In this document: piece after piece, positions 1 to 64,000 of the stretch | How positions within the stretch are numbered: position 1 is the stretch's first letter | Layout: each line of letters starts with the position of its first letter | NCBI RefSeq assembly: GCF_040954835.1 | Contig: NC_090714.1 | Span: 3,026,501-3,090,500 of the forward strand | Length of the DNA: 64,000 bases | Source of the DNA: Lepisosteus oculatus | Taxonomy: Eukaryota; Chordata; Actinopteri; Semionotiformes; Lepisosteidae | Direction: 5' to 3' | The notes under the pieces: generated by a model | Databases searched by the model: none | Told to the model about the DNA's origin: nothing | The model's input: only the letters and a program-made list of their open reading frames with translations | Position numbers and translations under genes: made by a program

Positions 1-2044
1 TTGTATATTGTATAATGTATATTTAAAATACAACCAAATCATGCAACATACTCAATTTAAATAAATGAAACAACATAAACAATACTCATTTGCATCTTAA
101 TTAGGATTTGAACCTAAATGGAACAGAATATGCCGAAAATGTGACACTGACAATTCTTTTTCATATAGCTGTTTATATCTCAGTAGTAGAGGAAGAGCCC
201 AAGATGAAATCTTATCCAGTTTATGTGTAAATTATGGCCAGTTATTGACTGTGCCACGACTTTATTACCCATTTGAGTCTGACAAAATATATTTCTTGAC
301 GACTGTGAGGTAATGAGAGGTGGATTAGTGAGAAAGCAGCACATTAAATGGGAAAAAAAGAACTTCAAACCGAGGCACAGCTGGTGTATCAGTCTGATTG
401 AGTAATTAGCACTAGAAATTAGAATTAGTGATAATCTACTTGAAGGATAGGAACAGTTGGGATAGGATCTGAGTGGAATCAGCCACTCCTCTTGGCTAGT
501 TAATAGGCTTATAAGAACAGTCAGGAGGAAAATGGATTCAGTGTGTGTCTAGACTCCAGCCAGGAAGGAAGGAGAGTAAGTGCCCCAGTGCTGTAGTGAG
601 GGGGGTGTCACATGTCCTGAAGGCTGGGAAAGTTAGTGATGAGAAAAGTTATGGATTGTTAGTGAAGATCTGGTGCTTGAGTAAGAGTTGAGCTGAAGTG
701 ATTTTAGTCAACACTAAAGTTGGATAATCTAGTGCCTGGAGATTAGTGAACGTGGAGTGTAGAGTTAGTGAATATCTATTGACTAGAACACTGTGAAGAG
801 CTTCCTGGAAGGGAGACAGCTGTGCCTCAGTATCTTCCCTGCAAGTGAGACATTTTGGAAGTCAGGATCGCAGTCTGCATGAAGAGACGGACTACTTCAA
901 ATCTGAAAAGCTAAAGTGATGTAGCAGAATTGGGCTTAAGGAAGTTTCAGCAGTTGCCTCCATGAGGTATTGAGCATCTATTTAATCACTAAACTATATC
1001 AATTATTGTAAAACATTTTTAAGAACTAAATTTAATGCATTATTGTCTTGGTTTGAGGGTGTGTCTGAATATACACAAGTTAACTTGATTAAGCAATGAA
1101 AAAAGTCAAACTTATTTCCTCTGTGTATTCAGGATTTATCGGCAAGATGAAATCTACTGAAGCCAAGGTGGGAATCACACACAATTACAAATAGACATCT
1201 CTCCATGTTTTGATACTATGTGACAATGTCTTTATACTGTATACTGTACTTGTCTGGTCATTGAGGACACAAGAATGTGCAAGTCTGTTGGTAGTCATGT
1301 GAGATTGTCTTATGATTGTGTGGATTACTGTATTTGTAAGTCGGGACTTATAGGTACAATATTTTGCAATTACATGGTAGACATTTGAGAAACTATTAAC
1401 AGATAATATTCACAAACAATATATATCTGAACGGATACAAAACTTTGCTAAAATTATCATCTGTAGCACTGTAGTATTAAGTTGGGAAGTATATAATTTC
1501 AATGCACTTTTGATGCTTTTACCATAAGTGGGTTTGCAGTTGAGAATCATCTGTTCTTAACAGTGTACTGACCAGTGTGCTTTCTGTATAGTCTTGAATT
1601 CCATCTACCAGGACCCAACCCCTGACAGGCTAGCAGCTCTGACTCAGTCCCCTGCACTGCCTCCCAGCCTTTCTATTCTAGTACCACTTCATCCTGCCTA
1701 TCAGGTCACATTAGTTGGCTGAGTCACGCCATGTGGAAAATCAGCACTTGTAAAATACCACAGAATCTGATTTCTTAAGAGCACGATCCAATTCCTCCAG
1801 CTTCACTGAAGGATGAGCAAGGCATTTCACTATGCACAAGCTGACAGCTTCAATCAAAATCAGTCCATGGTTATTTTTTCAGGAACCCCAGTTCTTCTAT
1901 ACTGCGTGTATCTATAAGAAATAAGACCAAGTTCATAACTCTTAGAATACGATCAGTTCTCTAACTATAAATCAACAGAGAGGAAACAGAATAATTCGCC
2001 CTCCACCCAGCTTCTTCCTTGGGTGGAATATTATCAGCAGCCAT
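1..2044. other. No gene seen; IQCK last intron or 3' flank
   Basis: AT-rich sequence without recognisable exons on either strand. I looked here for the missing IQCK terminal exon and did not find it. Confidence 0.5.
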
Positions 2045-2626
2045 ATCAACCTGCAACTCACAACTGGCAACCCACTGAAGCTAAGCAGGTGTGAGCCTGG
2101 TCAGTACCTGGATGGGAGACCTCCTGGGAAAAACTAAGGTTGCTGCTGGAAGAGGTGTTAGTGGGGCCAGCAGGGGGCGCTCACCCTGCGGTCCATGTGG
2201 GTCCTAATGCCCCAGTATAGTGACGGGGACACTATACTGTAAACAGGCGCCATCCTTCGGATGAGATGTAAAACCGAGGTCCTGACTCTCTGTGGTCATT
2301 AAAAATCCCAGGGCGCTTCTCGAAAAGAGTAGGGGTGTAACCCCGGTGTCCTGGCCAAATTTCCAATTGGCCCTTACCAATCATGGCCTCCTAATAATCC
2401 CCCTCTATGAATTGGCTACATTACTCTGCTCTCCTCCCCACTGATATCTGATGTGTGGTGAGCGTTCTGGCGCACTATGGCTGCCGTCGCATCATCCAGG
2501 TGGATGCTGCACATTGGTGGTGGTGGAGGGGAGTCCCCATTACCTGTAAAGCGCTTTGAGTGGAGTGTCCAGAAAAGCGCTATATAAGTGTAAGCAATTA
2601 TTAATTATTATTATTATTATTATTAT
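2045..2626 (+). mobile_element. 5S-rRNA-derived SINE (SINE3-like), full length
   Basis: The head resembles 5S rRNA with its internal promoter (GAAGCTAAGCAGGTGTGAGC, CCTGGATGGGAGACCTCCTG). The body contains CTTCGGATGAGATGTAAAAC and the tail contains AAAGCGCTTTGAGTGGAGTG and CTATATAAGTGTAAGCAATT, ending in (ATT)n. This is the well-known fish 5S-SINE layout with a LINE-related 3' tail. Confidence 0.88.
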
Positions 2627-2654
2627 TTCAAAACAAGTATCCACCCACCCACTG

Positions 2655-2870
2655 CATAGCGTTGTGGGTGAGACTTTGGACTTATAACTGACTGGTTGTG
2701 GGTTCAAGTGCCTTCTGTAGACACTGCTGTCATACTGTGAGCAAAGGACTTCTCCCCAGCCGCTCCAGTCCAGTCTCTGTATCCCTTCTGGAGAGGGAGT
2801 CGTGTGCTCTCTAGCCCACCAGTGCTACCGAAACCAGGATGAACTCTGGTAGGCGTTTTAACTTTTTATT
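2655..2870 (+). mobile_element. tRNA-derived SINE-like element
   Basis: An A-box-like TAGCGTTGTGGGTGAGAC is followed at tRNA spacing by a B-box-like GGTTGTGGGTTCAAGTGCC, then unrelated body sequence. Identity of the family is not known to me. Confidence 0.5.
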
Positions 2871-5800
2871 CACCCGCCCTGGAAAATATCTCCCTGCCTG
2901 CAAAGGTAAAAGGCATTAATCATCTCGGCAGGTTTGTTAGCTACTTACATATTCACTACTTAATCGTAGGATGTCAGCCTGACCAACCACACCACTCAAG
3001 CACATCAGTTAATAGTGACTTTACACATGGATACGTGAAAATTAAGAAAATGTATTAAGTTACCATGTGTGAAAACAATCAAGTGTCTACCCATCCCTTT
3101 CTCAACAATACTGCAATTTGGTTTTATTCAAATAGTGTACAGCAATTTTGCATGCTACTTTGAAACATGTTGCTTTAAAATAAATAGCACGTACAGTATA
3201 TTTGGCCTGGCCGTTGAAATGAATAAAGTTATACAATGCATCTTGAATAGCTGGATTAATTGGTCAGGTTGGGATTTCCTAATAGCTGTAGTTTTTAACC
3301 AGTCAGCATCTAGTCTGCTGTGAACACCTATTTTCCCAAAATAATTCAGCAGAACGTGGACATTTCAGATGCATGTGCAGTCAGTTGGTTCTCCTTAACT
3401 ATGCGACTAGGAAAGTAAGGATTAAGAAAGCCTGCGTCTGCAACCTGTGGGTTTCAGTGGGTGCTGTCTGTCACTTGTGTGTATGACATTTACTTGTTTT
3501 TCCAGTTTTAATCACAGTGTGAAAATATTCAATCAGTAAATGGCACAGGACACATGTTCACTTTTACTTTTTCCAAGTTATTGGACTGAATCAACAAATC
3601 TGGCAGTAACACACGATGCCAGAATGGATAAAGTGGATAGGTGTTGTGTTTTAATAAATACAGCAACCATAAGCATTTCTGTTTCCACTTTGTGCTCCTA
3701 AGCCTGGTCTTAAATTATGCCTTTGGTTTCTTTCCTTGTGGCTTTAATCCCTGCATCACTGCAACAAAGCCTCTTATCACCTTTCCTTGCAGAATGGTGT
3801 GTCCTGCTCAACACTCTGCTCCTTATTTAACATGAAGAAAAATAATAAGATGTACTCTTACATGTTAGTATTTTGCACATTCAAAACAATATTTATATAT
3901 AACTAGTTTACTGTCAATCTAAAAACATCATTTGCTTGCAAATGAAACTGACCCTATAAAGATACAGTTTCCAGTTCATCCTGTGCTTGTTGGCTTTTGT
4001 TCCACCCAGGCTCCACAACTAGCAGATTCTGCACTTCTCCCCAGACCTCAAAATGTTTATCATTCATCCCACCATCAAGGGAATGAAATATTGTGTGGCA
4101 CAATCCTAAATCAACAAAAGATTTGATCTGTATTAGGAAGAGAACCAACAATCTAACCATCCTTGAGAACTGGAGATAATGTCTTTAAAGTGATGTCCAA
4201 CTGAGTTTTAACAATTGCAGTAGTTATTACAGAAATATAACATCCTCAAATAAATAATAATAAATTTATTTGCAGGCTAACCAAAAATCCAGAGCAGATG
4301 TGAGACCCAACATATTACTGATATCTCTATGATATATCAGACATTTGCATTTGTATAAACCATTAAAAACTGTACCACGTAACATATACTTCAGTAGTGA
4401 TATGAGATTGTTGAAAACAAAAACTGGCAGGAAAGGAATAATATCTCTCTTAAAAATATTTAATAGCTTTGTGAATCAAAAGCAACTATCTGGCTGGGAT
4501 CATAGTCTGTGTGAGTGCAGTGAAAGGTGGCAATGTGAAAGGTGCTGTTGTGGTCAGACAGATATTCTTGGATTTCCAGAAATCTATTATAATCATGAAG
4601 TTGCCTATAATGAGGTGTAAAATGGCAATGAGTGCAAGACTGAATGAGTGGACTGAATCTGAAACAAGGGGAATCAGTACTGGGGAACCTCAACTGGTGA
4701 AACAAGATAAATTAAATCAGAAAATGTTCAAAACGGAGAGCAGAGTAAGGTAGAGTGAGGGATGATCCCATAACAATAGAACTCTACTATATCGTATGCT
4801 GGCAATATAAATTCAGCTTCTCTTCCTTAGCTCTGCAACCCATAGTATTTTTAACCAAGAACCCTAAGCAATATGCAGAATTCCCTGCATCAGTGGATTA
4901 AACCGGGAGAGTGTGTGCAGAATAAGCTCGCTTTGCTAAATCCAGAGCCCTTGTCTAGCTCTGCAGTTCGTGCTGCGTCAGCCCAGTTATATAAACCTGC
5001 TGACAGAGGAGCGCTTCCACTGGAGCAGCAAGCCTGCTGCAGGACTGCTTACATAACGATCCAGCACATGACAGGCTCCCCACGCCCGTACACACACTGC
5101 TGCTTACAGATATCCTGCTGTCTTTCGCTCTGGACACTACAAATACTCACTCCCCTTGGTCCTCTATGCGTAACCTTGCAAATAGTAAATTCTGCAGTGA
5201 AACTAGAAAACCCTTGCTTTTACACAGAGAATTGTTAATGAATGTATTCGATTAACAAGCCGTGTTGTAGATTCAGTTTTGATTAAAATAATTTTTACTT
5301 GATTGCACAACATGAATATTCTGACACCTAAAGGACAATGGGAAATCAAAAGCCCAAACTCTCCCTGGTCATGTTTAACCCCTGCTAGCAGCTGAACTAA
5401 AATAGCTCAATAATTGCTTTGTGTAGCTCTAAAGTTGTTTCGTTATATGGATGTATACATGCCAGTGCGCATGTTCCTTTGTGTAACTGTGCTTGTTTTC
5501 TTGTCTGTGCGTGCTTGCACAGTGCTTTATGTAAAAAAGCCTTTTTTGCTGTTTTTAATATGTATGTGTGCATTTCTACATTCATAACTGTGGACCACAA
5601 TTCACGTGCTTTCTCATCTAAGAATTTTACTGAAGCCCCTTGAAAAAAAAATAAGCAGAACTTTCTTCCGGTAAAACTAGAAATGACAGAGTGAAGGGAA
5701 AAGGCCAAATCAAAGCATCTGATGCTCTTCAAGATTAGTGTACATCTGTATCATTTCAATGCAAAGCATTGAAAAACAGCTTGATCATATGAAAGTATAT

Positions 5801-7563
5801 GGGAATCCTGACACATACTGTAAAACGTTTACTATATTGATAAGTGTACATGAACATTCCAACAACAGCATTTCTAAACAGTATATAAGCCTCCCTGTTG
5901 GTCGGTGCACCGCATATTTAACACACTTGTACAGTAGTCACCTGCACTCGTACACTTGCGTGCACAGGTTCAAGCTTTGTACACACAAAGACCTGCACTG
6001 CATTTTTGGAAATTACTGAGCAGAACAGAGAAATGTAACATGAAAGGCTGTTCACTGCCACCCACCATGTTCTCTATGCACCCACACTCATAGGCTCTGG
6101 AGCTATCAAAATTACACCCACGTCCGATAAGCATGCATGTATGTGTGAGTGCGCAGAGAGGAGATTGCAGGAAACGAATGGCATAAAACATTCTCACAGT
6201 AAGCCATAACACAGAACATTCATATATAGAATCCATTAATAAACCAATGCAAATCCTATTGTTTTTCCTTTACTTTTTACTTCATAAATGCTTACCATGA
6301 TATTATAAATCTGCACAACAGTTTTCCAGTTTTATTGTTTTACATTTTATATCGTTTTATATAATTTTTAAATACAGTGTAACAATAGCAACATTAAATG
6401 CTTGTCAGACCTATGTCATATTGCCCTCGTATGATAATTTACTGTCGGAAGCACAGCACACTATTCAATACCCCACTCACTTCTCAAACACTGATACTGG
6501 CATACTTTTCAAGTTTGCAGCAATTGAGTAATAGCGTTAGATAAGTCACAGTTCTGTTATTATACTAAAAACATATCTAGAACTACAAAGGTATGCAGAA
6601 GCTGAAAAATAAGTTAAAAACAAACATTACTCTCTCCCTGTGATCCGTTTTATTTGTCATTCAAGAAGTATTCCAATAAAACATTTTAGTGTACTGTGTT
6701 CATTACCTCTGTCATTAACTAAATGAAATCCAAATCAGAAAGCACTACACCCAATCCACAAGCTCCCTGTGGTGAATACAGAAGAACAGCTGAAATGCAA
6801 AAACACTCCTAAATACTCCGAAGCTGCTAAAAATAGAAATGACTTAATGACTGTACGTATGCGTTTCAGCCATTGCCTTCACCAGAGTATTAGGATCTTT
6901 TAAAAACACCGATCGAACAACGGTGCTCAGATTGGAAAGTGTCTGTTACTACTCAATCAAGGCGTTGACCGAAGTCATAGGCGTGACTCAAGGATGATCG
7001 CTGCCTGTAGAAGAAAAACGACACCGCAAGCAGGACAGGGTGTGCAGCGTGGCCTGGAAGCCATTATTTCCAGACAAAGCTACTTCCTATTCCTCCCGAG
7101 CTATTCTTGTATTGCCACACCATTTCAAAGGTCGCCAGCGTCTTCCACCCCAAACTTTTGTGCTCTGAACTCTTGCTGAAAATACGCTTTATTTTACTTA
7201 GGTTCTTAGTTACATTTACTTCCAAACATTAGTTGTTTGGAAAATTAATTCCTAGGGCAAGAACAGTATTGTAATGATTCTTACTAATCTAGTAGAGTGC
7301 TCCATATGCCATGTACATTTAAGTATGTAGCAGTAGGTACATTAAGTAGGTAGTACATTTAAGTGAGCAGTAACTGATATGAGGAGATATGTTTTAAGTG
7401 TTTAAAATCCCGAAACCTATTTAAAAAGCTAACCCAAGGATGTATACTTAAAACTCAGTCACGAAATAAGACTTCAAACCACACGTGGAAATGAATTGTT
7501 CACGTATTCTGGACGGCTAACATGGTAGGGTTACAGAATTAGCCTCAGATGATGTGTACTGAC
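2871..7563. other. No gene seen; IQCK last intron or 3' flank
   Basis: AT-rich, with simple TG-rich stretches. The only notable item is the TATA/MARE-like site near 4.98 kb. Confidence 0.5.
4971..4995 (+). promoter_or_regulatory. TATA box next to a MARE-like site
   Basis: TGCTGCGTCAGC (4971-4982) resembles a Maf/AP-1 response element and is followed by TATATAAA (4988-4995) in a locally GC-richer stretch. No downstream gene was recognised. Confidence 0.25.
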
Positions 7564-7648
7564 CTTGTAGCCCCTCCAGAAAGCCTGAATCAGCACCACA
7601 GCCTCATCATCTGACAGCAGTAGTGACAAGGGAATGGGAGGCCTGGGA
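7564..7648 (-). CDS. IQCK: IQCK coding exon 7 (start of IQ motif)
   Basis: The acceptor is CGTCGTCAG and the donor is GTCAGT. It encodes [11 protein letters not shown], then [17 protein letters not shown]. The last part is the first half of an IQ motif (IQ, three residues, RG). The second half, with the next basic residue, must lie in a following exon. Confidence 0.88.
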
Positions 7649-10600
7649 CTGACGACGAGAGGGGGAGAGAGCATGAGTTTCCATTTGTATCATCTGTGTT
7701 AGGTGTTAATGATGAACATGAGCTCATGCATTCTTAAAGTTTGTTTTTAATGATAAAGCTGTATGGCAGTTTTCCTCATCTTACTGTACCATTGTTGTCC
7801 AAGTTTTGTAACATTTTTTCCAATGCGTATTTTTCCTTTGAAGGATTTTGCTATACTTGGCTGACATTAAACCTCCTATTCACCAAATTGGTCATTTTAC
7901 ATGGAGGCAGTACCTGCAGTTATTTCTCCATGTTAATGAGCATTAGCTGAATATCCCTTTTTCCCAAGTGTTGATTTCTATCAATAAAGGAGCCAAACAG
8001 CTTTTTCATAGATCTATGTATATTCTGTATATAGCTTAACATTACTTCTTACACAAGCAGCTATACTGTATACTGTATGCACATTACATTCTTTAGATAC
8101 ACTAAGCCCTTCAAATTTAGAATTACAATGTTAACACTTATTACTCAATGAATATATTAACCTGAAGTTTTTCCAAGGAATTGGCTCACATTCTTTAAAT
8201 TCTCAAAAACAAAAGCTCCTCTATTGCCTGCACTCCTTTTCTCCAGCTCTTCAGTGAAAGATTTATGTTTCAATAATCAATAATTTATGTTTCAATAATT
8301 AATATTACTATTAATAGTGATGTACGCTCCATGTACAGTATACATGTAATTCAATTGCAATGTATTGCTGTAGTGGACTTACTGCTCTCTTAGCCAATCC
8401 TGGACGAAGGGGATCTGCTCAAAGCTCACTGGCTCCTCTCCCTGTCTGATAGGGTTTTTGCTATCAAGGACAATGGGAACACAAAGGTTACATACAGTAC
8501 ATGAATTCCCGGTCTTTCTTTGTAATTTGCATGGATGAGGGTTTGTCTTGTAGTATTTCTGACTATCCTCACTTAACACCTTTTTTCTGATCTGCTCTAA
8601 TGGGAAAGGGAGGATCATTACAGCATTCTTAAGGATACCCACTCAAACTGGAATCAGGTTAGTGACCTTCTGTTTCCAGACACAGTGTGGATTGACCTGT
8701 GCTCTTATAAACGGCCCATCTGCGAACTTATAGCAGCTTCTGAAATCTGTAGGGTTTCAGTATGGGCTAGGGGTATAGTTAAGGGTCATGGTTCAGAACA
8801 GGGTTAGACATAAGGTTAGGATTAGGGTTGTGGTTGTGTGTAAAGATATATGATCACAGACTCAACTGAGGTTTTTTTTTTACAAGTTATATACTTGTAC
8901 TGCAAATATACATTGTAAAAGTATTAATTCTACTATGTATATTTGTACCACAGAACTCCAAGAACGCCCTTTGTTCTAATGTAAACAAATTGCTTTATCT
9001 TGGTTACTCTAATTTTCTAATGCTGTCATCTTTAAATTTATCATTGTGATATTTGGTATTAATAACATCGATGTCTAATCACATTAATTTCTCTACTAGT
9101 AAGTCCTCCACATTTCTATAGGTATTGTGACAGCTTTAAAATTTTCATCATAATATAAACTTTAAACCATTGTATGTATACTAAAAATGCCTTCAGCAGA
9201 GATGTGTGGTTGTTTGTTTTTGTTTAAATTTTTATGTTTTTTTTATTTTTATCCTTAGAAATGTTCAATAAAAAGTGTTTCATTACTGTCCTATTCCAGT
9301 ACGTCATATACAGTAAGAAGGTGGTCCACCAAACATATGAATGGCATTGAACAACCCATTCTGGACCACTTTTGCCTCCATTGCAAGAACTGTTCTGGAT
9401 TTACTGGAAAAATAAACCAACATTCAGTGTCCTCCAAAACGGATCCCAGTATCTGATCTGGGATGACCTACATTACCCTGTGATATCAAACACAGTATAG
9501 CACTGTGCATAAACTATAGTGTGCCTGTTTCATTAGGAAATCTGAAGTTATTTCTCAGCTTACTTGTAAAGCCATTCTGTCAGGAAGTCACAAGCATTGA
9601 ATTTAGTTCTCCTCCTCTGAAATCAAGAAGCAGAAACACAAACAAAATCAGCTTATCTGGGATGCACTGTAAAGCATACAACAGTTTTGTTTTAATAGCT
9701 TAGTGCAGCCTAGTTTCAATCAAAACCCACCTGTCAAATTCCTAATTTTCCAATGTTGCCAAGTTTTTTTAGTAAATGTGCAATCTCTGATTACATTCTT
9801 CTGTATACGTTTTGAATAACCATTTTCCACTCAATCCAATTCACTGCTCCCATACTCATGTCCTCCAAACCCAAACGCAAGAAAGAGGGGGGCTGACCAT
9901 GCATTCACATAAAGCCTCGCAGGGGTTTGAGAAATAAAAGAGGATACTGACACATAAAGTCAAGGAGCCCCTAAGAGCATATAACCCTCCCAACCTCAAC
10001 ACCACTTGACACCATCCAGTCAAAGTGCCCAGTCAAGGCAGATGAGGAGCCTCAGTAAGAACGTGCAGTCTTCAAGTGTCAGGATCCTTGCTGCACTCCA
10101 AGTCAAAGAGTTTCCTCAATAAGCTGCTAGGGTGCACACAAATGATTTTCCTATGGGAGTCATACAGAGCAGAATGTGTCTTTGGCAGTACTATTCCTCA
10201 CCTTGCTTGGTGCGACTTGCCAGGCAATTTGAAATGCGGTTACACACACTATTGGCTGGGGCTCAAGTGAGGTTCATCTCGGCTGTCTCCGGGACAAGAG
10301 ATGGCAAGATGATTCTGCTGCACGTGATGCAGCCTTAATGTTACATATGAATATTTATATTAATAAACTATTTTGTTGGTGAAACCTCAGAATCATCCTG
10401 AAAGTCTGAAGAGACAGTATCAGTTCAGCGTCTGCCACAGTGATGTCTGTGGCAGAGGAGGAGTAGAGGGGGGGGGTCTGGCTTTTTACCAACAAACATC
10501 TGCATCCTGTCTGCTTGGAGCTCGCAAACCGAAGGGAAGCCTTACCAGCCTTTCGTATAATGACCATGATGGCTTTGCAGGGCAGTGTCAAACCAAGGAA

Positions 10601-13600
10601 TGCCATTTCGCTGCAATAATTACCCTGCACAGTACAATAGGAGTATGAGACCTGCTGAGAAGATAATGTCTATGGGATTGTGAAATTAAATCAGGCATCC
10701 CTCTGAATGAATAATGATCATAATCACTATAATCATTATCTTAAACCTCATTGTCACTCATTTTTGTCGTTTCTTTTTATGGTCGCAGGCACCTTTGGCA
10801 CTTCGCTTGAAGCCCATAGCCGGGGCATTTACTGTAGCAAATCTCCAATTCTTCAAAGGAATGTTGAGGCAAATAAAGGACTGGAAAAGTCAGTCAGGAG
10901 AATGCTAGGCAATTGAGAATTTACTTCTATTACATAAAATGCAAATTAAAATATACTGTGTTCAAAGTTCAAAGGCATTTATTGCAGAAGCGGTTACAGA
11001 GGAGCAACAGCTATGTTATAAATCAATCAAAACAAAAGTGTAGGATGATGTCAGTGACACATGACACATACACTACGGGACTGTATGCCTCTGAGGGACT
11101 GCTGGTGCACAGAACATCCCTGACATGGACTTTGCTCAAAGGCTGTGCTTAGGCTACTGTGAAGCACTGTCTGAAAGCACAAGGCGAAAAGCAATCTGTG
11201 TAAAAGGCTTATTACTGTGGGCGGCTATGGGTTCACTCAAGCCATCGGCTTAGCTTCACTTGTCACAGGGCCTGTGTGCGGCAGCAGATACAGAACTGCC
11301 CCAGGGGATTTCACTGTCTCACTGGTCTCTCGTCAGACATTTTGTGAAGACAGTGATATTAAATGAGAAGCCTCTAACCTGCACTGTGGAGTTAGAAACA
11401 AAGTTCTACAATGTTTTTAGTGCCTATAGTAGTGACTTGCCAGAAGAAGACAAGAGGTGCTTTGACAACATTACACTAACAGATCAATGATTTTTTTACA
11501 TTTTAGGAGGCTTAATTTGTACACATAGAGCAGACCTACTATTAAACATTATTGTTCTAAAATGTACAGTTTAGCATCATATTATGAGAAATATTAAAGC
11601 ACAGAAAAATTTGATTGCAAAATGAAGAGTTTTTCTCCACAGCTTTCATTCCCTGGCCACTTTATTATAAATTTGACGCTAAGAGACACACTGGCCTACT
11701 GTCTGGTAGGCCATGTTAGGAGGAGTTGTAAGTCGGATCTAGAATTTAACCAGTCTGGACATTTTAATTGGATATTCTACTAGAATGTTTTAATCAACTG
11801 TACAATAGCTTTGTTAAAAGAACCACTTTAATTGGGTTTGTCTGTTCTACAAGTGGCTACTAAAAGTATTCATCCCCATTGGGCTTTTCCACATTTTGTG
11901 TTACAATATGGAATCATAATGTATATAATCATGATTTTCTGCCATTAATGAACACAAAACAGTCTCTAAGTAATTTAGGAAGACTTGCAGAATTTTGTAT
12001 TCACTTTGACTTTTAGGGTTTTGAATGAATAACCAAGAACATGAACGTAAAAGAATAACCATACTGTATAACCTCTCTATGACCTTTATGGGGGGGTGGG
12101 GTGGCTAGTTCCTTTCCTTCGTGCATATCAGCCCTTCCCAGTTCTGTATTAGTGTCAAGGTTTCTCGATATGGTTTGCTAAAATAAAAAATGCAGTAAGC
12201 TAGCGGAAAACCAAAATAAAAAAGAGCTTGGGAGAGTCGTGCTAATCTAAAAGACAGAGAGAGGAAGCAATGCAGGGAACTGATTAGAGCCACAGCAGGT
12301 GGCAGGGAAACACAGTGCTCCAATTTCTGTCTCCTGGACAGTAGCATTGTCCTCCAACCAGTGACAATTCACTGGCAGCTTGGAAAAAGCATAGCTGTAA
12401 TAAAAAAAAAGAGACCTTGGCCCCTGGGTGACTTTGTAAAGAACCGGGTTGCGTCATAGTGTCTAGAATTTCCCACTGCCTCAAGTCGTTCAGATATTTT
12501 GATCGCGTTTAAACTGTCACATACACCCCGCTCCCTCACTGCTACTGAGAAACTAAAAGCTGCAGAAAGTCTTTCAGAAATCTGACCGGAAAGAAGTATG
12601 GATGGCACACAAATACATGTATGTACCACACAGAGCCCCACTGAGGTACTGCCTCTCTCAGGTTGAGCTCAAGAGGCCAATTCTTCCACAGGGTTCAATT
12701 CTGGTAATAATACAGCAGGTGCAAGCAGCATGAACTGGTGAAAACTTCTGTCGGGAAAGCCTGCACAAAAATTTTGTTAAGCCTCCAATTCACATTGGAC
12801 AAAAAACAATGCAGACAAATGCATTTGTTCCAGTTCTGCCCATTCCTCTAATTTGGCACGTTTGCGGAACTTTCATGTTATATGCGAGGTAGGTACCGTA
12901 TGTGAGTGTCTGTGCTCACCTCCAGGCAGTGCTGGCTTTGTGCTTCTCTCAGCATGGCCTCCAGACCTGGCAGCAGCACAGGGAACACAGCAAGCTCCAG
13001 GAACTCTCTAGGGGAACCTGGGAAGAAAGGACTGTAAAGGTCAGGGTTGTACACAGGAACCAGCGAATGCAATAGTTCCCTTTAAGGGGTGTTTTATTCT
13101 CACCTTTAACTATAAACTGGTGTTGTGACTTTTGGTTGTCACAAATCTCCCTGAGAGTTAAATATGCTTTTCTGTTCAAGTGGTGTGCTTTTGTCTTTGA
13201 TGCTATGAAAATCCATTCAGTCGATGTCAAGACAGCCATAGGTCTTCAGTACTGAATCTGCAGATTTTAATTACGTGTTTTCTTAATTTTATCTTAACAG
13301 AGACGTTGTCAATCAAGGTAAAATACAAGAAGACAAAAACTTGAGAATTTAATAAGTTGCTTTCAGCTTCTATTTATTAGAAATCACTGTCACAAAACCA
13401 CTTCAGTAGGAGATTTTGTAATAAAAACATGCAGATGAAAATTGTGAAGAGGAACTATTATAACAGATGGTTATCTAGCATCACTCATGACTAGCCACCC
13501 ACAGCCACTCCATCTCGTAACTCAAACTACAAGCTTCAAACAAAAAGAAAAAAACAATGCAAAAGTATATCCTATTTGGGCTTTTTTATACTGATTCACC

Positions 13601-16600
13601 AAACCATTTGCTCGAGAATTACCCTCTCCCCTGAATAGCCTGGGAGCTGTACTGCAGCCCATTGAAACAGAGTGATATAGTCTTGTTCAGTACTAATTTT
13701 CATCAGACCAGGTAAGACAAGTCGCCAGGAGAAATGTCATGTAATTGCTGCATGATTTATGAAATTGAAATATACAGTACACACTGTACGTGCTGTACAC
13801 AATGCTGAGAAAAAGTCTCTGAACCACTAATATAACAACGAGAATTACAATTTTTTTACGATGATATACTTCTTTTATCAAAACCAGTCTTTTTTAAATA
13901 GCCAAATGGTTATTGTGAACAGTATATTTCCCAATGCATTGTGCATATTTACCAATTCAATGTTTTTTGAGATGCAATGAGTATGAAGTAGAAACAAATG
14001 AATACCAAGAATCAGTGCATGTGAAATAATGAGTGAACACCTAGGTTATCAGCACAATTAAGGGGATAATTAGAATCATGTGGTGAAATAATTCCAGTAG
14101 GTAAGAAGTAAACAAAGAATGAGCCTTGTTCTATGTAATGGTCAGAAACTTTGTGAGTTTGTCTTTCGCCATCCAGGTTAGTGGAAACTTGTCAAGCCAT
14201 GATCAAAAGAGAAAGAGTAGTTGATACTCATCAGTTAGTGTTTCAGGAAATTACTTAATGGAAAATTAATTGAGTTAATTAATAAGGTTTTCATGGTAGG
14301 ATAAGCAGAAAGAATCATCTACTCTCTAAGAACAACACTGGCACCCATCTGAAATTCAACAGAGAGAACCTGGATGGTTTACAAGACTACAAGAAGAATG
14401 TTCACTGGACAGATGAGACAAAAGTTGAACGTTTTACCACAATGAGAAATGTTTTGGTGAAGAAAACTGAACAATGCCTTTCAAAAGAAGAACCCCATCC
14501 CAACCATCAAGCATGGTGTTGGGAGAATCTTGACTTGCGGCTAGTTTGCTGCTGTAGTACAGTACCTGCTATTACTGTACAGCTTTTCATTATTGTGAGC
14601 GCCATGAACTGAAAGTTGTATCCTAAAATTCTGGAGCAGAATATTGGAGTACAGCTCCCCTCTACTGTGGACATTTTTACAACTCGCTCTCTCGGGAAGG
14701 CTGGAGGCATCGCTAAAGATACCAGTCATCCTGGTTTCTCACTTTCCCCAGACTCAGCGACAGTTTCTTCCCACAAGGTGTCAGATTGCTGAACACTATC
14801 CCCGCCACTGGCTCACACGGAGGTTCTTGTTTTCTCACACTCCTTGTCTGACTGTTTTTTTAAGTTGTATGTTATTAAGCTTGTTGTTGTTGCTGCTGCT
14901 GTTCTGTGTTTGTTTTTGGCGAGTCCTTTAATGTCCTTGTATTGGAGCATACATGCAAATAAGCACTTCATTGCACTTGTGTATATGACAAATGAACTGA
15001 CCTGAAATGCCACTGAGTTTAAATAGTTATGTAACGAAATGCATGTACATATGAAATACATACGAAACACCAAAATTCATAAAACCAAAGCAAGAGAGTG
15101 ATAAATCTTAGCAAGAAACATGCAGTTGAAGTCATTGCTGCTCAAGGAGGTGCCACTAGTTACTTAATTTAAGGAATTATCCTTATTTGTACGAGGATAA
15201 TTACTCTTAGATCATTTTATTAACTAAGTAATACAAATATACTTTGTTTATTTGTGTTCTATGTTTTCATTTTCATTTCAAATCTTCATTTTCTGTTATG
15301 AGTTTCATGAAGACAGAAATATGTTTTAGGCCTAAAATACAGGATAATAAAGACCAACCTAGGGGATTTACAAACATTTTCTCTGCACTTTATGCAGTGT
15401 CCTTAAGGATACTTTTTTTAAAAGACTTACAACTTTTGGGGTCAATGGGGTGAGTAGCTGGGAGTCTTGAAGGGGGGGATCTCTCTAACACAGCATAGCC
15501 AGCCAAGGCAGGATGAGAGTGAAGGGGATCAAAGTCCAACAGTGGATCACAGTCTACTGCCACCTGGACACAGAGGAGAGAGGGAAAAGGAGTAATTTTT
15601 AATAATCATATGCATTTGATGACATGGCTCTTTTACTGCAGTCATTCTGTACATGGACAGAGGGCCCTCTAATAGACCATTTTACTTTTTAAATTAACGC
15701 TATTGTAGACTGACACATCTCACTTGATCTTTGATCTAAATAGACACTGTGAATCGTTAATTGTCTCCAGTGTCCTACCACATTCAAATGTGTACACTTA
15801 TTATACATTTGATATAACATCCATGATGATCCATGATGCAGATCATCCATGGTTTTGAACCCATTTTGGTCTGCTGTTTGTTGGCCTGTTGAGTACTTTT
15901 GTGAGAATCATCTATCTTGCAGGTATTAAACTCACTGCTGGTCTGTAACTGCTGATTTTCAGTTGTCTCCTCACTCATACAAAAATACTGTATTACTACA
16001 CCACAGTTCCCATAATGTAGCATGTTCTTTTACTATATATATTCTGCAAATACACCTTAGTTATTTGCCTTCCTTTCACAATATTATGTTGTTTCTGATC
16101 TTTTTTTCTTTCATGTCGTCAAGGTTATATTCCTCCTGTTCATGCTCAGTGTTTCACTTTCCTTCAGATATAAATTGATGAATTCTTTATACTTGTGTTT
16201 ACTGGTGTTTCTTCTCAGTCTTTAAACTCATTGACTTTGTTTTTGAGTCACGGCTGGAACAAAGATGCTTGCTTTCTAAGGTGAACAATATCCATAGATT
16301 TGAATTTGACTTTCTCTCAGGTGCTGTATTCAAATGCAACTTGCATTATATACTAGTCATGTGCTTCACTTTACTGAAGTCACACAATTTCAGCAAGCAG
16401 TCATGAATAGCCTAGATGACTCAAGCCCATCCTGCATCAGTGGCCCTCTAAAACTGTGGGAATTCCTTGTTAGAGATGACTAAAACACACTATTCTCAAC
16501 TGACTCTAAATTGAGAATCTATACTGTAAGGCAAATGTGTGACATATTGCATGCTGTGGGTTAGAGAAATGTTTGATGTTCCCAACAAAAACACCCTATT

Positions 16601-18773
16601 CCAAAATGATGATGTAAAATATTCAAGTCTTTACACAGCTGACCTAAGTCTTTGAGGCAGCAAACATGACTAAACATACTGCTAATCCTTAACTCAGGCT
16701 AAAGTAAATTCTTCATTAAATTGTTAAGTCCGTTATTTTAGAACATCATTATTTAACAGTGAACATCAATATTAAACATCAACTAGATTATTCCGAGAGA
16801 AGTTGTTAATCCAGTCTTCATGAACAAAGTAGACCTCAAATCAGCATAAATACTGTATGACATGCAATATCTAAGGGGGTACAGTACATCTCAAATGGAA
16901 CAGAAACAACTCAGATGATAGGGGAACAACACTTCAGAAATGATTTGGGCCGAGAGAGAGACATCGCCTTCATACAAACTAAAAAGCCAGAATGTGTCCA
17001 GGTAATTAGAGTACTGGAATAGGACCTTACTCTTAAGTAAAGGAATGTGCTCTTTTATATTGGTGGAAATATTGATCTCCTAAATGTGGAATCCACAGGC
17101 TTAAAGACATCCCTCATTGATTAGTGTTGCAGTATTTTGGAAAAGAGAAATCGGTTCCTTGTCATTTACCACCCATTAAAGACTCATTTAATCCTGGAAA
17201 TCTCATTTAATCCTTGTATTCTCTTGAATCCCTCTTTGATATTGTTCTCTTTTTAAAGTGTTTTGTGTCTTGGAAGTACTCTGGTACTCACAGAGTTGTG
17301 CATTGTTATATATGGCAGTGTAAACATTATTGTGTAATGTATTTTTAATAAATATCTGTCTGTCTTATTAAATAGGTGCCTGGTTACTGCTATATTACCA
17401 AACTGTGCCAGAGAAGCCAAGAACGCAATTGCTATGTAACACTCAGTATTCCCCGATTATAAGTGGCTTAATTATTGTTAGTTTCATCATTTTATTATAT
17501 AGTAAGCTAGTGCCGGGACCAGATTTTTAAAATTGTTTTGATCTTTATGTTTTGTAATTAAAAACCCCTTAACACAATACCCTATGCAACAAAAATCTAG
17601 AAACATAAACACCGAAGCTAAAAAATAGTGCCTTCATGGCATTTAAATTCAAATCCCTTTTCATACTTCCAGGAATAAACTCTTTTGCACATTGAAAGTT
17701 AGGCCACCTGTAAGAAACTGTACAGACCCCTTACTCTATACAGATGCTGCTGAGAAACGAAGCTGTATCATGGTGTTAGAAGTTAGGTGTCCCATTAAAA
17801 AAATCAATCTTCCGGTGTCACCTTGGTGGCCATGAGTCCATAGAACACAGGCGTGTGCTTGCTGGCGCTGAACTGTGAGACATCAGTGTCCACTGAGTCC
17901 GTGTCCCCAGGCTCAACACCAGGAGCATGGGGCTGCTCCGCCTCATACTCTACAACACAAACAAACACAGACTGGACATGTAACACAGCCCTCAGGCAAC
18001 ATCACCAGAAACGTTGTTGTTGTTGTTTTTTGTTCTTGTTACGAATCTCTTGCTGCTGTTAATTGAGCCGAGACTTTTTCCAATCATGTCCTCTGGTTCA
18101 TGTTTCCTTGCTAATTCGAAGAATTCTTCCAGGCTGACTTTATCAGTGCCTTTGAGAATTGCTCTTCTTTGAGAAGACTTGTATCAGTTTCTCGCTCGGT
18201 TTTCCAGCTCAAGACTAAACGTTTTGATTCCTTACACCTCTGAACTTATTGCAGAGCGGCAAAATCTTTTCTACATATTTTTTTCTTTGAACAACATTTT
18301 GCTCAGTATTCTAAATGAGGCCTCACTAATGTGTTATACAGTATGTTATCTAAACATAACATCTCTTGATTTAAATGTTATGCATTTAACTGCTTTTCCT
18401 AGAATTTAGGTTGCTTTTTAAAACGCTTCCACACCTTGTCAAGAAGATGTAAATGACAGGTCAGCATCACCACATAAACAGTCTTTTCATAAGTTTTGTC
18501 TTCTAGCTCAGTGTCTCCAATTCTGTGTGTAGAATTTATGTTTTTAATACTAGCATGCATTACACTGCACTTATCTACTGTACACTTGTCTAACTGACAC
18601 TGACTTTTACAGCCCAGCTACAAACATCACATCTGCCCTGTGGACTCTCTATTGCAGTGCGCAAGACACAGTAATTTCCTGAAATTTCGCTCACGGGATC
18701 AAAAAAGTAATGCACACGAACCTTCACAAATCTGTTGCCACAAAGACTTCTTATCCGCTATCACTTTGGCCAT
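7564..18773 (-). CDS. IQCK: IQCK gene (IQ motif containing K), seven coding exons, 3' end not found
   Basis: The coding exons in transcript order are 18773-18722, 17949-17822, 15563-15431, 13017-12920, 9616-9564, 8460-8383 and 7648-7564. All introns are GT-AG and the codon phases join exactly, giving 209 codons. Conserved blocks in order are [61 protein letters not shown] and [12 protein letters not shown], followed by an IQ motif start ([10 protein letters not shown]). These match my recollection of vertebrate IQCK. The IQ motif is a calmodulin-binding helix; the cellular role of IQCK is poorly known. The start codon lies directly before the LWQQICE block, so the N-terminus is about 40-50 residues shorter than in human. 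The last exon, which should complete the IQ helix and the charged tail, is not visible and may lie left of the window. The gene is head-to-head with KNOP1. Confidence 0.93.
8383..8460 (-). CDS. IQCK: IQCK coding exon 6
   Basis: The acceptor is TCCTTGATAG and the donor is GTAAGTCC. It encodes [18 protein letters not shown] and continues to WLRE plus two bases. Phase joins exons 5 and 7 exactly. Confidence 0.92.
8745..8850 (+). repeat. Degenerate GGGTTAG-like stretch
   Basis: Imperfect copies such as GGTTAGGATTAGGGTTGTGG. Too degenerate for a telomeric array; likely an old simple repeat in an IQCK intron. Confidence 0.5.
9564..9616 (-). CDS. IQCK: IQCK coding exon 5
   Basis: A small exon of 53 nt with acceptor TTGATTTCAG and donor GTAAGC. 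It encodes [17 protein letters not shown] plus two bases, matching the conserved [17 protein letters not shown] block. Confidence 0.9.
11850..12060. mobile_element. Short DNA transposon fragment (Tc1-like MITE family)
   Basis: AAAAGTATTCATCCCCATTG followed by TTTCCACATTTTGTGTTACA is a terminal motif seen often in fish Tc1-like MITEs. Only one end is clear. Confidence 0.5.
12920..13017 (-). CDS. IQCK: IQCK coding exon 4
   Basis: The acceptor is TTCTTCCCAG and the donor is GTGAGC. It encodes [17 protein letters not shown] followed by a leucine-rich helical segment ending QHCLE. This is the best conserved part of the protein. Confidence 0.93.
13800..14565 (+). mobile_element. Tc1/mariner-like transposon remnant in IQCK intron
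   Basis: GGACAGATGAGACAAAAGTT encodes the WTDET motif typical of Tc1-type DDE transposases. It follows a transposase-like region with GAAACTTTGTGAGTTTGTC. The frame is broken, so it is inactive. Confidence 0.65.
14600..15005 (+). mobile_element. L2/CR1-like LINE 3' end in IQCK intron
   Basis: A translated stretch with [20 protein letters not shown] resembles the end of the reverse-transcriptase ORF of fish L2-type LINEs with frameshifts. The terminal GTATATGACAAATGAACTGA is like the usual LINE 3' end. It is inserted directly after the Tc1 remnant. Confidence 0.6.
15431..15563 (-). CDS. IQCK: IQCK coding exon 3
   Basis: The acceptor is TGTCCAG and the donor is GTAAGT. It encodes 44 codons starting [15 protein letters not shown] and ending PIDPKS, plus one base. 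Joining to exon 4 gives DPKSCSPREFLE, which matches the conserved NPKTCSPKEYLE block of IQCK. No long open reading frame marks this exon; it was found by homology and phase. Confidence 0.85.
15570..17815. other. IQCK: IQCK intron, nothing supported
   Basis: AT-rich intron with no conserved exon and no clear transposon. Confidence 0.6.
17822..17949 (-). CDS. IQCK: IQCK coding exon 2
   Basis: The acceptor is TTGTGTTGTAG and the donor is GTGACA. It encodes [10 protein letters not shown], then an acidic stretch rich in Asp, Val and Ser, and ends in FYGLMATK at phase 0. The EYEAEQ block is the anchor to IQCK; the rest of the exon is weakly conserved. Confidence 0.88.
18722..18773 (-). CDS. IQCK: IQCK coding exon 1
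   Basis: It begins with ATG GCC and reads [17 protein letters not shown] plus one base. The donor is GTTCGTG, a weak variant. Joining the last G to exon 2 gives GAG, so the conserved ICEEYEAEQ is restored across the junction. Confidence 0.88.
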
Positions 18774-18897
18774 GTCGCCTCGGTTGCTAAGGACGCGGAA
18801 GCACAGGAAATGAAATTGCGAGTTGCTAAGGTACCGAGACAATCGCTTCCGGGTCACAGAGCAGCGTGGTGTTGTTGCTGCTGCAGTTTCTTTCCAC
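18774..18897. promoter_or_regulatory. Bidirectional IQCK / KNOP1 promoter with two X-box-like sites
   Basis: The IQCK start codon (minus strand) and the presumed KNOP1 leader exon (plus strand, ending 18897 before GTGAGT) are about 120 bp apart in CpG-rich sequence with no TATA box. The direct repeat GTTGCTAAGG occurs at 18783-18792 and 18822-18831. Read on the minus strand these are CCTTAGCAAC. The second extends to GGTACCTTAGCAAC and matches the 14-position RFX X-box consensus at 12 positions. RFX binding is inferred, not shown. Confidence 0.6.
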
Positions 18898-19927
18898 GTG
18901 AGTGACGAAAAGTGAGTCGTTTTTGGTTGGAGAAAAAAAAGATTAATTGCAATACTTCATGTTTCTGAACTTTAATAACAATGAAATGTGTTTACTCTAG
19001 ACCAGGTCTCATATGACCATGATAGATAATTGTAGTAATGGAGTGGTAAATCGAAAATACATCCTTGTCGTGTGTTAAATATTGTTGAACAGCTTGCTCC
19101 TATGTATAAATCGTTTAACGCATTACAACACAACTGGGTCCTACTCTAAAGCTTTGCTTTTCGTTCAAGCCTTCGAATTAGCTTGGCATAATCCTCAAAC
19201 ATTATTGTTCATTCTATTCACTTAAGAATATCCCACAGACCAACGTTCTTCCTCTATATTGCACTGGTTAAAAAAACTGTGATTAATAGCTGCAAAAGAA
19301 AGTTATAAGATACTTCTAGAAATACTTGTTGTGGTTCTTATTTTGTGAGCATTTGGAATATCACAGAATACGTAGTTTGTAGCGCTGTTTGTATTTTAAT
19401 TTCATTGTCACTCCAGACCCTTTTTGAAAGAACCTGAGTTACTAGACTTACTGGGCGTCCAAAGGTCGAGCTAGTAAGGACCAAACGGAGAATGAAAATC
19501 TGTTGTTTATATTAATTATTATTTTATATTTAGCGTCTTTCATAGTGTGAACTCATAGTTTTAATGAGTTTAAAACTATTTGCACAAGCCATAAACAAGG
19601 CACACTTGAGTGTGCTGTGCAAGACTATAATGTGTGTATTTAGAAATTAATAGAGAGGTTAATACGTTAGAGTTAGATTACTCCCATTGGATTTAAAGTA
19701 ATGTTACTCAAAATGATTGAATAAATTGCTCATTGATAATCACCGCTGTTCCAGAGAACATTCAACTGGTGTATACTGAGGATCAAACCAGGTTATGGCT
19801 TATAATGTCACAAAGAAAATGGCATTTTGTAGCACTGTCTTTTTATTGAATTGACATGACAGGTAGAGCTGCAGGTCGATTCTTAGGGTCCGCAGGCGAT
19901 GTGATTTGAAAACGTTCTTTCCGACAG
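18898..19927 (+). other. KNOP1: KNOP1 first intron (inferred)
   Basis: It starts at GTGAGT after the presumed leader exon and ends at the acceptor of exon copy A. No coding exon was seen inside. Confidence 0.5.
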
Positions 19928-20125
19928 ATGGTGCTGCTGGAGGGAGAGAACCCAGAAGCAGTGGAGAAGAGGAGGAGGAAGAAGAAAAAGAAAGATGCGA
20001 AAGAGAAGAGCAGTGTGGCAGAAGAGGGGGGAGAGAGAGACTGTGGACAGAGGGGGCAGGACAGAGAACAGAGAAATGTCTGGGACAAGCAGGGCATGAA
20101 TGGGGCAGAAGCCACGGAGCTCCAG
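19928..20125 (+). CDS. KNOP1: KNOP1 repeated first coding exon, copy A
   Basis: The acceptor is CTTTCCGACAG, less pyrimidine-rich than in copies B and C, and the donor is GTAAAA. It is 66 codons, phase 0 to phase 0, starting exactly at ATG (MVLLEGENPEAVEK) and ending in ATELQ. Together with intron sequence it forms a 737-bp unit repeated directly downstream. If a leader exon ending at 18897 is spliced here, this ATG is the first base of the exon and the likely start codon. Confidence 0.75.
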
Positions 20126-23100
20126 GTAAAATCAGAATGCATTAAAATGTTTGACATCAACAGGGGGTCTACGGTGAAAGTCATAGACTAGTAGAATGTG
20201 CCCACTGGAAGCTATACAAGCTGTGTCTTGAGTATCCGTGATGTAGGACTTTGCATTAGGCCGCAGACGCTGTCTTGTGACATTTCTTGCTCTCTGAGCC
20301 TTAGTTGCCACATGTCCGCCCAGCAAACCCCCCACATATTCAATCACGTCTGGGGGGCAGGACGTCCGTGGTACAAGACCATCATTCTCAACTCGCAAGG
20401 AAGCTGTTGTTCCAGTGACTGGTAACAACAGCAAAGCTGGGGGACAGCACTAAGCCCATCATTCTGCACATGTGCATCACCACACTCCCTGACGTCCATC
20501 AGGGCGGTGAGCACAAAGCTTTGATTCACCGCGAATGAGCCTGGTTCTGTTGCTCACAAGCCCACCTGATGCTGCTGATTCGATTAACGCTGAGCGGCAC
20601 TGGGTCTCTGTGGGGCTGTCGTGGGTCTGCAGACTATCTGATTTGAAAACATTCTTTCTTACAGATGGTGCTGCTGGAGGGAGAGAACCCAGAAGCAGTG
20701 GAGAAGAGGAGGAGGAAGAAGAAAAAGAAAGATGCGAAAGAGAAGAGCAGTGTGGCAGAAGAGGGGGGAGAGAGGGACTGTGGACAGACGGGGCAGGACA
20801 GAGAACAGAGAAATGTCTGGGGCAAGCAGGGCATGAATGGGGCAGAAGCCACGGAGCTCCAGGTAAAATCAGAATGCATTAAAATGTTTGACATCAACAG
20901 GGGGGTCTATGGTGAAAGTCATAGACTAGTAGAATGTGCCCACTGGAAGCTATACAAGCTGTGTCTTGAGTATCCGTGATGTAGGACTTTGCATCAGGCC
21001 GCAGACGCTGTCTTGTGACATTTCTTGCTCTCTGAGCCTTAGTTGCCACATGTCCGCCCAGCAAACCCCCCACATATTCAATCACGTCTGGGCGGCAGGA
21101 CGTCCGTGGTACAAGACCATCATTCTCAACTCGCAAGGAAGCCGTTGTTCCAGTGACTGGTAACAACAGCAAAGCTGGGGGACAGCACTAAGCCCATCAT
21201 TCTGCACATGTGCATCACCACACTCCCTGACGTCCATCAGGGCGGTGAGCACAAAGCTTTGATTCACCGCGAATGAGCCTGGTTCTGTTGCTCACAAGCC
21301 CACCTGATGCTGCTGATTCGATTAACGCTGAGCGGCACTGGGTCTCTGTGGGGCTGTCGTGGGTCTGCAGACTATCTGATTTGAAAACATTCTTTCTTAC
21401 AGATGGTGCTGCTGGAGGGAGAGAACCCAGAAGCAGTGGAGAAGAGGAGGAGGAGGAAGAAGAAAAAGAAAGATGCGAAAGAGAAGAGCAGTGTGGCAGA
21501 AGAGGGGGGAGAGAGGGACTGTGGACAGACGGGGCAGGGCAGAGAACAGGGAAATGTCTGGGGCAAGCAGGGCATGAACGGGGCAGAAGTCACGGAGCTC
21601 CAGGCCATGGAGCTGGGGGGAGACACAGAAACGTGGCAGAAGAAGAAGAAAAAGAAAAAGAAAGAAAAGAAGCCGTCCGTGGGCAGAGAGGTCAAGGAGG
21701 GAGAAACCAGCGTGCAGCCTGAGGAAGAGGAGACAAGAAAGACGGAGAAAAAGAGAAAAGAAAAGCTGAACCTCGTGGAAGAGCCGCCGGCTGCTCAGGA
21801 GAGCGAAACGCCCAGGAGGAAGAAGAAAAAGAGGAAACGGGAGAGTTCAGAGCAGGGGGCGACGGCTGGAGAGGAGCAGAACTGGGGGATAACTCCAGGA
21901 GAGGAGGCGGCGCAGATGGGGAAGAAAAAGAAAAAAGTCCGGGAAGCCGAGGCACGGGAGCAGGAGGAAGAGCGAGAGAAACGGGCGCATGCAGCTTCGA
22001 GTGGAGCGAGGAAGAGGAAGAAGGGCGAGGAAGGCCCCCAGGAGAGCAGGGAAGAGAAGAGAAAAAAGAAGAGGGAGAAGGAGGTGGAGCAGGAAAGGGA
22101 AAATAAGGAGAGAAGGCGGGGAGACTCTGGACCGAGCTCCCCGAAGACGAAGAGGAAAGCAGGTCAAGAGCTCGCAGCCGTGAAGAAGACGAAGAGAAAA
22201 AAGAAACTTAAAACAGAGGAAGAGCTTTCAGGGGGCGAGGTGAGAACAACTGCTTGTCAGTTCTCAGTTTGCAGCATCTCAGTGTTATAAAAGTTTAAAC
22301 TGGGGATTTTCGGGGGTTTCTAAAAATGTGAGTTTTTTGCAGCTTTATTCCTATTAAGTAAATGGGGAACTAAATGTAAATGTTTTATTCATAAGCCCTG
22401 TAGGTTTGACAGACATTGGGGGTTTTTGGAGCAAACGAGGGTGTTGAGATTTGTAATGGAGCTCTAGATTCTTTGTTATCGATGACCGTCTTGAACCTTT
22501 AGCTGTGGGGTTCAAAGTTTTTAAGCATGGAAAGGAGTCAGAGACAAACTGTTTGCAAATTATAGCAAAGACTAGGTTAGTGCTGGAAGTGGTGCTGGAA
22601 ACCAGTGCTCCAGGATGCTGACAGGAAGCACTGGGCTGTAGGCCAGGGGTCCTGGAGGCTGACACTCCTGCAGGTCTGTGATGCAGCCCAGCTGAACAGT
22701 TGAACCCATTAACGGACTGAATTTGAGCTCTTTCATTGCGTTTTTCAGCTCTTGCGTAGTGTTTAACATGTGTCTTCTAACTGTTGCATTTTTATAAGTA
22801 ACATTAAACCGCAAACTTTTGATAAGAAAAAAGAGTTTCAAATATCATGCAATCAAGCAAACTGTTTATTCTGTTAAAGGGGAACTGCAGTCCCAATTTC
22901 ACAGTCAAAAAAATTAATTCATTTAAGGTACAGAAAAAAAATTCAAATGAAGCACAAAATCATGAACTTTGTGAGAGTATCGTTAGCCTCCATGTTGTCT
23001 CAATTTCGCATTCGAGTTCCCATGAATATGTAATGTGATTTATGAGTGAGTAAATACAGATTGTACAGCAGAAATGCTCCAACGTGAACTACATACAGAG

Positions 23101-26100
23101 TTAACAAGTAAGTAGTATTTGTTGGCCAAGCCATCTCAAAGTCGACAGCAATATTTCCCTTAGATTAAAGGAGATGTATTCACAAGCTTGCTTGTTTACA
23201 GTGTCGTACAGCCATATCAGGATACCGGATGTTTTGTTGCCTCGTTCTGAATCGCAGAACGTGACGCCACGCGTACCTGGAAAGTTAGTCTATTTTATGA
23301 AGTACATTGGAGGTTTTACAAATTACTGTGTACATTTTACTTTCATTGCGATTTGGAATGCACTCATCAATGCTGATTTCCTTCTAACCCCGAAATTTAA
23401 AAAAGCATTGCAGTTCCCCTTTAAGACTTCAGTGAGGTAATTAAGCTCGTCTTGAATGAACACCAGCAGGGGTGGGCTAATGGAGGACCAGGATTGGGAA
23501 CTCCTGCTGTAGGAGGGGTTGTCCTTCATGTGAGATGTTAAACCAGGGTCCTAACGATTCGGTCCTTTCAATTCTTGTGGTCGGTTAAAACAGCTTCTTA
23601 CTTTTCCACATGTGCAGCACGGGTCCACAGTGGGAGTCTGGTGTCATGTGGAGTGGTGGCTGACCTTCAGTGTCTTTATATAGCGTCTTTGGGAACACTA
23701 TATAAAGGCAAGCACTTTTTATTTAAAAAATGTATTGGGACCGATTCTGTGGGCTTACTTCAGATGAGAATCTGGGATCAATACGCTTGCAGTCGAAAGC
23801 AGAAGAAGCATAGACCTCAAGATACCAAAGGGATCTTGAAAAGATTTTTAATAGGGAAAAGGTTTTATTAATGCTTTGCAAGGTTACAGTTTAAAATTGC
23901 AAGATGGCTCCCAAGATGTCATTATGGGGTTGCAAGCCCAAAGCAATAGTTGTAGGTCACCCTTTTCCATTTACTTTACCAGGACAGAAATTTGCTTAGA
24001 GCATGCAGCTCTGATTGAAAATATGAAAATGTGTAGTTATTTTTTGTGCCCTGAATAATTTAGTTGGCTAATGAAAAATTACCTGTGTTTATTTTTGGCA
24101 TTGGCTTTCATAGTAAAAAAAATATTCTGTTTAATGCTAAATTATTTGGTGTTTGTGCATTAGAGTAAATGGAAGCAGACGTCTCAGGCGGTGCACTCCT
24201 TGCTACAAGAGCAATGTACATCACTGCCCATCAGCCAGCTCTATGCCCTGTTGATTTTCCTTGCAAATGTCTTGCTAGTGCATCTGTTGTTACAGTGTAG
24301 TCAGACACTGTTAAGCCGTTTTCCATCCTGCCTCAGACAGGAATGTGAGAAGAGGTGTTGTGAATTGATTCAGAACCCTGTCCTCCCCTTGAAGCCGACT
24401 GAGAAAAGGCAATGAATATAAAAAAGGGACCTGACTGGTTAGGAAGAAATTGCACCAGTGGCCTTTATAAAACCGTTATCTTTATTTCCAAGCCCTCAGT
24501 CAGCTGCTTAGAGGAGCCCGTGGTTGTTGAGAGTAGGCTCTCCATCCAGAGAGGTTAGAAAGGTCAGAGTATTCAGCTCTGGAATTGTCTTCACCTGGCT
24601 TAATTTAAGGCCTAACGAGTCACACCTGACTCAGCCTTAAGAAGGTAAGTGAATCTCCCCCACTGTTATCACTCATTGGAGTGGCATGCTGGCGCAGTGC
24701 TTAGAATTGCTGCCTTACAGTGTTGGGACCCTGGATTCAGTTCTGGATGTGGGGTGCTGTCTGTGTGGAGTTTGCACGTTCTCCCCAAGTTCCCGTGGGT
24801 TTTCTCTGGGTGCTTTGGTTTCCTCCCACTGTTCAAAGACACAGTACTGGTAGGGTAATGGGCTCTTGGGAAAACTGGCCCCATGTGTGGTCGTGTCTTT
24901 CTCTGTCTGTGCCCTGCTATAGACTGGCTAACTGTCCAGGGAGTATCTTGCCTTGCGTCCATTGCTTAGCAGGATGGGCTCCTTCGTGACCCCGAGTTGG
25001 ATGGAGTGTTTGGAAAATGGATGGATGGAGTTGCAGAGTGAAATCAGCTTCACTTGTCCAACTGTTAACAACTTGCTCTGACATTTTAATTAAGGCACAG
25101 TTTCAGCTCAAAAGCCAGGGCAGGACAGGTAGAACAAGGACAAACAGTGGACTCCAGAAGACATTGTGCCTGTGTGTAAGGTCTCTGGGGAGCACGGACT
25201 CGCCTGGATTGATTTGGCTTTTCCTCCTTGATGTTTTCCAGTCATCTGAGGTGGAGTTTGTGTCGGCGAAGCCCGGAAACGTAGATGAGGTCACCATTGA
25301 CAAGGTAAGGGCACGCCTCTCCCCGCCTCTTCACTCCTGGGACCCATCGGGGTCTCATCTCCAGGCCAGCCCATCTCACCTCTGACCTCTCCTCTGACGT
25401 CACGCCCTGGCCAGACAGGTTTCAAGAAAAGGAGATTGGCTCACAGGGCTATTTCATTTTATTTCTCTGTCATTCAGTCAGAATTCAGTGCTTCAGAAAT
25501 TGATGTTTACTCTAACAGATGACTGCTGTACCAGATTTAAAACACTCCTTGCACTGGCTCTGATAAGCTTTGCAAGAAAAGACTGCCGTCAGAGATAGAT
25601 TTGCTTCCAGAGCCGGCTGTCAGTCTAATTCCTGTCCTGGGATTGAATCCTAGAAGGTTCAGAGTGCTGCTGATTGTGGATATTTCCTCCTGCGCAGCAG
25701 TGTACGTTCACACTGGGGAAAAGGGATTTTGTCCAAGCGGTAGTATTTAGCACAGACAGGATTAGCTCTGTGCATTCATGTCTGATTGTAATTGATGCAG
25801 TGCTTCATTCGCATTAATCACACAATTAGAATAACCTTAACAACTGTTTGTAATTAAAATTCATAGCATTGTCACGGCTGAATTTTAGTGCCAGTGCCAA
25901 TGGCTTAAGGCACACTTGTGCACGGAGCTGTGGAAACACAGATTCTGTAACCCCTTTGCTGGCATAATGTTTTTTAAGGACTTCATTTTAGAATTTTTGA
26001 AGCCAGAGAATGTGTTAAATGTATCCTTTTCTGTCAGTCATTTCACACAGTTAAATAGCTCCAACATATTTGAACAGAGGTACAAACCAACAACTGAAAC

Positions 26101-29100
26101 AAATGTTCAGGACTGTTAGCCTAGAATGTACTTAATAAGAAACAAACTTATTCTAAACTGTTAAAAGGCAAGATCTGACAAGAATTTTATGTTTGGCACT
26201 CTTCTTCTAGAATCTACATAGTCCATAAAGAAAATCTACAGTTGTATGCAAATGTTTGGGCACCCTTGGTCAAATTGCATGTGCCACTGAATCTCTCACT
26301 GAAAAGAAGTTAATACAACCTCTGCAAGGGTGCAAACATAAACATGACATATTTCTGCACATTTTAATACACAAGTACTATTTTTGTGCTGAATGTAACA
26401 ACTTGAAAAGTGAAAACAGTGAATATGGCATGTACAAAAGTTTGGGCAGTTGATTCAGACTTCAAGGCCTCAAAATGTGATTGACTCGTTAGGCCTTAAA
26501 TTAAGCCAGCTGAAGACAGTTCCAGAGTTGAATACTCTGACCCTTCTAACCTCTCAACAACCACAGGCTTCTCCTTTGGCAGCTTCCAAACATTTCTGGT
26601 AGCCAGCTAAGAGTCTTTTTGTTCCTGTTTTAGGATTTTTTCCCACTCTTCCTTCCAGAACTCTTTTACCTCAGAAATATCCTTATTTAAGCCTTGCTCC
26701 CAAAAAAATATGAATGAATCAACGGGGTGCCCAAACCTTTGCACATGCCACATTCACTATTTTTTTCCAATCTGTTAAATTGAGCAAATAAATAGTAATT
26801 GTGCATTAAAATGTGCAGAAATAGTAACTAAATAAGAGGTTTCTTAGAAAGTGTGATGATTTCTAGTATGATAAAGGAATCTAACATGTACAGAAGCCTA
26901 GAACCTTTGTAATTAATACATTTCCATGCATCTTGTATCCTGAAGGATCTCAGAGCAGTTCACATGTAGGTTTTCCACCACTGAAGCACAGACCACACCT
27001 GGGGAACATGCAGCAGCCCCTCTAAGCAGCAGATCAGGTGGAGAAGGGAGAAGTTGCTTCACCGGTCAGATTGAAAGAGACTTAATCAGTTGAATTAAAT
27101 GGGAATGTGGGAGGCCAGATATGACTTTAGCCTGGACACCAGAACTAAAAAACAAATCTTAAAAACAGGGCTATGAGATTTTTAATAAGCTTGGTTTAAC
27201 GTCCTATCTGAGAGGAGAGCAGCTCCTAGAACACAGAGTCCCCAGTCTCCATGCTGGGAGCATTAAACTGCGTACTCTGGACCACAAAGAAGAGCGCCAC
27301 CTACTGGTCCACCTAGTGTTTCCCATGTTTCCCCACTGCAGCTTGAAGGTCCCTGCTTCAGATTCAAACTTTGTATCTAAATTGACTTTTCCTCTATTAC
27401 TCCTGTCATGAAAGCATCTCCCACAGAAGTCTTACTTGCCTTCAAGGAGGCCGCCAAAGCTGACCTCACTCTTTGTGGTTTTTCATTTGCTTCTCTATTT
27501 GAAACAGTGTTTTCTTTTGCATTTTTGCGACAGACTGCGATAGAAAATGCCGTCTGTGCTCTAAGCAAGCGCACTAAGACATGTTTGTTTTAGGAGAGAC
27601 GGCAAGCTCTGCAGAATGCAATTGATGAAGAGTCACGCCCTCAAGCCACAGAGAAGACAAAGGTCAGTGTTCGCCCTCTCCTAACAGCTACACAGCTCCT
27701 TGCACCTCAGCGCTGCGCACATTCGTGTCACTCTAACGTCTGCGGCCGGGGCTCCCGAATTGGCCATATACAATTTCTTGCCTTAGGAATTTGTCTTTTC
27801 GCATACTCCAGTGTGCTCTCCATGAGAGACAGACAGGGAGAAAAGCTGGGGGTCAGAGCGCAGGGTCTGCCATTTATACAGCGCCCCTGGAGCAGTTGGG
27901 GTTAAGGGCCTTGCTCAGGGGCCCAACGGAGTAGTAGGATTCCTCTGCCGACCGCGGGATTTGAACCGGCAACCTTCCAGCCACAGTGCCGCTGCTGCCC
28001 CCCTCCTACAGCAGGGATGACTAAATATCACATACTCCAGCCCCTCCCAGTGCTGCTCCTGCTCCCCCTCCCAGTGCTGCTCCTTCTCCCAGTGCTGCTC
28101 CTTCTCCCCCTCCCAGTGCTGCTCCCCCTCCCAGTGCTGCTCCCGCTCCCAGTGCTCATCCGTCTCCTGAGCTCTTTGTGCCTCTAACACATGCGTTCCC
28201 GGGTGAGCTGAGGGGTCTGTGCAGTGCAGCCTGACTGTGCTGTCCCGCTCTGCGGAGCTCTTGGCAATCCGATTCCCATGAAACCTGCAGTCAGCTGCTC
28301 TCCAGTTTTGCTTTGCACTTTGCGGTAATGCAGGGAAGTCAGTATCTGTCGTGCAGGGAGCACTTCTGCCCACTGATGCCCTTTGCTGGTGGTGTCTTTC
28401 CCTCGTTGTTCCATACTGACATCATCTCACACACCATCCCTCTTGAAACATAAGAGCAGGGCGCTGTCCTGGTCACTGAAGCTCCTGCTAAAAGCACCTC
28501 TACAATCACCCCTCTTTTTGTAATCACTGAGGTCTCCTCTTGCTAGATAGTCTTAATTGTAGGTAACCTGTCCTGTTCAGAAGTTTCATACGTGACCTTA
28601 AAGATGCCGGGGTGCTATTTTCTTAATGAGCAAGTCACTCCTGTGTGTGGAAGCCCTTGCTTTCAATATTTGGTGTCTGTCATTTACACAGGTGTTTACA
28701 TTTTTTGTCCACCGCCTATAGTAGATGAAAAATTAAAACTGAAGCACAGCTGCTTAAACTTATGATTTGGGTAGCTGCCTGGATGTACTGGTAATGGATA
28801 AAAATATCTATTAAGATTCTACGTATGTGTCTTTTTTGTTTCAGAGCAAGGGGGTGGGTTTCGGACAGTGGAGCACCACCTGCTTCGAGAGTGAAGACCA
28901 GCAGAAGAAGTTTCTCCGGCTGATGGGCGGGTTCAAGAAGTCCAGCCCATCACTGGCCCCGGTAGGCGGAGCCGGCCCACACCGGCCAATCATGGCTCTG
29001 GGCCGGGACGAGGCGCGGCAGCTAAACCAGAGGTTGCTGGGACAGTTTGAGCGCGCTCACAGTCGTTGGCTCAATCCTCAGCAGACAGGAGCAGGGCTGG

Positions 29101-29174
29101 GATTCCAGGGTGCTCCCAGCAAGAAGTTCACCATTGACGCCCATGCCTCTAGATCTGTCAAGTTTGAGGACTAG
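19928..29174 (+). CDS. KNOP1: KNOP1 gene (lysine-rich nucleolar protein 1)
   Basis: The exons are 19928-20125, 20665-20862, 21403-22239, 25242-25304, 27594-27662 and 28845-29174. All are phase 0 at both ends, so the first two can be included or skipped without a frameshift. With all exons the protein is 564 residues; with only the third copy of the repeated exon it is 432. Human KNOP1 is about 458. The N-terminal two-thirds is a Lys/Glu/Arg-rich low-complexity region with many KKKK or RKKK runs, which act as nuclear and nucleolar targeting signals. The C-terminal domain is strongly conserved (GFGQWSTTCFESEDQ, FLRLMGGFK, GAGLGFQ, KKFTIDAHASRSVKFED). The protein is nucleolar; its biochemical role is unclear. 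It is convergent with VPS35L. Confidence 0.95.
20665..20862 (+). CDS. KNOP1: KNOP1 repeated first coding exon, copy B
   Basis: The acceptor is TTTCTTACAG and the donor is GTAAAA. It is 66 codons and symmetric phase 0. It shares some changes with copy C (GQTGQ, VWGKQ) and others with copy A (ATELQ, QDREQRN), so it is intermediate. All codons are open, which argues that the copy is still used or very young. Confidence 0.75.
21403..22239 (+). CDS. KNOP1: KNOP1 large lysine-rich exon (contains repeat copy C)
   Basis: The acceptor is TTTCTTACAG and the donor is GTGAGA after GGCGAG. It has 279 codons. The first 67 codons are repeat copy C with one extra Arg codon. At the point where copies A and B have a splice donor (CTCCAG then GTAAAA), this exon reads CTCCAG then GCCATG and continues. 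The rest is a Lys/Glu/Arg-rich coiled region with repeated KKKKK, KRKRE and EEKRKKK motifs. Confidence 0.93.
22874..23424. mobile_element. 543-bp MITE with TTAA target duplication in KNOP1 intron
   Basis: The terminal inverted repeat AGGGGAACTGCA starts at 22878, with its complement ending at 23420. TTAA flanks both sides (22874-22877 and 23421-23424), as expected for piggyBac-type insertion. There is no transposase inside. Confidence 0.75.
23509..23722 (+). mobile_element. Degenerate 5S-SINE body and tail in KNOP1 intron
   Basis: GTGAGATGTTAAACCAGGGT and CACTATATAAAGGCAAGCA match the SINE3-like body and tail but with many changes. Confidence 0.6.
24685..25027 (+). mobile_element. tRNA-headed SINE with (GGAT)n tail
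   Basis: The head is TGGCGCAGTGCTTAGAATTG and GGATTCAGTTCT (A and B box). The body has GTGTGGAGTTTGCACGTTCT and TTTCCTCCCACTGTTCAAAG, and the tail is GGAAAATGGATGGATGG. It is a very common fish repeat family and lies in a KNOP1 intron. Confidence 0.8.
25242..25304 (+). CDS. KNOP1: KNOP1 exon encoding the NVDEVTIDK block
   Basis: The acceptor is GATGTTTTCCAG and the donor is GTAAGG. It has 21 codons, SSEVEFVSAKPGNVDEVTID then K. It matches the conserved KNOP1 segment that precedes the RRKALQEEID helix. Confidence 0.93.
26239..26828. mobile_element. Fold-back DNA element with long inverted repeats in KNOP1 intron
   Basis: GTTTGGGCACCC ends occur at 26255 and, inverted, near 26724-26735. A longer inverted repeat of about 110 bp pairs 26347-26450 with 26723-26825 (CTGCACATTTTAAT ... 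GGCATGT.CAAA..TTTGGGCA). Confidence 0.7.
27594..27662 (+). CDS. KNOP1: KNOP1 exon encoding the ERRQALQNAIDEES helix
   Basis: The acceptor is TTTGTTTTAG and the donor is GTCAGT. It has 23 codons, ERRQALQNAIDEESRPQATE then KTK. It aligns with the conserved VRRKALQEEIDRESGK segment of KNOP1. Confidence 0.93.
27830..28010 (-). mobile_element. tRNA-derived SINE of a second family in KNOP1 intron
   Basis: On the minus strand a B box GGTTGCCGGTTCAAATCCCG is followed by a GGCCCCTGAGCAAGGCCCTT body and the motif GGCGCTGTATAAATGGC. Confidence 0.7.
28030..28160. repeat. CCCAGTGCTGCTCC minisatellite in KNOP1 intron
   Basis: Irregular units of about 18-24 bp, each containing CCCAGTGCTGCTCC, repeat six to seven times directly next to the SINE at 27830-28010. 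Confidence 0.85.
28845..29174 (+). CDS. KNOP1: KNOP1 terminal coding exon with conserved C-terminal domain
   Basis: The acceptor is TTTTTGTTTCAG. It has 109 codons and a TAG stop at 29172-29174. Conserved motifs are GFGQW, FLRLMGGFKK, IMALGRDEA, GAGLGFQGAPSKKFTID and SVKFED at the very end. This domain identifies the gene. Confidence 0.97.
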   Translation, partial: SKGVGFGQWSTTCFESEDQQKKFLRLMGGFKKSSPSLAPVGGAGPHRPIMALGRDEARQLNQRLLGQFERAHSRWLNPQQTGAGLGFQGAPSKKFTIDAHASRSVKFED

Positions 29175-29345
29175 TGTCTGGATAGGTCCGCACTGAGTAC
29201 CTGGCAGAGAGCCCTCCGTCCTCAGGCCTCTGGAACTGAAAAAACCATGTGGCCCATGTTGGTGTCAGAGAACTCGGAGATAATCGGTGCTTTGGCATGA
29301 ATTTTGCTTGGTTGCTGTGGTGTAGCAATCCATACTTACTCTGAT

Positions 29346-30060
29346 ATTAAATTTATAGTGTATATTTGATATACCACAACAGTAAACGGTATCTAAAGTT
29401 CAGCTGGTTTTTAATTCGTACATCGCTTAATTAAAATAAGTCCTATATTTATGCATCTTTCTCTGTTCTCTGTTTCCGATACAGTTTGGCTCTGATAGTC
29501 TGGAAAGAAGTCTGGGGCAAGGATTTCATGAATACTGTTTACACGCAGCACGGTGGTGCAGTGTTTAACATTACTGCTTCACAGAGCTGGGGCCCTGGGT
29601 TCAGTTCCTGGGGTGCTATCTGAGTGGGGTTCGTATGCTACATACTGGTAGGTTAACTGACGTATGGCAAAAATGGCCCTGGTATGTGTTTGTGTGTGTG
29701 ACTGTGTGTGCCCTGTGATGGTCCCCTCTACGGTGCATCCTGCCTTGTGCCCATTGCTTCAGTTCCCCCTCGACCATGACCTGGAAGTGGTTAGAAAATG
29801 GATGGATGGGATACTCTTTATATACAGTACATATGCGTACTTTACTCTTGCAGAGGCCTGTTTCTGTGCATTTTAGAGTAAAGTCAGCCACTACTTCAGA
29901 ATGTCGGAAAACCTGCTTGTTATACTGGTGAACAAGGCATCGGGGCGTTACAGAGAATTAAGTGTTAACGTAAACCCGGATTTTGTGCTTTTTCTTTTGA
30001 TGTGTAAATACCGTGTGTATTTCTGATACATTAATTACAAAATAAAAACATTTATTTCAG
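29346..30060 (+). terminator. KNOP1: Candidate KNOP1 poly(A) signals
   Basis: After the stop codon, ATTAAA is found at 29346-29351 and AATAAA at 30041-30046. The second would give an 3' untranslated region of about 0.9 kb that contains a SINE (29545-29815). Which one is used cannot be told from sequence. Confidence 0.4.
29545..29815 (+). mobile_element. Same SINE family, shortened copy in KNOP1 3' region
   Basis: The head GCACGGTGGTGCAGTGTTTA and tail GAAAATGGATGGATGG are present with part of the body missing. Confidence 0.75.
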
Positions 30061-30439
30061 GACAGCATGCGTAGTAAAAGAGGCCGAATACTTTATTTTT
30101 TTTACGTGTGTTATTTTTTTTTATTTGTGTTAAATTTAAGTCCTTGTAATAGCAAATACATCTGTGAAAAACACAAAATAATAAGTCTGGGTGAACAAAA
30201 GTTAAATATTTAAACCTTTAATAACTTAATCATGCATAATAATAATAAAGAGTGTTTGCTTTTAACTGTTGTTTAACAGATCTCCCAAAATTGAGTAGAA
30301 ATGAAAACCTGAAAAGGCCCCAGCCCAGCAACTTGGTGGTTCGATTGGGGATGCCTGTAGGCAAAGAGCTCTTTTCACTGAGACACAGGAGAAAGTAACC
30401 ATTACGTTTGGTGGGGATGATTTGGTCACAGAATGCCCA

Positions 30440-30772
30440 CGATTCATTTTCTAACCGCATTGGCCAATTCAGGGTCATGGGGGGAACTGGGATCTGTCCT
30501 GGTAAGCAGTGGGCATGAGGCAGGATACACACCGGGCAGGACGCGAGAACATCGCAGAACACACAGATACAAACAAGGACACACCAGGCCCCATTTTGCC
30601 AGACACCAGTTAACTTGGCAAAATGCTTTCAGATTGGGGGAGGAAACAGGAGCACCCAGAGGAAACCCACATGAACGCAGGGAGAGCATACAAACTCCAC
30701 AGGGAAAGTGGCCCAGGATTGACCCCAGGTGCAAGGCAGCAATGCTGACCTCTGCGCCACTGTGCCTCCCAC
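30440..30772 (-). mobile_element. Same SINE family, reverse copy
   Basis: Reading on the minus strand gives the head with GGCGCAGAGGTCAGCATTGC and the tail at CATTTTCTAACC. Confidence 0.75.
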
Positions 30773-31709
30773 AATTGTCTCATTTAGCATCACCACCGAA
30801 AAGTTTGGGAATGAAATTGTTAAATCGGGGGAAATTGCCCCAAGACCAGGATTGGACTCATTAACAGGGTGCTAAAGAGATATGTACTTTATGAGCAATG
30901 ACACACGGCTAGGTTTGTTGTTTTAGGCGATTATGGGGGCAGTCGCCGTCTCTATCTAGATTGTAACAGGTCAGTATGTACCAAACAGAGCGCCGTCCTT
31001 CTGGAACGCCAGCAGCCGCAGTCTCCCCTCGTTGCCAGCGTTCAGTTCAGCTCAGCGTGCGTCCTGATCGCTGCGGCGAAAGAAAGGAGCGTCTTTGGAA
31101 GGAGGTGGTGTTCAGTGCGCGGGGAAAGCTGTCCGTCTCGCTGCCTGTCGCCTTTCAAAAAACCCCATTGAGATTCATGCCGAGACTGTAGAGCTGCATT
31201 CGGTCACTGTGGAAAAGTGGGCACATAAAACGATCAGGTCCTCAAGAAAGAGCTGGCCTGGGCTGCGGCTATTGAGCTATTTATCACAATGAAGAGCACT
31301 TCTGGGTCACGCAGTTCGCTTCAATGAGTACAGTCTATTCAGTGTTGCCAGTGCTCCACTCAGTGGAACACACAGCAGAAGTAACGAGTTATATAATGGA
31401 GACAGAGATGGAAAAAGAGAGACCAGATGCCCAAGTGCGTGGGCCGATCCCTATAAATTAGGACTGTTTTCGATTTAATTTGAGCAGTTCCCATGACTCC
31501 CTGTGTAACTGTGTAATAAACAACATCTTGTTTTGCTGCTGTCATGTGCAGGAGAGGATAAGGTAAAGCTTTAAGGAGTCAAGAACAGCCACAGAAGCTC
31601 AAACGCACCATCTGGTGGCCATGGGTTTCCATAGCAGTGGGTATGGAACTAGTTCCATAAATTATTTCTGTTGGTTCCAGTAGACATTACAGATTTTTTT
31701 ACCACTTTT

Positions 31710-31968
31710 TCCAGTTCAGGGTCGTGGGGGAGCCAGAGCCTATCCCAGCAAGCAACAGAGTGCATCCTGGACAGGACACCAGTCCATCTCGGGCAAGATA
31801 CAGACATACACACTGGTTAACCTATAACCTAAACTGGAGCACCAGAGGAGACCCATGCAAACACAGGGGGAGCATGCAGACTCCACACAGACACACCTCA
31901 AGAACTCAACCCAGGGCCCCAGCACTGCAAGACAGTAACGCCAACTACAGAACTACTGTGCTGCCCTA
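31710..31968 (-). mobile_element. Same SINE family, reverse copy
   Basis: GAGCCAGAGCCTATCCCAGC, AGGACACCAGTCCATCTCGG and GCATGCAGACTCCACACAGA are the reverse of the family body. Confidence 0.75.
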
Positions 31969-31999
31969 CAGAAACGATAATCGGGTTGGAAATTTTGAC

Positions 32000-33120
32000 A
32001 TAAATCACTGAAAAGAAGCTACAGTGAAATATTGCATTCTCCAGCCATTTTCAGACTGAATACAGCATTTTAATGTTGCATCATTTATTTTACACCAGTT
32101 GCTCTGCTGGTTTTTGATCAAACTGGGCCCTTCATCACCAGGGCTCATTAGTACCTGTAACTGATCTGCTTGTTGCATTAAACATTTTCCTGCACTCAGC
32201 TCCATGTTGTTGAAAGATACCTTATGAAAGTGTAATATTTACAACAGCATGAGATCACAGAACGCAGTGCAGTCTGCCCCCATATTTCTGTCTAAGCAGC
32301 TCTAAATAGGTCATCAGCTGATGAACAGACACAAGTAGGCAGCACACATCATCAGCGAGTTGATGGTTTTAATTCTGCGTAAGGTTCTGTTTCCGGGACA
32401 TTTGAAGGAGCCCGGTCCAGAAACTCACACACTAGCACAGGGTTTGTACCCATTACCGAAAACGATTGGCTCATAACGAAAATCTTATCTGACATTTTAA
32501 GAACTGAAAAATTGGGCTGCAATGCAGGATTAAGCTAGAGCAAAAAAAAACCCTGGGGTGGTCTTGAAAACCCAGGCCTGGAGAGAAGCCTAAACCGGCA
32601 AGCAGATCCGTTATAGCAGCAGGCAGCACCGGTGATGAAGGGCGCAGCTGGGACACTGCATCACTGTGACCCCCATTTTCACCCAAGATATCCCTGAAAT
32701 GAGCCCCTGCAATGTTAATCCTTCTAAGAAGGCCTCCCTCCAGAAAACCACGTCATCCAGGTGATGTTGACAGCCTGGGGCAGGAGGGTACTTGCACGTT
32801 AGTTTTACATTTAGCTGGCAAAATAACTTTTCATTTGAAACCCCAGACCTATACTTCCCTGGCTCAATCCCAGCCCTATTTATAGCTCCCTAAAAAGACG
32901 CCAGAAAACAGAAAGAACCAAAGATTCTCAAGCTACATGAATTCCGTGAAGTTGGTCCCCCTGCAAACGGCACAAACGTTGAAACGCACCGCTTGCGTTT
33001 GTCCTGCTTTTCGTTCCCAAGATATAGCGCCTTCCGTCTCGTGACCAAGACTGCTAGTAACCAACCCTCTGGAAAGTTCAAGCACTCTATTCCTGGATGC
33101 GAGGGTAAAAATACTTCTTT
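32000..33120. other. Intergenic, nothing supported
   Basis: Mixed-composition sequence between KNOP1 and the first duplicated unit. No conserved frame seen. Confidence 0.4.
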
Positions 33121-33448
33121 GTATTGAAGTATTGATAAAGTTACCTTATTGAAACTTTATTTGAACGTTTATGATTTGTTGTCAATTCAGTTGAACTCAA
33201 AATACTTTATTTTTCTGACACACGACATGCAGGCTCCCCCAACTCTACTGCAAATTTTGATTCTTTATTTTGCACTGTCATTTGAAAAGATAAACAAGTC
33301 ATGTCCAGTCGCAGAAAAGCGCATAACAGATGCGCCTTGGTAATCCTAATGCTTGAAAAGCGAGCAAACAGGGGGAACCTGTATAAGAGTCCACAGCTGT
33401 CATTCACGAGCCGAGCCCCTCTCCAGAGTGACCACAGGTGCGTCCGGC

Positions 33449-35157
33449 AAGATGGCGGCGGCGTTAGGTGCGGTTTTGCGTTTTATTTCGAATTTTATTT
33501 TAAATGCACAAAAATCAAATTTCACTTTGAGGAAAGCTAGACAAAAATGTTTTGTCGTTGCTATTTCTGTTAATTGCATTTCTTTCGGCTTAATTTGTGT
33601 TTAATCCGAAATGAATGTTCTGTCCGTTTGAGCGTACTTTTTTGATCACGTGAGGGAAATGGCAGAAATTTAAAAGTCTGCATTAAGTGTTCTTATACTA
33701 TCTGTCATGTAAGTAGGTTTTTTTTAAAGATATGGTTTCTCTAGGTCTGTTTCTTTTAACGAAATAAGGCTACAATTTACCTTCAAACACAGTCAGTAGG
33801 TGTGTAAACTCTCCTTTTTGGATTCGAGCTATAATAACGCTTTCTGCTCCGAAATGATAAAGTATTGTAAAGATCAAATTTACTAATTCGTACGTTTGTT
33901 TTTTTTAAATACATACAGGTGAGAAAATGAACAGGCCTCCAGTTATGAACAATGTTTTTTTTTTCCTGGGTAAGTTCTATTCCTGTCTTCCAGCGTACTA
34001 TTTATATTTGAGTAACTCGATATTCCACTGCATTTTAACACCCGAACGGGTTTATACTAACTATATAACTTCGTTTTGTTGTTCTTTTGTTCAATAAAAA
34101 TAGGAAACTCTAAGGCGCTGGTCATTTTTGTGGTTTGTATTCATCGGTTGAAAGCATTGGGTAAAAATGGATACTACTAACAGTTTAACGATGGTTTTCA
34201 AAGCAAGGAGTTAAGTCGAAGATGATACACGTTATACTTACATTTACAAATAGCATTGAATTTCTTTGTGGCTGAACGTATATTCTAAATATTGTAAGTA
34301 GTGGCACTGGGATGTATCGGTGATTTCTCTTGAAGCTGCTATTGGTTTCTTGAATTCTATTTGAAATTTGAAATTAGCCAGCTTATATAAAAAGTGAATA
34401 GACTTCAGCACATTAAGAGAATTGATTCTGCACATCTGATATCTTGTTAACTTTATCCCATTTCTTTTGTCTTCAGTTCTGCAGCTCCTGATGCTTGGAT
34501 CTTGGAAGTCCTCATAGAGCTCATCAACTGGACGAGAACGGAGTTCACGTCTGCAAAATCTAGAAGCTTATTTTTCAAAAAGGGGTATGTACAATGACTT
34601 GCATTGATCTATCTTGTACAGTATGTCTTGGCAGCATGCTGTTGTGGAATCTAATCTTTGTCACAAGAACCCCATTTCAAGGGACTAACTAGGCTTGGAG
34701 GCTCTTGAGGAAAGCTGTATACCAGGAGGAGCCCACTGTTTTCCTATCTTGAATCCAGAAACCCAGCTTGACCCTGCTGTACAGCCAGTGAGGAGAGATA
34801 CCTACACTGAAATCCAGGTAGGGCACTGCTGTACTTAGCTCGGCTGTTGAAATGGGTAGCAATTGAAGGTACTGTGGATAAAAGCATCAGTCTAACAATC
34901 CATTTCTTTTGAGCTAAAGTGAGCTTCCTTACAGCAGTACCTTACCTGGGGGTGATCTGTGATGCGCTCTTTTTTTTCTCCCCTGCCTGGAGCTCTGTTG
35001 ATCACATGGGAAGAATGAATCTCTCCACAGGAATGGGATATCCTCCACATTGCATCTGTAATGTAAACAAAGCTATTTGGTGTGTATGGTCATCCTCTGA
35101 TCTCCTGTCATGTCCTTGACTGATCTTGTAACAACTGTATTGTGACTGGGCAATAAA
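33449..35157 (+). ncRNA. Spliced transcription unit candidate, copy 1 (probably non-coding)
   Basis: A promoter-proximal exon contains the YY1-type AAGATGGCGGC at 33449-33459 and ends at 33467 before GTGCGG. Further exon candidates are 33919-33969 (CATACAG / GTAAGT) and 34477-34584 (GTCTTCAG / GTATGT), an exon ending 34817 before GTAGGG, and a last part ending at AATAAA 35152-35157. No long reading frame runs through these exons and the frames differ from copy 2, which argues for RNA function or none. YY1-driven short first exons are also seen in snoRNA host genes, but I did not identify a snoRNA. Confidence 0.5.
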
Positions 35158-36848
35158 GTGAAGGTGTCACTGGAAGTTTTTCTTTGTTTGCAGCCATTGA
35201 CCTCTATGTACTGTCCCCTGCAGTGGTACTACGACACTATAATCTCAGATGCTTTTTGACCTGAATATCAGTGGGAGAACAGTAATTGATAACCCTACCT
35301 TCAGGGAAAGCTTTTCTTGGGTGACAATGCCACCTGGAGGAAAATGTCTATATCATAAAATGTATAATTAGGGAAAGTTGGGGGAATAAACTGTTCAGTC
35401 TTAATAGAGAAGTCACACCTTGCACTAATCAATGAGCTTCAGTTCTGCTGTTGTCACGCCTGTAATGCACAGATTAAATAGCCCCAGCCTTGCAACTGCA
35501 GAAGAACACTAGTATTGACAGGACCAATGGAGCACAGGCTGGTCAGTGATGCTACAGCACAGTGACCAAGGTGCCAAGCTGGGATTTGGCCTCTTCCCAC
35601 CTGAGGTGTGGCAGCTTTCTGCAGCTGCTGCAGGACTGTTTCCTTCTCAAAGGTGTGGAGTACCTTAACTGCCATTTCTGAATTGTGTAAGGACCCTGCC
35701 CTGCAATCCCACCATAAACCTGTCCAGAAACCTTTAACCCTTTGAAAATGTCTTTTCTGCACAAGACTAGAGCAGGCATCTCCATACTTTATCCTGAAAA
35801 ACACTGATTGAGTTGTGTTATACAAGTCACCCCGTTTACCTAAGAGCACTCGGCAGATGTATTCGGCTGTTAAGTAATTTGATCACTGACTGATAGGAGC
35901 TCCTTACCTTGAAGGGTCTTCTAGTTTTTGTTGCAACTTGTTAACTTCACCTAGAGGTCCTTAAAATATTATTTAATAATTATCACATATAGAACCTGCT
36001 GAGCTCAGGCTCCCCAAAAGCGGGCTTGAGAGAGGCTTGGATTAACCTAGAGCAGATAGTGTCTGAAAAGTGTAGTGATGGGGAACATCTATTTCAGTAC
36101 TGTATTAGATTTATTTGCAGTCCGGTAAATGGCAAAATTACCCTTCTTCTTTAGCTATTTTGTTTAACTGCTTCACATATGCCTGTGTGGAGGGGAGCTG
36201 GGGGCAGGCATGTAATTATTTGGTAACTTAACATTAATGCAGAATGCAGGGGATTTCACAAAGCTTGCATTAGTGTCACATATGCAAAAATATGTAGACT
36301 GAGAGACCAGAGCTGGTTAACATTTCAGGACCGAATAGCCTCATCTTCATGGGTTGAAGGTTTGTAGCCCATTGTAGTCAATGTATTACTGCACAAAACT
36401 GAAGTACAAGACTATGTCCTTTGTGTAGATAGTTCTTTACATATTGGGAGGGATTCACTTTATCTGTCATGGAAATATAGCAGTACCTAGTTAGACACCA
36501 ACACATACAGAAATGAGAAATTAAATTAATTAATTGGGAAACATTAAGACGCCTAGGTTGTTCATATAGACTAGAATAAAGGCAGGACTCCAGGGTTAAC
36601 ACCCCTACACTTTAATCTTTATGTTCCTTGCTTAAACATATCATCTAAGGATTGAACATCTTACTGCAAGGGGTAAGATGGAAGAGCACTACCTACAGGT
36701 CTCTCCCACCCTACACACCACTTGCAATAACAGCTTAGATTTGGAGGCTCTGTATCAGTCCTGAGTGGGTTCAGAGTGGCTTAATATGAGGTCATGCCAG
36801 TTTATTTTTTCCAGATCTGCTAACTGACTGAAGAGGTGAGGAGTTTCT

Positions 36849-37001
36849 ATTGGACAAAGCTCAGCTGCGGTGGGGGGACAGGAGTACCTGTGTTCCCTAT
36901 TGGTCAGTTGTTCATATACTAAAGAGCTGTTTCTATTGGTCAATAAGAGGAGGCGTCTGTTCAATTCCAATTGGTCAGACATAAGGATCTGAGCAGCCAA
37001 T
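36849..37001. promoter_or_regulatory. CCAAT-box cluster, copy 1
   Basis: ATTGG or CCAAT occurs at 36849, 36899, 36935, 36967-36974 (palindromic CCAATTGG) and 36997. Such dense, regularly spaced boxes are typical of NF-Y-bound promoters. Which transcript it drives is not clear. Confidence 0.6.
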
Positions 37002-37922
37002 CATATCATTTTCTAGGTAGCCAGTGACGCTAGATGATAATCTTCATGCACACCTCTATGAAATAGTATATGTTTGAAGTTTCTAAAAGTACAGAACTGG
37101 TAGGATTACAAAAAACACATTTTGTTTAATTTAAATAGAAGACAACCTTCTAACCTCTGAATCATTTTTACGTCTTCGGGAATACCCTTTGTATTATAAT
37201 GACCACAAACGAGTAAGAGCAGAGCTTGTAACAGGTATCATGTTAGACAGCAGAATCCACGTTTAAAAAATGCTGTGTATATTGGCATGTAGATATTTAT
37301 AAATGTTTCTCATATGTATCTTGTATGGTGTTTATTCCAACTGCTCTGGACGTTGTTTTTGTGCAAACTCGTTGGTTCTGGTTTTAGCACATAATTTTAA
37401 CAGTGTAGGACTCAGTCAGTTTCCTGAAGCAGGAGACAATTGTTAATGATTAACTACAAATCAAGTAAATGCAGTGAAAACTAAGTAAAAACTCTGTCAT
37501 TTCAAAGCCACAAATGTTTAAAAGTAATAAAATTGCATTTGTACCCTAGTGCCGTTATTGACAAGAAATAATTTAATGTTGTCAGCTATTACCTACACTT
37601 GAAGCAGGCTTTCACTTTCATGCAGATTATTTTCAATTGGAACAGTCCAGTAGACTTTCTGTAGGGATGATGCAGCCACCTCACAAACATAATACACAAA
37701 ATGAAGTAAAGCCAGACTCCCCCATATCAGGATGTTTGAGCATAGCTTGACCTGGACAAGAGTTGCACCAAGAGCATTCATATAAGATGAGAGATTCCTA
37801 ATCCCCATATCTGTGACAGTCTTCTCTCTAATCAGAGAACTGAAACTCATTAGTGTTCATTTTCTAATGAGAGGACTATCTCCAGTTTTAATCGAGAGTG
37901 TGTGCATTGTGTTTTATTTCAG

Positions 37923-37999
37923 ACCTGAAGACATCTTCTTCTGGGAAAGAGAGATCCTGCACACTGAGTTCATTGGAGGACAAAGCTGCCACAATGCGG
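37923..37999 (+). other. Isolated exon-like segment (77 nt), unknown
   Basis: The acceptor is TTTTATTTCAG and the donor is GTAGGA. One frame is open and has normal-looking composition: PEDIFFWEREILHTEFIGGQ then SCHNA. Joining it to the next exon-like segment (39,602-39,757) in the matching phase hits a stop soon. I do not recognise the peptide. Confidence 0.3.
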
Positions 38000-38319
38000 G
38001 TAGGAGTATCTGTGCTCTGCCGGCACACAGCCTGTGTTTTACAGTCCAGGCTCTTTTGCACAAAACACCCTGTCAAATGTAAAGCGCTTTGTAAAATAAC
38101 ATCTCTTCCCTCGTGTATTCTTGTGTCTGTCAGTATCACATGTGCACCTGTCCTTCTCCAGCAGTGTCTGGACATGAACTAGATTCTCTAAGTATCACTC
38201 TGTCCACCAGCTTCACTGGTTGAACGTGAATGTTCTTGTAAAATGCTTATTCATGGACAGTAAACGTGATGTTTGGTTTATTGTATGCATATTCTCCCGA
38301 TGTCCAATTTAAAACTGCC

Positions 38320-39345
38320 TCAGAAATTATCCATAATTATATTCAAAGGCTATGTGCATTGTACACTAGTTCTGTCCCCACTGTTTTCCACACTTTACAC
38401 TAGCGATTGTGTAAACCATTATGACAGCTGTTTGATTATCAACTTTGTGGATGATGTCACCTTGATTGGACATTTGAATGATGACACATACAATACCAGA
38501 CAGGAGAGAAATCATTTTTATAATTGGTATCAGGATAATTCACTGTTTTTAAACTCAAAACAAAGGAAATGAAAATTGAATTCAGAAACAAATGTTCTAT
38601 TCTTTTGAACTGTGAAAGGAAAAGATATTGAAAGAGTAAACGAAAATAAATGCCTTGGCACTATTATTGAGTGTAAATTCACTTGGACCATCGATACAGA
38701 GGCAAGGTATTTGAAGGCGCAACAAAGGTTGTGTTTTTTAAGGAAGTTAAGGAGTTTTAATGTCGAAAGCACAATGATGACACTTTTATTTATAAGAGTT
38801 TTATTCAGAGCATGCTACCCTTTTGTATTCAGAGGTGGGGAGGTGTCTTGTCCTTGCAGAAGAAAAAGAAGTTGAATAAAGTGATCAGGACTGATGGCAA
38901 GATTACCAGGACATCCTTGGACTCAATAACATGTCTGATAGAACAACATATTATTAAATCTTAGATGACCCTGCTCATCCACTCTTTTTAGAATAGACTC
39001 TCCTACCCTCTGGGGGGGGGGTACCAGATTCACTGTATAAAGATTGAGAGAACATGTACTCCCTTTATACCTAAAAGCATTCAATTGTTGAACAACAAAA
39101 AACATTGTTTGGAGGTAGGGATCTCATTACTGTTATTGTTTTAAACACTTCACTAGCTAATTGCCTGTTCTTAATTGTATGATACTCAGTTGAGCTCTGA
39201 CAGAGCAATGTTATAAATGTTGCTTTGTATCATGGTATTGCACTGTTGTTGCTATGTTGTGTTAGTGTCATATACTGTATGTTATATGTTAATGAGCTCA
39301 AATTCCCTTAGGGACAATGAAAGTTATTCATTCATTCAATTTATG
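38320..39345 (+). mobile_element. L2/CR1/Rex-like LINE reverse-transcriptase remnant
   Basis: The first segment encodes VLSPLFSTLYTSDCVN and FVDDVTLIG, the FADD-type catalytic motif of non-LTR reverse transcriptase, then WYQDNSLFLN. Later segments in shifted frames encode NENKCLGTIIECKFTW and QQRLCFLRKLRSFNV. The 3' end has TTAGGGACAATGAAAGTTAT with (ATTC)n. Frameshifts and stops make it dead. Confidence 0.85.
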
Positions 39346-39899
39346 ATACTTTTTAGAAGAGACTGAAAGAGGACAAGAAAAGTTTTATTTTATCAAGGTA
39401 AACTTGTTTTTTGCCTAAGGTGTGTTCTGGTCTGGTTCTGATCGACCCGACAGATGACTGAAACCCCCACGGCATCACACTGTCATTTAGTTTACATGGA
39501 ATATTTCCTACCTAAGAGCAACGTGTTTCAATCTGAAGTCTAGCTTTTTGATTTTGAATAGAAAGCCTGACATGACTTTCACTTTCCTATTTTCTCAGCA
39601 ACAGTCTGGCCTCCCGGAGTCTCCTGTTGAATTCGCTCTCTGCCTGTTCTCACTCCTCCAGCTGGTCTGTGGAGAGCGAGCAGCTGCGACAGGTCACCCC
39701 TGAGGCTGGAGGAAGGGCTCTCCTGTGGGTGAAGTGTCCTGTTCTCCTGTGGGGTGAGCAGTACTTCATCAGCACAGCTGATCTTAAGGTCTTCTGTAAC
39801 TGAAGGGATTGATTTGTGTTTATTTTACTTTAGCGACTTCCTCAGATCTTATGAAAAGAGTGTTTTGTTATTTGCACGGTGGCTGTCAGTGTCTGAGTA

Positions 39900-40390
39900 G
39901 GCGGCACTCTTCCCTGTGGCCCACATTTCCATACCAAAGCCCCAGTACAGAGACTCCTGGAGTGAAATTTAATTTTCCTGGGTCCTACAGGCCTCAGACA
40001 GGTCATTTCAACTCATCGTCTTGGAGTTTTGGTTTGTCTGGCAGCTTGTTTTTATCACAGTTATTTGAGCTAAGAATTTACATCCTTACATTTACATACA
40101 GCCCCAGTACAAAGATGCCTGAAGTACCTGTGTCCTACAGGTGCTACTCTTGGAGTTTTATCTGGAACTCAGTATTGCTAACAGGTTATTTTACATGCTT
40201 CTGGACTTAGCATGTCAAGTCCAGCCTTACCTGATGCAGCTCTAGAGGAGATAAAAACGTATGGACATGAATGGTATGACTTTAAGGCCACTTTGTCCTA
40301 GCAGAAATCCATCCCTGACACTTGTGCTGTTATTTTAGACTACTTTAATTGGGTTGTGTTGGTCTGGCAGCTTGTTTTTTCTTGGTGCTC
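39900..40390. repeat. Local tandem repeat of about 150 bp
   Basis: AGCCCCAGTACAGAGACTCC and AGCCCCAGTACAAAGATGCC, each followed by GTCCTACAGG and CTTGGAGTTTT. A third partial copy shares GGTCTGGCAGCTTGTTTTT near 40360. Confidence 0.7.
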
Positions 40391-41689
40391 TTTTGTTATT
40401 GGTACTCTGGGGCAGTGTAAAACTAGCATGGGGAAGGCCAGTAACTATTGGCAAAATACCAAGGGACATTGGGCAGTCTGATATTTAGGCTTATAATGAT
40501 TTTTAAGACCAATTTCTATTTATGAAACAGACATTAAATGGTTACATAGCAGGTGTCGTTCCATGTAGCCTTTTTACATAGTGAAATCTAATTTTTATAT
40601 TTGTTGATGGTTTCTGATTGTATTTCTTAACTCTCAACAGTGCTGACGATCACAGGCCTTTCCCCTGAGTCCCTGAGCTGGGGGGGATCACGAGGACACC
40701 TGGACACTCAACACAGTCTGCAGCCTCACCTGCATGAGAGGTCATTCTGAACAGCAGGTTCTTATGTCATTAAGAGGGAGTTATGATGCAGGGTTTTGTC
40801 TTTCAGGGGAGTAAAAAATATGTACATTCCCAGTTTCTTAAATGTGTATATGAAAAGATTGAATTATTAGGAAAACAGTGAAGTTTGTATCACTAGATAC
40901 ATTCTCGGTTTTCAGTAACATAGCTCTGCACCTGGAGTAGCAAACACTGTACCTTGTATCTCTGTCTCCTGTATTTCAAAGAATCAGTTTGTTTTATTTA
41001 ATGAAAAAAAGGTAATGTAAACTAGTTTTATAAGTAAACTAAGAATGGTTTTCCTTATGAAATTTGCCCCCCCGAGTAAACCTCCAGTTTCTTTGTCCAT
41101 GTTGTAGGTACGATCCAGATTTCTTGGAAAACTGGATTGACATGAAGGTTGATTTACAATTGATCTCTATTTGCCCCTGAAGTGGTGTTAAATGAAGATT
41201 GGTGTGAAGACCTTTTGAGTTGGATTCTGCTGCATGCACATTAAAAGTTCTTTTTAGCATTAATGCTGTTCTACCAGATCAGCTCTGGGCAAGAGCAATA
41301 TTCACTTAGAGGGGGCTGTGATATTAAGCAATTCAAGCATGGTTAAATGGGAGATTTTACCAAAGGTAATAGTGGAAGTTGATTGTGTTAGCAAGCAATT
41401 GCTTGTCCACAGGCTGCATAGCTTTGAGTCTATTCAAGCAACAGGTGGAGTTTTACTGGCAAGGTGGAGAAAAAAAAACCTTGTGCAACAACTACAGTGG
41501 ATAAAGATGAAGCACCCTAAATTCATGACTGACAGGCACTCTGAGCAGCGTGCACGGGCAAAGGAAACGTTGACTCGTTCTTTCTACATGAAGCGACACC
41601 ACTAAAATACCCGAACCCAACCCCGAAATAAGCAAATTGATTTAAGAAACAATCCAAGGACACTAGTTTATTGCAAAACAGTACAGTCG

Positions 41690-42235
41690 TAACCCGGGCG
41701 GCTGTTATCCAGACGCTCCGGCGGTCCGCAGTCTGCAGCCCCGGGAGAGGAAACGCTCCAGTCAGGACAGCCGGCCGGAGAGACGGTGGGCACCTGGGAC
41801 CGCGAGGTGAGGTGAAAATAAAAGATTTATTAGCAGGGAGGTGTTCAACCGAGCGAAACCCTGTTTTACCCGTACTGACCATTTCCCTGTGGTATTTCCC
41901 CCCACCCTCAGATTAAGTGAGCGCAGCTGTGGGCTTCTTCACAATCTACTGCGTTGCCATACTGAGAAAAGTCAGTATCTGGGATTTCTCCGACTACAAA
42001 CACAAAGCTCTTTCTTTAAACCCGAAAGCAAGAGCAGAGTGCAGACCGGTTGGATTCTCACCTTCGAACTGACCGCTCATCTGTCCAGTTTCACGCCACA
42101 CGGGAGCTCTGCGTTTCGGCGTCCAGGCTGTTGTAGAGGACAGGAAGGCCGGGGAGCTGGAGAGGAGGAACTAGGGAATAAGACACCTGCTGGAACACCA
42201 CTAACAGACCTGAGCAAGCACGAAAGATACAGGTA
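41690..42235. promoter_or_regulatory. CpG-rich island, possible promoter
   Basis: A local rise in GC and CpG, with GCGAGGTGAGGTG (donor-like, near 41810) and ACAGGTAGCC (donor-like, 42230). No coding region is recognisable. Confidence 0.35.
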
Positions 42236-44363
42236 GCCATTTTAATTAGTAGCAACAACGATCCGTTCCATTTCGCCTCTTGATACGAAAGTTGTTGGTT
42301 TAGTTTGAGTTCAACGTCTCTTTTGAAAGCCAAAAATCCTTTTCTGAAATCCAGTTAATGGTCGCCTTTTAATTATTCTGAAGCCTTTTCTCTTTTCATT
42401 TTGAACTGTTCCTATCCAAATAGAAAGAAAACTTGTCCGACACTCTGCTACCCAAATAAAGCGAAACATCCCGAAATTATTTTCCTGTCCATACAAAGCC
42501 GCTATTTAAGGACGAAGACGCACTACTGCTGCCAGAACAATTTTTAAAGGAGACTAATTGAAGGCGGATAAAGATTAATCACACCTGGCTCTGGACTGTT
42601 AATTAATTAGAAATGTGTAAAACATGGACTGGATCCTGGAGTTGACATGGATCCCTCAGTCTTTCCGACACAAGTAATTGGAGTCAATCCTATTCCATAC
42701 TTTTAACTAATCCGGTGAAGAAATAACCTTATTGAAATTTTATTAAGGATTTACGATTTGTTTACAGTTTAATTCAAAATACTATATTCAACCCCATCTA
42801 TCATCAGCAGGAAAAGGTTATAAGCTAGCGACACCCTTACACGAGAAACAGTTTCAGAATTCCCGTCTTTTAGCTTTGGGTCAAGCAGTAAGAATTATTC
42901 TGTTAGTGTTTGACAGTCAGTCTCACCTGTGCTAACTGTACTGTGATTACCGTACTGTACGTCACTCACTGACCGTGGTTCCCTTTTCACTGTCGAACCT
43001 GTGTATACAGTGTATAACACGATATAGATTTTTAATGCCTTTTTGAAGTAATCAAAATGAATTTGCATCTCTTAGAGATTGCACTTATGAGTTAATACAA
43101 ATCTCCTGAACACCTGTCACACTCTGCTTCCACGTCAGCTGTCGGATATTCCTAAACAACACTTTCATTACCTGCACTGTGCACTTGACTACCATAACTT
43201 TCACTTATTATAGTTCATGAAATAATAGCGTCTCTCATAGTAATAATAAGAAGCGATGTGATGCCCCATTTATTGCAAAACTGACTTTTACACCCTTGTC
43301 ACTGTTTTGTTTTCAATGAATACACCAGTTCACTTTCTAGTTACATGCATGGCTTTTTATTTTCAAATCTTTAATCTTTAAAGTTCTATGTGGAACCGTG
43401 TCAAACGCCCATGGAAATATAAATATACTATGTCGTGACACCTTCTGTTCTTAAGGAACTAAAGGGATACTCTGCCCGGACACCAGCTAGAGTACAAAAC
43501 ATTTAAACCAATTTAATCGTCCATGTAGTTTTTGTTTAAGCTGTCTTCAGAATCATTACAGACATTTAAAAAATAAATTAATGCTTGATGAGAGGGAAAA
43601 CAGGGGAACCGCCTCGTCTCGGGGCTGTGACTTGGCTTTAGTCTGAATAAGAGATGTACATGGCCGGTATTTTGCGTGGCCGGCCTGGTGGCTCCGCGGG
43701 CTGAAACATCGGACACTTCTAAAGTTCAGAGAGCAGATCGACTCCCGGAGAGTCTTGTGAGTTGAAGTCGAGCCCCGAGCCTCCCCGGCAGTCTGAGACC
43801 TAATCCCCGGTCTGAGATCTAATCCCCGGGTGAAGCTCTCATGCTGTCGGGGTGAGTTTGTCGGAGTGGCTGTTCTCTACCACGCCGGCCGTTTTGGGGG
43901 GCTCCATTTTCGGGGCCTTCCAAAACAGGGCAAATGGGGGGTTTAAGACCTTTATAAATGCATAGATCGGAATTCAATTCGAAAAAGCAGCCCCTTATAC
44001 CACTGAGACACCTGCAGGACGGGTGTGGCACTAACAGTGAAAGAGAGGTGCAGTCCTAACTAGGAGCGACAGGGGTCTCTCTCCAGCACATTTCTCTTGA
44101 TTCGACCAGCTGGCCGCAAGCTAAACGAGCCCGGCGAACAGTTTTGTAAGAGAATGTCACTGAATTGGGTTCTCTGGAAATCCTCAGCCGTTAAATACTA
44201 AATTTATGATTTGGTGAGTTCAAGTTTCTATTTATCTTCGGTAGCGTGAGTGTTGAGCCCTTGTAACCGAGTGCACAGCTGTCATTCATGAGCCGAGCCC
44301 GCCCCCAGAGTGTCCTTCCTCAGCGGACACGCCCCGTCCACCTGTTCCACAGGTGCGCCCGGC

Positions 44364-45930
44364 AAGATGGCAGCGGGGAGAGTTTCTGTGGCGTGAGGTG
44401 TGTTTGCTTTTTATTTCTAATTTTCTTATTTTAAAGACAAAAACTCAAATTTGACTTTGAGGAAAGCTAGAGAAAATGTATTGTTGTTGCAACATTTGTT
44501 AATTGCGTTTGTTCTTGTTTAATTTGTGTTTTAGGACGCCGAAATGAGTGTTCTGTTTGAGCGTGCTCTCGAAGTTTTAAAAGTCTGGTTTCAGCGTTCT
44601 TATACTACCTTTCATGTAAGTATGTTTTATTTAAGATATGGCATCTCTAACTCTGTTTCCTTTAACGAAAAAGGGCTGTAATTTATTTTCAAACACTTGC
44701 TGTATAAAGTCAGTAGCTGTGTAATCTCTGCTTTTCGGATTCGGGCTATAATAACGCTTACCGCTCAGAAATGATAAAATGTTGTAAAGATGAAATTGAC
44801 TGATTCGTAAGTTTTTCTTTATTTCTCCAGGTGATTAAATGAAAATGATTTCAAGAACGGACCTCTTATGAAAGTGTTTTTTCCAAGGTAAGTTCTATTC
44901 CCACCTTCCGCTAACACTCGATAAAACAACACGTATTTCCCAGCATTTTAACAAAAGAACAGTTTTATACTAACTTGATCACTTTTTTTCGTTTTATGGT
45001 GCTTTTTTGGAGTAAACTCTAAAGCGCTGGTTCTTTTTTTGTGATACTTTTATTCATTTATTGAATTCATTGTGTAAAGATGGATAATACAAACACATTT
45101 TATCGAAGGTTTTTAAAGCAGAGTTTATTCATATATTATACACGCTGTGTTACCTGGTCTTGTATTTACAAGTAGCATCGAATTTCAATGTGGCTGAACG
45201 TATTTTCTAAATATTTAAGAATTGGGACTGAGATGTATTGGTGATTTCTAAGGGTTTATTGTTCAATTTGAGTGTTTTAATATTTCTTTATTCCGGCATT
45301 TTATTTAAACAGTTAATAGACTTCAGAACTTCAAGTGAATCAATTCTGCAAGTCCGCTATCCTGTTAACGTGCTCCTTTTTCTTTTGCCTTCAGTTCTGC
45401 GGCTCCTGGTTCTCTGCGCTCCGACGATCTCCTTTCCATCAACTCGACGAGCGTTGGCAGGTTCTTCTCTACAATGTGTGCTTTTCCTTGAATTTTATTT
45501 TGATATCGGTGGCTTGATCTGTAGTGTACCCTTTGTATACCGATTTATGTTATTGTTAGCCTGCATGTTTCCTGTTGACTGCTGCTATTGTATGTGCTGC
45601 GGCTCCTGGTTCTCTGCGATCCGACGATCTCCAGCAATTTATTCTTGACAGTGTGCTGTTTGTTACATTTGATTTTTGTTACCAGTTGCTTGATCTGTAA
45701 TGTCCCGATTCAGTGCTGTATTTTATTCTTGACCTGCATGTTTTCTGTTGACTGCTGCTATTGTATGTGCTGCGCTCCGACGATCTCCAGCAAATTATTC
45801 TTGACAGTGTGCTTTCTGTTACATTTGATTTTTGTTACCAGTTTGATCTGTAGTGTGCTGTATTTTATTCTTGACCTGCATGTTTTCTGTTGACTGCTGC
45901 TATTGTATATGCTGTGAATTCTGCAATAAA
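44364..45930 (+). ncRNA. Spliced transcription unit candidate, copy 2 (proximal part)
   Basis: AAGATGGCAGC is at 44364-44374 and the first exon ends 44397 before GTGTGT. Exon candidates are 44535-44615 (TTTTAG / GTAAGT), 44831-44887 (CTCCAG / GTAAGT) and from 45395 (GCCTTCAG) to AATAAA 45925-45930. The second exon is open (MSVLFERALEVLKVWFQRS then five more codons) but the frame stops three codons into the next exon and is not kept in copy 1. Confidence 0.5.
45395..45925 (+). repeat. Three tandem 170-200 bp units inside last exon of copy 2
   Basis: Each unit starts with a CTGCGGCTCCTGGTTCTCTG or GCTCCGACGATCTCC head and ends with GTTGACTGCTGCTATTGTAT. Units begin near 45395, 45597 and 45768. 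Copy 1 has only one. Confidence 0.85.
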
Positions 45931-46459
45931 AACTCATTTCATTGTCTGCATTGTCCTCTATTTTCGAAGGTGTGAAGTGTTGTCTTGCGCGTGCGCCACG
46001 CACCGCAAGGCGACAACCCATCGCACTGACCTGGAAAAGTGCGAGGACGCCCGCCTTTTTAGATAGTCTGGGGGGGAATAGGGTCCCTAGGAGGGAGCGA
46101 GGGTCTAGCGCTGGGGGGAGGAGAAGGGAGGATAGCTCTAGCCAAGCCCCCTCACTCCCAGCAGGAGGGGAAGGCAGGCTGGAGATGGCCTCGGCCCGAG
46201 AGAGAGGAGGCACCCAGGGCGGACACAGCCCATCAGTCACAGCTTGCAACTGACAGCTTTCTAAGTCCACACCCCAGGAGACCTGCCTCTCTGCAGGGAC
46301 CAAAGCCACCACCAACCTGCCATCCTCTCCTGCCGGGAGCGAGTGGGCCTGGCTAGAGCTGCGGTCAATCAGCCAGCCCCCGCCTACCCCTCTCCAATGA
46401 GGGGGGGTGGGCGAGGCTCGGCTTGATTGCTACCACACCCCGAGAGAAACCCCAGATAC

Positions 46460-46590
46460 TAAGTTTTTTGGCGGGAAAATCTGGACACGCTTAAAAAGGG
46501 GGTAGCCTTTGACCTTTTCAAGTCAAAAAGCGATAGGGCGTCCCCTTGCGGCCACAAACTGTAAGCAAAATCTCTCCGCCAAAAAACTTA
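46460..46590. repeat. 131-bp element with 15-bp perfect inverted repeat and an E2F-type site
   Basis: TAAGTTTTTTGGCGG at 46460-46474 is the exact complement of CCGCCAAAAAACTTA at 46576-46590. The left arm plus following bases gives TTTGGCGGGAAA (46466-46477), the textbook E2F consensus. It could be a tiny MITE or a regulatory hairpin. Confidence 0.6.
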
Positions 46591-46649
46591 CCAACACCGG
46601 GGTTTTTCAGGGCCAAGGGGGTACAGAACTCTGCACAAGAAATCAAAGA

Positions 46650-47965
46650 ACAAAATCAAGGTTCAATCAACAATTTATTGAGCGAAAATAGCATACAAAA
46701 CAAAGCATTACAATACGTCGGATGCACAGGCTTCAAAGTGGAAATAAACATGCATTTCAATTACAAAGTGTCAAAGCACGGCTACATTAACGCTAAATAG
46801 TGTTACAAGTCAACAGAGTAAGAAAACATTTCCAAACAACTACAAGTTAAGATACAGAAACACACAGCACGTTACTGTTTCTCCGAGTTATCAGTCGAGG
46901 CAGCGACCGGAATGAAGACTGGAACTTCGTTGCATTTCCTGTAAAACAACAAAAATCAGAATTAATTTTCGGTTACAAACAGGATCTCGAAATTATCCCA
47001 GAAAGATAGATATTCTGAATCGATTCTTACGTTCAAAAGATGAAACAGTTTAAAAAGATTTAAAAAGATTACTGGTGTAACAGTTACATTTAAAGTGTGA
47101 ATACTGAAACAATACAGCTAGTGTGTGTCGATTAGGAACTACCACTACTAATGTGCTCTTTAACGTTTTCCATTTTGATGAGCATATTTGTTTTCTGCAA
47201 CAATTAATTTAACACACAAAATTAATCCATGTCTTTATAGGCTCCGTTGTTTTAATTGTTGTGCAATTTGGAAGCCAAAACGGTTTCTGAATAATCTACT
47301 ATACGCAGAAAGAAAACCGAAATCGGTCGTAGTTTAGCAAAAAACGAGTTCTATAAACAGCAGGCCTACAATATTGTCGGGTCAAAACCATTTCTGCATT
47401 TTCGGGAGATACATTATCTAATATAGTTCAAAATGATACGTGTAAACGAGTAAAAAGGTTTATACTTACATCGATAATCCCACCGGCTGAGCCAAGCCCG
47501 TCCTGCCCGAAGACACCAAACTGGAAACACAAGAACACACGTATTTAGACGATTATTTAAAGATAATTTAAACCAAGGTTTCTTAGTAGCAAATAGCGTT
47601 TTCACCAGGATAGATAGCGAAGAAAACATTTAAAAAAGATACGTGTAAAGAAATGAGTAAAACGTTTATACTTACTTGGATAATTGCAGCAGCTGAGCCA
47701 AACATGTCCTGCCTGTAGACACACATTAAAATTTAGATTTTAAAGACCATCAAAACTAACAAGTATTCGTTGCAAGAGAAATTTGTATCAATTTTTCTTG
47801 AGAGGTTTAGACTACATAATGACATACGTTAAATTTTATCTATATTAAAATAAAGGAAAAATAAAAAATAACCATAAAAGACGCGGAACAAACTCACTCA
47901 GCTCCGCTCTCTCCAGCAGAACCTGGCGCACAGGTGCGCGGGGCGTGGCCTGCGAGAGATGTCAT
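46650..47965 (-). CDS. Minus-strand four-exon transcript candidate with a 67-codon frame
   Basis: Exons are 47965-47898 (donor GTGAGT), 47712-47676 (GTCTACAG / GTAAGT), 47520-47470 (TTCCAG / GTAAGT) and 46938-46891 (TTTTACAG, TGA stop), with AATAAA (minus) at 46674-46679. The joined frame starts MTSLAGHAPRTCAPGS, continues EQDMFGSAAAIIQ and GQDGLGSAGGIID, and ends SGRCLD. The splice sites are strong, but a second frame is also open through the small exons, so coding is unproven and it may be a long non-coding RNA. I do not recognise the product. Confidence 0.4.
47430..47725 (-). repeat. Duplicated exon with flanking intron (about 205 bp)
   Basis: The two middle exons of the minus-strand transcript and their donors are copies: GTAAGTATAAAC follows both, and both encode QD..GSA..II. 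In the downstream copy the original acceptor has mutated (CTTCGG instead of CTACAG) and an acceptor 14 bases upstream appears to replace it. Confidence 0.75.
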
Positions 47966-48000
47966 TCGAGTGGGCGTGGCCACAGTCTGACGTTGCAGGC
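47920..48000 (-). promoter_or_regulatory. GC-box promoter of the minus-strand transcript
   Basis: Two GGGCGTGGCC (KLF/Sp-type) boxes lie at 47941-47950 and 47972-47981. A CGCACCTGTGCGCC block resembles the CACCTGTTCCACAGGTGCGCC of the copy 2 promoter at 44.34 kb. Confidence 0.45.
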
Positions 48001-48009
48001 AGCTTTTTT

Positions 48010-49790
48010 TCTTGGCTCCTCGTGAAAACTTATTAAAGATATCGAGCATGTTTACAGAAGCCCCCATGAGTTACAAGTTTCAAAATCCGTTTTCTTCCCA
48101 TGGCCATCTGAGTAATCCGAGTTAATGCATTAAATCATTATTAGTGTTTGAGAGCTACAGGAATGTGAATGAAAGAATTTAGCAATATGTAGGCGAGCTG
48201 TGGGCTCTAAAGTTTTTGCAGGACGCATACTGTTCTATAACCTGATCTATCTTAACTCTGCAGCAAGAAGTCATAGTCATATTTATATTCTGTAAACGTT
48301 TATCATGCACTCAATGTACTACCTTTGTACTCATTAGTCATTCAGCTGATGTGCTCATTTAAGAAGTTAAAAGAACATGAGAAATTTCAAATAATATTCT
48401 ATCCATGTAGTCCTTTTAGTTACCGGTATCAGTTTGATTTAATAATCTCACACAGCTATTGCTCAAAAGAAGTCAGACTGTTGGATTAAACAAAGTGGCT
48501 GGATCACCTGTGCCATTCTCCCACAACTCTTTGTGTAAAGAACTTTTCAATGTACTTCCCCATGACATCCTTTCATGTTTCCCTTGGATCACGTAAAAGT
48601 AGTTCACCCTGAATCACTGCAACTTAATCTTTTAACTGGTTACCTATAGCAACTCCTGAACTCATTAGCATAGTTTTCAACACTTGTGAACGACATGTAT
48701 ACTGAAGTACATTTTACATTCAAATAAACTCAGATTTCCCAACCCAACCCAACCCAACCCCGATTCTAAGCTTTAAGCCTTACCCTAAGCACTAAACTAT
48801 ATGGAGAAAAGATCGGGAAAGTTGCAGTTCACAAAAGAGGAGGTCGATCCAGTGCCTCTCACTGCCTTGCCTCAGCCTTCATGTTAACGGGAGACCTGAC
48901 CTCACATCTCCTCCTGTCTGCTACTGACTCACTGCTGATGGCCTGGCTTCAGTTCTCCCTGGGAAGTTTTTATCCTGACCTTATAATCATCCTCCAGCTG
49001 AATCTCCTAAGCTTCCCTATGCTCTTGAGCTCTGGTCGCATAGTAACCTGTAATCCTTTTTAGAGAACTCTGCTTTCTTGCAAGGCAGTATGACACCACA
49101 TGAGCTTCTTACCAAAGAGCATAACTCAACAAATCTCAAGCAACTCCAAAACATTTCACTTCTCAATGTGGAAAGTTAAATTTGTTTTGCAATTTTAGCA
49201 AGTAGGCTAAAAAGGAATATGTATTTCTAAGCTATAATCAAATCATTTTCTTTCTTTCTTAAACACTGAATGTTCAGGGAAAATGTATTAAAGCAACATC
49301 ATAGTGTCCCTAGAAGGCTTCTGTAGGCACTTTCCATTTTGGCTCAAGCCCAGGCTGTGGTGTTTCTCTGAGCCAAGATGGCTTCTGAGCAGGCGGGATC
49401 TGGAAGCAGGTGTGCATTATCGAGCTGGACACACCTGGCCACTCCACATGAGGATTTTAGGGCTTTTGGGATTGGTTCCCATGGATTTAGCCAAACCCCT
49501 GTAATTAATGAAGAGGCTTATAAAAGTGAAGCCTGGGAGAAACACTTCTACATTACACCTTCAGTAAAAGAGGAATATAAGACTTCTTCATTGTGAGTTG
49601 TGTTACCAATATTCCTGTTTCTAGAATACTGGGAGCTGTCTGGTGAGAAGACCAAAATGTCAGTTGCTTGGAAAATTCAACCAGCACACTGTTCCTGAAG
49701 CCAGTTGATTCTCTTTGGGACTTGCCAAGCTGAGCTGTGGCTTGGAAATGCAGTAAGTGAAACTATCCAGTAAGGAGTGCTACATGTTGG
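48010..49790. other. Intergenic part of the insertion in copy 2
   Basis: AT-rich, with a short CCCAACCCAACCCAACCC run near 48,740 and a repeat-like stretch near 48,515-48,560 (CACAACTCTTTGTGTAAAGA). No gene seen. Confidence 0.4.
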
Positions 49791-49794
49791 GAGC

Positions 49795-49895
49795 AAAGGA
49801 ACAAGTAATAGGTTTATTCCATGCTGAAAAAAAGAAGAAAGAGAACACAACGTTTCGGCCGTGGAGCCTTCTTCAGGTGTAGGACTGGACAGGGG
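49795..49895 (-). mobile_element. Fragment of a common fish repeat (CCGAAACGTTGTG motif)
   Basis: On the minus strand it reads GAAGAAGGCTCCACGGCCGA, AACGTTGTGTTCTCTTTCTT and GGAATAAACCTATTACTTG, a stretch I have seen repeatedly in fish DNA. Family not named. Confidence 0.5.
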
Positions 49896-49931
49896 GAACT
49901 GGGTGGGTGGGGGGGGGGAATCCATCCAGTA

Positions 49932-50560
49932 TGTCTTTGCAGCATGCCATTGTGAAGAGATGTGACAATAACCCTATTCCAAGGGACTAGGTTTGGAGGC
50001 TCTTGAGGAAAGCTGTATACCAGGAAGAGCCGTCTGTGGGATACAGAAACCCAGCTTGACCCTGCTGCACAGCCAGTGAGGAGAGATGCACTGAGATCCC
50101 AGGTAGGACACTGCTGTACTTGGCTGTTGAAATGGGTGGAGATTAAAGGTACTGTGGATACAGGCATCAGTCCAACACCCCAGTCCTTCTGTGCTAAATG
50201 GGAGCTTATTCACGGCAGTATCTCAACTGGACAAGTCTGGGGGATGGTGTGGGAGTCCTACAGTGACGGCTCATGCTCCTTGGGGATACAAAATGACTGG
50301 CCTGGGTACCGATGTTGGTATTGAACTGCCGAGACAACACTATAATGGTCAAAGTGTCAGGACATTGGTCAATGTAACCTTCTTCCTTTCCCACCTGCAG
50401 GAAGAGCCCTGTTGATCCCATGGGGAAGAACAGAGATGCACTGCATTTGTAATGTGGAACCAAGATGCTGGGCTTGTCTGGTGATCCTCTGACCTCCTGT
50501 CATGTGCTTGACCCTGATCTTGTACCTACTAAGCCGTGCAATAAAGTGAAGGTGTCATTG
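49932..50560 (+). ncRNA. Distal exon block of copy 2, with poly(A) signal
   Basis: Matches 34,617-35,180. It includes an exon-like part ending at 50102 before GTAGGA, and a last exon starting after CCCACCTGCAG near 50400 with AATAAA at 50540-50545. It may be spliced to the exons at 44.3-45.4 kb across the inserted segment. Confidence 0.45.
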
Positions 50561-53032
50561 GAAGTTTGTGTGTACAGACTTAAACTCCTAAGAACTGTCC
50601 TCCGTGGTTCTGGTGGATACTCCCCAATGCTTAAATGATCTGACTAGTTGGAGGACTAATCTGTAATTCTTCAGAAGTAGTGTGTCATAGGGAACATTAC
50701 CACCTGGAGAATATGTACAATGCAAGAAAGCTGGGGATATGTACTGGTTGTTCTTAAGTGAGACACAACTGCACCTTGGTTAATGCAAGGAGCTTCAGTT
50801 CTGCAGTTCACACTTTTAATGCACAGGTTAAATAGCCCAAGCCTTGCAACTGCAGATGACCACTAGCCTTAACAGGACCAAGGGATTGTAGATTTGCAGT
50901 GCCATTACTGTAGTAACGCAGGTGCCAAGCTGGGAGGTGACAGGGTTTCCTGACTGGAATTGCTCTGTTCCCACCTCAGCTGTGGCTGCTTTCTGCAGGT
51001 ACTGCAGGGTGGTTTCCCTCAATGGTGAGTAGTGTAACTAGTATTTCGGAATTGGAAGGGCCCTACACATTCACCATATGCTTGCCCAGGAATCAATTTC
51101 CACCTCGACCAGGGCTCTTCATACCTCACCCTGGGAATTGCCAAGCGAGTTTGGCTTGACAAGTCACCTCCTACTTAAATGAGGAGCAACGCTGCACGTT
51201 ATACTGCTCCCCAATCTGATCACTCGCTAGTAAGAGATGCTTAGCTTGAAAGGTCTCCTGTATTTTGTTGCAACGCATCCCAAACGAATCAGACCACTGC
51301 GCCGTTGGAGGGGGACAGGGTAGCGTCACGCCACTGAATAAATGAGGCGTTTTGTAGTGAAAACAAAAGCACACAAACGCAGCACTAAGGAAGGCGGTGG
51401 GTTAAACCATCACATAAAACTAAAACCGCGCTGTGCTCTCTTACTCCTCTGAAGGATCTCCTCATGAAGCTATATCCGTTATAAGCATAAATAAAAGCTG
51501 CTATAATACGACTTATGTTTAAACTCAAACCAGCAGATGTTTTTCTCGTTTGTTCCGTGACTACATGCGCCTGGGTATCACATTAGTAATTACGTACATT
51601 TAGCGAATGCCTTTCTTCCGTCTTACAAATTGAATTGCCGGGGACATTCAGTTATATACTACCACGCGATAGAACAAGTAATAATCACGGTCTACATATG
51701 AACTTACTGCTGGGATGAGTTGAAATGTTCTGATTCAGAGCTGCAGTTCGTGCTAATCAGAACAACGGCGATGCTGAGCCCTCAGTGCCGCACTGAGCAC
51801 AAGCTCAGCTGGGCTCCAGCTTCATTCCGCACGTTTCTCGTTGCAGCTGAGCTCAGAGCTGGAGATGAGATCCAGATTGTACCGTATTAACTAGCCCGCA
51901 ACCGCCTGCTAAAGCCGAAAATTCGTTGCATATGACTCCACACGATTAAAGGTTTTACATGTCATCCACTGCTTCAACTAGGAGCACTGGTGAAAGGGTG
52001 TTGTGCCGTTATGTAATTTGATAACTTGCCGATAAGAGCTCCTTACCTGGAGGGGTGTTCTAGTTTTTGTTTCATCTTCTCCAGAGTTTTGCATCACCTG
52101 TATAGTTAATCCAGTTCCTTAACATAATCTAATAGTAAAGTATAAAACCTGCTGAGCTCTGGCTCTTCAAAAGCAGGGTTGAGAGTATCTGCTTACTATA
52201 GTGTGTATATATCTTGTTCCTAAAGTAAAATGATAAAGATTAATATTCCAGTAATTTATTAGATTTAATTGCCGTCTGAGACATGGCACATATTTGACAT
52301 ATAGTTACTCTGTAATTTAACATTAATATAGAATGCAGGGCATTTCACAAACCTTGCATTAATGTCACATGCAGATATTTTGAGTGTGAGATCAGATCTG
52401 TAACTTAACATTTCAGTACCTAACGGTTTCATTTTCATGGTCAGAAGGGTTTTATCCCACTGCAGTCTTTTTACTGCAGCACAAAACGAGGTTCTTTTGT
52501 GTAGAGTGCTTTTCATCCTGAAGGAATCTACAGATTGCCTGGAATTGACTATTCATCAAGCAAATGCAGCAGTAGGTGAGACACCAGCCACTCTGCACCA
52601 ACATCTCCTCTACCAGCTAGAGAAGTCAGAAATTAAATGAAGGAGTAACAATAAGCTCATGTTGTCAGTCTAGCCTTGAATTTAGCCAGGACTCCAGGGT
52701 TAACACCCCTACATTTTAATCTTTATGATATTTGCTTAAACATCATACAAATGATTGAACCTCTCACAGCAAGGGGTAAGATGGAAGAGCACCACCTATC
52801 GTACATATCTCTCCGACCCCACTTGCAGTAACAGGCTGGATTTCCAGGTTCTGTACCAGTTCTGGGTAGGCTCAGACTTGTTTAATAGGAGATCAGGCTA
52901 AAACATATTAATACTGTTTCTTTTTTTTTTCCAGACCTGCTTCTGGGTGGTAGGGAGTTCTTCTTGGACAAAGCTTAGAAACCGGAGACGAGCGCTATTG
53001 TCAGCTGAGGGGCTGGAGTACCTGTAGTTCCT

Positions 53033-53135
53033 ATTGGTCAGTTGGTCATAAACTGATGAGCTGCTTCTATTGGTCAATAAGAGGAGGCGCCTATTCGATT
53101 CCTATTGGCCGGACGTAAGGAAGTGAGCAACCAAT
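53033..53135. promoter_or_regulatory. CCAAT-box cluster, copy 2
   Basis: ATTGG at 53033, 53069 and 53104, and CCAAT at 53131, at the same relative places as in copy 1. The shared CTATTGGTCAATAAGAGGAG block shows these sites were kept after duplication. Confidence 0.6.
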
Positions 53136-53699
53136 CATATCGTCGATTAGGTAGCCGGTGACTCTAGATGACAATCTTCATACACTTTGAATTTACTGAA
53201 AGTACAGAACTGGTAGGGTTATAGAAAGACACATTTTGTTTAAATTAAATAGAAGACAACCTTCTAACCTCTGAATCATTTTTACTTCTTCATAAAAAAC
53301 CACAAACGAATTAGAGCAGAGCTCTTATAAGTGTCATGTTTGACAACGGAATCCACTTTTAAAAAATATTGTGTATATGGGCATGTAGATATATTTAAAC
53401 TTTTTTTTATGTATCTCATACGAGTTTTATTCCGACAACTGTGGACGTTGTTTTCGATTTCGATCGGTGTTACGGTGACTGAGAGGTGCGGTCGCCACAG
53501 TGTAGGACTTGCTGAAGCAGGAGACTATTTCTAATGACTAACTGTTAATCACGTAATTGCAGTGAGAATAAGTAAAAAGTGCGTCATTTACAAGCTATGA
53601 AATGTTTAAAATTATATTCCGTTTTTCCATTTTACCGCTGTCTCTTTGATAACTGATAAAAAGAAAAAAATAAAGTTGTTAGCTATTGCTTAAAAAACA

Positions 53700-55441
53700 A
53701 AAAAGTTCAAATTATATTAAAATATTTTCTGCATGTCTGATACAGTAAGTTTCCGACGTTGCTTTTAGATATGTTATGAACTACCTCGTTCAACCTCGTG
53801 ACGTAGCGCCCCTTTAAAAAACACTTTTCTGGTTCTTTTTTTCACGCATCCAAATTTGCTGTGGACGAAATACATAATTTTATAAATCTAATTCTAGTAT
53901 TTTTAAATACGTGGCTTGAAAGACGGGTCGAATCCTTAAACGTCCCTTGATTTTCATATTTAAACGGACACTAAAAAAAGTCGGAAACGCATTTCTGCCA
54001 TCCAAAAAAAAAGATATCTCGCAATTACAAGACGTTCATAATAATAACAACGTTCATTTCCTTGTATGGACAACTTGGTACATTGTGCAATGACAGTCCC
54101 TACATTTTTAGGTACCGATAGCTTTACTTGAACTGTGGCTTTAGTGTTGCCGTCAATATGCAACGCTGCCCAATGCGCACAGATCTGCTTTCCCCTGGGG
54201 CTTATTCAAGATGAAGTGTTACAGTTTGCACCTTGTACCAGTGTGTACCTCCCGTGAACACAGTTTTAACCATCAGGATACCAACACACATTCTCAAACA
54301 AGAACGGTGTGCCCTGGAATCGATTATACTGCTTAAAACTAATGCTAACGTAGGAATGACATGACAAGTGTGCTATCGCGTGATGATCACATACAATATG
54401 CGATAATGTACTATCCCGTTACGGGACAGCCGATTATCAAAGTGAAAGTCGCCGTACATGGTCACATGATTACCCAAGACGATACTTGAAGCGACACAAA
54501 CGCATCACTAATGCAGTGGGTTTAATTAATCGTTTGTAGGGGGGCCGGCTTCACAGAGCTAGGTCCATGCGCTCAGAACCTTCTTTGTAACGCACACTTC
54601 TCTGCGGAGATGACAGGACACTGGAAATATATATTTGCTACCAAATGTGACAAAAATAAGTTAGATATTGCCTCTGATATTATTTTTTTTTACCTTATTT
54701 AGTTCCTATTCCTCTTAAGAATATTGTTTCCTCCTGTCACACTCCGGGTATAATCGTGAGGAAGTAACAAAATCACTATAACAATATTATTAGATATTCT
54801 TATATTTGAAGAACAGGGATCATTACAGTCACAGACACTGCATGTTCTTTTGCTTTGTGGTGAAACAAGCTGAAACCCTCTAATTCTTTTAAATGACCCT
54901 CTGCGGGGGGGGGGAGCCTTTTGCATTTTCCAGCTGGTAACTCCCGTCGTTACCAGGAGAAAAAGCCAAGTGGCCGAGACAGGGCTTCCTCTTTCTAAAT
55001 TTGGCCACGTCAAAAGCGAGGGGAAGAGCAGAGCCTGTTGTATTCAAATGAGCAAAGCCCAAGCACTGTGCTTTCTCCTCGTGTCCCCCACCAAGCGCCA
55101 CACAGACAATAAGCCCCAGCTCCTTCTTTAACAGGCCAGAGAGACCAGCAAGCCCCATTCCAGACTTTCTCCTGCATTTACATGTCTGGGTTCCTCATTT
55201 TGATACGGCTGGGCTTCTGCAAACCTCTCACACAAATGACCGCACAGGTCGCCCTTCAAACCAGCCTCCCCCTGATTACCAGAAAACGACCAAGAAACAT
55301 CTATTGTTATACTATGTGTTTCCCTGTTTGCAAGCTATTCTTCCATGAGTTCTCCCAGTCTGGGGCTGCCCACATGCAGGCAGCCTGCGATGGAAGTGCA
55401 GTCTGTGATGGGATAGGGACGGGTCTGGAGGGGGCGTTGTT
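53700..55441. other. VPS35L: VPS35L 3' untranslated region and flank
   Basis: No coding exon. The right part presumably belongs to the VPS35L 3' untranslated region; its end could not be placed. Confidence 0.4.
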
Positions 55442-55540
55442 TCATGTCCTGGTCTGCAGGGGGAGCCGCAGGGCCAGCTCCGAGAAGTGGGCCATGTCCG
55501 GCTGGCGGCTCTGCTGTTTGATGAACTCCAGCGTGCGCAC
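55442..55540 (-). CDS. VPS35L: VPS35L terminal coding exon
   Basis: The acceptor is TATTCCTCACAG. It has 32 codons and a TGA stop at 55444-55442, [20 protein letters not shown] then [12 protein letters not shown]. The C-terminal [11 protein letters not shown] agrees with the known vertebrate C-terminus. No convincing poly(A) signal was seen close by; TTTAAT at 54521-54526 (ATTAAA on the minus strand) is one option. Confidence 0.96.
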
Positions 55541-58500
55541 CTGTGAGGAATAAAGAACAGGCCGATTCGCACGCGTCTGGGAAGAACACAAGGAAATTTT
55601 ATGACAAGAACAGGCCACTCAGCGCATCACAACTCTCCCATGACTCTAGTGGGCAGGTGAAAGACTCCAGCCATTCCAAAACAATTTCAAAGCGTGGATA
55701 CTGGGAGGATCCCAGCACGTTAGACACCATGTAGTGGCCAAGCTGATTAATTCATACATGAGCTATTCTCCGATTTCCCAAACTTGTCTTCTCATTCTGG
55801 AACATCGGCACCAACTTGCAGTTGGCACCAACTCAATTTCAGTCACGTAACATTTCACAAAACTGTTTTTCTGGTTTTGTCAGGGTATTTTGCTCTATTT
55901 ATCAAACACGTTCTGTCATGAAGTAGAAGTGATGTGAACTAAAAGTGGAAGATTATATGATTTGTCAGTTTTCACTGTGCTGGAGTAGAACTGGGAGTAA
56001 TAGATTAAATAAGAGATGGTTGGATCCCAAAACCACAGCAGCAGTTTCTGTGTTTTCATCTACAGTATATTTCTTCAAGTGGTGCATCTATGAAGCAGTG
56101 ATATAGCCTCCTGGAGGTCTGAATGGTCTTTCATTTAATCTATGCTAAATAACTGCTTAAACATAATTCATTTTTTCATCCAGTCGCTCTATAAAACGTG
56201 CAGGAGATTGGCTCTGTAGTAAAAGGAGAACACTGCACTCCTGTGTGCATGAGTGCATGCGCAAGCGTGTGTGGGCGTGAGCGTGTAAGCATGAGTGCGT
56301 TTGCACAACTGTGTGCATGTGTGAGCCCATGTAACTGTGTGCACGTGTGCAAGTGTGAGCGCATGTAACTGTGTGCACGTGTGCAAGCGAGCGTGTGTGA
56401 GCGTGTGTAACTGTGCAAGTGTGAGCATGTGTAACTGTGTGCATGTGAGCGTGTGTAGCTGTTTGCACGTGTGCAATCGAGTGTGTGTGAGCGTGTGTAA
56501 CTGTGTGCACGTGTGCAAGCGAGCGTGTGTGAGCGTGTGTAACTGTGCAAGTGTGAGCATGTGTAACTGTGTGCATGTGAGCGTGTGTAGCTGTTTGCAC
56601 GTGTGCAATCGAGTGTGTGTGAGCGTGTGTAACTGTGTGCACGTGTGCAAGCGAGCGTGTGTGAGCGTGTGTAACTGTGCAAGTGTGAGCGTGTGTAGCT
56701 GTGTGCATGTGAGCGTGTGTAGCTGTTTGCACGTCTACAATCGAGTGTGTGCGAGCGTGTGTAACCGTGTGCATGTGTGCAAGCGTGAGAGTATGTGTGC
56801 ATGAGGAGGCCCCGTCCCGCCGGGCTCACCGAGGTCCGCGTGTCAGCGAAGCCGTGCCTCTGGCTCAGGCTCCACAGGTTGATGGCCAGCTGGTTGAGGC
56901 GGTTGTTCCGCAGGTCCGCGTGAGCCACCAGGCTGCTGAAGAGGGAGAAGGCCAGCGAGCTCTGCCTGCGCAGGGTCTGAAACACACACACGCGCGGGGA
57001 GCCGTGACACGCACATGCCTAGCACAGGCCGTAAACAAAAATCTCAAGCAGCTACAATTTCCTCAAGGCCTAAAAACAGGACACAGTTCTGGGAAAGGGG
57101 ACATAAAGGACTCATTTTCCACATATCCCCAGGAGAGGAGGAATAGCCCTCACTGCTTTCTCTACTTCCCAGGAGTAGAAGGAAGAGGAACGTCACTCTG
57201 CAGAGCCAAGAGCATCTTCTGGGGAGGTATTCTTATTCTGACTCTGGGGGAGGGGACAAACACCCCCTGTTTGCTGGTATTCTTCAGTGGCTAGGCCTTT
57301 GAACATCACGGGACGACCAGATCATTCTCCATTAAAAGGTGACAATTACTTGTAGGCCCTGAACACGCCAATTTCTTTGTCCTTGAATATTAATATTTAA
57401 AAACACAACTTTGATTTCATTAGCACACATGGAAATATTTGTGCATGTTCAAGATGTTGAATAAGAGTGCTGGGCTGATGGGTGTGGAAAGGTCTGTGAT
57501 AAAGCATCGTTAAGAGACCATAAGAACATAAGAAAGGCTGAAAATGAGAATATCTGGGGTTTAGTTAATTGATTAAGAGGTTCTCATCCAGCCATGAGTC
57601 CAGGGCTTCAACAGCATGGCTGGGTAGCTTGACCTCTTTGCATAAAGACGTTGCATAGAGAAACCCCTGTTCTGTTTTAAAAGCAGCCAATCAATCCAGA
57701 TGGGTGGCCTGGGATTTCTCCCAGCGGATGTGTGTGTTTGGCACCAGGCTCACCTCCTCTCTGCCCAGGGTCTTCAGGTGGTCCAGGACCTGGCCGATCA
57801 GAGTCTCGCACAGCTTGTTGATCTCGGCCACAAACTTGGGGTCCCCCCCATACAGCGTCTCGTTGGAGTCCACTGCCCGGGGGAGGGGAGTAAAGAGCCA
57901 CACAGTTAAAGAGGCGTACAATTTCCCAAACACCACACACAGGGGTAAGAGCTCATCGTCTCAAACGAGAGGTATGACATCACCTTTAACTCAATCTCCC
58001 TGGCGTCATCACTGGCTGCCAGCGGCCAGACTTGAGTCAAATTAAGAGTCACACAGCCCCTGTCTGACCTTCGTCTCGTTTCCCTTTACGTCTGCATGGA
58101 GTTCGAATGAAAATATACTAGCTGCGTTTTTCAGAGACAGAGTTCCGGGTATTAAAAGCAAAAAAAGGGGGACGTGCGAAATCTGGACATCTCAGGGGTG
58201 GAGGGGCAACCCCCAAACCATCAAGCCTCGTAGTGAGGAGGTCACACTGCGTCTGAACCCCAAGACCAGCTCAAACCCGAGGCCCCTCCCCTGATACAGA
58301 TGGAAGACGGAGCGCATAGCTGAAGATCTTGCCCCCCGCGCTGGGGCTACTGTAAGAAGCGTCACAAAGCCCCAATACCTTTGGGAACGCAGTAGAGGTA
58401 GTTCTCCTGGCTGAGCGCGGCCAGCAGGTGTAAGGCGCTGATGTACAATCTGACCTTGGCGTCGCTGTTGTCCTCCCAGGTGTAGTCCTGGATGATGTTG

Positions 58501-61500
58501 AGCAGGCCGCGCACCAGGTACAGCACGCCCTGCTCCGGGTGGTCCTGCCCACACAGACAAGAGGGGGGGGCACGCTCAATTTCTAATGGCAGGAACAGGC
58601 CACCGCAGAGCTCGGATCGCATGAGGAGCCTTGAGCGATACTCCACCTTAAAACGGCCGTGAACCTTCTCTCGCATAAACTTACTGGCGCAGAAACTCAG
58701 AGGAGCCAAGACGGGCAACTGTTCTTTGGGAAACGGGTTATGTAAATTCCAGTGAAACTGCATATCCTTTAAACTTCCCCCTATATTTCTATATACTTCT
58801 TGTCTGTTCTCCCTGTGTTCGCATGGGTTTTCCCTATGGGTGGGTGCTGTGGTGTCCTCCCACAGTCCAAAGACATGCCGGTAGGATATTGGCGGCAGAG
58901 TAAACTGGCCCTGGTGCGAGTGTGTGTCTGTGATTGTTTGGCGTCCTGGTCAGGCTGCTTGCCAGAACAGGCTCCGACTCCCCCCCGTGACCCCAAATTG
59001 GATGAAGGGGTTAGAAAATGGATGGATGGACTTGAATTTCACGTATTCTTCCTCAGCAGATGGGGCTTGCACACCACAGGAAACCCGAAATCATTTGCGG
59101 TTCTGAATCGGCTTTCATTGGAGTCACCGTTTTTCACTACAAGTAAATCGAGGAGAAGAAACTGCCGTCGCCTCATCCAGCGGGCTTGTTGTGTTTCCCA
59201 GTGGAGCAAAACGCCGTCACGTTGAATGAAAAGTCCACTGAGATACAGGCTCGGCTTTGGAACTTGGAAAGATCATCTCCTCACGCCAGGCTGACAGCCG
59301 GATCGCCTGTCCGGTCTCCCTACGGCACACCCTGGGCCGGAGCAGACGGGCGGGGGTGGGGGAGGCACTCACCGGGACCACCAGCAGTGTGGACAGGAAG
59401 TTGTTGATGAACTCCAGGAGGAAACCTTCGGAGGACCTCAGCTTCCCGTCCACGCTGAGCGAGCGCGGCACCTCGGGCAGCAGGCTGACGGAGGCCTTCA
59501 GGAAGGCATCGGCTGCTCCAGGGAGGGGGGACAGGAGAGACGAGACGAGGGGGTGAGCCTGCTGTAAGACGCGGCTCAGGACCGCACCTTCACAAGGTGG
59601 TCACTCCTATACTGGCCACAGTGCCTGCTGATCTGCTGCTTGAGGGACTTCCCTGGTCAGTGGTCAGCACCCTTCACACTGACCCTTTCACTCTCTGTAC
59701 ACCATCCTGCAGAGCTCCCACAGTGCCCAGAAAGAAATAATATTAATGAACAATTCCTTACACTTATATAGTGCTTTTCTGGACTCTCCACTCAAAGCGC
59801 TTTACAGATAAAGGGGACCCCCCCCCCCCATCACCACCAGTGTGCAGCCCCACCTGGATGATGTGACGGCAGCCATAGTGCACCTGTACACTCTCCACAC
59901 CAGCTATCAGCTATCAGTGGGGAGGAGAGCAGAGTAATGAAGCAGGTCATAGATGGGGCTTACTAGGAGGCCATGATTGGTAAAGTCCTGGGGGAAATTT
60001 GGCCAGGACACTGGGGTTACACCCCTACTCTTTTCGAGAAACGCCCTAGGAGTTTTAATGACCACAGAGTCAGGACCCCGATTTTACGTCTTCGCTTTCT
60101 ACATTTGGCAAGGGGTCAAAAATCTTTCATCCTATTGCTTCTTTGTACTAATCCGTGAATACCAATTCACACATCTCGTTGTGTCGAATTTTCATAAAAA
60201 GAACATTTATAAAAAGAGCAATGGGTGCACTTCCTAAAGCTATACAAAATGTTAACCCGTGGTCCTGTGTCGCTCTCCTGCGTTACCCAGTGCGCTCTAC
60301 TTACCCTGGGAAAGACACTGGTTGGCCAGCGCCACCTGTCCGGAGAGCAGGTAGAGGTTGAGCCGACTGAAGATGCTGGTGAGGGAAGGGATGGTGATGA
60401 AGCTGTAGGCAGCACAGGCCTGCGGAGACAAGCAGCCACTGACTGTCAGCATGGAGCCTCGGCCCAGTTAAAAAAGCAGTGGCAATTTCCTGGCACAAAC
60501 AACACGTCTGATCTAAATTAAACTAACTTCGGTCCTGCAAACCAGCTGAGCTGCACATGCACAAATGAATGCAGAAACGCTCTTTTTTTTCAGCCCGTTC
60601 CGCGGCGAGACCCCAGAAGCCACCCCACGGCCCAGCCGTACGCGGCACCAACCCTGACGAAGGCTGCAGTCTTGCGGGAGTGGTTCCCTCTCATCACGCG
60701 GCGCGTCTCCATGGCCAGCTGGTTCACCGTCTGCGGACAGAGGACAACGCCGTCACATGCGCACAGAGGTGTACACGCACGCACAGAGGTGTACACGCAC
60801 GCACAGAGGTGTACACGCACGCACTGCTACACGCACGCTCTCTCTGTACCCATGGAAGCACAGGCAGAAAAAATACTAAGACGGGATTTTCAAATCTGCA
60901 TGAACAGAGCTTTACACTAATTAATACAAAGGTCTCGTCACAAGGACTTTTTACAATTTTGCATCTTCTAAAAATGCTAAATACGAGCAAATTACTTGAG
61001 CTCAGAGGCTCAACATGCTATAGCTTATCCCATCTTAATTCTGGTGGCATTAAGAGGACTGAAACATGTAGTATTCCACATATTCCCACAACAGGCACAG
61101 CTGGTGGACATGCCGGGAAAATTGCAGTGGCACGTCTGCAGAGGCCTGTGCCCTTAACCTGTGCTGTCCCCTAGAACAGACCCAGACATACATAAAATCA
61201 GATGAGTCAGAAGTGGGATGTCTGCATTGAACAACACAAAACTGTCTCCCCACCCGATCATGTATGAGGCCCCCCCCCCTCAGTGTCGCCCCCTGCTGGA
61301 CTCACGTGGATGAGCTGCACCATCACGGGCTCCAGGTTACAGAAGGTGGCGCGGGCCTCCACACAGAAGCTCAGCTGCTGCTCGAAGTCCCGGCCAAACG
61401 ACACCTGGCAGAGAGACCCAGGCATGGGGTGAGCGGGGGACAGTGCAGGCGAAGGCGCAGAGCCAGTGAGATGCACTGGCTGCCCAGAAAACAGGAACGC

Positions 61501-64000
61501 ACCATTCGAATGAAGCCATTGATCAGCTGGGCCAGGGACCTCTTCTCATCATCCAGCGTCAGGGCACTGCAGGGGCACAGAGAGAGTGATCAGAGCCCTG
61601 GGGCACAGAGAGAGTGATCAGTGCCCTGGGGCACTGCAGGGGCACAGAGAGAGTGATCAGAGCCCTGGGGCACTGCAGGGGCACAGAGAGAGTGATCAGA
61701 GCCCTGGGGCACTGCAGGGTCACAGAGAGAGTGATCAGTGCCCTGGGGCACTGCAGGGGCACAGAGAGAGTGATCAGAGCCCTGGGGCACAGAGAGAGTG
61801 ATCAGAGCCCTGGGGCACTGCAGGGGCACAGAGAGAGTGATCAGTGCCCTGGGGCACTGCAGAGGCACAGATGGGGAGATAAGAGCCCTGAGGGACTGCA
61901 GAGGCACAGATAGGGAGATAAGAGCCTTGCACCAGACCTCAATGAACTAGTGAATTCTGAGGACTGCAGGGCCTCAGGGCTCTTATCTCAACCAGACTGG
62001 GTTGAAACGGCCAACATTAAAAATCATTCTTCACACCCTGCGACAGTGCAGTCCTTGAGAATCACAGCCCTCCAGTTACAGGACACTTTAAACTACGACC
62101 TGCACACAAATCTACAAGCAGTATTGAAGCTGTTCATCTCAACAGCTAAGTAAAAGCTTCAAGGAACATTTAATCCCAATATTTGTTTTAATCTTAGGGT
62201 TAATTAAAGTTGTCTAAGGTCTAATCATTACTTACAAACTTCTCGGATGTTTTGCAATCCAGAGACCCTTGTATTTGTGCTCTACTTCATCCACTGTTGC
62301 GCCAACAGCAGACAATCAAGAAAACTAATCCTGATGCCAAACAGCTCCGTTTCTTTAAACGAACCCGTGAGTCTATTTGCAAAAGTTCAAAGCCGAGCTC
62401 CCAGAGTGCCAGGATACTCCCCAGCAAACATGAGAATGACAGAGAAACCAGAACCTAGCAGCTCGACTTTTGGACAAATAAAACATGCAGTAAGTCTGCA
62501 TATGGACGGCTGAAAGGATTTGGCACTTACTTGACGGAGTCGTGCATGGTCTTGCAGACGTGCAGGAGGGCGTTCAGGATGACCGGGTCGCGGGTGGGCT
62601 CCTGCTGGCACCTGTGGGCACAGACAGGCTGGCACAGGCTTGTGAGGCCCTATCACGCACACCAGGCTGGCAAGGAGCGAGCCAGACGCATAGACCAAGA
62701 GGCCAGGTTGGAGTTGGAGCAGACAGGAGAGAGGCAGGAGAGGCAGAAGGCTCAGGAAGTCGAGGGAGAGGAATCATGAGGAATGAGAGGAAAGGAGAAG
62801 ACGGAGCGGTTTTTGTGCTGTGCAGAACCTACATTTAATTCATTTCTCAACATGTGAGATTATCCGTTTCTTGTTTTCCTTATAAAGGTCTCGTTTTCCT
62901 TATAAGTCATATATGTTAATTCCATGTTTTAAAGACAGTTCATCATGCACACAGCACAGGAAACACTCAGACATCTTGATACATCAATCCCACTGATGGG
63001 CTGTTACTCGTACTCTGAGGGATGTGTCCAAGTTTAAAATTTCAGTTCAGGGTAAAAATGCCGACTCTGTATTGTTGATAAAAGAGCTGTCATGCAGAAA
63101 TGGTGATTAATATGGGGCCATTGCAGTGGAATGGGTTCATGAAGCTCATGCACAAACTCAACATGAAAAGACTGCTTACAAACCAGAAGGTAAAATAATT
63201 TAATTTCAGTCAGGTATGGGACCCCTAGAGACAAATCTCAGTAGCACCAAAGACACAAAGTTGTAGATATATAAGACACCAAAGACAGAGGGTGAGATAT
63301 GCAAGATACATGGAGTGAAAGGAAATTAAAATTGTTAAGTAAAGGAAGGGAAAGAGATGTAATAAGGAAATGAAAAGATGAGAAAAATGTATTGAAAGTA
63401 AAGATGTCCTCCAAAGTTGGGGGGGATGGAGGGAAAAAAAAGACGGTTCATCATTTACTCTCGTCCTGCTTGGGCATCAGTGAAACCCACCCGTTACTTG
63501 AGATGGGAATCCGAGCGCGGTTTCGGACAGGAAACACGAGGGAGGACAGGCGGGAGAGGGATACAGCGACGAGAAAGGACGGGAAACGATAAGCAGGGGA
63601 ATCGAACTGAACTGCTAGATAAACGGACAGGCACAGACCTGATGAAGACCTCCATGATGGAACGGCACACCTCCACCCTCACGCTGTCCTTCTGAAACAT
63701 GTCCAGGAAGGGCAGGAACCTCTCCTGTGGAAAGAGACAGCCTTCTCACCGTCCTGTCCCACCTGCCCCTACCACAGTACCCCCCAACCCCTACCTTCTG
63801 TAAAACCAGGCTTGTCCATCTTCCATTTTCATGCTCCTCCCATTTCCAGCTCCCCCAATAACTATCGTGCAAGCAGATCTCATCCAGCTTAAGCCTTCAT
63901 GGCAAAATCCAGCCACCCATACCTCCTTCTCAGCTCTCCCACCAACATCCGGGTCAACTCACCATGGAGAACAGCACAGAGAAGTCCTGGAAGTATGTCA
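55442..64000 (-). CDS. VPS35L: VPS35L gene, C-terminal part (Retriever complex subunit), 12 exons, cut by right edge
   Basis: VPS35L (formerly C16orf62) is the large scaffold of Retriever (with VPS26C and VPS29). With SNX17 and the CCC complex, Retriever recycles membrane cargo such as integrins from endosomes. The exons encode about 410 C-terminal residues of a protein of roughly 960. This is the alpha-helical solenoid that in VPS35 family proteins binds VPS29. Anchoring blocks, in order, are [123 protein letters not shown] and [11 protein letters not shown] then stop. All exon phases join without error. The gene continues beyond 64,000. Confidence 0.97.
56220..56806. repeat. GT-rich array with 132-bp higher-order period in VPS35L intron
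   Basis: The basic units are GTGTGTGAGC and GTGTGTAACT, arranged in a higher-order unit of 132 bp. The marker GTGCAAGC is at 56381, 56513 and 56645. Because 132 is a multiple of three and the repeat lacks stops, several long open frames on both strands are artefacts of the repeat. Alternating purine-pyrimidine content could favour Z-DNA. Confidence 0.93.
56830..56976 (-). CDS. VPS35L: VPS35L exon ([17 protein letters not shown])
   Basis: The acceptor is TGTGTTTCAG and the donor is GTGAGC. It has 49 codons, [20 protein letters not shown] then [20 protein letters not shown] to DTRTS. Its donor is only about 25 bp from the GT-rich array. Confidence 0.96.
57754..57872 (-). CDS. VPS35L: VPS35L exon ([20 protein letters not shown])
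   Basis: The acceptor is CCCGGGCAG and the donor is GTGAGC. It has two bases plus 39 codons, [20 protein letters not shown] then [19 protein letters not shown]. Confidence 0.96.
58379..58544 (-). CDS. VPS35L: VPS35L exon ([15 protein letters not shown])
   Basis: The acceptor is TGTGTGGGCAG and the donor is GTATTG. It has 55 codons plus one base, from [11 protein letters not shown] through [18 protein letters not shown] to YLYCVPK. Confidence 0.96.
58795..59032 (+). mobile_element. Same SINE family, headless copy in VPS35L intron
   Basis: Body motifs TCCTCCCACAGTCCAAAGAC and the tail AGAAAATGGATGGATGG are present; the tRNA-like head is absent. Confidence 0.75.
59373..59512 (-). CDS. VPS35L: VPS35L exon ([17 protein letters not shown])
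   Basis: The acceptor is CCTGGAGCAG and the donor is GTGAGTGCC. It has two bases plus 46 codons, [20 protein letters not shown] then [18 protein letters not shown] to VVP. Confidence 0.96.
59735..60075 (-). mobile_element. 5S-SINE (SINE3-like) 3' part in VPS35L intron
   Basis: Matches the body and tail of the element at 2045-2626 in reverse orientation, including the GCGCTTT tail motif and the GGTGTAACCCCAGTGTCCTG-like body. The 5S head is missing. Confidence 0.85.
60305..60419 (-). CDS. VPS35L: VPS35L exon ([19 protein letters not shown])
   Basis: The acceptor is GTCTCCGCAG and the donor is GTAAGT. It has 38 codons plus one base, [20 protein letters not shown] then the conserved [18 protein letters not shown]. 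Confidence 0.96.
60653..60730 (-). CDS. VPS35L: VPS35L exon ([20 protein letters not shown])
   Basis: The acceptor is CTGTCCGCAG and the donor is GTTGGT (weak). It has 26 codons, phase 0 at both ends, [20 protein letters not shown] then TAAFVR. Confidence 0.93.
60768..60838. repeat. Small 18-bp tandem repeat in VPS35L intron
   Basis: GTGTACACGCACGCACAGAG is repeated about three times with a shorter last copy. It lies about 40 bp upstream of the exon at 60730. Confidence 0.85.
61306..61404 (-). CDS. VPS35L: VPS35L exon ([11 protein letters not shown])
   Basis: The acceptor is TCTCTGCCAG and the donor is GTGAGT. It has 33 codons, [20 protein letters not shown] then [13 protein letters not shown]. 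Confidence 0.96.
61503..61566 (-). CDS. VPS35L: VPS35L exon whose acceptor is copied in a minisatellite
   Basis: It is 64 nt and encodes [20 protein letters not shown] then M at phase 0, with donor GTGCGT. Its acceptor CTGTGCCCCTGCAG is the exact seed of the 39-bp tandem repeat that fills the upstream intron up to about 61,945. Confidence 0.95.
61562..61945 (-). repeat. 39-bp minisatellite in VPS35L intron, carrying copies of a splice acceptor
   Basis: The unit in + orientation begins GTGCCCTGGGGCACTGCAGG and continues GGCACAGAGAGAGTGATCA. There are about eight units, some with a 12-bp deletion, plus two degenerate units that end GGGGAGATAAGAG. On the minus strand each full unit reads CTCTCTCTGTGCCCCTGCAG, identical to the acceptor of exon 61566-61503. 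Confidence 0.95.
62531..62611 (-). CDS. VPS35L: VPS35L exon ([19 protein letters not shown])
   Basis: The acceptor is GTGCCCACAG and the donor is GTAAGT. It is 81 nt, [20 protein letters not shown] then MHDSV plus two bases. Confidence 0.95.
63639..63724 (-). CDS. VPS35L: VPS35L exon ([17 protein letters not shown])
   Basis: The acceptor is CTTTCCACAG and the donor is GTCTGT. It has 28 codons plus two bases, [20 protein letters not shown] then RSIMEVFI. Confidence 0.95.
63963..64000 (-). CDS. VPS35L: VPS35L exon, partial at window edge
   Basis: It encodes [12 protein letters not shown], ends at phase 0 and is followed by donor GTGAGT. The 5' part lies outside the window. Confidence 0.93.

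Follow-up and report, generated by a model that had tools for sequence, protein, structure and literature searches.

How does a splicing machinery that meets a row of near-identical 3' splice sites find the one that opens its exon, and does the length of the row matter to the gene? A VPS35L intron of Lepisosteus oculatus raises this question within the 64,000-nucleotide stretch of DNA analysed here (the window). A preliminary description held that a minisatellite had multiplied the 3' splice site of a VPS35L exon, that every copy was a poison acceptor and that the repeat number could tune VPS35L level. The multiplication itself was borne out: ten units stand at the end of the intron, and the tenth is the true site (Table 1). 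In our reading this is probably a passive minisatellite of the kind known as a mirage, in which splicing is correct and the decoys are used leakily at most.

The position of the true site follows from protein homology. The minus-strand exons are arranged in the order of the residues of the VPS35L chain in 8p0v, which we take to be the human protein, and the peptide that spans the boundary aligns to chain O without gaps (E 7.3e-42). Because homology runs through the exon boundary, we accepted an acceptor with its AG at 61568-61567 and the first exon base at 61566. The exon opened by this site encodes a conserved VPS35L stretch and sits in a long/short architecture, with the long intron on its 5' side. 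Its upstream partner carries the donor CAA/GTAAGT at 62531/62530 (cut shown by the slash). A 5S-like element, presumably a SINE, is found at position 2033 of the window; Rfam and tRNA scans returned no match at the array.

Table 1. Coordinates of VPS35L exons and introns, array units and other repeats (window numbering)
Feature	Position	Strand	Details	Basis
VPS35L exon	63724-63639	minus		homology to 8p0v VPS35L chain residues 567-594
VPS35L, three exons	62611-61306	minus		homology to 8p0v chain O residues 597-676
VPS35L exon before the array	62531..62611	minus	5' partner	sequence and homology
VPS35L intron	61567..62530	minus	964 nt; tandem units form the last 361 nt	sequence
Inverted copy of array unit	61964..61989	plus	predicted pairing with D1/D2 in pre-mRNA	folding
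Mirage-type minisatellite	61562..61927	minus	ten units; includes true acceptor and 5 first exon bases	TRF, segmentation, unit comparison
D1 + D2	61850..61927	minus	distal diverged 39-bp units; acceptors end 61896, 61857; branch-like CTTAT only
U1	61811..61849	minus	decoy acceptor end 61818; 23-mer identical to true site
U2	61783..61810	minus	28 bp; branch motif at -21; CCCCAG/GG end 61782; without TGCAG
U3	61744..61782	minus	decoy acceptor end 61751; 23-mer identical to true site
U4	61705..61743	minus	decoy acceptor end 61712; single C-to-A in tract
U5	61666..61704	minus	decoy acceptor end 61673; 23-mer identical to true site
U6	61627..61665	minus	decoy acceptor end 61634; 23-mer identical to true site
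U7	61599..61626	minus	28 bp; acceptor CCCCAG/GG end 61598; without TGCAG
U8, true module	61562..61598	minus	CTGAT at -24, tract, TGCAG 61571-61567, 5 exon bases
VPS35L 64-nt exon	61503..61566	minus	encodes 21 residues	sequence and homology
Downstream intron	61405..61502	minus	98 nt (short)	sequence; homology of both flanking exons
VPS35L exon	60419-60305	minus		homology to 8p0v VPS35L chain residues 703-740
VPS35L exon	59512-59373	minus		homology to 8p0v VPS35L chain residues 742-787
VPS35L exon	57872-57754	minus		homology to 8p0v VPS35L chain residues 844-882
Second array of the window	28041-28156	plus	six CCCAG sites scoring 7.1-13.8	acceptor matrix

Seven full intronic units of 39 bp, two units of 28 bp and one last unit that enters the exon make up the array, in the transcript order D1, D2, U1 (39 bp each), U2 (28 bp), U3-U6 (39 bp), U7 (28 bp) and U8. 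The repeat starts inside the exon boundary, as the preliminary description had noted, and so crosses from intron to exon. Units U1-U7 differ from one another by 0-2 letters and D1 and D2 differ from them by 6-10, giving a homogeneous core with diverged edge units. One letter alternates within the core in a trimer-like order, its A type standing at U1, U4 and U7, a spacing that arises in 2 of the 56 ways to place three A's in eight units. The 28-bp units arose by an 11-bp deletion that took TGCAG and kept CCCCAG/GG. The deleted segment sits between two TGCCCC direct repeats that flank TGCAG, which points to slippage as the origin of the short units. With their CCCCAG acceptors counted, the decoy modules number nine; the seven TGCAG copies alone agree with the earlier count of about seven.

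Similar to the true site, the modules follow the order branch motif, pyrimidine tract, YAG. A YAG with its tract is present in 9/9 intronic units; CTGAT, a CURAY match, lies in U1-U8, 24 nt before the cut in the 39-bp type and 21 nt before it in the 28-bp type, so that seven intronic units (U1-U7) hold CURAY and D1 and D2 have only YUNAY. Splice signals are thus repeated across many units. Over -20 to +3, no base separates U1, U3, U5 and U6 from the true site. An acceptor matrix based on consensus frequencies, approximate and good for ranking alone, gave 10.6 for the true site, 11.5 for U2 and U7, 8.9 for D1 and D2, and 8.2 for U4. The claim that each full unit carries the tract of the real acceptor held for four of seven, which have CTCTCTCTGTGCCCCTGCAG exactly; a single base is changed in U4, and both distal units have diverged. 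The bases after the true site are TGCCCT and not the TGCCCC of the copies, contrary to what had been described. In 7/7 full units a second AG stands 8 nt past TGCAG; it gives longer open frames that are still stopped.

Allowing up to 3 mismatches, we found the unit's 24-base core eight times in the 64-kb window, always in the array and with the true unit included; the maximum in 100 shuffles was 0. AGs that pass the score and have CURAY reach 7 per 400 nt at the array, the true site counted among them, compared to at most 2 per 400 nt elsewhere in the window on either strand, and the array holds 7/22 of such minus-strand sites in the 64 kb. Eighteen 10-kb stretches drawn at random from the same genome and searched on both strands held 27 such sites, with no cluster of three or more. 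At a laxer threshold that demanded no branch motif, one random cluster of seven appeared, and sites of the second array in the window (28041-28156) clustered as well. For the six CCCAG sites of the second array in the window, no CURAY was found at -18 to -44.

A search of the array against the genome (1.2 billion bases, 813 contigs) gave one full match among the best candidates scored, as well as four weak matches to three further minisatellite arrays, of which C31 accounts for two. The C31 array (L002) has 10 minus-strand sites scoring at least 8 with CURAY, and the C14 array (L004) has 16 sites with branch motif, tract and YAG; the C4 array (L005) contained no AG with these three elements. 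These arrays were found by similarity and are a biased sample. We rejected the idea that an acceptor-like module is unique to the VPS35L array, the C31 and C14 minisatellites being acceptor-like as well. What distinguishes the VPS35L array from other acceptor-like minisatellites is the exon boundary; no exon was recognised at the C31 array in the ORF listing.

Tandem repeats are prone to assembly error, and the array might have been collapsed, expanded or mis-joined, in which case the number of decoys would be different or the locus single-copy. A mirage in the amphioxus draft genome was indeed called aberrantly assembled in the account of PMC3087553. We consider such an artefact quite improbable here, since the variants stand in a readable order (the A/T letter, the change in U4, two deletions and two diverged edges) and a single full match was obtained among the genome candidates scored.

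The structures closest to this array are the amphioxus mirages, described in PMC3087553 as minisatellite-like duplications of intron/exon boundaries in the Adh3 and globin genes, the latter including BflGb6 and BflGb9; PMC3902484 adds troponin C and PGBD5. According to PMC3087553, splice signals occur in many units and haplotypes differ in length, with splicing undisturbed, and PMC3902484 likewise reports that mirages with splice signals do not disturb splicing. Like them, the VPS35L tandem duplication crosses an intron/exon boundary and repeats splice signals in many units, and like BflGb6, as presented in PMC3087553, it has a homogenised core, an exempt edge and a duplicated intron 3' end. 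Its 39-bp unit compares with 150-160 bp for BflGb6 and 10-72 bp for Adh3 in the same account. Unlike the amphioxus cases, it has a vertebrate host, includes just 5 exon bases and holds the whole branch point-tract-AG module in its units. Instability and normal splicing have been reported for amphioxus; the VPS35L array was read from one assembly. The core and edge pattern, the span across the boundary and the repeated signals together make the mirage the closest described kind, and the VPS35L array looks like a vertebrate case of it.

If the mirage reading is right, the exon-proximal module would normally be chosen. For acceptors of similar strength, PMC9225289 reports that exons whose upstream intron is long and downstream intron short (LS, cut-off 250 nt) mimic exon definition, which favours whichever splice sites lie nearest each other across the exon; upstream preference was reduced in long/long exons. 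With introns of 964 and 98 nt the VPS35L exon belongs to the LS class, and the choice should therefore shift towards the last module, an effect taken as direction only, the data of PMC9225289 being human acceptor pairs and not ten-unit arrays. By the same report, the upstream acceptor is especially strongly preferred when acceptors are at most 9 nt apart, so TGCAG should beat the second AG inside its unit. When 3' splice-site events were pooled, the upstream site was preferred (PMC9225289), which speaks against the exon-proximal reading. The rule that the first AG downstream of the branch point is used gives each module its own winning AG, and core signals therefore give the true site no protection. 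The matrix ranking of U2 and U7 slightly above the true site also counts against exon-proximal choice.

Sequence beyond the acceptors leans the other way. In the 40 nt past the site, GAA, GGA, AGA and GAT occur 6 times for the true site and 0-1 times for the nine decoys, a crude trinucleotide tally rather than a validated enhancer set, and CTCT occurs 0 times for the true site and 2-4 times for each decoy. A purine-rich stretch follows the true site alone; the decoys run into the next pyrimidine tract. We infer exon-proximal choice because a short 64-nt exon is preceded by a long intron and followed by a short one, and because purine-rich, enhancer-like exon sequence lies after the last module only. 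The picture of a cell that must pick the final one from a row of equal acceptors is accurate for the core sequence, which is alike; exon architecture and downstream exon sequence differ and favour the last.

The CTCT runs past the decoys could have another meaning, since polypyrimidine tract-binding (PTB) proteins prefer CUCUCU-type sites. The array may serve as a platform for such proteins and repress the 64-nt exon as a whole. Skipping of this exon, whose 64 nt are not a multiple of 3, would shift the frame and lead to a stop in the exon that follows. Frequent skipping would do harm, however, as the exon encodes a conserved VPS35L stretch, and we regard a repressive platform as very improbable.

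What would follow if a decoy were used? When the upstream exon was joined in silico to each upstream AG of the array and onward to the exon that follows, a premature stop resulted in 17/17 cases, 46-338 nt before the next junction and with more exons to follow. Three of 16 AGs are in frame (the edge AG at 61926 is not among the 16), and these too stop inside the array. By the usual rule, a message whose premature stop precedes an exon junction is a substrate for nonsense-mediated decay (NMD), and all 17 joined messages have this arrangement, as seen in alternative splicing coupled to NMD (AS-NMD). The frame N-A-P-G followed by an early stop, as described previously, was recovered for six of the seven TGCAG decoys, which read N-A-P-G-(H/L)-stop; the most distal runs 18 codons before its stop.

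These stops are not evidence of design. For exons 62611, 60419 and 57872, ordinary AGs located 30-330 nt upstream also gave a stop in 41/48 cases, the base of the codon carried into exon 57872 being an arbitrary placeholder. A four-exon control gave 53/62, from which exon 61404 was removed since its upstream range overlaps the array. Moreover, the 17 array AGs are not independent, as copies at a 39-bp step share one frame. Because control AGs mostly stop and copies share their frame, the poison property requires no special explanation. The statement that every copy is poison is therefore right as a count, and its use as a sign of selection was rejected.

These results bear on the proposal that a length-variable array controls VPS35L dose. 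In such a rheostat, decoy use would be appreciable, each unit would add an NMD-bound acceptor and the repeat number would set the message and VPS35L level, perhaps under selection. The nine decoys have equal or near-equal core strength, all array AGs lead to stops with a junction still ahead, later VPS35L exons are present in the window, and human competing acceptors overall favour the upstream one (PMC9225289). Yet the stops are usual anyway, amphioxus mirages are reported in PMC3087553 and PMC3902484 to splice normally, and both the LS architecture and the enhancer-like exon sequence lean to the true site. Complete loss of Vps35l is lethal in mouse embryos, as reported in PMC8750115, while heterozygous mice were normal in that report, so a mild loss may escape selection. 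Dose control by repeat number is, in our judgement, unlikely. Tuning may be possible on this sequence, and nothing favours it over passive tolerance.

RNA structure offers a further way in which decoys might be silenced. In this model, hairpins would mask the decoys and the true site would stay open. A near-complement follows six TGCAG decoys and none follows the true site. The 26-mers of D2, U1 and U3-U6, taken in isolation, have folding energies of -8.9 or -13.1 kcal/mol, compared to -5.5 for the true site, and the distal inverted unit is predicted to form a strong hairpin over D1 (-60.1 kcal/mol, z -7.1, for the 122-nt stretch that contains it), touching D1 and D2 only. In contrast, the local hairpins of D1 (-4.9) and of the U2 and U7 CCCAG sites (-1.8) are no stronger than that of the true site. 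The probability of being unpaired was 0.203 for the true AG and 0.209-0.476 for D1-U6 at a window of 40, and 0.019 and 0.131-0.254, respectively, at a window of 80; at windows of 120 and 240 the true AG fell inside the decoy range. Since the contrast is lost or reversed once neighbouring units are folded too, we rejected hairpin masking as an explanation and keep it as a weak rival that seems hardly credible.

A minisatellite with multiple splice donor sites was reportedly described by Turri et al. in 1995, and we take it to be that of IFI6/6-16. Both there and in VPS35L, the multiplication of a transcribed splice site is due to a minisatellite; the repeated sites are donors in IFI6/6-16, and the signals read in the VPS35L array are acceptors. 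The donor of the upstream VPS35L exon lies outside the array, about 600 nt away. Expansion of minisatellites with units averaging 30 bp at exon-intron boundaries, with splicing affected, is reported for human segmental duplications in PMC2812944, with a count of 27 intron modifications. Those cases are recent paralogues with RNA support. Poison exons of AS-NMD are another likeness, in that decoy use would bring a premature stop. Unlike the recent paralogues, VPS35L is a conserved gene; unlike those of poison exons, the stops of its putative decoys are of the kind usual for extra intronic sequence. Leaving aside the human boundary repeats of PMC2812944, we recognised no vertebrate array of repeated acceptors among the open-licence PMC papers retrieved.

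Altogether, the passive mirage minisatellite would account for the locus as follows. Slippage or unequal exchange may have copied the last ~32 intronic and the first 5 exonic bases in tandem, placing nine branch point-tract-AG modules before the true one, seven with CURAY and the two distal ones with a weaker motif. Occasional decoy use would produce a message open to NMD and so lower the VPS35L message slightly. Repeat turnover seems to have homogenised the true site along with its decoys, and this alone could account for their still functional look. A selected regulatory role is not needed.

The array, then, looks like a functional splice site that has been homogenised together with its own decoys, and it lends itself to a natural test of how splice sites are chosen, with ten near-identical acceptors of which one yields a conserved protein. 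If dose control were true after all, the array would be a natural measure of the strength with which the spliceosome of a vertebrate favours the exon-proximal site among up to 10 equal acceptors. Should the last acceptor alone be used, the decision must lie in exon context; should several be in use, the number of repeats would directly control the level of a conserved gene of endosomal recycling.

Immediately upstream of the VPS35L array, whose tandem units multiply a 3' splice site, lies one array unit in inverted orientation. In the pre-mRNA this unit is predicted to form a hairpin with D1/D2, the two distal, diverged 39-bp units of the array (122 nt, -60.1 kcal/mol, z -7.1).

Acceptor-like minisatellites were also found at two other loci of the same genome, L002 and L004. 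With an approximate matrix, suited to ranking only, they carry 10 and 16 minus-strand sites, respectively, that score at least 8 and have a CURAY (branch-point consensus) motif. Within the window, an intronic minisatellite contains six CCCAG sites in pyrimidine-rich surroundings and shares its strand with a gene, presumably KNOP1, that has a SMAP-domain exon (Pfam PF15477); at -18 to -44, all six sites lack a CURAY motif. Downstream of a probable VPS35L exon, another minisatellite begins approximately 43 nt from the donor.

Elsewhere, a match to 5S rRNA (59.7 bits) is followed by a stretch resembling the tail of a 5S-derived SINE. Three minus-strand ORFs, with a lysine-rich ORF nearby, have similar translations, and this sequence likeness suggests a tandem triplication.

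Coordinates of the features (positions within the window, or within the locus for L002 and L004)
Feature	Position	Strand	Unit or period
Inverted array unit	61964-61989	+	
L002 minisatellite	1312-1800	-	35 bp
L004 minisatellite	1516-2313	-	32 bp
Intronic minisatellite	28041-28156	+	18-42
SMAP-domain exon	start ~28845	+	
Minisatellite near donor	56318-56787		132 bp, higher-order (97% match)
Putative VPS35L exon	56935-56830		
5S rRNA match with SINE-like tail	2033-2400	+	
Similar ORFs (19800-21794)	19800-20141, 20477-20878, 21215-21589	-
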